A stretch of DNA of 64,000 nucleotides, taken from assembly GCA_026168455.1 (NCBI GenBank), contig CM047431.1, positions 23,315,365-23,379,364 of the forward strand, read 5' to 3'. How positions within the stretch are numbered: position 1 is the stretch's first letter; every line of letters starts with the position of its first letter. This DNA is from Theocolax elegans. Its lineage: Eukaryota > Arthropoda > Insecta > Hymenoptera > Cerocephalidae. Of the stretch, positions 1 to 64,000 are shown piece after piece. The position numbers and the translations under genes were made by a program. The notes under the pieces are model-generated. The model was not told the origin of the DNA, searched no databases, and was given only the letters and a program-made list of their open reading frames with translations.

Positions 1-120
1 AAAAAGATAACTTTAATATAATGTAAAATTTAAGCTTGATCAATTTTCATGTTTTAATTTTTATTTAATTCCCAATGTTATCTAAAGCATTCATTAGAAT
101 TTGAAAATACTTGGGAAGAA

Positions 121-350
121 AACGTGCTAGTCTTCGCGGAGACAAAACGTGCTAGTCTTCGCGGAGAGCAAACATGCTAGTTTACGCGGAGAAAAGGTCA
201 TACATGCTAGTTTTCGCGGAGCAAACCATAGACGTTTTAGTCTTCGCGGTAAAAACCCTAAACGTGCTGTTCTTCCATAAAGAAACTGATAACATACTAC
301 TTTTCGCGGAAGACGTAAAATGCGTGCTAGTCTTCGTAAGAGGCGACGAT
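121..350 (+). repeat. 30-bp minisatellite next to a Ly6-like exon
   Basis: About eight degenerate copies of a unit around GTGCTAGTCTTCGCGGAG. The first two units are about 25 bases apart and the rest are close to 30 bases. Because the later unit is a multiple of three, the plus strand stays open from 174 to 461 and reads as a 10-residue repeat (LVFAE followed by variable residues). I read it as a non-coding minisatellite in the intron just past the donor site of the minus-strand exon at 386-553. Confidence 0.85.
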
Positions 351-385
351 ATACAGTTACAATGTCATCTCAAATTTATACTTAC

Positions 386-553
386 GTCCGTTCACGCTGA
401 ATTCTATGACTTGTTTTATTTTTCGGCACATAGTATACTTAGCACCTTCAACATGATCTGAACACTCCTTTCTTAAAGTATCTGGAGGTTTATCATCAGA
501 GCATCTACTGTCATCGTGACTATTACATTCATAACAACGAAGGGCTTCTGTGT
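386..553 (-). CDS. Internal exon of a Ly6/uPAR-type (quiver/sleepless-like) protein
   Basis: On the minus strand a 168-base open stretch is bounded by an acceptor (TTAATTTACAG, ending at 554) and a donor (GTAAGT, from 385 down). It starts with two bases and ends with one base of split codons and encodes 55 residues. It begins T-E-A-L-R-C-Y-E-C-N-S, then has a D-x-R-C segment, a K-E-C segment, and a Y-T-M-C-R-K motif. This Cys spacing (LxCYxCNS, RC, C, CRK) is that of the insect Ly6/three-finger family, whose members are small secreted or GPI-anchored proteins, including quiver/sleepless, which modulates Shaker channels and nicotinic receptors. The signal-peptide exon would lie at higher coordinates and the remaining Cys and GPI exons at lower ones, probably outside the window. 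I found neither. No stop or frameshift interrupts it. The family call is by motif; the paralogue is not determined. Confidence 0.72.
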
Positions 554-555
554 CT

Positions 556-869
556 GTAAATTAAATTGTGAATTATTAAAACTGTAACTTAAATTTTAAT
601 TTTTAATAATTAAAATTAAATTTTAATAATTAAAAAAATGTATAGTAAAGTACTGATAAGTAAATCTCTTCTGTTTAAACTTTGGTTTTAATTGCTTTTT
701 TGGTATCAGAGTTTTAAAATTCATTTCTACGGTTTATTTGAAAGCATTTAAAGTAATATAACAGATTTAAGGAGATGATCGTGTCTATGCTAATATATTT
801 TATTCTAACGAATCTTATGTAATAATAATCCAACAGCTATCCATAAAAAAATACCACTTAATTCACATT
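556..869. other. AT-rich, no gene seen
   Basis: Probable intron upstream of the Ly6-like exon. It contains a short AT repeat around 592-640 made of TTTTAATAATTAAAATT-type palindromes, and nothing else I can name. Confidence 0.5.
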
Positions 870-894
870 TATATATATATATATATATATATAT
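870..894. repeat. (TA)n microsatellite
   Basis: Uninterrupted TA dinucleotides directly abutting the inverted-repeat element arm that follows. The other copies of that family are also flanked by TA runs. Confidence 0.95.
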
Positions 895-1400
895 GATGTT
901 TTCCACGTGAAGTGGTCCGATCAAAATTTTAATATGCACCAAATTTTGGGTACACATTGCAAATATGTCTCAGAATACAGAAAAAATTTTTTAGATACTG
1001 GAATTTATTTGCTCACAAGTTATTCTAACCTCAAAAAGTGAATTTTTCCAAGTTTTTTTCAACAACAGCTGGGTTCACCGCTATTTAACTCAAAATCTAT
1101 CAACTTTTACTATAGAACATTATACGTAACATTCGTTGCTAATTGTCTCTAGAACGTATTTTTCTGGGTTAGAATTTCTAATTTCAAGGTGAATGTTATA
1201 TACACTACATGTCAATATTCAACTTAAAAAAGTGCAAGTGCGCCACAATTGATTTTTTTTATCCAAAAGTCTACAAGAAAGCTTGGAGCAATACCTTTCA
1301 AATGGTCTGTAGCATTTTTATGACCTTCAATTCTGTAAAAAGTTATGATAATTTAAAAAAATACGAAAATTTATTAAAAATTAACATGGTAATCCCCTTT
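895..1400 (+). mobile_element. Single arm of a TA-flanked inverted-repeat element
   Basis: This stretch matches the left arm of the full palindromic element at 56625-57893 nearly base for base: TTCCACGTGAAGTGGTCCG, then the ATCAAAATTTT block, then AACCTCAAAAAGTG and a conserved tail to about 1400. Only one arm is present, so the copy is truncated or has lost its second half. The 64-residue ORF at 1209-1403 lies in the arm and is not a gene. Confidence 0.8.
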
Positions 1401-1729
1401 TAAATGTTCTTGATGAAACAGTGTTGAAACAGTGTTGAAATATGACTACTGCACTTGCTCACGGTAGTACCAGTTACGACCGATAGGTGGCTGCCAGTTA
1501 CCCGCTATAGATTAGCGTGCGCGTAGGGCTTATATGGAGGCAAAGTAGGAAGGTAAAAGCGACTTTGATCATATTCTATGCCTTTACTTTGCCTCGTATA
1601 TTAATAATGTGGCATATAAAGGATTTTTTTGTCAAAACTGAATTGCCAGTTCGGTTTCTGTGAAATTGCATCCCATCAACTCCGTGTCTAAGATTACATT
1701 TTTAAAAAAAAAATAAAAATTTTCATATA

Positions 1730-1855
1730 TCACGTGATTATCACGTGGATATCTACGTGATAATCACGTGAAAAAATGGTCGAAAATCTCACGTGATTAT
1801 CACGTAAATATCCACGTGATAATCACGTAGTTATTCACGTGATGATCACGTGATA
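1730..1855. repeat. Cluster of CACGTG / ATCACGTGAT palindromes
   Basis: About 125 bases contain repeated palindromes of the form CACGTGATTATCACGTG, with CACGTG or its near match recurring every 12 to 20 bases on both strands. CACGTG is the core E-box bound by many bHLH factors. Whether this is a regulatory cluster or only a foldback repeat cannot be told from sequence alone. Confidence 0.7.
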
Positions 1856-2027
1856 ATTTTTAGTAGGGGTGGGATTGGTAAATTTAAAAATCATCTCCTG
1901 AGAATCAGAAATTAATATTTATTATTTAAGAGATTCAAGTAGCTTGTTGATCTTGATATAAGATGAGATTTTGACGTATGACATCTTATATAACATATAT
2001 ACACGTATGTACAAAGATTATTGCAAA

Positions 2028-2990
2028 TTAATAGAAGTTCAAATTTGGTACGCTACATATATAATTTTTATTATTTACAGTTATATACACACAAATCGCT
2101 TGAATACTGCTAGTTTGAATTGCTGTTAGTTCGCAAGAAATATTTATAACTTTGCGCAATGGTAGATTATCATTGTTAAAACAGATTCTGTAGCAACTAT
2201 ATGATACAATGTATATTGCTTTTTCCTTGGCACGTCTACACGGAGAGACATTTTCATAGTTAAAGACGGTGCCCACTAGAAAAGCATGCTGTTTGACGGT
2301 GGCGACACCAACTATTTCAATGTATCCTATACACCGAACAGACAAAACTAATCGTTCACTGTAAAAAACAGTGTCGTTCATCGTTCCTGTAGCTGAAGCG
2401 TCGCGTATTAGACGGTGGAGGGGGTCGATGTTTATGCTGCTCCTGCATTAAGAAGCAAGGTGACTAGCTCTCACCGTGTTTTACGCTGAAAATGTTTCTC
2501 CGTGTAGTATGAAATCAATTAGTTGGACGTAATTGCCATCGGTGGATATTGCGTATGAATTATTGGATCTGCAAATTTGAATCCTTAATGATCTATATAA
2601 GCAACAATAGTTTACTATTTTTCTAAAACTTCGACTTGCATCCGACAAATCAAGTATTTGTATCCATTCGCTTCGTGCCTTGTAGTGTTTTCCAAAATAC
2701 CTTGTATCAAGTAGCTTACACGTATTCTTTGTATATTTATAATCAAGATAATCAGTAAATTCATCAATTTTAGACGATTCTTGCATGGAAATATGTTTTT
2801 TTAAAGTCAATAGACTCTGATTCATTGATAAATTTCTGCAAATTTGGTGAACTACTCCTTTAGCAGCTTGGATTTGTCGAATAATATTACCGATTTCATT
2901 TTCAAAACAATAACCTGAGTGCGACCAAAGAGGACCCCAGTTTGCTACACTTTGCGATAAATGAAGCAATTGATGTACATTGTACGTCAT
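2028..2990 (-). pseudogene. C-terminal part of a Tnp2/DUF4218-type (CACTA-like) transposase
   Basis: Two minus-strand open segments. The upstream one (2990 to 2481, 169 residues) begins M-T-Y-N-V-H-Q-L-L-H-L and contains N-W-G-P-L-W-S-H-S followed by F-E-N. This matches the DUF4218 signature (NVHxLxHL ... GPLWxxSxxxFE) found downstream of the Tnp2 domain in EnSpm/CACTA-like transposases. The downstream one (2381 to 2028, 117 residues) looks like its continuation and ends I-C-S-V-P-N-L-N-F-Y. They are separated by about 100 bases with a stop, which could be an intron (a good TTTTTTACAG acceptor lies near 2358) or decay. A possible acceptor (CACCTAAGCAG) sits just before the first ATG. The catalytic Tnp2 core is not present here. 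A different fragment of the same family lies at 44620-44935. The family is recognised by motif only. Confidence 0.6.
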
Positions 2991-3255
2991 TGCTGCTTAG
3001 GTGTATAAAAATTGTGTGTGAATGACAAATTCTTTTAAAGAGTAATACGCTCGTGAAATTTTATGTTATAATAAATTACACGGTCTGTACGAGCCAGAAT
3101 ATGTAAATATTCTTAATCATCAGTCAATGGTGTGCCACAATTCGTAGCCTCTACGCACAAACAGAATGAGTATAAATAATTTAATTCTGGAAACTGTCAG
3201 CTCTAAGCTACTGTAACGTCCCTCACAATTTTTCACAAATATTTTTTTTTATTAT

Positions 3256-3258
<3 letters not shown>
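2991..3258. other. No gene seen
   Basis: Sequence upstream of the transposase fragment. I see no coding continuation or repeat here. Confidence 0.4.

Positions 3259-3292
<34 letters not shown>
3259..3292. repeat. (TA)n microsatellite
   Basis: Perfect TA repeat. It accounts for the YIYIYI run in an otherwise meaningless minus-strand ORF at 3233-3496. Confidence 0.95.
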
Positions 3293-3298
<6 letters not shown>

Positions 3299-3725
3299 AG
3301 AAAAATGTAGAGGTCCAGTGAACGAAACGACACATTTTCTTTTCCTTCCCACGCCAGAAAGACATTTCTTGTTAGAAAAGCAATAAACAATATACCGATA
3401 TTGCCGGACCACCCGAAACCCGATCAGCCACGCATACTTTCGATTTCCACCATGTGAAAGTAATAAAAAAGATAGCAAGCAGGCCTCGCGACGCATGCAC
3501 CCTCAGCTGCAAGTCGTAAACATCTCAACTTGGAAAAACCCGAGTACACTCTTAACCGTTTTTTTGTGCGTCTCCAGTTTTCTCAGAAATGAAAATAATA
3601 TTATTTTTAAATATCTACATGAAATATATAATTATTACCGTAGAATAACTGTTACATATGTGTAAATATATGTTATATACATATTCTATAATTTTAAGAG
3701 ATTTCCTTAATAATAATTAAAGAAA

Positions 3726-3825
3726 NNNNNNNNNNNNNNNNNNNNNNNNNNNNNNNNNNNNNNNNNNNNNNNNNNNNNNNNNNNNNNNNNNNNNNNNNNN
3801 NNNNNNNNNNNNNNNNNNNNNNNNN
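3726..3825. other. Assembly gap (100 N)
   Basis: Exactly 100 N, the usual placeholder for a gap of unknown size. Sequence on either side need not be this close in the genome. Confidence 0.99.
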
Positions 3826-4027
3826 TCAAATTTTGGGATAATGTTTTATATAAGAAATACTTTTAAAAAAGTTAATAAAAAAAAATCGATTTTTTGAGCA
3901 GTTAACCCAGGCTTATTTGGATGAATTTATTTTGTACAATGTATTTAATATTTTATATACAGTACGTAGTACAGATACAAATAACGAATACATTTGTGTG
4001 TATATTTAAATATATATATGGTTTCAA

Positions 4028-4336
4028 TTAATTATTTTCAGATTCATTGCTTTCACAAAAAATATTTTCTTCAGCTTTTGCGTCATCATCTTCGACAATA
4101 ACATCTCGAACTGTTTTGGGAGATTGTACTTCCGTGAACCATACAAAGTCAAATTTATTGCCATTAACGACCCAACCATGGTTTACCGGATTGAGATTGC
4201 AAGCAATTTTTTTTGTCGCATTTATCCACACATTTGCTATACATCTAGCCCTCAGTAATTGCTGTTTTAATTCATCTTGACATGGGGAAAAACTTGAAAG
4301 CATCAATGTTTTTAGACATTTTTTTAAATGATTCAT
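4028..4336 (-). CDS. Unrecognised ORF fragment, probably from a transposable element
   Basis: A 102-residue open frame on the minus strand starts MNHLKKCLKTL. It has a central R-A-R-C-I-A-N-V-W segment, then N-P-V-N-H-G-W and F-V-W-F, and an acidic tail rich in D, E and S. The composition (conserved W, C, H, G in the middle, acidic C-terminus) looks like real coding sequence rather than random AT-rich frame, and the layout recalls C-terminal tails of proteins carried by animal mobile elements. I cannot name the family. No upstream exon or partner is visible before the assembly gap side. Confidence 0.35.
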   Translation of the reverse strand: MNHLKKCLKTLMLSSFSPCQDELKQQLLRARCIANVWINATKKIACNLNPVNHGWVVNGNKFDFVWFTEVQSPKTVRDVIVEDDDAKAEENIFCESNESENN

Positions 4337-4473
4337 TGACGTACTTTACCATATAATTACGTGAAAATATTTGATATCGAGCATCGTTTACCGAATTCGT
4401 ACATATGCCATGTATTTTACAAACCTAGGATTTAAAATCGGTAAAACTTCATCTTCATTCCATATATCATTTA

Positions 4474-4853
4474 ACGGTTTAAAACGACGTTACAATCCGC
4501 ATAAAGAAAACTCAAAAAAGAATTGAAAAAGAGTTCTTTGAGAATCTTTGGGTTGTTTTTATGAGGAATGACTTTTAGAAGTATAAAAGAATACTTTTCA
4601 AATATTTAATTATTTTTTTGTAATAAATGATTTCTTTTTCACTTCTTTAATATTTCTTTAATGGGATATACCATTCGTAAAATTTCATTCGAATTTAAAG
4701 AATTCTTTATTAATACTTATAGCATTACAATATACCGGACATTCGTTATATTTATAAGTTATTGTAAAGAATTCTTTTTAAATTCTTTGAAAAAATAGAA
4801 TTTAAAAAGAATTCTTTAAAAAATATTATTTATTTCTTTGTCCTTATCGGGTT
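4474..4853 (-). mobile_element. Inverted copy of the AAAGAATTCTTT-rich element end
   Basis: About 380 bases are the near-perfect reverse complement of 10377-10757, sharing CCGCATAAAGAAAACTC, several AAAGAATTCTTT palindromes and the terminus CTTTGTCCTTATCGGG. The two copies face each other across about 5.5 kb that contains the Gypsy remnant. This copy lacks the rest of the element. Confidence 0.85.
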
Positions 4854-4859
4854 TTTTCT

Positions 4860-6160
4860 CGGTGTTTAATCGTAATTTTGAGGTTAGATTCTGCAAGAGC
4901 ATTAAATTTTACGCAGGAAAAGTGGTATTGCAAATTTTTTTGGTCCGGTAGCATAATAAATAAACATGTTGAAAAGATAGTAAAAATTCTGATTACCTCG
5001 GTGGTAATTGGTTAAAAAAGTATTTATGAATCAATTACTTTAAATCAATACAAAAAAGTCAATTTCAATTAATGAAATTTATAATGAATAGATTTATAGA
5101 AGAGTCGATATTAACGAATTCTTTTGTATCGACCAACCGATACTTTCGCTTATACTAAGATATCAGTGAAAAAATTACAAGATGTTCATGGCAAAATTTA
5201 TGAGGCTTCTTACTAAAAATTTGAATGAAAGCAGGTCGTTTTACGATTACTATAAATTTAATGATAATTTTTATAATATATATATATATCTCCGTGTACT
5301 AGTTATAAACTGCATTTTACACAATGAGGTACTAAAAACAAGAAAGGAAGTTGTGATTTGTATGTTAGAGTATAGAGACAAGAAATTTTAAAAAGATCGA
5401 CCTACGTCCACGTAGAAGGATAAAAAAGTATTAATATAATCGTTTTCATGAATTACCTAACTGAATTCTTCCTTAATTTATAATATAAAAAATAATAAGT
5501 AGAGGTGGAATATATTATATTATTAATATCAAATCAATGAGTTTAAGCAATGTTTTATATAAGTTGTTTATGGTGTATGTTATTTGGTAATGTGTTATAT
5601 ATTAATAATTATAAAAATACTACTTAAATACGAGGAAAAAAGCTTCATTTTTTGTGAGTTTATGGTAATATTTATTATATATTTTTTTACATGAACTCAA
5701 AATCCATTTAAACTATTAACTCAAAAACGATTTCTTATAAAATATATTACTTTTTGAATATTAAATTAAACCGCCAAATAAGAAAGTTGATCGAAAAATC
5801 ACTAGTATTTTTTATTAGAAAGTGTCATATAAAATAATACTGTTATATAAAATAATATACAAGAGAAAAGAAAAAAAAATGAATTAAATAATATTGTAAT
5901 ATTATTAATATAAGGTTAAAATATTTAATAAGGTATGGTGAATTATTGCCTTCCGCTGCTTGTGAGTTCCTCATTTTGAACTCTTCTTTTTCAGTTATCG
6001 TTTCATTGATCATAATTTTATATTATATATATTTTAAATTATTTTCCTTACTTACTCTGCTTTTATGGACACCACCCTTTATTTGTTTGGGAATAATTGT
6101 AACTTATAGGTTAATAACACTTAATCTTTAACTTAGCAGTTTAACGGGGAAAGAGAAAAA
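4860..6160. other. AT-rich, no gene seen
   Basis: About 1.3 kb with short chance ORFs only (5182-5391 and 5946-6131). I looked for an LTR of the following Gypsy element and did not find a match to sequence beyond 9580. Confidence 0.5.
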
Positions 6161-6163
6161 AAA

Positions 6164-6814
6164 TTATTTGATCTTTCTGGGTCTACCTCGTGTCCGAGGT
6201 GGGTTATTGCTACTTGGGTTATCTTGCTGTATCTTTTGTGCTGACTGGTGTTGCGATGGGGAAGAATGAATTTTATGTGGGATAATATTTCTAGGAGGGA
6301 TGTAACGCTTTAAATCATTTACGTAGACTTTGACTCTTCGCTTTGTGTCTTCGTCTTGAACAATATAATAATTTGCCGAAACTACTTCCACTATTCTCGC
6401 GGATCCTATGTTAATAGGTGCCATTTTTGCTGCAAAATGATTATCTTTTGATGACAATACCCTATTGCGTCGACAAACTCGATTGCCAATTTGGTATTGT
6501 ACCAATCTACGCCCTTTATTATAATATCTAGCTTGTCTAGCTACTGCCACGTCTATATGCCTTCTAACAAGATCATATATTGCTAGAAGTCTATGTAATC
6601 TTTCGTTCCATGCTGCTTTATTCGGTGTTGGAGGAGGGTCTGAGGACTCTAGATACTTTCGTATAAGGGCTGTTGGGATAGGGATTCTGCCAAAGCTTAA
6701 GACTGCTGGGCTGTATTTAGTTATAGAGTGGACGACTGTATTCAGAGCAAAGCAAAACTCTCCTAAGTGTCGATCCCACTCGCGATGATCTTCTTCTATA
6801 AAACTGTGTATCAT
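6164..6814 (-). pseudogene. Ty3/Gypsy integrase, end of core and C-terminal domain
   Basis: A 216-residue segment of a Gypsy-type pol. It starts in the last part of the integrase core (F-C-F-A-L-N-T-V-V-H-S, then S-P-A-V-L-S-F-G-R-I-P, a typical Gypsy block after the catalytic Glu). It runs through a basic region with Y-N-K-G-R-R and the G-x-x-V-x-R-R-N segment of the C-terminal barrel, then ends in a Pro/Ser-rich basic tail (R-T-R-G-R-P-R-K-I-K). It is the 3' end of the polyprotein and follows the core segment at 6828-7260 in a different frame. Confidence 0.85.
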
Positions 6815-6827
6815 CGGTTTTAAATTC

Positions 6828-7260
6828 CTATTTACCCTTTGTACGGGATTTGGCTGTGCAAAATAGGGTAGAATGTATTATGCCGTACTGCTGTAACTTT
6901 TCTGAAACCTGGCGGTTTGCAAATTCTGTTCCATTGTCTGAAATGAGATATTTGGGACAACCCCATCTGTTAATGACGAACTCATCAAAAGCTTGGAGTA
7001 CACTCTTTGCGTCAGCTTGTCTTAATGCTTTCATGTCTACATAACGGGTAAATAAATTTTCGAATAAGATTATGTTTTTGAATCCTTGCTTTGACGGTGG
7101 TTTCGGCCCCATTATATCAACTGCTACTACTGTCGACGGTCCATCTATATTCCTGCCCTTCATTATCCCTGCTAGAGCCTGCTGATTACTTTTGTGAGCT
7201 TGACATTCTTGACAGGCTTTAACATAGTTGCACGTGTCATAGTAGATACCTGGCTAGTAG
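6828..7260 (-). pseudogene. Ty3/Gypsy integrase zinc finger and catalytic core (partial)
   Basis: Reading down from 7260, a decayed zinc-binding segment (C-N-Y-V-K-A-C-Q-E-C-Q-A-H-K) is followed at 7163 by an open frame with V-A-V-D-I-M-G-P (first catalytic Asp) and I-S-D-N-G-T-E-F (second catalytic Asp). The expected Trp before P-G-I-Y-Y is a TAG stop, and the frame is lost near 6828 before the segment at 6814. The element is therefore inactive. The order relative to its neighbours (protease, RT, RNase H, integrase on the minus strand) is the Ty3/Gypsy order. Confidence 0.85.
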
Positions 7261-7520
7261 TAGTAAGTAGCTAGCCTTGCATACGTCTTGTTATTTCTCA
7301 AATGACTTGCTTGAGGGGTATAATGTGCTTCATATAGAATTTTTCTCTATCGGCTGCTGGCAGTATTAGCTACCAAGCATCTAATTCAGGAACTAATGGG
7401 TCTGCTAGGGGATTGGGACAATGCGCGTATAAAAGGTTGTCTTTTATACATAAATCAGGGTATTTTTGGGAAGATTATATTACTGCTTGGATTTTCATTT
7501 GGTACCAAGGATCGCTGGTA

Positions 7521-7751
7521 TTATCTGTGGCTGTAGCTGCTAATGCTGTATGTGTAATGCTTTTCTGTGCATTTAATATTATAGTTTTGCAGGATTGTGT
7601 TCCATCGAGCCAATCTGCCTGTCGGATTCTTGATGTTATGGAGCCAGAGAAGGCTATGGTGATCTGTTATCACGGTAAACTCTTCGCCTTGAACGTAACC
7701 TTTGAGTCTTTCGATAGACCACAATACGGCTAAGCATTCCTTCTCTGTCAC
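7521..7751 (-). pseudogene. Ty3/Gypsy RNase H domain (partial)
   Basis: 76 residues start with M-T-E-K-E-C-L-A-V-L-W-S-I and include F-T-V-I-T-D-H-H-S-L-L-W-L. These are the E and D motif blocks of the RNase H that follows reverse transcriptase in Gypsy elements. It ends early and is followed toward 7260 by about 260 bases of degraded linker between RNase H and integrase. Confidence 0.85.
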
Positions 7752-7859
7752 CGTATAATTACGTCCAGCTTTGTTAAGCGTTTTGCTAATGTAATATATC
7801 GGATGCTCCTCGCCATTAACCTCTTGGGATAATATATAATAGTTGCTAAATAATTTAAC

Positions 7860-8136
7860 AGTGCTCTATATTCGGCTAATTTATCAATGAACCTTGAATA
7901 TCAACAAATTAAACCGGTAAAACGCCTTAATTGTTTTAAATTGGTTGGAACTGGATACTCTAGCATTGGCCGTATCTTATCTATGTTTGTTCTGAGACCT
8001 TCTTAATTAACAATATACCCTATATAAGTTACCTCAGACTTTTCTCTATTAATTTGCAGATTTACTTTTCTGAGAGCCGATAATACTAGTTTTAACCATT
8101 TTATATCTATATCCATTATAAATCTATATAGAAACG
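7860..8136 (-). pseudogene. Ty3/Gypsy reverse transcriptase thumb and connection, palm deleted
   Basis: Translating the minus strand below 8136 gives R-F-Y-I-D-L, then K-W-L-K-L-V-L-S-A-L-R-K, and further on G-Y-I-V-N, then N-L-K-Q-L-R-R-F-T-G-L-I, with several stops. These are the start of RT block 2 joined almost directly to the thumb. The stretch that should hold the intervening fingers/palm and the YxDD catalytic motif is missing, so this copy carries an internal deletion as well as stops. Confidence 0.7.
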
Positions 8137-8379
8137 CTATTTTCCGCTCGCGTTAGGGACTATCATTGGGCAGTTGCACCATGGGCTTTTCGAAGGTTCG
8201 ATGATACCTTTCTTCAGCATTATATCGAGTTCTTCGTATCCAGCCTGCAACATCTTCGGCGAATAATAGTGGTTCCGCTGACGAATTGATTCGGCACCCT
8301 GCTCATCGATTTTGTGGAAATCTAGGTAAGTTACACCTATGCTTGATAATCCTCCTATGCTTGATGGGCAAGTAAGCAA
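8137..8379 (-). pseudogene. Ty3/Gypsy reverse transcriptase N-terminal segment
   Basis: 80 residues ending L-K-K-G-I-I-E-P-S-K-S-P-W, then P-M-I-V-P-N-A-S-G-K. This is the classical first block of Gypsy RT (GIIxPSxSPWxSPxxxVxKKxG). A stop follows at 8137, immediately before the deletion described for the next segment. Confidence 0.85.
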
Positions 8380-8930
8380 CTAGAGACTTTGCCATAGGGG
8401 TAAAAATGATGAATGATACCTTTATCAGTCCACCACTTATCATTTGCGTAGCAAATATTCACGTTCGCATTACGTTTAAAGTCGATGCCTAATATGCAAT
8501 CATAATGCAAGCCATCTGATACTTGAAAGGGCATTATAATAGTTTCACTATCTATTTCTACGGCTATATCTATTATTCTTTGTATTGCTACAGCTGTACC
8601 GTCCGCTACTTTAACTGCTGAATTGCTGGATTTTCGTAATTTATGCTGTAATACTCTACTGATTTCTCGACCAATAAATGAGTGTACTGACCCATCGCCA
8701 AGTAAAGCTGTAAGCTTTTGTCCGTTTAACTCTATGTTAAAGAAATGACGCGGATCGATGCCGAATACTTGCTGTATTAGGGAATTATTTGCTGCTAATT
8801 GGGAGAGTATTAACCCATCTGGGTGTTTGGGTGCGAAAATACGGGTCTCTATGTTCTCTGGCTGTTGTTTCCCTTGCTTATATTCTTGTTGCAGCTGCAA
8901 TTTGTATAATCGGTGCCTTGAACTCCACAA
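8355..8930 (-). pseudogene. Ty3/Gypsy retropepsin-type protease region
   Basis: 191-residue open frame. Near residue 75 it has a sequence in the position of the aspartic-protease active site, followed by S-F-I-G-R-E-I, and further on C-I-L-G-I-D-F, the usual closing block of the domain. The active site reads L-L-G-D-G-S where the family has L-L-D-S/T-G-x, so the catalytic Asp is displaced and the enzyme is probably dead. The frame overlaps the start of the RT segment in another frame. Confidence 0.75.
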
Positions 8931-9060
8931 TTATGACCGTTGCAGGTTCTGGATATTCTGCTTTCCAATGCCCAAGTTTGCTATAGCAAGGCTCTTTAAA
9001 TTTTCTTTGGTAAACTGGCTTTTGCTCTACGTAGTTTGGCGTGCTGAATTTATTTAGTTT
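8880..9060 (-). pseudogene. Degenerate Gag zinc knuckles
   Basis: On the minus strand, C-Y-S-K-L-G-H-W-K-A-E-Y and, in another frame, C-G-V-Q-G-T-D-Y-T-N-C resemble two CCHC knuckles (CxxCxxxGHxxxxC) with several Cys or His residues replaced. Their position just upstream of the protease is where a nucleocapsid should be. Confidence 0.5.
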
Positions 9061-9343
9061 GAATTCCTGCTTTTTGGTGATTTAGCCCTTTAATCATTTC
9101 TTTGTGCTCGCTGCCAGTAACTGCTACTTTTATTATTTTTTACAGCTTTGCTGTACTGCTGATTATACTCTTGGTTAAGGGGTACTGTATATTTTCTTAC
9201 TGCTTGAGGGCTGTTCGGCTTCCATGGGTACTGGTGCTATATTTTCTTTTGTGGGTTAGTAGCTATGGGTGCTATGGACTTTGGGGTTACTACAATATCT
9301 TCGCTTTGATCTGAGGAAATGCTGCTAATTTACAGGTTTTTGT

Positions 9344-9580
9344 TTACATAGGATCCACATATGCATATTTTGATAGACCGTAATTTTGAATGACTGGTGG
9401 AGGTTTGTCCGTTTCATCTAATAGGCGTCTTGCCTCCTCCTTCTTTTCCAGTCGTTGGAGCTGCATAAAGCTATCGAAATGGTGTCTTTCGATTCTTACC
9501 CTATAGCTATGGTGCAAATTCCAATACGCTCTGTCCAATTGCTCTGATTGAGGTATTTGCGGCTTGATTTGATCTAGCAT
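9344..9580 (-). pseudogene. Probable Gag fragment of the same Gypsy element
   Basis: 78-residue charged segment rich in R, H, E and K, upstream of the knuckles and in the same orientation as pol. It has no diagnostic motif. I assign it to Gag by position alone. Neither an LTR nor a primer-binding site was found on either side. Confidence 0.4.
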
Positions 9581-9599
9581 ACCTCGTTTGCATTGTCAT

Positions 9600-10370
9600 T
9601 TATATTAATTTATAGGTAAGGAAGTTTATTTCATTAATAAACATTAGTATGTTTTAATATAAAAACTATATTTTCTAGTGTATACATTATTTCACATTAA
9701 TACGCGTGCATGGAATACACTTCCTTTACTTTTTTGTTAATTTTAATTCACAAATTTTTTACAGTGTGTGTAAAGTAAAATTTTGAGGGAAATTTATTTT
9801 TGTTCCAACAGTGGAATATACTCAAATGATGAAGACTTTTTACAATATAGTCAGCAAAAATTATAATTTCAATAATAAAACTTACTACCGTTTTCGTACA
9901 TAAATTCGTATACTTACGTTTAAAAATTACTATATTATATGACAAAATTAAATTATCTACAATTTTCACTATGTTATATAAGAATTTTTACTACGTCACA
10001 TAACAAATTTTCCTTATCAGTATAACTATTTCTGCTATATAATATAGTAAATTTTCTTATAAGTTACGTTTGCTATAAAATATAGTAAAATTTGATATTG
10101 AAAGAAACAAAATTCTTCACAGATGAAAGCAGAGGAGAATCAACTTCGCGAGTACGTAACCTCAAATACTTTAAACTTGGATTTTTTGATATTTATGATT
10201 AATAAATCGTGATTCCATATCATTTTGTTAATCTAACGATATTTAATTTGATTTTATTCTTTGGGAATCGTACATATACTTATTATACGTTAATGTTGAA
10301 CAAACAAACAGCTATTGTTTTGAAAAGTTTCGTGTAACATGTAACAGGATGATTCGAGTTTACCAAAACA
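9600..10370. other. AT-rich, no gene seen
   Basis: No feature beyond short AT-rich repeats such as two TATAATATAGTAAA-like segments near 10035-10090. Confidence 0.4.
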
Positions 10371-10376
10371 AAGTGC

Positions 10377-11798
10377 CCCGATAAGGACAAAGAAATAAAT
10401 AATATTTTTTAAAGAATTCTTTTTAAATTCTATTTTTTCAAAGAATTTAAAAAGAATTCTTTACAATAACTTATAAATATAACGAATGTCCGGTATATTG
10501 TAATGCTTTAAGTATTAATAAAGAATTCTTTAAATTCGAATGAAATTTTACGAATGGTATATCCCATTAAAGAAATATTAAGGAAGTGAAAAAGAAATCA
10601 TTTATTACAAAAAAATAATTAAATATTTGAAAAGTATTCTTTTATACTTCTAAAAGTCATTCCTCATAAAAACAACCCAAAGATTCTCAAAGAACTCTTT
10701 TTCAATTCTTTTTTGAGTTTTCTTTATGCGGATTGTAACGTCGTTTTAAACCGTTAAGAAAGAATTCTTTTTGATTTCTTTTATAAATCACTCTCTAAAT
10801 TTTAAAGAATGAAATTTCAAATTTTCTATTTTATTTAGCATTTTAAACATTTGAATTTATTAAATATATATTTTCTGAAATTAAATAGAATATACATTAA
10901 ATAACGAAAAAAATCTGCACCGGACGTCGGGATTCGAACCTGGGACCCTCTGCGTCAAAGTCGGAAACCTTACCGCTTGCGCCATCAACACGTTTTTACA
11001 TTTTACTTCGAATCGTCCTTATTTGTTACACCCCGATTGAATAATTCCGGAACTTTATTAATATTCAATGCATTATTCCGTTATCAATACCAATAAACTA
11101 TAATGATTTAGTCGGTTTGTAAGTAAAGTAAGCACATTCCTGTCGATTCAGATTTGTCAAATACTTTAATTAGTTGTATAAAAGTACAATAATAGGCAAC
11201 TTAACCTATAATTGAGAATCAGAAAAATTCCATAAAGTTTACTATACTGCAAAGTAATTTTAGATAGAATGCTATAACCATTTATTGAAAGTCATATATT
11301 AATAATTGGTGCAAGTGCGCATAAGTAATTTACTAGAATATTTCACTATAAAGTGACATAATGAATTATTACATAACAATCAATAAACGAATATTTAAAT
11401 ATATTCAATAATATATAACCTATAAAGACAAAAAAAAGAATTGAAAAAGAACTCTTTTTCAATATTTTTATGGCGTTTATATGGCGTACTTTAATATTTA
11501 AAAGAATATTAGTTTTTAACTTTTTTTTTAATTCAAAAAGACTACTTTATAAATACTTATAACTATTTATAAAGAATGCTTTATAAATATTTATAACAAT
11601 TTAAAAAGAATACTTTTTAACTACTTATATTGTATACATAGAGTAATTTTCATTTAATCAATAATTTTATATATATTATTCAAATTTTGGATCATAAAGA
11701 ATACTTTACAGATACTTATTTAATACTTATAGAATTATTTATCGCGGACATTCGTTAATTCTTAAAGAATTCTTTTTTTCAAAAGTGCGCTTATCGGG
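10377..11798 (+). mobile_element. Inverted-terminal element with CCCGATAAG ends and an internal tRNA-like sequence
   Basis: It opens with CCCGATAAGGACAAAG and closes with GTGCGCTTATCGGG, so the ends are inverted (CCCGATAAGnnCA). Both flanks are full of AAAGAATTCTTT-type palindromes, also seen in the separate inverted copy at 4474-4853. A minus-strand tRNA-like sequence lies inside at 10921-10990. No ORF is present. I could not find a target duplication, so the exact ends are provisional. Confidence 0.6.
10921..10990 (-). tRNA. tRNA-like sequence (degenerate)
   Basis: On the minus strand there is an A box (TGGCGCAAGCGG) and a B box (GGTTCGAATCCC) at tRNA spacing, with an anticodon-arm region around TTCCGACTTTGACGC. 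The T and anticodon stems pair poorly, so it is a tRNA-derived promoter or pseudogene rather than a working tRNA. It sits inside the CCCGATAAG element. Confidence 0.5.
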
Positions 11799-11799
11799 T

Positions 11800-11874
11800 G
11801 TTCAAATGGCGCAGTCGGTAAGGCACAGGACTTGTAAACCAAAGGGTCGTCGGTTCGAATCCCGCGGATCTCCT
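11800..11874 (+). tRNA. tRNA-like sequence, loop resembling Thr(TGT)
   Basis: A box TGGCGCAGTCGG and B box GGTTCGAATCCC are correctly spaced. The loop region ACTTGTAAACC resembles that of tRNA-Thr with anticodon TGT. Stems are partly mismatched. It begins directly after the CTTATCGGG terminus of the preceding element, and a T-rich stretch follows. Confidence 0.5.
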
Positions 11875-11879
11875 GTTTT

Positions 11880-12870
11880 TCTTTCGAACGTAAATATATT
11901 TATTAAATCTTTAATATCTCATAAATGTAAATAAAATAATAATAGGCTTATCACCAATGTGTAGAAAAAATAGAATATTTATTTTACGTATTTATCGTGT
12001 CGTCAGAAAAGTTACTATGTTAAATATTAAAAATTATTACAATAAAAGTATGTCTCATCCTTCCAATAAAATATAGCAATTTTTACCACGACTTTAGTAA
12101 TTTTTCCTACAATACTTTTCTCAGTGTATGTATTACAGTTTCCTTTTACTATAGTCATTTTTTTATTATAATTCATTTATAACAGGTAACTAAAAAATTT
12201 GAAGAACTTTGAAGCAATTCGAAAAAATATTAAAAAATTTGAATCACTGAAAAAATTTGAAAATTATCGGTCCCTTGTCCCATGGTCAAAAAGTGGCCAC
12301 TTGTCAAGCGTGTAATAAAATACTATATGTAACTTGCTGCACTCGTGCTTATGCAATAACAAATGTGGCTTTTATATTCGTTTAATATTAAAAAAGATTA
12401 ATTATGTGTTTTTCCTACTCGAATTCTAATATACATTCATATATAGAGTAATTTATTTTATTGTGTTTCTTAATACAATAATAATCTTACAGATGTTCAT
12501 TTATCTCTTATAAATAGATAAATATTTTTTATAAGATATTTACTATAAAGATCTTTTCATGTTACCCTGCAGCAATCCTCATACGAAATATAAAAAAGTT
12601 TGTTCATTTTCTTGTAAATTATGATATAATTTTTCAGGACAGATTCCTATACAATTCTTATTTGTATCAACATATAAATTTTTATAATATATGATATATA
12701 TGATTTATATTTTATAAATCATATATATAGTTATATATTCTGTTTAAATCATCGAGTACGAGATATCAAGACGGCGATACTAGTCAGGTTTGTACGTCAC
12801 GAACTATGTTCTTATAAGACAGGCTACTCGATGATTTTTCCCCTAGGCAAGCACACCGTTACAAAATATA
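11880..12870. other. AT-rich, no gene seen
   Basis: Contains an AT palindrome around 12660-12740 (TGATATATATGATTTATA type) and an inverted pair ATCATCGAGTA / TACTCGATGAT at about 12749 and 12825. Nothing coding. Confidence 0.45.
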
Positions 12871-12871
12871 C

Positions 12872-14150
12872 TGTGACGGGCCTGACTATATGTAGACATA
12901 TAGTCAGTAACCAGTCGCATTGAACAACGGCTCAAGCGGTAGAGCGTTAGCGTTCGGTCCGAGAGATCGGGGTTCAAATTCAACTTTCGGTAGTTTTTTT
13001 TTAATTATTTAAATTAATTTATTTAAATAATTAAATAACCAAAATTGATACAATTTATAATTTTATTGAAATTTTTATGTTTTTTACTACTTTTGCCAAA
13101 AATATGGAGTCAATATGTTAAGAAATAGTTAAGTTAATAATTTATAAGGTTTATTAAAATATATAATGTTTATAGTTAAATTTTACATTACATTGAAAAT
13201 ATATACAAAAGGATTAAATAATAAAACAATTTATAGATATTAAAACTATTAAGTAAAAGGAGACAATGACATAATTAATTCAGAATAAATAAATTCTATT
13301 AAGCCAAAGGCAAGAGAGTATAAAGGATTGTTATAAATAATATTATTATAATTGTAATAATCTAATAAATCTAAAATAGAATATAAGAAAGGACATTTTA
13401 ATAAATTTAGCTAAAGAACCAAAGCAGAAATATACAGACTAAGGTAGACGACCTCAAGAAAAACACAAACATATGATCACCTACGTATATATGAGAAGGA
13501 AGGAGAAAGGGTAACCAAGTTACAAGGATCCAGGTGGAAAAGTGGAAAAAGTGGGAAGCCAATCCCTTCTACCTCACTAATCGTATATAATGAGATGTAT
13601 CGCTGCCGAAGGCAGCATTGGCCTAGAGTTCGCGGGCGACCTAACAGGTCGGACCGCGTTTGTCTGTCACAATATATTTTATAATTTAAATGTCTCTAGC
13701 GATTTGCTCATTTTACCCGACCAAATACCACATAACCGTGTCCTAAAAGGAAGCTAACTTTGGATGATATAAAATCATTTGTTTGATTCAATGTCTTCCC
13801 AAAGTTCTTCCACTTTCCATAACCAAATAAATAACTTGGATGATATGGAATTATTGGATTAATTTCAATTCTTCCCAAGTTATCTCACATTCCTAAAACC
13901 CATAATATAAAGTAAAATTGGATAATCTGGAATTATTTGATTAATTCCATGTTTTCCCAAAACTTTATAATAGTTAATTCATTATCCTAATTTATCAAAT
14001 TTATTAAACTTGGAGGTTAAACTGGGATGAGAAAGAATTATTTGTTTAATTCTTTAGCTACCCCAGATTCTTCCACCTAATACATTTATTTCGGGTTAGG
14101 CAAAAAATAAATGTATTTTTGTGTTTCGAGTTGATATCAGGCCCGTTACA
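12872..14150 (+). mobile_element. Non-autonomous element with TG...CA ends, 4-bp target duplication and internal tRNA-like sequence
   Basis: Starts TGTGACGGGCCTGA and ends TCAGGCCCGTTACA, flanked on both sides by ATAC. TG...CA with a 4-bp duplication fits a solo LTR; a 14-bp imperfect terminal inversion would also fit a small DNA element. Just inside the left end is a tRNA-like sequence, followed by a TTAATTATTTAAATTAATTT tract. The right part (13750-14090) has four degenerate copies of a GGATGATATGGAATTATTTG-like unit. A second copy of the family starts at 15545. No ORF. Confidence 0.7.
12922..12992 (+). tRNA. tRNA-like sequence inside a repeat element
   Basis: A-box-like CGGCTCAAGCGGTAGAGC and B-box-like GGTTCAAATTC, followed by T runs. 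It is shared with the second element copy (15598-15667), so it is a built-in part of the family and not a later insertion. Stems are decayed. Confidence 0.5.
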
Positions 14151-14154
14151 ATAC

Positions 14155-15540
14155 ATTCGATTACTTAATTCGTATATCTGATGAAAATTATAAATATTTT
14201 ATACAGAGTCTCTAATACTTTAGGATAATTTGAATAATTAGAAATTCCGCATAGAAATTTTAAACTAATATATTCTTATTAAGTTTATTTATCTTAAATA
14301 CCATATAAAAATGTATAAAACATGAATGACAAATGTCATACAAAAATATAGAACAATATTCTTATAAATTTTGATAAACTGTTTATATGTATGATATTAT
14401 ACAGTCTTATAAACTTATTTTTACGTTTTCTTCTATGTAATTTTTTTTAGAAACGTATAGATATTTTGTTTGGATAGAAACCTATAGAAAATCTATAAAT
14501 TTTTAATAGAAGTTGTAGTATTTTTATAATTTTCTATGGGACTATTTCAGCGGAAATGAGAGTAATAGAAATCGACACATATTTACTTATATTGTCTTAC
14601 TAGCCACAGTTACCTCGCTCGCTAACGCTCACTCGGGTATATTTTGATTGTGCTTATTTCAAATGAGTACATTTAAAATAGATGCATTTAGTTTATTCGA
14701 TTATTAAATTTTTTATTTTATATTCATTATATAATGCGTATTATTTTTTCTTATTATTATTATATAGTGTGTGTTATTAATGTAGTCGTTATTCTAAACG
14801 GGAGAACCGGAAAACCAAAGAACATCCAAAACGGGAATCTTCTTAATTAGGATAAGTTAGTTAGTTTCTTATAGTTATGTGTATATAGTTATTTATGTAT
14901 GCTACATTTGCAGGATATTTTTACGCTTGCATTTTCAAACAAATTATCATTTTTTTCAAAAAAATTTATTTGACGTTTTTTTATACAAGTTTTTGAAACT
15001 AAAATTTTTCTAGAACTTTTTTTTTAAAAACTTTTTAGGAAAGTATTTTTCAAAAACCTAAGTACCCCTCGTATGAAAAAACACATTTTGACGTTATTAT
15101 ATTAAAGAACGATTAATTACAAAACGTTTTTCGAAGGGTCAGAGACCGGAGGCCTGATAGTATAATATTATTTATTACAGTATTATATATTTCAGACAAA
15201 TCGGTCTATATGTATCGAGAAAACTTTGACCTACCATTTTATCAAAATATCGGTAAAATAGGTCATTTTTGCCTCACCTTGTTAAAATGTATATGAGAAT
15301 TGTTTTTACAAAATTGTGTGACATGTAAACTAATTATTTTGCAGCTGGGATGAGGAAAAGGTTTCATTTGAATGGTAGTATTGGCTAAATAATGTATATA
15401 TAGTACATATAGATACAGTTTTAATTGTACAATTTCAACAAATTTAAGTATTGAAATAATAATTTTAAATACCTATTTTTACGACATTGGATGTGAAAGT
15501 TAGGTGTATGAACGGTGTATTTGATGAAAAGTTGATGTCC
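14155..15540. other. No gene seen; short GAACCGGA minisatellite
   Basis: Around 14799-14860 the phrase GGGAGAACCGGAAAACC followed by CCAAAACGGGAATCTTCTTAA resembles a longer version at 22795-22865, so both are remnants of one repeat family. The rest is AT-rich and unassigned. Confidence 0.45.
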
Positions 15541-15544
15541 TGTT

Positions 15545-16740
15545 TGTGACGGGCATAACTATATATATAGATGTATGGTTAGGCTCCAGTCACATAGTAT
15601 AATAGCTCAAGCGATGGAGTGTAAGCGCGCCACGCAAGAGGTCCGGGTTCAAGCCCGACTCTCGGAAAATTTTTTTAATTATTTAAATTAATTTATTTAA
15701 ATAATTAATAAATCAAAATTAATAAAATTTATAATTTTATTTAAAGATTTTTTTATTTTGCAAAATATACATATTCTTAAATTGAAATACGACTAAAATT
15801 GACTAAGTTGCAAATTTATATTGTTTATAGTTAATATTAATAAAATTTGAAATTATACATTATATTATAATGTATATTATTTAGTACATTATATTATAAT
15901 ATATAATTATACATTATATATATATAAAAAATATATGTAAGAAAAGTGATAAAAAATAAATAAGTATTTGAACAATAAATTAAAGTAAAATGAATTAAAA
16001 TTAAAATTAAGATTGTTTTTCACGTTTGTTAATTATTGTATTAATATAAGATTCAGATTTTGAAAACTAATGAAAATCAATATAAAGACAGAGAGGTTGA
16101 CGACCCTGTGCCAAAATCATATGAAACAACAAAGAGGATAATGAGAAGAGAGGGAAGCCGAAAACTCCAGCTGTAGGTGTGAAGAAGGTGGGAGAGCAGT
16201 CCCCACCTAACCAAAGGTACAAAACCGGCCGTCTCGCTGTCGAAACCAGCACAGGGTTACCATTTAGGGTTTTTCTGTCCTCTATTATCTAATGTAAATG
16301 AGGTCGTACTGTGTGAGTGGAACAAAGAAAAAATACCTCTATTTGGCAACACTGAACCAGCATTCGCCTCGAGCTGTAAGGCGAGGAAGGAAGCACCCTC
16401 GTCGCCACTTCTAGAAATAAATGAATATTGCTATTTAAATTTTGTGAGTTTGATTGAACAGCTAGAGATGTAATGTTCATTTGAAGGTACTTGGATAAGA
16501 TGGAATGCTGGAATCATTCCAATCTTTACCCAAGTCCTTTTATCCTTTAAAGCCAATTCCTTAGAATACATTCGGACGAAAAGGAGCGCTAGATTCGCTT
16601 TTTCTTCTACCCGAATTATTCAAATTTTCCTTTTTTCCATAGAAAAATACTCAGATGATGCGGAATACTGGATTTATTCCAACATCTACCTGATTTTTTC
16701 AAATAATACATTCACCAAAGAGTTTATTACGAGGACGTGC
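15545..16740 (+). mobile_element. Second copy of the TGTGACGGGC element (right end unclear)
   Basis: Starts TGTGACGGGCATAACTATAT and shares with 12872-14150 the tRNA-like sequence, the TTAATTATTTAAATTAATTT tract and, further right (16495-16690), degenerate GGATAAGATGGAATGCTGGA-type units. I could not find a matching right terminus, so the end is approximate. The ORFs at 16067-16252 and 16289-16480 lie inside and are not genes. Confidence 0.6.
15598..15667 (+). tRNA. tRNA-like sequence inside the second copy
   Basis: A box TAGCTCAAGCGATGG and B box GGTTCAAGCCC. Compared with the other copy the boxes are better preserved while the anticodon arm differs, which fits retention of promoter-like boxes or simple divergence. 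Confidence 0.5.
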
Positions 16741-16842
16741 TGGTAAGGTATACATTTCAAGAATCAAATTTTTTTGTAAAAATTTTAACGCTACAATTAA
16801 TTCGATACTGCAATATATATTTTACACAACTTATAGTAATGT

Positions 16843-17510
16843 CTTGATGATGTTCAGCGCAAGCATTTATTAGTTATTTTATATATTCAATTTTAATTTA
16901 ATGTTTCAGTAGTAGTAATATATTCATTTTTTAATATTTTATATACTTGATGGAATGAATATATATTCTTTTACTTATTCACAATGTGATATGTTGCAGC
17001 CGAAATTCGATCATATTTTGACGATCTTCAGCGCAAACATTTATTCATTCTTCTGCATATTTACTTTAATGATTTAGTAGTAGTAATATTACAATGCTTT
17101 TTCTCATATTTCCATTTTTTAATTTTTTCTTATACTTGATGTAATGAATATAAATTTTTTACTTATTCACAATGTAATATGTTGCAGCCGGTTTTCAATC
17201 ATATTTTAACGATCTTCAGCGCAAACATTTATTAATTATTTTGTATATTTAATGTTAATGATTCAGTAGTAGTAATATTCCAATGTTTTTCTTATATTTG
17301 CATTTTTTAATTTTTTCTTATACATGATATAATGAATATACATTTTTTTACTTATTCATAATATGATATGTAGCAGCCAGTTTCCAATCATATTTTAACG
17401 ATCTTCAGCGCAAACATTTATTAATTATTTTGTATATTTAATTTTAATGATTCAGTAGTAGTAATATTTCAATGTTTTTTTCTCATATTTTCACTCTTTT
17501 TGTTTAGTCG
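16843..17510 (-). repeat. About 188-bp tandem repeat beyond the Helitron helicase end
   Basis: Between three and four units, each holding GATCTTCAGCGCAAACATTT and TTCAGTAGTAGTAATATT, with the motif at about 16853, 17023, 17211 and 17400 (spacings 170, 188, 189). They lie directly downstream of the minus-strand Helitron coding remnant. Tandem repeats near the 3' end are common in Helitrons, so I regard them as part of the element. I could not see the CTRR terminus. Confidence 0.75.
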
Positions 17511-17599
17511 TATAATTGATAAAAAATGGGTTAAATTATTTTGTAGTAATTTACAATATTTCTTTAAATACTATATTTTTAGTGTAAATTTTATTTTTG

Positions 17600-18138
17600 T
17601 CCTTTAATTTATCACTCGTTATTTTTGCATTGTTTAGTAGTAATATTTTCAAATTTTTTCTACTTTTAGCTCTTGAAAGTGCTACGTATAATTGACCATG
17701 ACTAAAAACTGGAGTTGGTAAATAGATACCAACTTGTTTATATGACTGTTCTTAAGATTTATTAATAGTCATTGCGAAACCTAATCGTATGGGAAATTGT
17801 TTTCGACGCATGTTGAATGGTATTTCTTCCTTAGATGGTGACAAAGTGATGCTTGGTATTAAAACTAATTTTCCAATTTTCTTTCCGCTTATAATTTCTG
17901 CTTTAATTAAATGTTTCATAAGTTTTTTTACTAATAACCTTGTTCCATTATAAAGAATATCATTTACATTTAAATTTCTCAGAAGAATTACTATTGCACC
18001 TACTTTTAATTGTAATTTATGCAGAGGAAGTCCATTAGGCGAATTAAGAAATTCAGTAGGTAACATGATATCTAAATTTTCTCCGTTATCATCTTCTGCT
18101 GTATCTACAGTTAAATATTCAATAGTTTGCCCTACCAT
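17600..18138 (-). pseudogene. Helitron PIF1-type helicase, C-terminal part
   Basis: The open frame (128 residues) has Y-L-T-V-D near its start, then L-P-L-H-K-L-Q-L-K-V-G-A and L-L-R-N-L-N-V-N-D, and ends Q-F-P-I-R-L-G-F-A-M-T-I-N-K-S. A TAA then replaces the expected Gln codon. Past it the same frame continues with Y-L-P-T-P-V-F-S-H-G-Q-L-Y-V-A-L-S-R-A, the helicase motif VI. So a single stop splits the end of an otherwise recognisable RepHel helicase domain. Confidence 0.9.
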
Positions 18139-18245
18139 TATAATTAAAATTTTATTATTAATTTCAAGTACATCATTGTTTGTGGGGCCAGAATAACTTT
18201 ATCATTTAAATCTACATCATTAATGTTTATTTGATTTCCAAAAGT

Positions 18246-18527
18246 TTATGCAATGATATCGTCTTCTTTTGTTATTAAATCAACAGGGATTTCGAGCAGT
18301 TCATTTTCTTCTTCATATATATTTAAACGTTTACCTTTACCTACGTTCAATAATCTTTGTCTAAAATGATTGTCATTATCTGTCATTCGAAGATTTTCAT
18401 TTAGTGTCATGCGTATAAAACTTGGCCATAAGTAGCTATTTTTAACTGAATTTTCCATAACTTCAGTTCGACTACCATATCGGATAACTGGTAATGTTTG
18501 TCTAATATCGCCATAAACAACTAACAT
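18246..18527 (-). pseudogene. Helitron helicase, GDxRQTLPV region
   Basis: 93 residues with V-Y-G-D-I-R-Q-T-L-P-V near the start (family form GGDFRQTLPV) and a Leu-rich segment (M-T-L-N-E-N-L-R-M-T) typical of Helitron helicases (LxxNMR). The first Gly of the motif is replaced by Tyr. It is separated by frameshifts from the segments on each side. Confidence 0.9.
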
Positions 18528-18608
18528 TTGACCACCAAATATTTTTTTGATGTCATAGATATTTCATTCCATATTACAATATGAACCTTTTTTAAATTTT
18601 TACCATCT

Positions 18609-18815
18609 ATTGCGATATTAATTTAAATGTTGTGTGTACTGTTTTCCCGTTATGTAATTAATTTGCTGCAATCCCTGTCCAAGCAACACATAAAAATGAA
18701 ATTAATTAAAATTGCGATGGTAATTTAAATGTTCTGTGTATACTGTTTTCCCGTTATGTAATTAATTTGCTGCAATCCCTGTCCAAGCAACACATAAAAA
18801 TGAAATACTTGAAAA
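18609..18815 (-). repeat. Tandem duplication of about 104 bases inside the helicase
   Basis: Two adjacent copies share TGTTTTCCCGTTATGTAATT and GCAATCCCTGTCCAAGCAAC with only a few differences. The second falls where the helicase motif after Walker A should be read once, so the duplication itself breaks the frame. Confidence 0.85.
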
Positions 18816-18839
18816 TTTTAGGTAGTCTATAAGAACGTT

Positions 18840-19494
18840 AAGTAAATAATTTTTTCCACTTCCTCCTGGTCCATCAATAAAAATGTTTTTTTTTTTCTTC
18901 AATTTTTAAATGTTGCACGACAGTATTGAAAATTTCTTTTTGATGATTTTTTAAAGAATTTACTTTGACTTCTAATGCAGTAAATGTGCAACTTTTGTTA
19001 TATGATATTGAAGTATCATCACTCTCTTCTATGTATGTAGAAATATCGGGTAATTTAAAATTGTTTAAAGAATATTCATGTAATTGTAAATTTTTATCAA
19101 TAATGTTTAATGCAAGATTTTTACATACATTTTTATCGTATTTTGGGTGATAAAAAAAGTGTTTGTATTTTTCGTATAAATCTTTAGCATTAATGGGATT
19201 TTGAAAAATGCAAATATATGCAAACAATTCATAAAGAGCAGTAGGAAACTGTAATTGTGTTGCTTCTTCCAAACATCTATCCCACTCTTTATCTTCATTC
19301 ACCAAATGTCTTGTGACAGAAGCTTCATAAAATGTTGAATAAATTATACCATCTACAGTACGTAAATCCTGAAATGATGATGCTCCTTTTACATGTAAAA
19401 GTAATAATCTTATAAAATATCGTTCACGATCTTTTGGATTCACCAAAAGCATTCTGCTTAATATAGGTTTATTTGTTTTTTTCTTATATTCCAA
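18840..19494 (-). pseudogene. Helitron helicase N-terminal part with Walker A
   Basis: A 206-residue frame with Y-F-I-R-L-L-L-L-H-V-K-G-A and F-x-D-L-R-T-V-D-G, both typical of the linker and helicase start in Helitrons. It runs into an A-rich slip near 18885. Just past the slip the other frame reads D-G-P-G-G-S-G-K-N, a Walker A whose last residue is N instead of T. An A-run frameshift and this substitution both argue against activity. Confidence 0.9.
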
Positions 19495-19639
19495 GTTTTT
19501 GAATGTATATCAAACACATAATACAATGGTATTTCAGAATATAAATACTTTCGTGCTCCAAAATTGATTTCATTTAATTTAAAGTATTCTGTTAATGTAG
19601 TTTCTACATTTTTTTTAATATTTCTTATACTTTCCCTTC

Positions 19640-20158
19640 TTTAAAATATACTTCTTGTTCATCTTGATTGTGAATAGCTAATCTTATTATGGTATGTGAA
19701 AGTTTATGTAAAGGACATTCTAATAGTCTGTGCATAGCTTCTGGTGGACAAAAATATCTTGCATTAATGTACTGCTTAATTTCATTATATTCGTATTCAT
19801 TGCTTTCATGACTTCATTATTAGTTTAATTAGAATTGTCTTTTTGATACCTGCATCATCAATAAGTATTTTATACATTGTACTGTTGATCATACTTCGAT
19901 GTTAATGTGACAATTAAATTTTAATAGTACATAAGGGCTGTATGGAACAACAAAACGATTATCAGCTACTGTATTGTAATATTTACCTTTATAATTGATT
20001 TTTTCGCCATCATTTCTTCGCATATACGATGGATATCCTGATGAATTAAAAGTGGTTTTATTATTATATCTTTTTGGAAAATTCTTCGTACATTTTTTTG
20101 TTTCTTTATTCATGCAAGGTGAACTTGTGTTTTGTTCTCCACAAGGTCCATGAATCAT
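19640..20158 (-). pseudogene. Helitron Rep, C-terminal part and linker
   Basis: The open part (20158 to 19889) begins M-I-H-G-P-C-G, has C-T-K-N-F-P-K and V-V-P-Y-S-P-Y-V-L-L-K-F, and ends C-H-I-N-I-E-V. These are the conserved blocks after the HUH motif. A TGA replaces the next Cys. Beyond it I-K-Y-L is readable but the second catalytic Tyr segment is not, and then N-E-I-K-Q-Y-I-N-A-R-Y and E-A-M-H-R-L-L-E-C-P appear in shifted frames. Confidence 0.85.
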
Positions 20159-20161
20159 AAA

Positions 20162-20599
20162 CTATTTTACAATATTATACAACCGCGGACAGATATCTTC
20201 ATTTGGAATTTCTGCATTTATGACTTCATCAGCTTTTTCTGGAGTATTGATTTTATAATTTTTATGTAAGAATAATAGCATATGCATGTGAGGAAGACCA
20301 CGTTTTTGAAATTCGATAACATAAGTGTAAGCGATACAGTTTCCTAGAATACCTTGTTCAACTACCAATTTTTTAAATTCTTTTACTTTTTGATGAAATA
20401 TTTTAACTACTGAGTCTGGTCTATCAGTTGTATTTTCATATTTTTCTAAATTTTCAGTTATTTCTTTCCAGTTTGGATTACATGTCATTGTTATAAATAA
20501 GTCAGGTTTTCGGTTACGATTTACCAGACTCATTGAATCAATATAATTTTGTTTTAAAAATGTTGAATTTCCAACAAAATTTGATTGAAAAATAAACAT
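20162..20599 (-). pseudogene. Helitron Rep, HUH endonuclease region
   Basis: 145 residues with F-I-T-M-T-C-N-P-N-W and, near residue 110, K-R-G-L-P-H-M-H-M-L-L-F-L. The H-M-H is the HUH metal-binding motif of rolling-circle replication initiators. The domain nicks and joins the transposon ends in the family. The frame is open through the motif but cut off from its neighbours by stops. Confidence 0.92.
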
Positions 20600-20637
20600 T
20601 TTTCCAATCTTTACATTTTCAGATTTTTTTTATGTAA

Positions 20638-21105
20638 TTAATCCATTACACCTTTGTAATAATCTCTTCTTAAAATATCTTGATTTTTCTTTATAAAATA
20701 TAATCTTGATTGTTCAACTTTTACAAATGCATCAATTTCAAACTGTTGAAAAATTTTTCCCATATTAAGATATGGATTTAATCCATTTCTCACAGAAAGT
20801 CTATAATTATAAAATTGTAAACTTGAAATATTGTTATTCGTATATTTGCATTTCATTTTAGGCATCCATCCATATCCTTCATTTGGATAAATAAGTGGGT
20901 ATGTCATTGGATCAGAGTGTTTACTTATTAAAGAAATACTAATTGGATTGTCATATTTTGAATAAATAACTATATCTTGTTCTAAAGGAGGCAGTCCATC
21001 TTTTCCTACAAATACCATTGCAACTTCATTACAAGTAGTTTCATTGTATATGTTTTTATCTAATTTATCATTTCGCTTTATGCACATAGTAACTGTTTTC
21101 GGCAT
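20638..21105 (-). pseudogene. Helitron Rep, region before HUH
   Basis: 155 residues containing D-P-M-T-Y-P-L-I-Y-P-N-E-G-Y-G-W and the block Q-F-Y-N-Y-R-L, both standard in Helitron RepHel proteins ahead of the endonuclease core. It ends R-R-D-Y-Y-K-G-V-M-D. Confidence 0.9.
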
Positions 21106-21268
21106 AGAACCATTTTAGTGCATCGTTCTATTTCTTCTTTTTCTACTTCATACATCATTTTATAAGCTTCAGCATAAGTAATAACATGTCTAATTAAGCT
21201 ATCTAATTGACTTAACAAATCTAATTTTGTATCTAAATTATTTTTTGAACTTTTTCTTTCAGCTGTAG

Positions 21269-21832
21269 CTAATTCATTATCGAGGACATATAATTATCAA
21301 TTGTTCCGAGCCTCACTTTCATTTGGATGTAATGCAAAACATTGTGATATATTTGACCACAAATTCTTATAATTTGCGGTCCACTGATAGATAACTTGTC
21401 ATAATTAGCACCAAAACTTGCAAAAGCTAAAGCATTATTATATATTCGAATATTTTTTCGAAAATTAATACTATTTTCTGACGTACCTGTAGCTAATTGC
21501 TTTAATTTTTCTGGATAAGGAGGAAGTTTTGGCAAATCTACCTTTCCCTTGTGACAACAATCAGAAAATTCTTTACCTTTCGTATATTCAAAAGCAAAAT
21601 GTTTAGCATTGCAATATTTATAAGTTTCAGATATATAACCTATACTGTTTTCGACACTTATTTTCTCATCAAAATCTACATTGGCTATTCGACCTATTAT
21701 ATTGGATTTACTTACTAATTTTAGATTTTGTTCATTTTTAATTAAGATACGATTTTTTAATACTTTTAAATTTATATTTTTTTTTTGTAATAATTGGTTC
21801 ATCATATATGTTATAAAATTTTCCATCGTCAA
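21269..21832 (-). pseudogene. Helitron N-terminal (Helitron_like_N) region
   Basis: 187 residues. The first part is Lys/Asn-rich. The second carries C-C-H-K-G-K-V-D-L-P-K-L and I-R-I-Y-N-N-A-L-A-F-A-S, the usual N-terminal blocks (CCxxGKV ... NxAxxFxS). This is the 5' limit of recognisable Helitron coding sequence. The ends of the element were not identified. Confidence 0.85.
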
Positions 21833-21839
21833 TTTTTAA

Positions 21840-22450
21840 TTTTTTAAGTTATATGAGCGGCATTTCCATGTCTTTGTCACTTTTCATACATTTGCGCCTT
21901 TTTAAATTCTTATTTAAACGGATTTGCACTAATTTATCGATATCTTTTTTTTTCATCTTTGTTTAATAAATTTCTTTTCAATTTTTTATTTTCTTTCGTA
22001 TTACATTGGCCACTGTCGTCATTATAATAAGCTTTTTTTCGCAATTTTTAATACGTTCTTGAACATTAAATATAATGATAAAAAATTAATTCGAAAAATT
22101 AATCAACACACATTTCCGAAGTATTCTTTCTGCTCTTTCGAATGCCGTTGTAAGCATTAGTGTCAAATTCTTTTTAAAAAAAGTTATAAATTATTTTTCT
22201 CAAAAAAATGCCAAATTTTCAGAATTATTTGCTAGAAGAAACGCTTTTTGGAATGGTCTTTGAGAAACAGATATCGAGGCAGGAGTGTCCAAACTTTCAG
22301 ATGGTATTTTTTAATTTGTAAAAACTCAAAAAATCATAAAAAATTTCATGTTTCGGTACAGGTTTTATGGTATATAGGGGTTTTTGAGATCGCTGACTAT
22401 GAGTATAACTGAAAATTATCAAATTAAAACTAAAAGTAAGAATCTAGCTA
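21840..22450. other. No gene seen
   Basis: AT-rich sequence upstream of the Helitron remnant, expected to hold its 5' end. I could not place it. Confidence 0.4.
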
Positions 22451-22455
22451 CCATC

Positions 22456-22720
22456 TAGGTCATCCGGACATCATCTACTGGAAAGCCCGCATGTAAAAAT
22501 GTCTAAATATGAGACAAAGAGTGTCGCTAATTAGAGACGATGTCCAGGTGCTCAGGGTGACCTCCAGGTCATCCGGACATCATCTACTGGAAAGCCTGCA
22601 TATCAAAATATCTGAATATGAAAAAAACGGTGTTGCTTCTTGGAGACGATGTCCAGGTGATCAGGGTGACCTCGAGGTCATCTTCGCATCATCTACTGGA
22701 AAATCTACTTGCTATCCTGT
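22456..22720. repeat. About 110-bp tandem repeat, two to three units
   Basis: AGGTCATCCGGACATCATCT and CTACTGGAAAGCC begin at 22456, 22566 and (degenerate) 22675, alternating with GAGACGATGTCCAGGTG and TCAGGGTGACCT. The 71-residue ORF at 22509-22724 lies in it and is not a gene. Confidence 0.85.
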
Positions 22721-22794
22721 CTAAATGTAAAAAAAATTTTTCCAGATTCATAAAGCTGAACTCTAATTAAGATTATAATAGTCGCATCTCAAAA

Positions 22795-22855
22795 CCGGAG
22801 AATCGGAGAACCAGAGAACCGGCGAACCGAAGAATCGGAGAACGACCAAAACGGG
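22795..22855. repeat. GGAGAACCGGA minisatellite
   Basis: Six to seven degenerate copies of an 8-9 base unit (GAGAACCGG / GAGAATCGG). A shorter version, followed by the same CCAAAACGGGA, is at 14799-14860. Confidence 0.75.
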
Positions 22856-22862
22856 ATCCTCC

Positions 22863-23510
22863 TTAAGAGGAGGTCGTAACAAAAAAAGTGTCAATCAAAT
22901 ATGACAGTTCATAAAATTAAATTTGTATTCTGCACTATTCTTCTCTTTTAATGGATCAAATTACTCCAAATTTTGCAATAATGATTCATTTGGTCTATAG
23001 AATAGCGCTCTGGTCTTAATGTAGTTGAAAAATTATTATTTGTCCTAATTTATATGACCATTGTATGAAATGCAGTTTTATTACGGTTCTTCACTAATTT
23101 TTGCTTCTATGCTATATTATGATACAAAACTTTAACAGAACAATCAAAATACAGTATAGAATGTCGCTCTGATAACATTTTGTACAAAAAATGATGCAAA
23201 TGTGCTAAAATTAGTTTGCAAACAATAAACAGTTTTGCAGGTTATTTGCGAAAAATATAAGTTTTTTTATTTTTCCTAAAGCTGGCGCTGTGTAATATTC
23301 CTATATGCCTCGATCTGTTCGCCTATCAGAATCGACCTATCAGCTATTAGTGTTGAGTGCTTACCGAGACGTACATGCGGTGTGCCTTATCTTTTCTTCT
23401 GTATGTTACTACGTATTATATGATTCTATAATTATTTTTTTATAACCTTAAATTGTCAAATCTGTCCAATCTGTCAACTCATCAACCAGTTTTGTACGAC
23501 CTCCCTTTAA
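22863..23510. mobile_element. TTAA-flanked element with GAGGAGGTCGTA-like ends
   Basis: TTAAGAGGAGGTCGTAAC at the left and GTACGACCTCCCTTTAA at the right form an inverted pair flanked by TTAA. The ends resemble those of the palindromic MITE at 50100-50631 (TTAAGGGGATGTCGGA). TTAA sites are used by piggyBac and Kolobok transposases; the sequence does not decide between them. No ORF. Confidence 0.5.
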
Positions 23511-23981
23511 GTTAATATAGGATTTACCGTTTAAAATGTTTCACAAAAATCTGTATATTTAAATAGACTATGCTGCACAATTCCAATTCAAATTCATTTT
23601 TAAGATTTTTAAAATAATTGCTTTAAAAACGTATACATTTAATTTTTTTAACAAAACGTTCAAACGGCTAAATTATACGTGTCAAAAAAATTAATAAATT
23701 TGTTTAAAATTTAATGTTAAAATATTGAGCACGAATTTAATTAATATTTTGTTTAATATAATGAAATATAAATATTTATTTCCATACTTACTGCTTTATT
23801 TCAAAATTGTTCAGAATACCATTTCAAACTCCACTAAGGGTCTATTAAGCTGGAATGGTCATTTGAGCAGAATCGCAAAAAAAACTGACAGGAATTTTTA
23901 ACTACTTTATTACTAATTTACTACCAATTCTAATAATTTTTAACCACTGCCGAATTCATTTTAACACCTAGTTAGACCAGC

Positions 23982-24625
23982 TTAATACTTAAGCTAGCCT
24001 CACTCTTTTATAACTCCGGTTGCAATAGGGCTAAAAAAACCTGCTGGAGCTTAAAATTTTTAACTCTTCGAGTACTTGAACAGAGGCTATCACCGATTTC
24101 ATTATTATCAAAAATTAACCCCTTTTTAACCAATGAAAAAATCAAAATAGCCGTAAAAAGCAAGATATAAAATTAATTCAACATTCTCTCATTGGTTACG
24201 ATAAAATAGCTAGAAATACAATTTAATACCATCACAGAATATTTTCAACCCTTAGTATCCCTTAATTAACCCTTGGTCTTTGCCAGGTTAATACTTAAGC
24301 TAGCCACACTCTTTTATAACTCCGATTGCAATAGGGCTAGAAAAACCCGCTGGAGCTTAAAATTTTTAACTCTTCGAGTACTTGAACATACGCTACCACC
24401 GATTTCAATATTATGAAAAATTAACCCCTTTTTATCCAATGAAAAAATCAAAATAGCCGTAATAATCGAGTTATGACATAAATTCGACATTTTCTCATTG
24501 GTTACGATAAAATAACTTAAAATATAATTTAATACCATAGCAGAATATTTTCAACCCTTAGTATCCCTTAATTACCCTTGGTCTTTGCCAGGTTAATACT
24601 TAAGTTAACGTCACTGTTTTATAAC
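23982..24625 (-). repeat. 306-bp units in inverted orientation (left arm)
   Basis: Starts of TTAATACTTAAG at 23982, 24288 and 24593 give periods of 306 and 305. The sequence is the reverse complement of the right-arm unit. Confidence 0.92.
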
Positions 24626-24660
24626 ATGTTTAATAACCCAATAACCCAATAACCCAATAA

Positions 24661-26092
24661 CCAATGAGAAAATGTCGAATTTATGTCATAACTTGCTTTT
24701 TACGGCTATTTTGATTTTTTCATTGGTTAAAAAGGGGTTAATTTTTCATAATAATGAAATCGGTGGTAGCGTATGTTCAAGTACTTGAAGAGTTAAAAAT
24801 TTTAAGCTCCAGCGGATTTTTCTAGCCCTATTGCAATCGAAGTTATAAAAGAGTGAGGCTAGCTTAAGTATTAACCTGGCAAAGACCAAGGGTTAATTAA
24901 GGGATACTAAGGGTTGAAAATATTATGTGATGGTATTAAATTGTATTTCTAGCTATTTTATCGTAACCAATGAGAAAATGTCGAATTTATGTCATAACTT
25001 GCTTTTTACGGCTATTTTGATTTTTTCATTGGTTAAAAAGGGGTTAATTTTTCATAATAATGAAATCGGTGGTAGCGTATGTTCAAGTACTTGAAGAGTT
25101 AAAAATTTTAAGCTCCAGCGGATTTTTCTAGCCCTATTGCAATCGAAGTTATAAAAGAGTGAGGCTAGCTTAAGTATTAACCTGGCAAAGACCAAGGGTT
25201 AATTAAGGGATACTAAGGGTTGAAAATATTCTGTGATGGTATTAAATTGTATTTCTAGCTATTTTATCGTAACCAATGAGAAAATGTCGAATTTATGTCA
25301 TAACTTGCTTTTTACGGCTATTTTGATTTTTTCATTGGTTAAAAAGGGGTTAATTTTTCATAATAATGAAATCGGTGGTAGCGTATGTTCAAGTACTTGA
25401 AGAGTTAAAAATTTTAAGCTCCAGCGGATTTTTCTAGCCCTATTGCAATCGAAGTTATAAAAGAGTGAGGCTAGCTTAAGTATTAACCTGGCAAAGACCA
25501 AGGGTTAATTAAGGGATACTAAGGGTTGAAAATATTCTGTGATGGTATTAAATTGTATTTCTAGCTATTTTATCGTAACCAATGAGAAAATGTCGAATTT
25601 ATGTCATAACTTGCTTTTTACGGCTATTTTGATTTTTTCATTGGTTAAAAAGGGGTTAATTTTTCATAATAATGAAATCGGTGGTAGCGTATGTTCAAGT
25701 ACTTGAAGAGTTAAAAATTTTAAGCTCCAGCGGATTTTTCTAGCCCTATTGCAATCGAAGTTATAAAAGAGTGAGGCTAGCTTAAGTATTAACCTGGCAA
25801 AGACCAAGGGTTAATTAAGGGATACTAAGGGTTGAAAATATTCTGTGATGGTATTAAATTGTATTTCTAGCTATTTTATCGTAACCAATGAGAGAATGTA
25901 GAATTAATTTTATCTCTTGCTTTTTACGGCTATTTCGATTTTTTTGTTGGTTAAAAAGGGGTTAATTTTTGATAATAATGAAATCGGTGATAGCCTCTCT
26001 TCAAGTACTCGAAGAGTTAAAAATTTTAAGCTCCAGCAGGTTTTTCTAGCCCTATTGTAACCGGAGTTATAAAAGAGTGAGGCTAGCTTAAG
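24661..26092 (+). repeat. 306-bp tandem repeat array (right arm)
   Basis: Units begin CCAATGAGAAAATGTCG and repeat with an exact 306-base period. The middle units are almost identical, showing recent homogenisation, while the outermost unit (25885 on) has diverged, for example AGAGAATGTAGAATTAATTT. Confidence 0.95.
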
Positions 26093-26476
26093 TATTAAGC
26101 TGGCCTAACTAGGTGTTAAAATGAATTCGGCAATGGTTAAAAATGATTAGAATTGGTAGTAAATTAGTAAAAAAGTAGTTAAAAATTCCTGTCAGTTTTT
26201 TTTGCGATTCTGCTCAAATGACCAGTCCAGCTTAATGCGGCCCTCCACTAAGCCTTGACTTTTATTACCAACTTTGACATCTTTTTCGCACAAAACGCTC
26301 GTCGTTGGGAGATTTTGCGAAATCCAGAGAACCAAATGGTAGATCTCCGTAGTTACTTTGGTAGTACTATAGGCGTCGAGTTACAAAATCAGTAAATTGT
26401 TAATGTTTATTAAAAAAATTAACTAATGTATCGGTAAAAATAAAATCATTATTCATTAGAAACAGCAAATTCACCA

Positions 26477-27800
26477 CGGTTAAAAATATATTGGTATAAA
26501 ATATGCGTAAAAAATATATCTGTAAAATATACCCACTGTGTACTTATATTATTCGGTACATAATTTACCTATATTTTTTACCTGTTTTTTACCATTATCT
26601 TTACCTATAATTTTACCTATATTTTCCAAATTTATGCTCAAATTTATATTCCAAATTTATATCTTACATTGCATATAAAATTGCAAATTAATTTAAGCAC
26701 ATTTAACCCTCATCGGTCACTGTTCAGTCAAATCGCATTAAAATTTCATACATATTTCACCCAATAATAATTTTTTTTGTAATTTTCAAACTATGTCAGT
26801 TATTTTCAAATTCTTTCAGATATATTCAATTATTTTCATTCATGTTTTTTTATAAATTTGTATTTAAAATTTTTTTATATAGAGCGAAAATTTGGTTTAA
26901 GATTTAAACTAATGTTCACTATTATTTACACTTACTTACAGTTATTATCAGATTTTTTTAGAATTTTTAAAATGAAAGAAACTGAAAAAATCTGATAGAA
27001 ACAGTTTTTAACACAGTTAAATGAAACTTTGGTTGGTGACATTTATTCAAAAAAACTTATCCCAAATTAGAAAATTCAAAATTGAATATAAATGATAAAA
27101 ACTTAAAGAAACTGAAATTTTCAAAATAAAAACTTATTTTTTGTCTCAATCTTGACATTTTTTAACAGTTATTTTCAGATTTTTCTAGTTTCTTTCATTT
27201 ACTCTTTTCCCTAGGGTAGTTATATATATATTTTTAATGCAATATTTACATATTTTTAGCAGAAGTAGTTTTCACAACAAGTGCGTAAAGTATACGTATA
27301 TATTGCGAACAATATTTTATGGTAATAATATGCGTTAAATTGCTTTCAATAATTGGCATAATGTGTAAAGTGCAAGTTTACGCACACATGAGTCCTAAAA
27401 TATTGTGCGCGCTAATTAATCATTGTTATCTAAATTCTCTACAACATAACGCAAAGTATATAACGCATGACTTTATATATGCTTCCTTTATCTTTAACCC
27501 TCCTCGGTCACACTGTGTGAAATGTATACGAAATTTTAATGCGATATGACTGAACTGTGACCGATAAGAGTTAAATGTGCTTAAATTAACTTTCAATTTT
27601 ATATGCAATGTTAGATATAAATTTGGAATATAAATTTGAGCATAAATTTGGAAAATATAGGTAAAATTATAGGTAAAGATAATGGTAAAAAACAGGTAAA
27701 AAATATAGGTAAATTATATAAGTACACAGTGGGTATATTTTACAGATATATTATTTACGTATAACATTATTACGTATTTATACCTATATATTTTTAACCG
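26477..27800. mobile_element. Foldback element with CGGTTAAAAATATAT ends
   Basis: Arms of about 320 bases (26477-26790 and 27500-27800) are reverse complements, including CGGTTAAAAATATAT termini, GGTAAAAAACAGGTAAAAAA and the CCTCATCGGTCAC / GTGACCGATAAG block. About 700 bases of AT-rich sequence lie between. No ORF and no clear target duplication. Confidence 0.75.
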
Positions 27801-27877
27801 GGACAACAACAAAACTGATTTCAATGTGAAGTTTGTTCTTAACGTTTATAAATAAAACGCTGTTGAACTGAAATATT

Positions 27878-28322
27878 ATGAGCCGCGATGGCTCATGGGT
27901 AGAGCTCCCGACTCTCACACCGAGGGTCGTGGGTTCGATCCCAGACGTGTACCTCTGAAAATTTTTTCATGTGCATTTTTCGAATACCGCGACTCAGTGG
28001 CTCGGCGTGTCACTATAATGTGACGCCAGTTCAGGTGCGCGTGCGTTTCGTGCACTTGTCAGTGCATGAGAGGCACGGGCATCTGAACTATAGGGAACGT
28101 TAGGGACGCGAAGATGTAAAGAGGATCGCGGTGGTTCCATCGGGAGGACAGGAAACTGCAATTATTAGACTAATTACAGTGACCGATGATATCTTCCGAT
28201 GGACACAAGCACCACTGTTTCAACTACATGTGCTTTGTTTACAGACACACCGTTCACCTCCGTCGCTGATTAGCCCTGGCAGCATAAATAGAGCGACGTT
28301 AAATAACATAAAAAAAAAACTT
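27878..28322 (+). mobile_element. tRNA-derived SINE
   Basis: A tRNA-like head (27881-27953) is followed by a GC-richer body and a conserved 3' part (ACAAGCACCA ... CCTCCGTCGCTGATTAGC ... GCATAAATAGAGCGACGTT), then an A tail. The 3' part is shared with the shorter copy at 35385-35600. Flanking AAATATT on each side is a possible target duplication. The 88-residue ORF at 28131-28397 is chance. Confidence 0.8.
27881..27953 (+). tRNA. tRNA-like head of the SINE
   Basis: A-box-like TGGCTCATGGGTAGAGC and B box GGTTCGATCCC at tRNA spacing give the internal Pol III promoter expected for a SINE. Not a functional tRNA: the acceptor ends do not pair. Confidence 0.6.
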
Positions 28323-28565
28323 AAATATTTTTCCGTGGAATTTTTGATTATGTCGAAAAGGTCAAAAAGATTTCTTAATCTATCGAAATCCGATTAGTAC
28401 AAAATAAGAAAAAGTTATTATTGAATTTTTCAAGCGTTATAATTATTATTATAAGCAGCTAATATAATACAATAATATTCATAATTTGATGTTGGTAAGT
28501 TTAATTTCACTTACACACTTTAAAGGCGCGATGATTTCACGGCTAATCACACATATTTACGTCGC

Positions 28566-28566
<1 letters not shown>

Positions 28567-28617
<51 letters not shown>

Positions 28618-28640
28618 CAGGGTGATCCAGAAACATAGGT

Positions 28641-28683
<43 letters not shown>
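28567..28683. repeat. Two (TA)n tracts around a CAGGGTGATCCAGAAAC terminus
   Basis: TA repeats at 28578-28610 and 28645-28683 with TATACAGGGTGATCCAGAAA between. The latter resembles termini of widespread insect DNA transposons. No partner end was found. Confidence 0.7.
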
Positions 28684-28685
<2 letters not shown>

Positions 28686-28699
28686 CGGTTCAGGAAATT

Positions 28700-30920
28700 A
28701 ATTCGAGTATAACCCCGTCGGAATTTTTAAAAAATATTAATTAGGCGAGGCGTAATTAATTTTTTAAATGGACCAATCTGAGGCCGCATTAGAGAAGAAG
28801 TCGCGCGCAGAAGTCGGAGAGCGCTTTGGTTTTAATTTATTTCAAACGGAATGTAATTTTTGAGCTCGTTCATCTATTTTCCTCGACCTTGCTTCCGATT
28901 TTAATACAATATTATTACAATTTTAATATAATTTAATTAAAAAGATATATTCGCAGTTTAATTTATTTATTTTTACTGCTTATTAAATTATTTAAATAAT
29001 GCGTCATCGAATATTTTATTCATGTGATCAATTTTGAACATCGTAAAACTAATGAATTGTGGTAATAATAATCTTACAGTTAAGAATAATTATTAATCGC
29101 AACTTGTGTGCTATAATATTAAAAAAATATATGTAATATATTGGTAACAAGTTTTTAATACTCTAATAGTGTTGAAATATATTTGTAATATCTTTGCTAT
29201 ATAATGCCAATTTCTTTTCCATATATTTCCAATATGTTTTGAATAAACATTAATCTTCATTATCTACTTATAAAAAATATAAGGAATATAAGAAAATTAC
29301 GTTTAATAACCAACATAAACTTTCCAAAATATTTATTAACTCTTAAACTGAGTAAATTGTAATTGAAGCGAGAACAATTTTTTGAGCACGTATGGTTTCA
29401 CAATGCGGATGTCGGAGAGCATCCGCGGCAGATAAAGAAAGATCTGAAAATTAGTATGCTTCGGTAATATCGATTAAAATCCTTATTTGAAAAAACTATA
29501 GTTGCGTATATTGGTATTCTTACAGTTTATTTTGTTTTCATTTAGATTGAAAAAAACAATATTTTTGAAGTACATCTTATAGAAAAAACTTGAACATTTA
29601 AGTGGACAAGCCTGGGTTAAAATTGAAAAAAAGGTATTCAATTTTAACAATTAATAATTTTTTTTATAACAATTGAAAACATTTCTTAATTTTTTAAACA
29701 GATTATATTATTATTAACTTTTATTTAAAATTTTTTGACTAATTTATATGTCTCATAACTATTTTCATTAATTATATGAGACTCCGTATTCTCATTTTTT
29801 TCCATAATGGACTTACCGCAGCATATCTCAAAAATCACTTCATTGATTAGACTTCAATTTTAACAGTAAACTTTTAAATATGTTTTTAATTCACTTAAGT
29901 GGAACAGACTGACAAGGGAAGTACATAACCTCCGGGAAACGGATCTTACCATAACTTTGGTATATCTTTTGTACTGTAGAAATATGAAGAAAGCCAAGTT
30001 ATTGCTTGCCAATGGCTACATTGACGAAAGTTATTCGACATCTAATAGTCATTTCAATGAAAATTACTTCCAATTTAGTCGCATATAAAAACAAGAAAAA
30101 AGTTGAGTCAAGTAGATATAATTTTAAAAAAGAAGCTGAAATGGCTCCATTTGCAGTATAAAGTTATGAAGAAAATAAGAAAGTAAAAATATTTTAACCA
30201 AAATTTAATATGAAAGCTTTATTATTTCTTTTAGCCCAAAATTCTTCAATTTCTTATTTTCTGCCATACTTTCTACAATAATTTGAGCCATATATAAAAA
30301 AGGCGATGATAAATTTAATTAATAGATGTTAATAATTGTAAATAAATAAACAAAAACAATGAAAATTTCGATAAGCGTATACTTCTGTACAGACTCTGGT
30401 ATGCGCAAAGTTTCGGTTGCAGGTTTACTCCAGAAATACAAAATGTTCTTAATTTTCACAAGTGCCTTATCTATTCAGAGTTATTACAATCTGCTCGACA
30501 ATTATTACTTTAGGAATTTTTATCATATTTGAGTTTGTAAAATTTGTTGGCTGATAGAAAGTTTCTACATAACCATGTAATAAACTGCTGATTTCAATTT
30601 TATGGTTTCTAGCTTTAATGCACAAACTTTCAGGTTCTTTTCTTTATTTTCCAATACCATCTCAGAAATATTAGGTTAAACTTTGATGCTTTATCCGACC
30701 TGAAAATTAGTGATTCTTAAAAATCAAAGGGCGCTCGAAAAAAGTTACTTCGTTAAAATTACAATTCATTGTGTTTCAGACTTAATAAATATTTTGGAAA
30801 ACTCGTTCCAAATGTTTAGGATAATATTTGCAATAATCTGACTGTAGAATTGAATTCAGTTTTTAATATAAAATGTATATTGGTAATATTTTCGTTTATT
30901 TTGGAAGCATATTAGCAATA
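28700..30920. other. No gene seen
   Basis: About 2.2 kb, AT-rich, no ORF over 60 codons. Contains a GCGGATGTCGGAGAGCATCC block near 29404 related to the GC-rich repeat at 38495, and loosely repeated TTGCCAATAT-like motifs near 29150-29240. Confidence 0.45.
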
Positions 30921-30929
30921 ATATTCCTA

Positions 30930-31100
30930 GTGTAATAATTCGTTGTCCGTGTCAAATAAAATTTACCTCAAGCATTGCTGAAGGTTAAGGGAAGTCTAGA
31001 TAACGTCTGGTTAAAGTCTGACAATAGTGTAGAAATAATTTAGAAATACTCTGTCTCTAATATGTTTTACATTGCTTTGAGAAATTTACACTTACTAAAT
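30930..31100 (+). repeat. Direct repeat, left copy
   Basis: About 165 bases (CCGTGTCAAATAAAATTTAC, GGGAAGTCTAGATAACGTCT, CATTGCTTTGAGAAATTTAC) that recur at 32975-33145 about 2.04 kb away with roughly 90 percent identity by eye. The solo LTR at 31465-32317 lies between. Confidence 0.9.
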
Positions 31101-31464
31101 ATTTGTTTATAATATATTAATATATTCTGACTGTATCGATAGAATTAAGTTTATTTGCATTATTCCGATATTAACAATAAAAATTATAAGAAATCGTAGA
31201 TCTGCAGTGCATCTTAATATTCATTCGTTAACTTTCGACTGAAAATAATTCTTTACTTTGTAAAGACGCACGATTATTATTCATTGATAAGCACATTAGT
31301 AAAGCATTTAATACTTTTTACAAGTGGTGAAAATAAATGAATTAAAGTGTGAATATATCTATTAGAATAAATAATTAAACTATAGTAATAACGTTGTATT
31401 GCCATCGGAAGCAAGGGCGAGAAAAATAGATAAACGTGTTTAAAAATTATATATCGTTTAAAAT

Positions 31465-32317
31465 TGTAACGAATCAATGTAATATTTGATTATATTGCAT
31501 TGCTCGTTACATTCTCTCTCTCTCTGTCTAGCCTGTGTATTAATCTTTACAGATGTTTCAGGTCGACGTTCGACGATTTTCGGCGATTTTCGCGGACCTT
31601 CGTAAAGGTAAAAGTAGGGAAAGAGAGAGAGAGTTTTCGGTTCGTAAGTGCGAGAGCACTTAGACTAATCTCAACCATCGAGAGATTGAATTCAACCGTG
31701 TGACTAATCTCAACCGTCGAGAGATTGAATTCAACCGTGTGACTAATCTCAACCGTCGAGAGATTGAATTCAACCGTGTGATTAATCTCAACCGTTGTGA
31801 GAAACCTTGTTGTTTATTCTCTCTCCATATTTTGATCGCCCCGTGCTTGTGATCCTGGTGCTGTGCTGGTGATCCAGTGGAGTTATACTAGTTTGTTTGG
31901 CGACGACGCAGCCCAGGAAGCTAAAGAGTAGCGACTGCGCAGACTTCGCCTGGTTGTTTAATCATCGATCGCGGCTCACACACTGTAAGTGCCAGTTTTG
32001 TAGTCTCTCTCTCTTTCTCTCTTTATTTATTTCGCGTATATATCGACCTGCGTTTCGCGCGCTGCGACGCGCCTGTATTACTTTCCCGAATACATTTATT
32101 TTATTTGCTAATTAAATACTGCATTGTTGTTTATTTAGTTGTTTACCCTTTTTCTCGCGTTTCGCTAAGTAAAGATTACCGCCGCCTCCGCCTATACGGC
32201 TTATTATAGTCGTATTATTACTGAGCGGCCGATCGTGTAAATGAGACTATTATTTTAACGGTTCTGAATTGTTATTATTTTATTGCATTTATTATTAAAA
32301 ATAGCAAAACCGTTACA
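31465..32317 (+). mobile_element. Solo LTR with AAAT target duplication
   Basis: TGTAACG ... CGTTACA ends, with AAAT immediately outside both (31461-31464 and 32318-32321). It is GC-richer than its surroundings and holds a 39-bp tandem repeat at 31663-31800. No internal coding region is attached, so this is an LTR left by recombination. The small ORFs at 31500-31703 and 31897-32115 are chance frames within it. Confidence 0.8.
31663..31800 (+). repeat. 39-bp tandem repeat, 3.5 units
   Basis: Units start at 31663, 31702, 31741 and 31780 (GACTAATCTCAACCGTCGAG then AGATTGAATTCAACCGTGT). Nearly identical, inside the solo LTR. Confidence 0.95.
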
Positions 32318-32974
32318 AAATAAATTAAAACCGGGGCGCTATCGGACGTCTGCGCGCGACCAACTCTCCTCTTAAAACGCAATGCCTCCGCCGGCGCTTA
32401 CCGACGTTCATGCTTATCAAAATCTGCACTCGCGAAGTTCGCTCGCCGCGGACGCTCTCCGATGTATTTACTGCGTAAGCATACGTACTCGAAAAAAATG
32501 TTCTCACTACAATTACAATTTATTTTGTTTAAGGGATAATAAATATTTTGGATTGTTTAATGGACTTTAAAAGTAATTTTATTTATTATTTCTAATTTTT
32601 ATTAATTGACAATATTGGCAATATAATTCGCATATGTTGGAAATATATTGGAAAAATGTGAGCGATAAATTGGAAAAAATTAGCATTAAATGACCAATAG
32701 ACAACATATATGTATATTTCTACGTTATTAGAATTTTAGGAACTTTTCTACATATAACGGAAATATGGTAGCTCTATTGTTACTCTAACTTAATTTCCGA
32801 GAAGATGACCCGGAGGCCTTAGCTCAAGGACCTGTACGTCAAGCACTCGGACTAGATTGCCCACTGTGCTATGATTATTGTATTAAATGTTGGGTACAGT
32901 ATAGCCAAAAAATAGTTTTACCATAAAAATATATCGCCATATAGTGAAAATATATTGGTTTTATTATTGCTAAT

Positions 32975-33145
32975 GAAATAATTCCTAGTCCGTGTCAAAT
33001 AAAATTTACCTCAAGCATCGCTGAAGGCTAAGGGAAGTCTAGATAACGTCTGGTTGGAGTCTGACAATAGTCTAGAAATAATTTAGAAATAGTCTGTCTC
33101 TAATATGTTTTCCATTGCTTTGAGAAATTTACATTTACTAATAGT
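32975..33145 (+). repeat. Direct repeat, right copy
   Basis: Partner of 30930-31100. Differences are scattered single bases (GCATCGCTGAAGGC against GCATTGCTGAAGGT), so the duplication is old compared with the middle 306-bp units. Confidence 0.9.
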
Positions 33146-33156
33146 ATATTACATAC

Positions 33157-33268
33157 CATGGCCAGTAAAATAAGAAATGTCTCAGATCACATGTAATTGT
33201 CGGCCGAGGCGAAGCGGAGGTGGACGAACATGTGATCTGAGGCTTTCTTTTTTACTGGCCAAGGTGTT
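33157..33268. repeat. Long hairpin with GC-rich loop
   Basis: CCAGTAAAATAAGAAATGTC / TCAGATCACATGT on the left pairs with ACATGTGATCTGA / TTTTTTACTGG on the right, enclosing about 27 bases rich in G and C. It could be a foldback transposon remnant or a hairpin RNA precursor. A second pair of short hairpins (GTTGCCGGAAATCGGCAAC, and CCGGAAA/TTTCCGG) follows at 33290-33350. Confidence 0.7.
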
Positions 33269-33671
33269 TTTACTATTTTTCTGCCCGACGTTGCCGGAAA
33301 TCGGCAACTTCAATTCGCGCAGCGACCGGAAAGTTGCCGCTTTCCGGACGGAGGACAGAGAAAATATTTTCTATTTTTGTAATAATTACTACAAATTTAT
33401 ATACTTTATTACTACAAACTTAATATATAAAGTAAGCAAAATGCGTCAACAACAAAAAGCTAAAATGATAGGTTAAGTTTGTTAATTGAAAAGAAACCGT
33501 TGCCACATACAATACATTTAAAAATGTACAACAAATACATTCTTTTTTGTTAGAAACATCAAAGAGATAGAATCAGAGGTAAGAGATGCAGCCAGAGTAT
33601 GAATGCGTTGAAGTTTTTATGTATATATGCCTCTCTTCCTCTCTTTCCTTAAGCCTAAAATATTAAATGAA

Positions 33672-34055
33672 ATATAGTGACCGGCGCGGTGGCGGAGTGG
33701 TGGAAACGCACCTCGGCCGATCGCGAAAGTTAAGCAGCGCAGAGCGCTGTTAGTACTTGGATGAGAGATCATTCTCGTGCAGCTTTCATGATCGGTTAGG
33801 TGTTTTTCACATTCCACAACGCGAGTGGGAGGTGTGGAACGTTCTGTTTCGGTGTCATGGCCTACGCAATGTGACTTTGACACCCAAACAGAATATTTCG
33901 AAGACACCGGGCCATCTCGGCTGGTTGGGGATTAAAAAAGGTGGGGAAACAGCACCCACACAGAGGTGGTGGGTAAACGCCGTTGAAGTTCTCCAGGCCG
34001 GGACAAACGGCAGGAAGTGCCAGAAAAATGGCACAAAAACTAGTAAATAAAAAAA
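33672..34055 (+). mobile_element. 5S rRNA-derived SINE with 14-bp target duplication
   Basis: The first 120 bases hold the internal promoter of 5S rRNA genes: AAGTTAAGCAGCG (A box) and TTAGTACTTGGATGAGAGAT (C box), preceded by CGGCGCGGTGGCGGAGTGGT. A unique body and an A-rich tail follow. The 14-base AAATATTAAATGAA is found on both sides (33658-33671 and 34056-34069), as expected for LINE-mediated insertion. This is the SINE3 (5S) type. ORFs at 33617-33907 and 33757-34050 are chance frames. Confidence 0.9.
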
Positions 34056-34069
34056 AAATATTAAATGAA

Positions 34070-35370
34070 GTAGTGTGAGTTGCGCTCTTTATATCGAGTT
34101 ATGTTTCAATATCAATAACATTATTAATTCTATAAAATTTAATATACAATATACATAATATTTAATATACGGTATAGTAAAATTTGATGATTCGAAAATT
34201 TACGATACCATATACTAAAATTTAGTATAAATTGAGTTTGTGTCTTCATTAAAATACAGTAAAGCAATTTTTACTGAAGATTATAGGAATATTTAATCAT
34301 ACATTTCTCTCCGTGTACTATTGTATTTTGTCGGATCTCAGTATTACATCTAATAAACATGAGCAGAAAGAATTCTATTTGTTTCAGGGTATTTTATAAT
34401 AGTATTTTCTAACTATCTATACATATTTTATATGAAACAATAAAAATATAAGTAGATAATTTTATACACAAAAGTTCGATTCTGTATTAAGTTTATAGCA
34501 TAGTTAAGACATATGGGCTCCTAAAAAATATCCTTTAAAAAGTATCTCGCTCTAGAATGTATGGGAAAATTATTTAAAAAAGATCATAATGAATATAGTA
34601 AAATGTTTCGCAAAAAGTATCCTAGAAACTATTTCAGCAGGTATTTTAGAAGTCTCCCAAAATTAAACGGATGAGTATGTATAATAGTTTCATATAATGT
34701 CATCCAATAAGTATGTTGGGAAGTCTTCATAAGTATTTAATTTACCACAGAAAGTATTGAAAAGTCTAATGTAAGTATGACAGAAGTCTGGTGGAAGTCT
34801 TGCTAAAGTCTTGAAAAAGTATTGCGAAAGTTTGGTGAAAGTGTGGCATAAGTGTAGTGAAACTCTTGCTAAGATCTAGAAAAAGTATTACGAAATTCTA
34901 GTGGAATTCCAGCAGAAATCTGGCATAACTATTTTCTCTTCTTATCATTATATAATAATAAAAACGACGGTTCGGGTTAACTATAAGGAATGATGGATTA
35001 GCATAAATTGATGCAAAAATGACTGTGCTTCTAAAATATCGATTAAAATCCTTATTAAAAAAAATTCGGATTGTTTAAATTTATCGAATTTCTCTTAGAA
35101 GTCTAGTATTTATTAAGTCTTTCTATTGGTACTTTTAAAGTTTATTTTGTATTCTATAAAGCACATACTTAGATGTATAAATACAAAATACTTGAAAGTA
35201 CATCTTACGCGTGGCAAAAACGTTGTGCAACTAAAAACGTGCAAATTTTAATCTGTTAAATTATCTTTCTAAATAGATTCCCTGCTACTAAATAAAAAAT
35301 TCCGTATTCATTATAACATTATTCTTACATATGTAAATAATTAAATTGAAGATATATATAATTAGGTATA
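34070..35370. other. No gene seen; degenerate AAGTCT repeats
   Basis: Around 34750-34930 there is a loose tandem of GAAGTCTGGTGGAAGTCTTG and AAAAGTATTGCGAAAGT type phrases. The rest is AT-rich. Confidence 0.5.
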
Positions 35371-35384
35371 TAAAATTTAGTATT

Positions 35385-35600
35385 GGAGGTCTGCGATGGC
35401 TTGGTCGGTAGGGCGTCGGGCTCGTAATCTGGATGTCCCAGGTTCGATTCCCGGCCCCGGCCGATTGATACAAGCACCATTGGCGAATGTATTTTCAACA
35501 AGTGGTTTCTTCACCAAGACATCGTATGACCTCCGTCGCTGATTAGCACCGGTTTGGGAGCATAAAAAGAGCAACGTTTAAATAAAAAAAAAAAAAAAAG
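35385..35600 (+). mobile_element. tRNA-derived SINE, short copy, with 8-bp target duplication
   Basis: A tRNA-like head (TGGCTTGGTCGGTAGGGC, then GGTTCGATTCCCGG) leads directly into the same 3' part as the SINE at 27878 (ACAAGCACCA, CCTCCGTCGCTGATTAGC, AGCATAAAAAGAGCAACGTT), then an A tail. TTAGTATT is duplicated at 35377-35384 and 35601-35608. It lacks most of the body seen in the longer copy, so head and tail are modular. Confidence 0.88.
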
Positions 35601-35609
35601 TTAGTATTA

Positions 35610-36480
35610 TGTTTACTTGTAATTTATATTTCATATTATTCAATTCGCATTATTCATAACATTCACGAAATTGTCAATATTACCGACGAAACAAAGATTG
35701 TTTATAACCTCGAGGTTGATTGTAACACGAATCATCTTGTTTACTTGATTATCTAGATAAATATTTCAATGCACGAAAGACATTTACGTTTTCTCATCAT
35801 TTTAAATCGTTAATTACTTAATTGTTAATGATTAAATCTATACGGTAGTGGTCCAGATAACCTTAATTTGATCTACTGAAAGATAAGATACCAAATATTT
35901 TGCAAGAAAGATATTTTCTCAAAAAATAATTTTTTTATATTTTTAAATATTGCATGTGTCAACATTCTGAGATCACTAGCCGATTTTTATTCATTCAATT
36001 AGTCTAAATCTAAAGAGTTTGTTACATTTGCTTAATTCAACACAAATATAATTCAATTCAAAGTTGTATCGTTCCTAAATATTCACTCGGTATAAAAGTG
36101 CATAACCTCGTCATTCGTTAACGATTAATTTAATTGAAATAAACGTGACATAATAATAATATAGGGAGTAACCTATAATCAATTTACGTTGCAAAATTGA
36201 GAGTTTATTATTCTTCATGTAATAATTTTATACAACTTTTTAATATATAGTAAACTTAAAACTTTGTGTTTCTCTAATAAGTTAATCTAGAATAATATAA
36301 ATTATGAAATGAAGTTATGTAATCTTCTGCAAATAATATTATAAAAATTTATTAAGACACATATTTCCTATAACATTAATAGTATATATGTAATGGACTG
36401 AAAAGAAAGAAGTGATTTGAAAATGTATTTTATAATATTTATGAATGAAGATTCATAAATAATTACAAAAACTTTTTTCT
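35610..36480. other. AT-rich, no gene seen
   Basis: No repeat or ORF I can support. Confidence 0.4.
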
Positions 36481-36969
36481 TTTTTCTGGTGTGGAATGAT
36501 TGGAAATCGGCTTATAGAACCTTGGGAATCACCTCCATTCCTTAATGGACAGAATTACCTACAGTTCCTACAAAAAGATTTACCTGATCTGCTGGACCAG
36601 CATTTAACACGGCACCAGCAGGAAGACTTGATCTTTATGCACTTCGGTGCACCGGCTCATTTTGCTGCAACTGTGAGGCATTATTTAGACCAGCGTTATG
36701 ACGAGAGATGGATCGGTCGGAATGGCCCGGTAGAATGGCCTGCCAGGTCACCCGACCATAATCCTTTGGATTTCTTTTACTGGGGTCACAGTAAAGAAGT
36801 GGGTTACCACGGATTTCCTGTGGCTTCAGTAGAAGAACTTAGGGTTAAGATCCATGATCACGCCGATAACGTCAACCCACTGAAGATTATCAGGGCGACG
36901 CATGATGTTATTAAGCGTGCCCGATGCTGCATTGAGCAGGGTGGAGGCTACTTCGAAAATTTATTATAA
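36481..36969 (+). pseudogene. Tc1/mariner (IS630-type) transposase, C-terminal half
   Basis: 157 residues from the ATG at 36496, and the frame is open a few codons upstream (F-F-W-C-G-M-I-G-N-R-L). Recognisable blocks are N-G-Q-N-Y-L-Q-F-L, then F-M-H-F-G-A-P-A-H-F-A, then W-P-A-R-S-P-D-H-N-P-L-D-F-F, and a C-terminal C-I-E-Q-G-G-G-Y-F. These are the second and third catalytic blocks of a DDE transposase of insect IS630/mariner type. The Asp expected before G-A-P is Phe, so it is catalytically dead. The third Asp (SPDxNPLDFF) is kept. The N-terminal DNA-binding half is absent. Confidence 0.85.
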
Positions 36970-37051
36970 GAATAAATAAGGTACAGACACATTATATTAT
37001 TATTACAATGAAAAAATTAAGAAATGAATTTAGTGTATATTAATAATACAT

Positions 37052-37288
37052 TTAACCTTTAGAGGACGAGAATTTTCTGGTTCAAAAAAGCTTCTTTTTT
37101 CAATAAAATTAATGTCTAAAAACATCGGATCACTTTTAACCTTTAGAGGACGGGGATTTGGGTTTACTGCTCTCACTTTTCTATAGAAATCGAGTTTTTG
37201 TGATCTCTCACATCTCAAAACTAACACATATAAAGGGTCGATCATGGGCATGGCCCGTATAGGGGCCATCCCGTCCTCTAATGGTTAA
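37052..37288. mobile_element. TTAA-flanked MITE (piggyBac-like), partly duplicated
   Basis: TTAACCTTTAGAGGACGGG at 37136 and CCCGTCCTCTAATGGTTAA ending at 37288 are inverted ends within TTAA. A further left end (TTAACCTTTAGAGGACGAG) lies at 37052. The internal ORF on the minus strand (37030-37269) only reads through the repeats. Confidence 0.65.
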
Positions 37289-37319
37289 GAAATTAATAGT
37301 CCAGTAATTATAATATTGA

Positions 37320-37894
37320 TCTAATCAATTTCAAGGATTGGGTCTTGATCCTCCAGATAGTGGTAAACCAGTAGAAGCATATAGTCCTTCGGATGCAAGA
37401 TCTTTTACTCCACCACCACAAGGAATATCCAAGTTAACTCAACAAATTTTAGAGAAGGTCTCGAACAGTCTATTCTCCCTAATCTTCAAGAAATCTTGAC
37501 AAATGTGAAACGTCAAGAGAGTTCCAAAGTAGATCCATATCTTCCGTCGAAACCTAGTGCAATATTTTTTTCAACAGTTAATTCAGCAATGTACCAAAAT
37601 CAAGAAAAATATTGACAAATGTACAGTAAAACAACTAGTGTTAGCAGATTAAGTTCAGAGGTGCAATCTTCTCCACGAAAAGAAACTAGAAATACTTCAT
37701 GTTCATTAAGTGATTATGACATAATGAAAAAAGCAGAAGAGGAATTGGCTGCATTGGCAGCTGCAACTGCTGCATCGGGAACTTTAGTTCCATCTGCTTC
37801 AGCCTCTGCATCAGTTTCAGTACCAATGCAACCCACACCAAACAGTACTGAGCCTCCTCCACCTGGAACTTCATTCGATGCACCTTATCGGTAG
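37320..37894 (+). pseudogene. Intronless, frameshifted copy of an unidentified host gene
   Basis: The first frame reads G-L-G-L-D-P-P-D-S-G, then F-T-P-P-P-Q-G-I-S-K-L-T-Q-Q-I-L-E-K. A frameshift near 37455 leads to G-L-E-Q-S-I-L-P-N-L-Q-E-I-L. This second frame is then open to 37894 except for one TGA at about 37614, and ends with a Ser/Ala/Pro-rich region (A-A-L-A-A-A-T-A-A-S) and P-P-P-P-G-T-S-F-D. The amino-acid usage is that of a genuine protein, likely a nuclear or RNA-associated low-complexity region. I do not recognise it. One frameshift, one stop and no intron suggest a processed pseudogene; an A-rich AATAAA-like stretch follows near 37955. Confidence 0.5.
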
Positions 37895-37899
37895 AGTGT

Positions 37900-38490
37900 A
37901 ATTTAAAGCAATACCTGAACTGAGTTTATGAGCAAACATTGGCACATGTAAAATAAAATAAAAATAAAAATTCAATTTCTTGCATGCAAAGAAAAAGTGG
38001 ACTTTAAAAATTTGTGACTGTAAAGTGCAGTGCGTTGGTATATGGTAAAATATTAAAATTAGTATTATAAATGAAAATAAAGTTTAATTTTTCTATTACA
38101 AAATATATAAAAGATTCATAAATTAAAATATTCTTGTTTTTCATTTTTTGTATTTAAAACAAACTCAACATTTTTTTAAACAGTTACATTTAACTGACAT
38201 TACATAAGCATTTTTATTGTACATACCAAAAGTAGACAATGCTTGAAAGTTGTATTGTATAAACTTTTTGTAGTCATTTGTAGTCATTTATTTCTAAAGA
38301 TTAATGTACAATATTTTGTAGCTAATATTAATAAAGTTAAATATTAATTGCAATTATAAAAAATGTATGATTGTGATGAATATATATACTAACAAAACAA
38401 AAACATTATTTGAAACGGAATATAAAAATAAGCAAATTACAACAAAAATAATAAATAAATTGAAATAAAATGCATGTCACTTATATTAGT
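37900..38490. other. No gene seen
   Basis: AT-rich sequence after the pseudogene, possibly its 3' UTR at first. Confidence 0.35.
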
Positions 38491-38494
38491 AGAG

Positions 38495-38640
38495 CGCGGA
38501 CGTTGGAAGCGGTCGCGGCAACAAATACCGCGAGTATAGTTAGGCGAGCGCGGACGTTGGAGAACGCCCGCGGCGGAGTTGCTTCGAGTCGACTTTTTGC
38601 TCGCGCACGGACGTCGGAGAGCGCCCACAGCGGCATTGCT
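38495..38640. repeat. 54-bp GC-rich tandem repeat, three units
   Basis: GCGCGGACGTTGGA-type units at 38495, 38549 and about 38602, each with a GCGGTCGCGGC-like follow-on. One related block lies at about 29404. ORFs on both strands here are by-products. Confidence 0.8.
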
Positions 38641-39279
38641 TTGGGTTGCATTTTGATCTAGTATACACGTTTATGTTACATCTTATGATGTGACGTAACA
38701 GTATTTATAATAATATTCATTTGTACGAAGATAATTTCTTCACTGTAATAAAACAGAAATTTCTCTTTTTTATTGTTCTTAAATAAAGTAATACTCACCA
38801 CACGCGTTTGTTTGCACTCTCACTTTTTATAGGAATATTTATATTATCAAGAATTTATAAATATTTTAAGGTTTCTGAAGACAAAAGGTAAAGCTATGTT
38901 ATATAATTTTTAATGTTTCTCATGAGGCCTGTACATCGTTACAACGGTTAATATTAATATTTGTTTCTGTGCAATTACATCAAATTCCAAAACTTATTTA
39001 TTATTTCATATGATATGAATAGATACGATCATTTGAAAATCGTACATGATTAGTGAATCGGAATTAACTGCCAAAATCCATAACCAACGGTGGTGCAAGT
39101 ATTACTCTATTTAAAAACAATAAAAAAAAAAGAAATTTCTGTTTTGTTACATTTGAAGAAATTAATTTCGTACAAATGAATATTATTATAAATACCATTG
39201 TGTATTTATTGCTGTAGAACATAGCAGGGTTAAAAATTATAAAATAAATTATGTGTAAAATATACCTTACTGAAAAAGT

Positions 39280-40136
39280 GTGTCATTTATCAACAGATAC
39301 TTGTCGACTCTATTTTGATTTCAGTACTTTCTATTGTAAAAACTTTGTAAGAATCGAAAAAATTAAAATGTTATTGTTTTAAGCATTCAATATCAATTGC
39401 CAAAGTGTGATAGAAATTAAATCGTACTTGCGAATGTTTACACCTGCGCAGAAGGTGTTTTTCGATATTTAACGTTTGGATTATGTATTAGATAAGTTTT
39501 GTTCGAATAAAAAAAAAACAAATATAGTATGCCAAATAATTACAGGACATATACTTTTCTGCAATAAATGTGTGATTTTTCAACAGAAATACTTGTCGAT
39601 TCCATTTTGATATTATATACTTACCAAAGAATCGAACTCATATATATTGGCTTTATAGAAAGAAAAGGTTTAGCAGCTATAATAAGAATGGAAAACGATA
39701 GAGATTCACTTAATAATAACATTGTGTTTTATTTTAAATTATTTGGAACATGGTGACATGGTATCAAACATTTATCTTACTCAGCGTTGAAATAAAAATA
39801 CTTCTATATAATAACCTTTATATTTGCCAAAGAACTGACACATTGGTTTTATTGAAATGTTATGGGAGGTATTCAATAAGTATAAGTATAGAGAACAATA
39901 ACTTACCAACATAATAAACATGATTTTTATAAATAATGTAAGTAAATGTATAAATATAAAACATTCATTTCACTTAAGCTTGAAATAAAAAATATCCTAT
40001 ACCCATTACAGTTCACATAATTATTAAATATTATACAGTTGCCAAAGAATCAAACACATATATTGCCTTTATAGAAAACAAATATGGTTATTCAGTAACT
40101 TTAATACGGATGGAGAATTATAGAGTTACCACTATA
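39280..40136. repeat. Degenerate dispersed repeat (GCCAAAGAATC ... TTTATAGAAA)
   Basis: Phrases such as CCAAAGAATCGAACTCATAT and GGCTTTATAGAAAG recur at about 39625, 39830 and 40035, and once more at 41915 beyond the solo LTR. Units are about 200 bases and diverged. The LTR at 40141 is inserted in this array. Confidence 0.6.
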
Positions 40137-40140
40137 AAAG

Positions 40141-41882
40141 TGTGACGTTGTAAAATATACAACGCACAAGTACATGCACGTGGCTTGTATTTACAAGTCA
40201 TGTGCATGCATACTTTAATTTATATTAGATCGCGATCGCGTCGCAGGTAGTGAATCCCTCGCTGGCGGATCGAAGTGCACCGATGCACTTTAAAGCGAAT
40301 ATTGATACCCACGGTATGGGTATGTTTTAGCGACGGAGCCGACGAACGACGCGACCGATATCCGACGGTAGTACGCGGATCACGACCCAGACCACGGACA
40401 AGAGGTATCGTGAGCCAAGGACCGAGCCCAGGTCGTCTCACGATACCTGGCGAATCCGCCGTTGATGTTGACGAGACGGGAGGTTAGGCGGCGTCCTAAC
40501 CTCAACCGTCACACGTGCTCAGCAGACGACGCCCGAACTCCGTACGAATAGTCGGGAGAGCCAGGGTGCTCCCCCACCTTACACCCGTATACCGGGGAAC
40601 GCGGCACCGACGGCGACGATCGCGCGGCACTAGGCGAGGTGCGCGGGAAGGGGGGAATCACTCGAGCAGCGAGAGTGTTGCGCGCGCGAAGAGCTCGAGT
40701 GAGCGACCGTGAGTGGGATTATGGGTGGGAGCGCGCGGAGCGAGGGGAGCGCGCGAGTAGAGTAGGAGTCGCGGTATACCTAATGTATGCGTGCGAAGGT
40801 ATATCGCGGCACAATAGAATATACATATATAGATATATACGGTGCGCACACACCTATGTATTGGTATATACTATTGTATATAGCGCGCGCACGTATATAA
40901 TATTAGATTGATTATTTTAGCTAGATCGCGTAGTCGTTAATTAAATAAAAATACGTAGATCCGTCAATAATTAACAGGTTGGTGGTGACGTAAACCACTA
41001 TTATTGGATAATCGGCCTTGACGGAAATAAGATCAAGGCTGACTACGCGTATCGATCACGCAATCAACCACCCTAATCAACGCCGGTAGATAAGGAGTAG
41101 AGTAAGATAGAGAAGGATAGCGATAGGGTGGGGAGGAAAATCCTTAATTTTGGGGATCAAGCCATGCCGCGAGCCGGATGAAGAAGCCGGTCTCGACGAT
41201 TCGCTACCTGATCGTCCGAGGAGATAGTTGTGTTTTTGTAGAGTAGTATTTTTGAGGCAGAGTAGCCATTTTTGTCGAGGTTTTCTGAGTAGAGTAGAGT
41301 TACAGTACAGTACAGAGTTGTAGTCGAGAAGTAGAGTCGAGGTGCGAGTTGAGCGGTACTGGAGCTGAGAAATATTAATTAGGCGAGTAAGATTTACGGT
41401 TAGCCCGACGGGCGGCCGAATTATTCTAATATTTTAAATATATATAGTTATTTTTAAATACCGCCGGACGGATTGGAAAGATTGCGTGCACGTGTGTGAG
41501 TCGGTTGCGGATCGTGGTTAGTAATTGTGTCGGTGCCGGAACTTATAATTTCTTCCAATTTTTAATAAATATTAGTTGTGGTGAAAGATTGAATTCCAGA
41601 GTGTTTAATTATTTCCTTTACTCCAAAAGCCGCCGGTTCCGAGGTGGTCAGCCGTCGGAATTCCCTCTGTGACGAGGAGTCGAGGTGAGGATTTGCCGGG
41701 TTGCCGAGTAGTGTTGTATTGTAATTATTTCTGTTTATCTTAAATATCGCCAGGCGCCCAATAAAATTATAAATCGGCGATATTATAACCATTTTTAACG
41801 TCGCTACGACGGAACCTCCGTCGGCCTTTAATTTAATCTAATTAAATTCTTCCCGACGAAAAGTAGCGTCGCAAAAGTTACA
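40141..41882 (+). mobile_element. Solo LTR, 1.74 kb, with AAAG target duplication
   Basis: TGTGACGTTG at the left and AAAGTTACA at the right, with AAAG outside both (40137-40140 and 41883-41886). GC-rich inside, with ATCGCGATCGCG near 40232. It interrupts the degenerate array at 39280-41990. No pol coding. ORFs at 40220-40911 and 41562-41792 are chance frames in GC-rich DNA. Confidence 0.7.
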
Positions 41883-42117
41883 AAAGTTACAAAATCACTA
41901 ACTGATTTTCCCACTTGCCAATGAATCAAACACATATGTTGGGTTTATATAGAAAATAATAAAAAAATTGCTTTAAACTAGCTATAATCATTATATCATA
42001 CGCTGAATTTATCTATACAATATGGTAGATTTTGTTAATTAAATGTAATATAAACAACCTACTTTGCAGTGGTCGGTAACACTCGAGTAGATTAGTAACA
42101 ATCAGTATATAATATAC

Positions 42118-42240
42118 TATATTACGTCAAATGGTCGGATCAAAATTTAGGTACTAATATAATAATTTGTTCAAAAGTTATTTTAACCTCAAAAAGTGAA
42201 TTTTTTCAAATGGAATTTACTATAAAAATTTTTTTGAGAT
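42118..42240 (+). mobile_element. Fragment of the GAAGTGGTCCGATCAAAA element arm
   Basis: Shares TGGTCGGATCAAAATTTA and AACCTCAAAAAGTGAATTTT with the arms at 895-1400 and 56625-57893. Diverged and truncated. Confidence 0.6.
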
Positions 42241-42329
42241 GCTATAAGGATAGAATCAGGTCAAAAAAATATATTTTGTTTTTCATTTTTATGGTGCAAA
42301 ACTTTTGTGGCAGATTTGCATAGTAAATA

Positions 42330-42845
42330 GTACATTTATGACACTGTTATGGGAGATAATTTATTACCGTCCTCGAGGTTGTTCGCACGAGCGAAGCGAG
42401 TGAAAACATCGAGAAAGGTAAAAAAACATCTTCCACAATAGTTTCATACGATATTTCATAACATTAGAACCTCAAAATCTGAAAATGTTATAAAATATAA
42501 TTAAACTATTTTGGAAAATTTCAACAAGACACAATCATTCCTATGAAATTAAATGTTTGCGGTCGGAGGATGATGCATATGTACGTCTTGACGGTACTCT
42601 AAGGGTTAATTTTATTTTCAAATTGTTATAGTTGCAGGTTCTCTATGTTACATCCAATTTGGTATTAACACAAATATTATAGTATATCATGACACTGTTG
42701 TGGGAGATAGTTTTCTACCTTTCTCGAGGTTGTTCGCACGAGTGAAGCAAGTCAGAACATCAAGAAAGGTAAAGAAAACATCTTCCACAATAGTTTCATA
42801 CGATATTTAATAGCATTAGAACCTCAAAATCTGAAATGAAATTGA
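42330..42845 (+). repeat. Two direct repeat units, 351 bases apart
   Basis: TGACACTGTTATGGGAGATA and CTCGAGGTTGTTCGCACGAG occur in the units starting 42339 and 42690, each followed by CATCTTCCACAATAGTTTCA. Each conserved block is about 155 bases. Confidence 0.85.
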
Positions 42846-43100
42846 GAGTTTGAGGTTAAAATGTTATAAGATATTAAATTCAAGATTATTGTTGGTGTGG
42901 TATATTTAGCACCTGATTGACATTTATATCTTTGCTTTGAATATTGTAATTCAGTTGGTTAGAATGTGGACTCAAACAGTGATTGTGAATTGCCGTAATT
43001 TAGTTGGTGATTTTTAACCTGACAAATATTCAATAATCCTCAAACCCGCAACATATAGATATATCATACACGTTGGATAGTTTGTTTCTCTGTAGAGATG

Positions 43101-43104
<4 letters not shown>

Positions 43105-43145
<41 letters not shown>
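43105..43145 (+). repeat. (CT)n microsatellite
   Basis: Perfect CT repeat of about 20 units. Confidence 0.95.
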
Positions 43146-43148
<3 letters not shown>

Positions 43149-43264
43149 TTGATATACTTTGAACGTCAAGTAGAAAATCTTGTATGTATGTCTGACAGTG
43201 TTTGTGAAAGTGTGGCTTAAAGTCTGGCTTAAATCTTGCAGTTAAAAGTGTATTTCGTTAAGTA

Positions 43265-43375
43265 TTTATTATTTGTATTATTAATATATTGCAAATATGT
43301 TGCCAAAGTATTGTCAATATATTGCCAATATATTGTGAAAGTATTATCAATATATCGCCAATATGTTTCGTGTCT
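43265..43375. repeat. TTGCCAATATATTG minisatellite
   Basis: Five to six loose copies of TTGCCAATATATTG / ATTGTCAATATATTGCC. The same motif occurs at 49085-49260 and 51115-51300 within tRNA-like repeats. Confidence 0.7.
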
Positions 43376-43399
43376 TCCATAACTTCGTAACATTTACCA

Positions 43400-44610
43400 A
43401 ATTGTCAATACTACCGACGAATCGATGATCTTTTATTAGCACAAGTGGATGAAACAAATTAAAAATCCAGCATTATAAATGTTTAAAAATTAATGTTTTA
43501 TAATTGTATAATAATATTTGTATTTTTAGCAACTTACAGGGGATTAGATGGATACTTAAACAAGTGGAAATACTTTTCTACCACTCCAAGATAAGTGCAT
43601 AAATTTTTTTGCAATGATCATGCTGATAGATTCATCGTTATAAGGCAACAAATATACATTTCTATTAATATTTCGGGCACTTTTCCCAGGTATTTTGATC
43701 ATAAGTGATCTTAATGATTTAGACCCACTAAATGAAAATCGGCATATAATGCTAAAATTTCAAATTTGACTCTCTGCAACTGAACATAATGATATCGAAA
43801 AATCTGAAAATATTCAGGAAATCCAATGGATACCTCGAAAACATATTCCCACAGTTATAGCAAGATTTATTTTTTTCATCTTCGATGTCACAGAGAACCA
43901 TCGGTATATACTTACATAAATATTAGGTTATATACGATGTTATATACAATATACGAATATTTATTTAAAAAAATTATAAATTTAATGAATTATCTTAATA
44001 CTCTCTTATTTAGTATAAAATACATTGAATCTAATTTACAATTATAAAATGTTATTATTCCGAATTTTCTATGGATATAAAATACCGACACGTGCATTGA
44101 ATTTAATTTTAAATTGAATTTAATTACATAAATATCAATATTTACAAATTCTAATTTCTTAAAACAGCCGACGAGAATTTGGATGATACTTTTAATCGCG
44201 GAATCGAAGGCAATAAACAACATGATAGCGATTTTGACAGGATGGAATCGAACAGTGAAGTAGCGAATTTCGGAGTGATACCGAAAATAGCGATGATGCT
44301 GATTCTCTTTTTATAGACAATGCTAAAAACCCATTATTACTGTATGTCTATAACTGTGAACTACTGAAGCAGTATACCGATTATTAAGGCTGTCAATTTG
44401 AATTTGAACTGAAAATGTGCAGGGCGACCCCTACAATAATGATTTACACTCGCGCACAAGTGAAGAATGCGTTGAATTCGAGTTATCAAAATTTGTGTAT
44501 GATTATATAAAAGCTATATCAATCAATATTACGCATTGTGCATATGTAGGCTTATCGATAAAGCTCGGTTGGTTTTGATTCGACTCCGAAAATCACAATC
44601 ATCCTTCATC
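43400..44610. other. No supported gene
   Basis: AT-rich. A short acidic open stretch on the plus strand near 44168-44290 (D-E-N-L-D-D-T-F-N) could be the 5' part of the transposase fragment that follows, but I see no motif. Confidence 0.3.
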
Positions 44611-44619
44611 TTTATCCAA

Positions 44620-44935
44620 GTTTTTATCCATTATTAATAAACGACTTTTAAGTATTAATCCTCCGTATTCTGTTGTCAGATTGCCGTGCTCTGTTTCTGA
44701 TTTTGCGTACTGGAAGGCTTCAGAATTGAAGGTTTTTCTATTAATTTATAGTCTACCGTTATTATGTGACATTATGAATGTATAATATTTTAACCTTCAT
44801 AAGCTACTTGTCATTGGAATTTATTTATTAAATTAAGCAAGTATATATCTAATGAAATGACAGAAAATGCTTTAATCATGCTTAACGAATATGTTTCTCG
44901 TTTTAATACTTTGTATGGAAAGAGTCATGCAATTA
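44620..44935 (+). pseudogene. Tnp2/DUF4218-type (CACTA-like) transposase fragment
   Basis: The plus strand reads N-P-P-Y-S-V-V-R-L-P-C-S, then Y-W-K-A-S-E-L-K-V-F-L-L-I-Y-S-L-P-L-L. After stops it reads I-G-I-Y-L-L-N, and in another frame E-N-A-L-I-M-L-N-E-Y-V-S-R-F-N-T-L-Y-G. This is the block between the Tnp2 domain and the DUF4218 start, that is, the part expected just ahead of the M-T-Y-N-V-H-Q-L-L-H-L start at 2990. It belongs to a different copy on the other strand. There are at least three stops and a frameshift. No catalytic motifs are visible. Confidence 0.55.
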
Positions 44936-45441
44936 TTACTCGATACGATTGTTCGACAGTAAAACATCCGAAGATTGTTCTTCATTTGTTACTGTTTGTG
45001 GTCTTTCAATAACAGGACAATATTTAATAGACTCCGATTCTTCAAAACGTCTTATGGTTTTTGAAACTGTGGATTTAGACAAAGGAGTTTCGCCATCGCC
45101 GTTTCGAAATGTTGCCTTAAAGAGATTAACAACATTCGTATACGACCTTTGCTAATCATGCCAACCCCTCATTATTAGAAGAAATATTCGCTCTCTTTCA
45201 GTCAAACAAAACATTTTAAAAGGTTTTAAAAATATAAAGGTTATTGTAATAAAAAAAAAGAATTAAGAAATGTTTAATAAATTTATCGAATTGGTTCAAC
45301 CGCAAAACACTATTTATTCTTTTTTATTGGTCAGGTAAATTTTTATTTTGTGATGGTGTCACCATCAATAGGCACCTAAAAATGTATAGAAAATATTAAT
45401 ATGTATATTTATAAGTAATTTATAATTGGAGGTAAACTTAC

Positions 45442-45569
45442 CTGGTTCGGAGGTTATCCAGGAACGGTAGTGGGGATGCCGTCGAGGAGTTGTTGGTCGG
45501 CTGCTCCGGGGTTCTCTGCTGCAGGATGCGGGGTTCCCGGGGTGGTCAGCTACTCCAAGACACCAGCAT
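45442..45569 (-). other. Candidate exon with good splice sites
   Basis: On the minus strand, ATTTTTTTATTACAG ends at 45570 and CCAG|GTAAGTTT begins at 45441. The 128 bases between are open in one frame (C-W-C-L-G-V-A-D-H-P-G-N-P, then Arg/Ser/Pro-rich). No known domain. It may be a chance match in a GC-rich repeat. Confidence 0.25.
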
Positions 45570-45722
45570 CTGTAATAAAAAAATTTATAAATATTGGATG
45601 TGAATGGGGAAAAATGATGAGGAAAATCAGGAATTAATTACAAGGGAGATGAGAATTAAAATAAGGTAACGGAGGGATTTGGTGAAAGGTTACATTAATA
45701 CTTACCTATTTTGGGAGTTTTG

Positions 45723-45760
45723 CATCATTGTTTATTGCAAATATGCAATAAACAATGATG
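45723..45760. repeat. Perfect 17-bp inverted repeat
   Basis: CATCATTGTTTATTGCA, then AATA, then its exact reverse complement. Position between the two weak exon candidates is noted. Confidence 0.9.
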
Positions 45761-46022
45761 TAAACATTACCATCCTTGTTAGTAGTACCTCGTGGAGCGT
45801 TGGTGGGGAGAACCCGTCGTTCATCCTCGCGCACGACGTATACACACGAGTATACGTACGCGCACAAACACTGCACATTCGCACAACACCCGCGGAACGT
45901 TTATCGTCGTCCCCACCGGTGGGGATCGCACGCACGCGGTGAACCGGTCGCGAAGCACGCTGTTTACGTGCTGGTTCGACCTTAGTTGTGGACATCTTGA
46001 ACCGATCGAGATTCAAGCGCAC
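45732..46022 (-). other. Weak candidate first exon
   Basis: 96 residues open, with an internal ATG at 45995 giving M-S-T-T-K-V-E-P-A-R-K-Q-R-A-S-R. Basic, GC-rich, with a possible donor (CACGAG|GTACTA) near 45790. No domain. In the same orientation as the candidate exon at 45442-45569. I would not call a gene on this evidence. Confidence 0.2.
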
Positions 46023-46039
46023 GCATAGTAACTAGACGG

Positions 46040-46650
46040 TCCGCGCTTTTATCGACGTAGGGATTTATGTATCGATACGTAGGGAGTTTCGGAACACGTG
46101 TAGTGGGGATTGATCGGGTATATGTATTATACGTGTATGATATATAGAAGCAAATAAGAGATTTAAATTTCACGCTAATGAGATTTTGGTGACATTACTA
46201 AATACTTCACAGTAAGGACGATGGGCCGTGTATGGAATTACTGTATAAAATGGTATTATGACAGTAATTCTGTAATACACGTATATTTACTGTAATAGTG
46301 GGGACAATGATAACTTATGCAAATGAGTAGTCATGTTTGATATTAGTAAGGACTATACGGTAGCGGAGGGGGCATCTGTGATATGTAATTACATGGAGAT
46401 AAGTCAAATAATGACTTATCTCCCGCAGGTGGCACGAGAGAGATAAGGAAACGGGACAGCCAGTGAGAAAAAGATTGATTGTTTAAATTTTCGGTTACGG
46501 AGAGTAGTTTCCGAAAAAGGAGATAGTCTAATATCATTAGTCATTGAGAGTAGTTGTATTTCCAGAGAGTAGTTATCAGTAGCCATTGTAAGGAGTTGTG
46601 TTTTTTCAGAGGGTACAATCAGTTATTGAGAGTTGATACGATACCAAAGT
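46040..46650. other. No gene seen
   Basis: Mixed-composition sequence with short inverted phrases (GGAATTACTGTA / TACAGAATTACTG) near 46235-46285. Confidence 0.35.
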
Positions 46651-46672
46651 ATATATATATATATATATATAT

Positions 46673-47519
46673 TGTAACAGGGTTATACTAGTCCTGTGCA
46701 CGTACTCAATGCACAGGAAATCTCCGCACCGCTGCGATCAACTGTCTCACCATGCAGCTGATAAATCGGTAAAATCGCCTCTCGGGACGACCGGAGCTAG
46801 CCTCAAGCTCTGAGTGACGTTGTCGGCTCTGTGTACAATGTATGTACTTACCTAGTACACACTTATCTCGGTTGTCATATATTATTCTTCGTCGATACTC
46901 GTGCTCGGCTCCTCAGATATGTGTCGTGCAGAGCAATGCACGACACCCGCGGGGCATGGCGGTGTTCGCCTTCGGGGATAGGGAGTGATCACAGGTCAAT
47001 TGAATGTTACTCGAATTTAAAGATAATGAGGTAATTTATTATATAAAACGTAAGATTGGTAAGCAATTCAATTACTATTGTGGCGTTTGATATCTTTATT
47101 AAATTTATTTGTTGGTCAAACGTGGTTTCGGTTTTCGGGAGTGTTAGTGATTTTCGATCGTTGGGTTCGTGGTGTTTATTTATTAATTGTGTCGCGTTAC
47201 GTTGGGTTTTTCGCACGTTCTTAATAAATAATAGTTTCCGAAAATCTCTCGTGTGGTAGTGGTGACAGTGGGTTCCGTAAGGAATCCGCTTATTAATTTA
47301 TTTACGCTAACTATAAATTATTGCAGATTACAGTGGAAACCGGTCCACTGTAAATTCAACGGAATCTCCTTTGAGAGAGTCGGCCGTGCAGGGTCTTATT
47401 TTATTTATATTTAAATATTTTCGGCGTTTCCACCGGCAAACGGTCAATAGTTTTAACCGAGAATTTGGTAACGTCGCAATTTCAAGAGTCTATTTATTTA
47501 TGACAAAACTATGACAACA
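46673..47519 (+). mobile_element. Probable solo LTR next to a TA repeat
   Basis: Starts TGTAACAGGG directly after a (TA)n tract (46651-46672) and probably ends ATGACAACA, followed by ATAT, which also precedes the start. Since the left flank is all TA, the 4-bp duplication is weak support. Composition and the phrases GTGGTGACAGTGGG and AACGTCGCAA resemble the other LTRs of the window. Confidence 0.45.
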
Positions 47520-47794
47520 ATATAATCTGGTTTCAACTTAATTAATAGAAGATAAGAGCAAATAAAATTTTAAAATCTGAATGGTAAAAATTTTGGCGAA
47601 AAAAAACGTGACTCCAGTTTTTGACAATTTTACCGCCGAAAAAAAACCCGGATGAACTGTTTAGGGTAAAAAAAGGGTTGTCCGCTTTATAAAAAATTTT
47701 TTTTCAAGAATCTAAAAAAAATAAATTAACGATATTTCTTACTCAGATATGAATTATAATTTTCCATTAATAGGCGAGGAGAACTACCTCAAAA

Positions 47795-48110
47795 ATAAAG
47801 TTCAAGGTCAAATCAGAGGTCACCGCTGTATTCCTCGTTGAAAGTTACGTAGAGTATGACCTTTGTTTGTTTTCTTTTACCACTAAAGTAGCAAGATTTT
47901 TAGGAAGTCATACTTTGACCTCTATTTGACTTCCAGGGGTTACGTTAACCTCATACCTAAATACATATCCGAACGTAAAATTTTTCGCTCTTTTCGATAC
48001 CGGCATAAAAATAGGGGTTCCTATTTGAAAAAATGAGGTTGACCTTGAAATAACCTTGAAAATGATGTTCAAGGTCAAATCCGAGGTCACCGCTGGGTTC
48101 CTCGTTGAAA
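47795..48110 (+). repeat. Two direct repeats with TCAAGGTCA motifs
   Basis: TTCAAGGTCAAATC, GAGGTCACCGCTG and CCTCGTTGAAAGTTA occur at 47801 and 48068 (period 267), with extra GACCTTGA and GACCTCTATTTGAC around. TCAAGGTCA is the extended half-site of ERR/FTZ-F1 type receptors. A CATCCTGTATA terminus follows at 48190. Confidence 0.75.
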
Positions 48111-48369
48111 GTTATCTCGGCTTTGACCTTTGTTTGTTTACTATTACTAAAAAATCGCAAAATTTCCAGGGGTTTCCATATTTTTTCGTCATCCTGTATA
48201 TTTAATTGCGATTTAAACAATATATCTATTCCTTTCGTTCATTCCAGTTGATGACATTCCACAAGCTTTATTTGAATTAAATATAGGGTAGTGAAATTAT
48301 GTTATTGAATTTTTAAATAATGTCGGACCTGAATAAAATAAGTAGAAAAACGAAAAAACTTGTCTTATT

Positions 48370-48410
48370 GAAAGTCTCGCATTTAATCTACAATTTCTTG
48401 CGAGACTTTC
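48370..48410. repeat. 12-bp hairpin GAAAGTCTCGCA / TGCGAGACTTTC
   Basis: Perfect arms with a 17-base loop. More GC-rich inverted phrases follow (GCTTCGCGACGCG and GCGTAGCGATGC near 48427-48485). Confidence 0.85.
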
Positions 48411-48549
48411 AAAAAATAAACTATCTCGCTTCGCGACGCGTTCGATCTAGAGCCCCTACAGGACTTACATCGCGTAGCGATGCAAGGCATGCAAAAGCCA
48501 TAGTTTTTTGCATATAAGGCACGACCGTGTAAATCTCGCGCCGTTTGTG

Positions 48550-49070
48550 AATAATGGATAAAATACCTCACTCAATAATTCAACTTTTATTAATTTTCTC
48601 AAAGCTCCGGATTTGGTTTAATACTACAAAGTATAATATACATCATAAGAGATAATAATAAAAACATGAATTTAAATTAGATGCTTATGATCTTCGCCTT
48701 TGAATCATGTCACAATTCATACGCGCTGTACTATATTTAATTTTATGATGAAAAAAAACATGATTTTTGTATTTTTTCCATTATTTTGACCGCTTTTCTT
48801 TTTTATCTTTGAAAATAATTTTCTAGGCGTAAAGTATAAAATAGGAAACAATTTTGTTATTTTAAGACGAACATTTCATTTGTTTATAGGTTTTGTGCGC
48901 GAATAATACATTTTGATTTATTACGAAAATATGTGAATTTCAGTACTTTTTTCATGATTTAAACCGTGTTAAAGGATTAAAATGATGAAAAAGATGATTA
49001 AATTGATTTTAAAGGATGTAAATGTAAGCACAATACAGATACTTCTATTATACTTCCCACGTAAATATAT
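48550..49070. other. AT-rich, no gene seen
   Basis: Nothing supported. Confidence 0.35.
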
Positions 49071-49074
49071 AAAC

Positions 49075-49380
49075 TATTGACACTATATTGCAGAGCAATG
49101 GGCAATAGTTATTGCAAACATATTGCCAATGTATTGCTGCGACAATTGGCACTGTATTGCGAATATGTCGTCAAGAAGCATCCGCCCTAATGTTCGCTAT
49201 TTATAGGCAATAGTTACTATATCTTACCATTCGTAAACTATTATTGCCAATATGTTAGCTATAGCTCATCAATTTAAAAAAAAATAAAAAAAAATATTAG
49301 CTGGCCGCGGGATTTGAACCTTCAATCTTTAGATTGGAATGCAGTCTCTTTACCACTAAGCCATTTTGTTATTTTATTAC
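49075..49380 (-). mobile_element. Repeat with tRNA-like head and TTGCCAATATGTTG body
   Basis: A minus-strand tRNA-like segment (49299-49365) followed by T-rich and then TTGCCAATATG-containing sequence. The whole 300-base arrangement recurs at 51105-51410 in the same orientation. Confidence 0.7.
49299..49365 (-). tRNA. tRNA-like sequence
   Basis: A box TGGCTTAGTGGTAAAGA, B box GGTTCAAATCCC, then CGCGG. Acceptor ends do not pair, so it is tRNA-derived rather than a tRNA. Confidence 0.5.
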
Positions 49381-49399
49381 TCGAGTTGAAATGCATTCC

Positions 49400-50095
49400 A
49401 GGCTAAAAAAGGTCCTGTACAAGTACCTGACGAATATTAAAAGGCCCTGGACAGGTACCTGTGAAGGGCCTTTATAAAGTGTAATTCGGCGGAGATCAGG
49501 GCCTGTTTTACTAAACGCTTTTTTTGGGTATGATCAGGCGGTAATAAAGCAGTTGATTAGACGTAAAATAAAATTTGATAGTGTTTATTGCTTTATATTT
49601 TTCCTTTTAATTGTTAATACGTAATATAACGTTTACTTATATCTTTAATAGTTTTTACTACGATAATAATCTAAAAAATATATTAATATAAAGTCATAAA
49701 TATAAGTTTAATTTTATATATGCGCGTGTGTGTGCATTTATGTGCGTCTGGATTTCGTAAATAAAAGAAAATGAATTTTAATACAATTTTAATACACTTT
49801 ATTTAATAAAATACAGTTTTTTGCATAATTGAAATTAACCTCAAATTATTATGTTAAATAATACAAACTATGTAAATAAAACAATTGCTTTGGTATGCTT
49901 ACGAAACGTTTACAATCTTATAATAACTTTGCACTTTTGTTACAATCTAGAATTATATTTTTATTTTTGTAATAACACAATTAAAATTAGTTTAGATTAA
50001 GATTCTGTTTTTATGGCAAACAGTATCCATAATACATTCATCACCGTCCACATTTTTATTTTTAAACTCTAAATCACTGTAAATGTAAATTGTTT
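49400..50095. other. AT-rich, no gene seen
   Basis: Short GGTCCTGTACAAGTACCTG / GGCCCTGGACAGGTACCTG direct repeat at about 49411-49460. Otherwise nothing. Confidence 0.4.
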
Positions 50096-50099
50096 GCTC

Positions 50100-50631
50100 T
50101 TAAGGGGATGTCGGACCCATAGCCTCCATCAAAAGCCGCTCGATCTCGCGGCTTCGAATGGCGCTGTAGTCAGGTGTCGATTTCTACGATAAACGTACTT
50201 AAAACATAAATTATAAATTTTACAGCTACAAAGAGTTGTTGAAACATACTCCCCCCCCCTAGCTATGACTAAACTTAAGGTAATTATAATATTGCTCTTG
50301 GCAGCAAATGTTTATTTTTTTTTTTAAATGTGAAATACGTCTCATATTCAATGAATCTATATGTGCCGTAATGTTATGAGTACACGCAACGTATTTCACA
50401 TTTTTAAAAAAAAATAAACATTTGCTGCCAAGAGTAATATTATAATTACCTTAAGTTTAGTCATAGCTAGGGGGGGGGGGAGTATGTTTCAACAACTCTT
50501 TGTAGCTGTAAAATTTATAATTTATGTTTTAAGTACGTTTATCGTAGAAATCGACACCTGACTACAGCGCCATTCGAAGCCGCGAAATCGAGCGGCTTTT
50601 GATGGAGGCTATAGCTCCGACATCCCCTTAA
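50100..50631. mobile_element. Nearly perfect palindromic MITE at TTAA
   Basis: TTAAGGGGATGTCGGA at the left and TCCGACATCCCCTTAA at the right. The two arms of about 225 bases are almost identical in reverse complement, including the runs of C and G and CTTGGCAGCAAATGTTTATT, around a 90-base centre. TTAA is duplicated at both ends. The near-perfect arms suggest recent insertion or arm-to-arm repair. No ORF. Ends resemble the element at 22863-23510. Confidence 0.88.
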
Positions 50632-51104
50632 TAATTTATTTCACTACCAGATGTAATTTCTTGATACTGATTCTGCATTTCTCTTGTCAATCGATTTCTT
50701 GAAAATCTGTGTAAATTAAGCTTGTGAGCATTATCAATTTTTTCGTTCATTTTTTATTTATAGAAAAATTATTCATAAAATTCTAACCTCAACAATTATA
50801 AATTCTGTAGTGTACCTATCCATAAATGTATTTCAGCGTAGAATTTACTTTCACTATTAATATAATTTGTTAGATGTTAGGAAAATTGCAATTATTTTAA
50901 TTATATATTTATTATATATATGTAACACTCCGTTTAGATACTTTTACAAACGTCACATTTGAACTGACAAAATTAGGCTGACCAAAATTCCATTACATTC
51001 GTACTTTTTAAGGCCCTGTTTTGGCATTTCTGCTCTGGTACAAAGAGTTAATTTCAGGCTATAAAGAATAGTTGAATTCATAAAATATAAACTTGGCAAT
51101 TTTT

Positions 51105-51410
51105 TACCCATATCTTTAACTGTTTAGCAATGGGTAATAACAGTTATTGCAAATATATATGCCAATATGTTGCCGCGACAATTGGCAATGCATTGCCAAC
51201 ATACCGCCAAACATCATCCGCCCATATCTTTGCCAAATATTAGCAATAGTTACTATTTTATCATTTGTAAAATATTGCCAATAGATTGGCCATAGTTCAT
51301 AAATTTAAAAAATAATAATAAAAAATATTAGCTTGCCGCGGGATTAAACCTTCGATCGTTAGATTGGAACGCTGGCTCTTTACCACTGAGCCATTTTGCT
51401 ATTTTGTTTA
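51105..51410 (-). mobile_element. Second copy of the tRNA-like repeat
   Basis: Matches 49075-49380 in layout and sequence (ATTGGCAATGCATTGCC, CATCCGCCCATATCTTTGCC, tRNA-like boxes). Confidence 0.7.
51330..51395 (-). tRNA. tRNA-like sequence
   Basis: A box TGGCTCAGTGGTAAAGAG; the B box has lost a base (GGTTTAATCCC). More decayed than the copy at 49299. Confidence 0.4.
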
Positions 51411-51427
51411 TTAAGAATTAATTTCAA

Positions 51428-51838
51428 AAACCGATATTATATATTTTACACATATACATATCACCGAACGATAAATTCATTTTATTTCAAATAACTTGCG
51501 ACTCGGTCTAATACGTCCCACTCTGGCTGGTGGTTTTTCCCACCACCAGATGGAGACGACTACCTCTCTACACTCGTTGGAGAGATCGTCGTCTCTTTTC
51601 TATATATAGCCGCAGAATATCTTGCTGGCGTCGCGGTTCATCTTGCGACAGGCCTCTAAGGTAAGATCTCCAGTTTCTTACTGAGGAGTCCAAGCTGGAG
51701 GTCGAGGACGAAACGCCTTTAATTATTTTAAAAGGCCGTACTCTGGGAAATTCCACCAACTATAGTGGACAAAGAGTACGATAGGCCTGCTTTATTCTAA
51801 AGTAAAGCATTTAGTTCGGAGAGACCGATATTATATAC
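51428..51838 (+). mobile_element. About 405-bp repeat unit with hammerhead-like core (copy A)
   Basis: The unit runs between two ACCGATATTATATA phrases. Its reverse complement is found at 58509-58907. The start of a further unit (TTTACACATATACATATCAC) follows the same junction phrase, now split by the solo LTR at 51839-53323, so units were in tandem here. The 63-residue ORF at 51568-51759 starts with TTG and its differences from the other copy are mostly amino-acid changing. Confidence 0.75.
51681..51740 (+). ncRNA. Hammerhead-ribozyme-like motif (copy A), uncertain
   Basis: CTGAGGA (fits CUGANGA), then GTCC, a 14-base loop, GGAC, then GAAAC. This is followed by GCCTTT pairing with AAAGGC, with one extra C, up to GTA. 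The core boxes, helix II and most of helix III match a hammerhead. The helix I pairing next to the core is poor, so activity is doubtful. Confidence 0.4.
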
Positions 51839-53323
51839 TGTAACACTGCACCGGGGATCAGGGTGCAGGTCAAATAAAGATCAGTAATTAACTAAGAATG
51901 ACACACGTATTTATTAATTAATTATATTAAGTATTCGGGTGGGCGCCAGCCGCGTTACTACGCGGCGAATAACAATAATACGCGGGTGAAAGTAGCCGTA
52001 ATATGCTACTGCTGTCTAACCGCCGGCCGCTACGTAGCCGGGTTCCGGGTTAAGCGCTAGATGCTGTAGGGAAGGAAGGGGAAGGACGGGAAAGACGGGA
52101 TGCTCGCACGCACTATCTGCGGTACTCGGCGGTACCGTCAGCAGGGGAGTAATAGTTCACCAACCTTACGACGTCTCCGGAACACCAGGTTGGGAAGCTG
52201 TTGCTCTCTCTCTCTCTTTACACACACTCGCTATCTCCTCGACTTTCGAGGCACAGGACACGCTGTCTCGCGGTTATTTTAGGTTTCGTCCGTTCAAAAC
52301 GGCGGACCGTAGAGCTCTGGCTCTCGGCGTGCTCGAGAGCCCCGTGTTCGTACCGCGCGCCTGCGCAGTACGTACTCGTGCGCGGCACCTCGATCTCGCG
52401 TCTCGCGAGCGAGTCGAGTGCCGCTGTATTCAGGCTGTATCGGCATAACTCTGCTGTATGTTGCTGTATGCTGTGTGATGGTGACCTGGTGTTGCTGCCG
52501 TCTCGGAGACGAGGTACAACCTCTTCCCAGGTAACTAATAATTCATTCGTTATTAACTGCGTTCTTCAAATGGGTACGGCATGAGTTTCAGGTACGATGC
52601 TCACCCGCCGTCACTTGCTGCTCGAGGCCGAGTCACCCCTCTCTCCTCGGCGACGTTGACCTCTCTGATGGATAGCCACTCCGTCTACGGCTCTAGGTAG
52701 GTATTTGGTCGTGAGGTTTACGCACATGTCTGTATTTGTATGCGTTATTGTCCGGGAGATCGGCTGTACACGTTGTTTGTGTACAGTACCCTAACCTCAA
52801 TTTACCCTATGATGTTCCTTGTACATCTGTAGTGATTATATACAGCTGTACATATATTTCCTTGTCTTTTGTCTTCTTGGCTATGGCTATTTATCCTCTT
52901 CCTTGCTCCTTACCCTCTTACTGTGTTTTTGTTCTTATTAGTATCTCTTTTACAGCTGTAACTTGCTTGACGTTGAAGGTTCTTCAGCTTCCTGCCTGGA
53001 TACCACCTCATCGCCTTGACTGCTGTACTGTGAGGCTTCGGAGAGTCCTGGATGCTTCCTGGTGATCGCCTCCCTTTGAGTATCCTGTTTGCAGTGTCAG
53101 ACTCGGAGGAGCCCACCTGAGGTTCTGAGCTCGCCCTGGCCTTCAACGTCAAGGCCAAGTGTTTTATGTGTGCCGTGCTTGGGATGGGGTTTTAGTCTGT
53201 TAGGGTAGGTAGGGCTTATTTATTGTGCGGGTAGGTAGGTGTAGGGAATTATATATGGGTAGGTAGGTGTTCGTTGTGGGTTCGATAGCTTGTTACTTGA
53301 CATGTGCAAAGTACATTGTCACA
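51839..53323 (+). mobile_element. Solo LTR, 1.49 kb, ATAC target duplication
   Basis: TGTAACACTG ... ATTGTCACA with ATAC on both sides (51835-51838 and 53324-53327). Removing it restores the continuous repeat junction, which supports the ends. ORFs at 52201-52584 and 52736-53065 are open only by chance in GC-rich DNA. Confidence 0.85.
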
Positions 53324-53327
53324 ATAC

Positions 53328-53380
53328 TTTACACATATACATATCACCGAACGATAAATTAATTTTATTTCAAACATTAA
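53328..53380 (+). mobile_element. Start of a further 405-bp unit
   Basis: TTTACACATATACATATCAC and CGAACGATAAATTAATTTTA match the start of copy A at about 51440; lost after about 50 bases. Confidence 0.8.
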
Positions 53381-53399
53381 ATATATATATATATACATC

Positions 53400-53980
53400 T
53401 ATTTTATATAAATAGTTCGCCGCCGTCCTGTCTAAGATTTCAGGGTTCTAATATATGCAAGGGTTAAAAATTAAATACATTAATTATTGCATTTTAAAGA
53501 TAATTCTATTATAAACAGTAATGGCAAATGAAAATTCAAATTTTAACAGTGGCAATATAAAATACGAGTAACATTTGAAAAGTTTTTCAAAAATTATTAA
53601 TTTAGGAGCATTTAATTTAAATATTTTTTAAATTAAAATTTCAAAATTGTATAAAAATATAAGTCAGTAGATAATGTATATTTATGTAAAATAATATTTT
53701 AAATAAACAAGTATGTATTTAGTAGAAACAGAAGGTTATTTAAGGAATGAATTTGTTTATAATAATCAAAATAGATATATGGGCTCTGTAACTAAAGGGA
53801 AAAATAAATTAGATATAATTATGGATTAAAACGCAAATTTTGAAAAAGGGTGCAAATTACGAATTACGGGAGAAATGGGCTTAGGGCTCTGTAGAACCAA
53901 CACGGCCAGCGCAAGAATCGACACTTGGTATATGGCGCACGTATCGGTAGGCAGAAGACGCGGAAAAGTACAGCTACGAC
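53400..53980. other. AT-rich, no gene seen
   Basis: Nothing supported. Confidence 0.35.
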
Positions 53981-53985
53981 CAATT

Positions 53986-54057
53986 GCGGGTGTAGCGCAG
54001 TGGTAGCGTGAATGCCTTCGGATCGGAAGGGGCTCGGGTTCAAGACCTGACGCCCGT
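53986..54057 (+). tRNA. tRNA-Arg(TCG)-like sequence, partly decayed
   Basis: 72 bases. The acceptor stem GCGGGTG / CGCCCGT pairs over all seven positions with two G-U pairs. D stem GCGC/GCGT and T stem TCGGG/CCTGA (loop TTCAAGA) also form. The anticodon-loop sequence CTTCGGA would give TCG (Arg), but its stem does not pair and the arm is one base long. A T run follows. It is the best preserved tRNA-like sequence of the window, probably a pseudogene. Confidence 0.5.
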
Positions 54058-54683
54058 TCTTTTTTTTTAATTTGTAGCAAATGAGTCTCATAGTTACAAA
54101 TGTTATAAATAGTTCTTTAAAATTAATACAAAAATTTAATTATTTAAGAAGAAAGTTTTATTACTCTAAAATACAAAATATTAATGATAAAACTTTTGGC
54201 GATGATCCTTCGTTATTAAATAAATTAATTTTAGGAGGTGAAGTTCTATTTAGATCCGTTTAAAATAATCCAAAATTTTAATAAGTAGTTACCAAATACT
54301 ACAATTTAGGAAGTATATGCACTTTACTATTTTTGGTAAGTTAATTTTTCATTAACATTTATAATTATTACAATATAAATTTAAGCTTAATAAGTTTAAA
54401 ATTTACAGTTAACATTTAATATGTTTCTATTTTTTTTATTATTTTTATTCTGATTTCATTAAACTAAATTTTGGTAAAAACTTTTAATTATAAATTGTAA
54501 TCTATTTAAAAAAAAATTAAATTTTTGGTATAAAACCCAATGCACTACAACAGTACTTCCGAGGTGTTACGTGAATCTGATGAATTTCTAAGGTGTCCAT
54601 GGTAGTGAAAAAATAATAGAATTTAAAACATTATTTTAAATAAATTAATTACGAAAAACGTTGTACATACGGGATTGGCGCGC

Positions 54684-54712
54684 GAAGCACGCAGGGTGCG
54701 AAGCCCCCCTAG
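54684..54712 (+). mobile_element. Helitron 3' terminus
   Basis: GCGAAGCACGC, GGGTGCGAAGCCCCC and then CTAG followed by T form the GC-rich hairpin plus CTRR end expected of a Helitron inserted between A and T. The matching 5' TC end was not identified; the tRNA-like sequence at 53986 may lie inside the element. Confidence 0.7.
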
Positions 54713-55177
54713 TATATATATATATATATATATGGGAGGTTCCATGTGAAGTGATCCAGTTAAAAAATATAATTTTGTTTTAATGTATAGAATCAGTAAA
54801 AAAAAACTACTTGAATAGAGTGTAGCCAAATTTTTAGACTTTAATTTCAATTAGTACCAGAGCTGTGACCACCCTACTAGCACACAACGTTGTAGCAACG
54901 TTGTGGCAACGTTGTTTTGACAACGTTAAAACGTTGTTACAAAAGTTTTTGAAACGTTGTAGCAACGTTGCTACAACGTGGGATACGTCCGCTAAGATTT
55001 ATTTAAGTTGACGCGAAAGGTGGAAATAACGTTGTGATAACGTTTGAGCAACGTTGAAAATGCCTTTGAAAAATATATTTCATATAAAAATTTAAAAAAT
55101 GTCCTGGGCAAGCGAAAAAATACATTTTTACATGCACAAAATTTTAACTAATAAAAAAAAATAAAAAAAAATTTTCA

Positions 55178-55243
55178 ACCCGCAGGAATTAAACCTTGGA
55201 TCTTTTGATCCGGAGGCTTACTCTCTACCAACTGAGTTATTTC
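55178..55243 (-). tRNA. tRNA-like sequence, left arm
   Basis: Reverse complement of the right-arm copy with changes: A box TAACTCAGTTGGTAGAGAG, B-box region GGTTTAATTCC. Decayed. Confidence 0.45.
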
Positions 55244-55322
55244 GTTGTTCCTGTCATTAAATTAAGGTTTGGTTATAAACTACTACCAAAAGATAAAGTT
55301 AATTTAATGACAGGAACAACAA

Positions 55323-55388
55323 AATAGCTCAGTTGGTAGAGAGCAAGCCTTTGGAGCTGAAGATCATAGGTTCAATTCCCGCGGGTTC
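55323..55388 (+). tRNA. tRNA-like sequence, right arm
   Basis: A box TAGCTCAGTTGGTAGAG, B box GGTTCAATTCCCG, then T-rich sequence. Acceptor ends do not pair. Confidence 0.5.
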
Positions 55389-56624
55389 AAAATTTTTTTT
55401 TATTTTTTTTTATTAGTTAAAATTTTGTGCATTAAAAAATGTATTTTTTCGCTTGCCCAGGACATTTTTAAAATTTTTATATGAAATACATTTTTCAAAG
55501 GCATTTTCAACGTTGCTCAAACGTTGTTCCAACGTTGTAACGTTGTCAAAACAACGTTGCCACAACGTTGCTACAACGTTGTGTGCTAGTAGGGCATTCA
55601 AAGAATCGTATTTTTTTTAAAAATGACTTTTTGGCCATTTTTATCACTTAATTACTCAAAATCTAACAATTTTTTCTTATATACATTAAATTGGATTTAT
55701 TGGAATTATAAAAAGTTTCAGGTATTTATCCGATTATATAACAGGTATAACTAACTGTTTTGTGTTTGTAAGCAACTTAGAGATTGAAAAGTATCAGTGA
55801 CTAACAATAGATAGTATATTTTAGTATTATTGAGCAATAATAATGCCATACTGTTTGAATGCAAGTGTACGGTTACTCTGTTTTTTTCATAAAATGCATT
55901 CGCTGTCTTTTTTAAGAAATTTGTCTAAAAACATCATAACTTGTCTGAAATGCTCTGCTGCATTCAAACTTTGCATCATTTTGAAGGTAATTAATCATCG
56001 ATGAATTAGATTTTTGGATGGGTAAAATATTTTTGATCGTACAACCCTTTTTTTTACTATAAAAGTTTTTATTAATTATAACTAGATTCAATGTTTTAAA
56101 CTAATATAAATTAAATATTTCAACAGATTCTTCTTCAAATTTATAAAATTTTTCAAATTTATTGTATATCAGAAAAAAATTTTTAATTTTGAGTTATTAA
56201 GTGATAAAAATGGCCAAAAAGTCATTTTTTTAAAAAAATTCGATTTTTTGATTGGCTATAGCTCTGGTACTAATTGAAATTCAAGTCTAAAAATTTAGTT
56301 ACACTCTATTCAAGTAGTTTTTTACTGATTCTATACATTAAAACATAATTCTATTTTTTAACTAGATCACTTCACATGGAATCTCCCATATATATATACA
56401 CATATTGTATGTATTATTATTATTATAATTTTAAGTAAATAAATGATTTAGAATATTTTAAAGTACTGCCGTGTAATAACAATGATGATATAAATTCCAA
56501 GCAATGCGCATTGTTTGGTACATATAATATATGTTACATAGGTAGTATACAACCGTGAATTTCTTTTTATTATTTTTATTCTCGTATATCCATCTAACAT
56601 ATATATATATATATGGGATATTCC

Positions 56625-57893
56625 ACACGAAGTGGTTCGATCAAAATTTTAAAATGCAAATTTTGGGTACACATTGCAAATGCTTTTCAGAATACAGAAA
56701 AAAATTTTTAGGTACTGGAATCTATTTGCTCAAAAGTTATTCTAACCTCAAAAAGTGGATTTTTCCAAGTTTTTTTCAACACCAGCTGGGTTTATCACTA
56801 TTGAACTCAAAATCTATCAACTTTTACTATAGAACATTATATGTAACATTCGTTGCTAATTGTGTCTGGAATTTATTCTTCTGGGTTAGAATTTTTAATT
56901 TCAAGGTGAATGTTATATAAACTACATGTCAATATTCAACTTAAAAAAAGTGCAAGTGCGCCACAATTGATTTTTTTTATCCAAAAGTCTAAAAGAAAGC
57001 TTGGAGCATTTTTATGGCCTCCAATTCTGTAAAAAGTTATGATAATTTTAAAAAATTTTTTTAAAAACACGAAATTTTTTAAAAAATTTAAATGGGATTT
57101 ACCATGTTAATTTTTGTGAATTTTTTCTCTTTTTTTAAATTATCATAACTTTTTACAGAATTGAAGGCCATAAAAATGCTACAGACCATTTGAAAGGTAT
57201 TACTCCAAGCTTTCTTTTAGACATTTGGATAAAAAAATCGATTGTGGCGCACTTACACTTTTTTTAAGTTAAATATTGACATGTAGTTTATATAACATTC
57301 ACCTTGGAATTAGAAATTCTAACCTAGAAGGATAAATTCTAGACACAATTAGCAACGAATGTTACATATAATGTTCTATAGTAAAAGTTGATAGATTTTG
57401 AGTTAAATAGCGGTAAACCCAGCTGGTGTTGAAAAAAACTTGGAAAAATTCATTTTCGATAGAGTATCCGTAAAGTACGACTTTACGTACTGTTTTGCGG
57501 ACGTAAAGTGCGACTTTACGAACACGTGTACAGTCTTTACGGACACGTGTACAAGAAAAAATATTGTATTGAAATTGCTAAGAACTTTACGGATACTCTC
57601 TCGAAAAGTAATGTTCGCGCCTCGGCCGTAAACTTTTTCTGCCTTGCATGTAAAGTAGCGTTCCTCGGACCTGCTTCGCAGGTCCTCGGACGCTACTTTC
57701 CACGCTCGGCTGAAAAAGTTCTACTTTACGGCCGTGGCACGAAAACTACTATTTTTGAGGTTAGAATAACTTATGATCAAATAAATTCCAGTATCTAAAA
57801 ATTTTGTCTGTATTCTGAGAAATATTTGCAATGTGTACCCAAAATTTGGTGCATATTAAAATTTTGATCGGACCAGTTCACGTGGAATACCCC
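56625..57893. mobile_element. Palindromic element with GGGATATTCCACACGAAGTG ends
   Basis: Two arms of about 450 bases in reverse complement, both flanked by TATATA. The left arm has ACCTCAAAAAGTGGATTTTT where the right arm carries an extra GC-rich cassette (about 57455-57762). Partial relatives at 895-1400 and 42118-42240. The 121-residue ORF at 56555-56920 is a chance frame. Confidence 0.88.
57455..57762. repeat. GC-rich cassette of nested hairpins in one arm
   Basis: Contains AGAGTATCCGTAAAGT / ACTTTACGGATACTCT, repeated CGTAAAGT phrases, and a long hairpin GTAGCG..CCTCGGACCTG / CAGGTCCTCGG..CGCTAC with a CTTCG loop. Absent from the opposite arm and from 895-1400. Confidence 0.8.
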
Positions 57894-58508
57894 ATATATA
57901 TATTTTATATTATAAAAAAAATTTGTCAAGTTAATAATGAATTCAACATTGATATTTATTGAATGTTAAACATGAGTGTATTTCCCACATAGCACAGAAT
58001 GTTTTTAAAATGTTTTTAAAAGGTTTCTAAGGAATGTTTGAAAGAATATTTCTAAAGAATAATCTATGTCCACTTATTGTATGCTTAAAATGATTCTTGG
58101 ATAACATTATGTTCAAGGAATGGGTATCTTTTAAAAACTTTATTTATCCTTTTAAAAACGTTGCAGAAATATTTCATAGAAACATTTTTAAAAATTGTTT
58201 CAAAGACATTGTTTAAAAACTTTATAAAATGTTGCTATGTCCACTCATAGCACGCCTAAAAACATCCTTTAAAATGTATTTAAAAGGTTTTTTTGAAGCA
58301 TTATAAGCAATGTTTCAACGACGTTATTAATAATTGCCTTTTATAAATGTGTCTGAGATGTTTTTAAGAAACTTTGGGAAAAATATCTTCTAAATATTAC
58401 TAAGTAAACCTTTGGAAAATATTATACGTCCACTTATTGAAAGCCTAAAAACATTCCTCAAAATGTAGTTAAAAGGATTTTCATAATATTTCGAGAATTA
58501 TATATGTG

Positions 58509-58907
58509 TATATAATTCGGTCTTACCGAACGCAATACTTTACTTTAGAATAAAGCAGGCCTATATTGCACTCTTTGTCCACTATGGTTGGTGGAATTTC
58601 CCAGAGCACGGCCTTTTAAAAAAATTAAAGGCGTTTCGTCCTGGATCTCCAGCTTGGACTCCTCAGTAAGGAACTGGAGATCTTACCTTAGACGCCTGTC
58701 GCAAGATGAACCGCGACGCCAGCAAGATGTTCTGTGGCTATATATAGAAAAGAGACGACGATCTCTCCAACGAGTATAGAGAGATAGTCGTCTCCATCTG
58801 GTGGTGAGAAAAACCACCAGCCAGAGTGCGACGTATTATACCGAGTCGCAAGTTATTTGAAACAAAATGAATTTATCGTTCGTAAATATCTATATATAAT
58901 TCGGTCT
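58509..58907 (-). mobile_element. 405-bp repeat unit with hammerhead-like core (copy B)
   Basis: Reverse complement of copy A at 51428-51838 with about 5 percent differences in the central part. It is bounded on both sides by TATATAATTCGGTCT(T/C)ACCGA, again a repeated junction as expected for a unit cut from a tandem or circular form. Nested in the CCCACATAG element. Confidence 0.75.
58607..58666 (-). ncRNA. Hammerhead-ribozyme-like motif (copy B), uncertain
   Basis: Same boxes as copy A on the minus strand (CTGAGGA, GTCC, GGAC, GAAAC, GCCTTT ... AAAGGC). The base triplet at the expected cleavage position is GTG, which does not fit NUH, so this copy should not self-cleave. Confidence 0.35.
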
Positions 58908-59849
58908 CACCGATGATTTGAAAACTTTTTACCTAGAGTTATATACCTCCATTTTTAAGTTTTACAAAAACATCTTAAAAACATCTCATAATCGTTTTGT
59001 AAATAATTTATTGGAAACGTTTATTAATCATTTACGCAAATGTTCCTGCAAATGTTTTTAAAAGGTTATATAAATTTTTCTATGCGAGATTCTTTATATC
59101 GAAAATACATTTGTGGAAATGGTATTAAAACGTCATTGCAACATATTGAAAAATATTTTCGTAATCATTTTTAGAAGAATCAAAGATAGATTCTAGCCAA
59201 TGTTTATAGGATATTTTAAAAACTTTTTACCTAGAGTTATTTTTCTCCATTTTTAAGTTCTACAAAAACATCTTAAAAACATCTCATAGTCGTTTTGTAC
59301 ATAATTTATTGGAAACGTTTATTAATCATTTACGCAAATGTTCCTGCAAATGTTTTTAAAATGTTATATTCATATTTTTGGTAATTGTTTTTGGTCTGAA
59401 ATAATTCTGCGGAGAAACATTAATATGACCTTTCAAAAACATTTGAATAAACATTTCCATAAAAGTTTATTTAACTTTTCGAACAATTTATTTACAGGAA
59501 CATTTTTAAGTCCTTATAAAAGTCTTCTAACTTAATGTAAATTTTTCATAAAATGAAATGTTACCAAGTCATCTTAAAAACATTTATCAAAACTTTTAAT
59601 GTTTCACACTTAAAAGGTTTTTGAGAACTTTTTTTAAAATATTTTTAAAATGTTCTTTAAATCGTTTGAAAAAGATTAAATGATCAGATTAATTGACATT
59701 TTTTATAATATTATTAGGGTTACGAAATATATATTTGTTAATCGTTTCTAGGAAGTTTTTTTTAATATTAATATAATGTTTATAAGAGGTTTATGAAAAC
59801 ATTTCTGAAAAACATTTTTTAAAAACGTTTTGTATTATGTGGGTTTAGA

Positions 59850-60020
59850 TATCACAATAATTTTAAAAGTAGAACTTCTCTACAGTAAGAAAGTGGGCAC
59901 TCAAAATAATATAGTAAAGATTGTTTTTTACTATGGCCAAACATGAACTTTCAATAAAAGAATACTCAATAATTATTGTTACATGCACTATAGTTTATTT
60001 TTTTACAAAATTATCAATTT
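59850..60020. other. AT-rich, no gene seen
   Basis: Nothing supported. Confidence 0.35.
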
Positions 60021-60027
60021 ATTAGGA

Positions 60028-60098
60028 TTATAAAAAATTATAATTATAAAAAATTATGATTATAAAAAATTATGATTATAAAAAATTATGATTATAAA
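60028..60098 (+). repeat. 16-bp tandem repeat, four units
   Basis: GATTATAAAAAATTAT repeated with one A/G difference. Confidence 0.9.
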
Positions 60099-60099
60099 A

Positions 60100-61277
60100 T
60101 CTTATTTTAGCAGTAAATTATATTTAGTACATGCTTTAAATATTTTAAATGCCTATATCCGGTTCTGTAAATGAAATAAAATTAGATCAAATTATGTAGT
60201 TTGGAGAATAAAATTATACTTTGAAGTGTTAAGTGAATTACCTTTAATTCAAATTTGGTCTCTAACAATATATGCTCGATTGTTTAAAAAATTAGATGGA
60301 AAATAATTTAAATTAGTATATGACCCGTAAGTTCCGTATTTATATCATTATTTCTAAATTGCTTCTATTAAAAGAACTATAAATTTTTTTATTATTATTA
60401 TAACAATTGCTTATACTTATATAGATTTATAATTAACCAGCGACATTGAATATATTTAATTATAATCGAGGTACAAATAGAGTAATCAAAAATTTTTTTT
60501 AATTAAATTGCTAAATAAAATAAATATAATAAAACAAAATTTTACCATATTTGTGGAGTATCAGATTACAGAAGATGAATAGCAGAAACTTATTCATATT
60601 ACACTTTTACTTTAATATTTTTATAAATTTGCTACAAAAAATATCTTTCTATAATTTTGTACTGTGGTTCACAATAATTTAAAATACATGCTTCTAGACA
60701 TTTAAAAATGATTTGAAAAATAATGTCTTGAAGAGGGACGATGGTCCTAACACACACTGTTTACTCAACTGCAATGCAAGACACAGTTAGTCTCTCTCAA
60801 ATAAGGTAGAGAACCTTTGTATAGATGGCTCACGCACTCCATCACAACTATAATCAAAAACGAGCTACGCTTTTTAAAATTTATTATTTCAGTGCATCTA
60901 AGTTTGATAAAAAAATTTATATTCATTTATAAAACCTAATCAGAAAAAATGCATATTTTATTTTAAATTTGTATTGCATTTTGCTTATTAATTTTATGTA
61001 CTATTATAATTCTTTATCTGCATGTGTGTATAAGATGTATTTTAAATTATATATATATATATATATATATATTAAATACGTAATAATAAATAATTACAAT
61101 TAAAAGTTTAATATTAAAGAAGTAATTGTTGCTGCCATGAATATATTTATTAAAACATAATACATTTAGACTTAATTTACTCTGTCTAATGATATTTTAT
61201 TAAACATAAACCCGGCACAATGCATTGATTAAGTTATGGTTTATGCTACAATAGTAAAATATTACTGTCTACAAGTT

Positions 61278-61319
<42 letters not shown>

Positions 61320-63050
61320 TATTTTTTACGATTATATATGAAAGAATATATATGTTAGATTATATCCAAATATATATGTGCGTCATTTGTGGGTTAGTGG
61401 GTTAATATTATTCTGCGCAATTTAGAATTGTATAATGAACAGTTGCAAGAATTAGCATAGTACTTACAGTCTATTTGTATCAGTTACACTTATAATGAAC
61501 GCATGTCCGCAATATGATTTTTTATGTAGATTACTTTATATACAATGATTATTATTTCTCATTTACTTAATATTAAAACATAATATGAAAAACTATGCTT
61601 TTGCGTTCTTTTCACTCATAAACTAACAATATTTCTCGTTGCCTACCTCACTAAAAATTTAGCACTAGAAGTTTCATTAAACCACATTTTGGCAACTTTA
61701 TAAAATTATTGGCAATTTTGATAAATTCACCTTCGTCTTAAACGTTTGATAAAATTAACGACTGGCCATAAAGCCGTTTCATAAAGACTTTAATTTCTAA
61801 TAAAAAATATAAACACTGTTTCTTTAGCAATTAAATTCATTACTATATCATAAACAGAAAATGAAGAAAAATAGCTTTTCAAAATTGATAAATTAAAAAT
61901 AGCAACTAATATCTACATCTAAATAACCAACATATAAGATTGAACCGAATTTCGTACTTATAAAACTAAATTTAGGTAACAAACGCTATATTATTGTATC
62001 AATAAAAGACCAGAATGTTGTAAACATTATTGAAAGCCAAAATTATTATTTCTTTATAAATTAAAATAATTTAATTATGCAATATACGAATTAAAGACTT
62101 TCACTAGTACACGTGTACAAGTCTTACAATATTGAAACTTAAAATAGCTGTTACATATTTTATTAGGCATATGTGCATATATATATGTTCATACTCGTCC
62201 GTATAAATGTATCATATACAACTAAATGCACTAAAAAATAATTTTATTTATTATAAATAACATAGTCATCGAGTTAAATCAAATGTTACTTACAAAAATA
62301 TGTTTTTACAATTATTAATTGTTAAAAGATTCTAATGATCAACGAAAATATATTTATAACTTTTAAAAAACTCCTGCTTTCATAGGAAGAACCACTTAAT
62401 TCAAAGGAAGAAAGTTATTATTCATTTAAGCTTACTCCCTTTCTTAACTCATACATTTACGCTGTAAAGAAGTTAAGTATGTAATTAAGTATACAATAAC
62501 ATAAAAGGATATAAGAATTTATCTAATTATTATACGAGATTTTAAATTCTATATGTATATACCTAAAGTGGAAATAATTTATAAAGTATGTATAAAACTT
62601 ATATGATCGACTCCCGCATAGAAAAAATTTCATTCGAGAATCATGGCAAAAAGTTTACTTGCATTATCATGGCAAAATCCCGGTTGAAAAGAACCAATGA
62701 AATCTCTTAAAAAAATTTTAATCCGATTTAATAAGTTTTTACACCAGGAAATTCTTATAAAAACTAGTAAAATGTATGATTTTTTTGTTTTATATAAGAA
62801 ATATCTAGTGAATTTTGTACTGGTATTCATTATCTCTGCATTTTCTCAAGAAAATTAATTAAAAATTCACATATTATTTTTAATAAAAATATTTTATTCT
62901 AATTTATAAGAAAATGCTAGTTGTTATTAAAGAATAAAATTAATTACGTTTTATATCAGCACTATCTAGCATTTTCAAGTAAGTAATTAAATTTCATTAT
63001 TCTAGTATAGTTTAGTATTAGACAAGTAAAACATAAAAATAATACATTTC
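60100..63050. other. AT-rich, no gene seen, with two (TA)n tracts
   Basis: TA tracts at 61047-61072 and 61279-61317. I found no exon on either strand, but a 3' UTR or intron of a gene outside the window is possible. A moderately GC-rich patch at 60730-60840 is unassigned. Confidence 0.4.
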
Positions 63051-63054
63051 ACAT

Positions 63055-63800
63055 TTTTAACGGAATACCCAAAAACTCAAATAACTTTTTTTGCGATTTG
63101 AAAAAATAAATTATTAATTTTATAGCAAGTTTGATGATCTAAGTAACACATTTTTCACGCATTTTATAATACTGATTTTAAAAAATGTTAAATAAGTTCA
63201 AAATGTTTTTTTTTGAGTTTTAAAAAACTAAATTAATTTCACATCAAGTTTCATAATCTAATATATATTTCCCTCATCTTATATAATACTCAACTTCCTT
63301 TCACACATCTGAATAAGTGTATTTCTTATTGTTAACGGTGCACCCAAAAATTGAAATAACTTCCTTTACATTAATTTTACACTAAGTTTGATAATTCCTT
63401 CCACATATATTAAAAAGTGAAATATAAAAATAACATATCACATCATTAACGGAGCACACAAAAACTAAAATAATTTCTTTTTTTATGATTTAGATAATTT
63501 AAATTAATTTCACAGAAAGTTTGATCTAATAAGTAATATATATTTCGCACATTATCTTATACAATACTACTTTCTTTCACGCACTTCAAGTATATTTTAT
63601 ATCATTGACGGTGCACTCTAAAACTTAAATAATTTTTTGTAATTTAAAAAAATAAATTTATTTGGTATCAAGTTTTATATTCTAAGTATATCATTTTGCA
63701 CACATTTTTATAACAGGTACAAATTTCTTTCACGTATATTAAGAAATGAAATAACAATTCACATCATTAACGTTGCACTTAGAAACTGCAATACTTTTTG
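63055..63800 (+). repeat. Degenerate tandem repeat of about 120-160 bases
   Basis: Phrases such as AACGGTGCACCCAAAAA at about 63059, 63334, 63452, 63606 and 63769, alternating with AAGTTTGATAATCTAA and TTTCTTTCACGCA. Strongly diverged. Confidence 0.65.
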
Positions 63801-64000
63801 TTTTTGGTTATTTGTAAAACGATAATCGGTATTATTTCATTTTTATTTGTATTTCAGTAATCTAACTCTACAATAATTTAAAATCATGCCTTAACAGTAT
63901 TTGTTATTTATTTAAAAAATTCTACTGAATATACATAGAAGTAATCCCAATATCATTTCAATAATTCAACTTTCATCAAATAATTTAAAAACATTCGTTA

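Follow-up and report, generated by a model that had tools for sequence, protein, structure and literature searches.

A probable retrozyme-like unit with a predicted type III hammerhead in the wasp Theocolax elegans

The question raised by this locus is whether a short unit, present twice in a window of 64,000 nt of Theocolax elegans DNA (the whole stretch analysed; 128 kb when both strands are counted), is a mobile element built around a hammerhead ribozyme. A preliminary description had proposed a retrozyme on the basis of a unit of about 405 bases, seen in apparent partial tandem at 51428-53380 and again in reverse orientation further along. Here we favour, with a probability of about 0.68, a short, apparently non-coding and non-autonomous retrozyme-like element that carries a type III hammerhead and likely follows a retrozyme-like life cycle.

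Two copies of a unit of approximately 390 nt, designated A and B, lie in opposite orientation 6.8 kb apart. Copy A is interrupted by other DNA, and the parts are arranged as follows.

51430..51838, forward strand: copy A, a full unit followed by the opening 15 nt of another (BLAST to B, period, alignment)
51839..53323, no strand assigned: insert of 1,485 bp, TGTAAC...GTCACA (4-bp ATAC duplications, GC)
53328..53374, forward strand: continuation of the truncated second unit of copy A, 47 nt (BLAST)
58499..58913, reverse strand: copy B, one period of 384 nt and a terminal direct overlap of 31 nt (BLAST, period, overlap)

Measured between repeats of an ACCGA motif, the repeat period comes to 394 nt for copy A and 384 nt for copy B, rather than 405. 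The full unit of copy A spans 51430-51823 (394 nt), and the second starts at 51824. The reverse-oriented copy noted earlier is present, at about 58508-58912; its terminal direct overlap is identical at 27 of 31 nt, and the left border of copy B falls where a local repeat ends (59210-59377 versus 58912-59079). The two copies are 92.5% identical over 389 nt by BLAST (94% in the body), and their alignment shows 22 substitutions (14 transitions) and three gap columns. The GC content of the unit is 0.43.

The insert in copy A is flanked by ATAC on both sides (51835-51838 and 53324-53327) and has a GC content of 0.505, compared with 0.308 for the window. Self-BLAST revealed no internal LTR pair within it, and it is probably a solo LTR foreign to the element; the ATAC duplication is that of the insert, not of the unit of approximately 390 nt. 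Beyond the insert, BLAST aligns 53324-53374 to the unit (96% over 51 nt), and the two parts of the second unit, 62 nt in all, match the first unit at 60 of 62 positions. The stretch 51428-53380 is thus one unit, 15 nt of a second, an unrelated insert of 1,485 bp and a further 47 nt, and the insert rules it out as a true tandem. Arrays of the unit are absent from the window, where only the two dispersed copies occur.

Repeats and mobile-element remnants of other kinds are also found in the window. Two tandem arrays with a period of 306 bp (2.1 copies, and 4.7 copies with 97% matches) occupy 23977-26104, with a short AATAACCC repeat between them. Broken Helitron genes lie at 17752-21832, with Helitron_like_N and Pif1_2B domains (Pfam) in three ORFs. 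The ORF at 8355-8930 has weak aspartyl-protease matches below the Pfam cut-offs and is perhaps the remnant of an LTR retrotransposon, and the ORF at 36496-36969 matches transposase-like proteins, with ants or wasps in 8 of the 13 rows that name an organism (best 120 of 254 matches), a weak and indirect pointer to a hymenopteran host, as transposons jump between species.

The borders of the two copies bear on how the unit has spread. Homology between A and B ends at the unit borders, and their flanks, compared over about 180-200 nt per side, show no match, indicating that the unit itself is what moved. With the insert left out, copy A amounts to 1.16 units and copy B to 1.08 units; both start and end near one and the same point of the unit, at the ACCGA motif, a long way from where cleavage is predicted. 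Such over-unit length, with ends away from the cleavage site, is expected from a circular or multimeric template. No clear target-site duplication was found at either locus: at A there is an 8-nt ATTTCAAA match, but ATTTCAAA occurs within the unit too, and at B the best candidate is 6 nt with one mismatch.

Little in the unit suggests a gene. There is no ATG-initiated ORF of at least 30 amino acids wholly inside it, and the longest ORF of any kind (ATG, GTG or TTG starts allowed) is 63 amino acids with a TTG start. This ORF runs opposite to the ribozyme strand (51568-51759, reverse strand, in A; 58588-58779, forward strand, in B), is open in both copies, and is probably a by-product of the inverted repeats of the unit. 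A SINE with Pol III boxes was rejected, as neither an A box nor a B box was detected in either copy by simple pattern, and blastn of copy B against phages gave no match. Between the two copies, 0.6 kb beyond copy A, a tRNA-like sequence at 53986-54058 reaches the Rfam gathering level (34 bits) and is followed by a T run; it could be a tRNA gene, a tRNA pseudogene or the head of a SINE.

The ribozyme itself, its loops and a neighbouring hairpin are located as follows.

58629..58697, reverse strand: type III hammerhead of copy B (Rfam RF00008, descriptor scan)
58672..58685, reverse strand: loop 1 of copy B, 14 nt, containing GAUCUCCAG
58642..58655, reverse strand: loop 2 of copy B, also 14 nt, with CUGGAGAUC, able to pair with loop 1
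58611..58632, reverse strand: hairpin GCCUUU...AAAAGGC, overlapping the 3' side of the actual helix III and in competition with it (sequence)
51650..51718, forward strand: decayed type III hammerhead of copy A (descriptor with helix III relaxed to one pair)

In copy B, helix III has six pairs (58697-58692/58634-58629, AGGCGU/ACGCCU), helix I five (58690-58686/58671-58667, UAAGG/CCUUA) and helix II four (58659-58656/58641-58638, GUCC/GGAC). The core consists of CUGAGGA (58666-58660) and GAA (58637-58635); C17 is 58691, and cleavage is predicted at GUC|U, between 58691 and 58690. All core bases are in place, including the A15.1-U16.1 pair and a GUC at the NUH site. Helices I and II are closed by loops and helix III is open, which is the type III topology.

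The preliminary description had correctly recognized a CTGAGGA-GTCC-loop-GGAC-GAAAC core with a 4-bp helix II. Its call of a ribozyme core therefore stands, but the topology does not, as both Rfam and the descriptor give type III, not type I. The GCCTTT...AAAGGC pairing that had been taken for helix III exists, but as a separate, competing hairpin. The true cleavage site, the 5' strand of helix III and helix I all lie upstream of the core, and not at the GTA or GTG named before. Three objections that had been raised against a ribozyme (a weak helix I, an extra base in helix III, and GTG at the cleavage position) arose because this neighbouring hairpin was read as helix III; copy B has GUC and three helices. 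The type I fold implied by that reading, which lacks helix I and has GTG in copy B, was discarded, and a type I descriptor found no match on either strand of the window.

A type III descriptor (helices of at least 4/3/4 pairs), scanned over both strands, found exactly one site in 128 kb, and that site is in copy B. In first-order Markov sequence, helices of 5/4/6 pairs arose twice in 1.36e9 bases at window composition and three times in 1.24e9 at unit composition, giving a chance expectation of 2-3e-4 per 128 kb, i.e. 2-3 per 10,000 windows. Rfam Hammerhead_3 (RF00008) matches 58698-58628 on the reverse strand with 36.6 bits and an E-value of 2.7e-6 when a stretch of 531 nt is searched, below the gathering threshold of 48.5 bits. 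Searched as a whole at gathering level, the window gave a single Rfam match, a tRNA, with no hammerhead listed; at E-values up to 1 none of 28 matches was a hammerhead, and several matches to miRNA families had better E-values than the copy B hammerhead. The Rfam score is therefore by itself no proof of a hammerhead. On the opposite strand of the unit, neither descriptor (type III or type I) nor Rfam at E-values up to 10 detected a hammerhead. We are confident that the hammerhead of copy B is real as an architecture, while its self-cleavage is a prediction. At the other end of the window, several sub-threshold Rfam miRNA matches fall on CACGTG-rich palindromic repeats (1727-1854) and are probably due to chance.

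Viral contigs provide yardsticks for such scores, with no kinship to the unit implied. Six of them contain helix I plus the core of copy B. Hammerhead_3 was found in three of the six (L124, L125 and, at two sites, L126) and Hammerhead_II in two (L122 and L127), and L123 had neither. The four viral Hammerhead_3 sites score 36.5-46.4 bits, all below the cut-off of 48.5, and their activity too is a prediction. Three of them have the UAAGG/CCUUA helix I of copy B (L124, 941-997; L125, 2206-2261; L126, 1833-1887), probably reflecting convergence on a favoured helix. Neither the core pattern nor a second pattern from the unit has any match in the viral contigs. In the genome contigs the core pattern has one match, in L001, within what we take to be ClpX-like coding DNA.

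Copy A retains the core and the loop-loop match, the latter with a further G-U. Its cleavage site has become CUC (51656|51657), and a change of G to C at position 16.2 creates a C-C mismatch at 15.2/16.2 that breaks helix III, so that the descriptor detects the site only when helix III is relaxed to one pair. Rfam returned only a poor type I match (16.9 bits, E 0.4). Because of the CUC and the C-C mismatch, the ribozyme of copy A is probably dead. An intact ribozyme is thus predicted in one of the two copies, and each locus has a single hammerhead; with two ribozymes at neither, neither locus would be able to make a circle alone.

The most distinctive feature of the hammerhead is the complementarity of its two terminal loops, which was no part of the type III descriptor. 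The contact between GAUCUCCAG and CUGGAGAUC comprises nine Watson-Crick pairs, or 11 with a G-U, and in copy A one of the nine has turned into a G-U. The calculated energy of the loop duplex is -17.7 kcal/mol in B and -17.5 kcal/mol in A. When the loops were shuffled, nine or more pairs (G-U allowed) arose in 298 of 200,000 trials. By comparison, 16 distinct type III-like sites, drawn from at least 120 viral loci with the core-plus-helix-II pattern, have at most four contiguous loop-loop pairs; in none of the 16 are both loops at least 9 nt long, so that nine pairs would be impossible there, and loop 1 measures only 3-7 nt in 11 of them; as a control, this set carries little weight.

This complementarity could hold the ribozyme together or shut it off. 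For an 84-nt stretch of copy B, nested folding gives -27.9 kcal/mol with the loop match as a hairpin, versus -13.5 kcal/mol for the nested part of the hammerhead; the hairpin destroys helices I and II. The sum of the nested hammerhead part and the loop duplex suggests a near balance with the blocked hairpin, the pseudoknot lying outside what the model can score. In a growing transcript of B in which the hammerhead is complete, the L1/L2 hairpin has a predicted probability of 0.978-0.999 and helices I and II are near zero, again in a nested model that cannot score the pseudoknot. Helix III falls from 0.966 to 0.074 once the transcript passes the downstream hairpin, and stands at 0.916 in the full unit. 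In both copies the predicted minimum-energy fold includes the loop-match hairpin. Nested folding is therefore evidence against easy cleavage, and predicts a blocked ribozyme.

Folded as circles, the units are predicted to be highly self-paired, at -129.3 kcal/mol for A and -133.9 kcal/mol for B, compared with means of -88.5 and -88.7 kcal/mol for dinucleotide shuffles (z of -6.7 and -7.2; none of 100 shuffles as low for either copy). The complementary strands fold stably too (z of -6.6 and -6.9), which inverted repeats would lead one to expect. Of the pairs touched by substitutions between the copies, 7 of 11 remain paired under the predicted fold of B (P 0.006) and 7 of 14 under that of A (P 0.12), a pattern that weakly supports selection on the RNA of the unit.

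The architecture of the element suggests spread via circular RNA. On the reading that we favour, a transcript running through more than one unit would fold the hammerhead and be cut after GUC, and two such cuts would free monomers of approximately 390 nt with 5'-OH and 2',3'-cyclic phosphate ends. Each monomer would then be closed into a stable, highly self-paired circle by a host RNA ligase, and the reverse transcriptase of another element might copy this circle slightly more than once round before inserting the cDNA. The resulting copies would be 1.08-1.16 units long, with ends that are not at the cleavage site. The nine pairs formed by loops 1 and 2 would serve the active hammerhead as a tertiary clamp; refolded as a nested hairpin, the same complementarity would keep the circle from being cleaved. 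What the sequence shows is the architecture of the ribozyme, a structured unit and two dispersed copies of more than unit length; cleavage, circularisation, the helper enzyme, the circular template and the on/off switch are all steps that we infer. The retrozyme idea of the preliminary description is partly supported: size, structure, the lack of an ATG ORF of at least 30 amino acids and the over-unit copies agree with it, but neither locus has two ribozymes.

The same copies might instead stem from a satellite monomer that spreads as DNA, by extrachromosomal circles and recombination, the ribozyme merely trimming transcripts and the RNA not being the mobile form. DNA circles could leave the same over-unit trace in dispersed copies, a clear target-site duplication, a hallmark of retrotransposition, was not found at A or B, and a satellite with hammerhead structure and activity is described in cave crickets (pDo500; PMC2837043). 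Against a satellite, the window has no array, only two dispersed copies in opposite orientation with unlike flanks where compared, and structure is strong at the level of RNA, with kept pairs above expectation under the fold of B, though not that of A. We consider this origin unlikely. It is less probable still that the motif is a chance or dead hammerhead look-alike in a hairpin-rich short interspersed element, its nine-pair complementarity being a mere stem. The loop hairpin belongs to the minimum-energy fold of both copies and dominates the ensemble of B, copy A has no valid helix III, and copy B scores under the Rfam cut-off, all as such a motif would have it. However, helices, core and GUC are all right in one copy, where so few are expected by chance, the complementarity falls exactly in loops 1 and 2, the site of the tertiary contact in hammerheads, and the Pol III boxes sought are missing from both copies.

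Finally, the unit might be no independent element but a fragment of a larger hammerhead-bearing retroelement, such as the terminal repeat of a Penelope-like element or a Terminon. Both groups carry hammerheads, the Penelope-like ones in pseudo-LTRs (PMC7761336). These are described there as minimal type I ribozymes, whereas the ribozyme of copy B is type III and its helices are complete, and the two copies resemble each other no further than the borders of the unit; this origin seems very improbable.

Among known systems, compared here as the accessible portions of the cited papers describe them, the animal non-LTR retrozymes come close to the retrozyme-like unit (Cervera & de la Peña 2020, PMC7229834). 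They are 150-450 bp long with less than 50% GC, and insects are reported to be among the groups with such repeats. The unit resembles them in its length of approximately 390 nt, its GC content, the lack of LTRs, a self-paired circle and a hammerhead inside the unit. It differs in that theirs are type I, and in that theirs occur as dimers to multimers, whereas both copies in the window (2 of 2) have 1.08-1.16 units with one hammerhead each. With the plant LTR retrozymes (Cervera 2016, PMC4918200) the unit shares the type III ribozyme and a predicted circle that keeps the ribozyme in a blocked fold. Those elements have LTRs of 300-400 bp with hammerheads, a PBS, a PPT and a 4-bp TSD (PMC4918200), and their circles measure 600-1000 nt (PMC6155905); by contrast, copies A and B end in direct repeats of just 62 and 31 nt, neither of which contains the ribozyme. 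By kingdom, animal retrozymes are given as type I and plant retrozymes as type III (PMC7229834, PMC7761336). Because the unit shows the tested marks of each class only in part, we file it in neither, although it would work like a retrozyme. It is also unlike viroid-like agents with ribozymes in both polarities, having no hammerhead on the opposite strand.

The ribozyme has structural counterparts among the type III hammerheads of termite, dipteran and HDV-like sequences (PMC7936874), with which it shares the type, occurrence in insect genomes, a first helix I stem of five pairs and a loop contact of Watson-Crick and wobble pairs. In the termite and HDV-like type, by contrast, helix I is longer and comes with an internal loop and extra hairpin, helix II has 6 bp, and the loop contact is the 4-base GCCR/YGGC, reported for toad, termite and dipteran-like type III motifs. 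Copy B has a helix I of five pairs, a plain 14-nt loop and the GAUCUCCAG/CUGGAGAUC contact. The termite genomic hammerheads are described as isolated motifs, whereas this one lies inside a repeated unit. In its accessible text, the same paper (PMC7936874) reports none of the termite/HDV-like architecture from a search of hymenopterans, hemipterans and a cockroach. One survey puts the share of hammerheads that use base pairing between loops at about 40% (Perreault 2011, PMC3088659), and, as in those pseudoknotted ribozymes, a base-paired contact here would stabilise parallel stems I and II. The contacts described there have "four or more", five or six pairs, unlike the nine (11 with G-U) in this unit.

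In one sentence, and with no further description in its accessible text, a review from the group that coined the term retrozyme refers to insect "elements with type III HHRs" (PMC7761336). The element of this window may be an instance of these, and given that mention specialists may already know this kind of element; in the open-licence literature, as far as its accessible text goes, we found no paper that fully describes a type III retrozyme element from an insect. A bolder view is that insects have a separate retrozyme lineage on type III hammerheads, in which loops of 9-11 pairs serve as a two-state switch (kissing clamp or off hairpin), and from whose genomic copies termite and other HDV-like RNAs could have taken their type III hammerheads. 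This extension we regard as doubtful. If the reading that we favour is true, a type III hammerhead in a mobile unit of approximately 390 nt from an insect genome would turn the mention in the review into a concrete element, and the type III motifs of insects would gain a plausible home.
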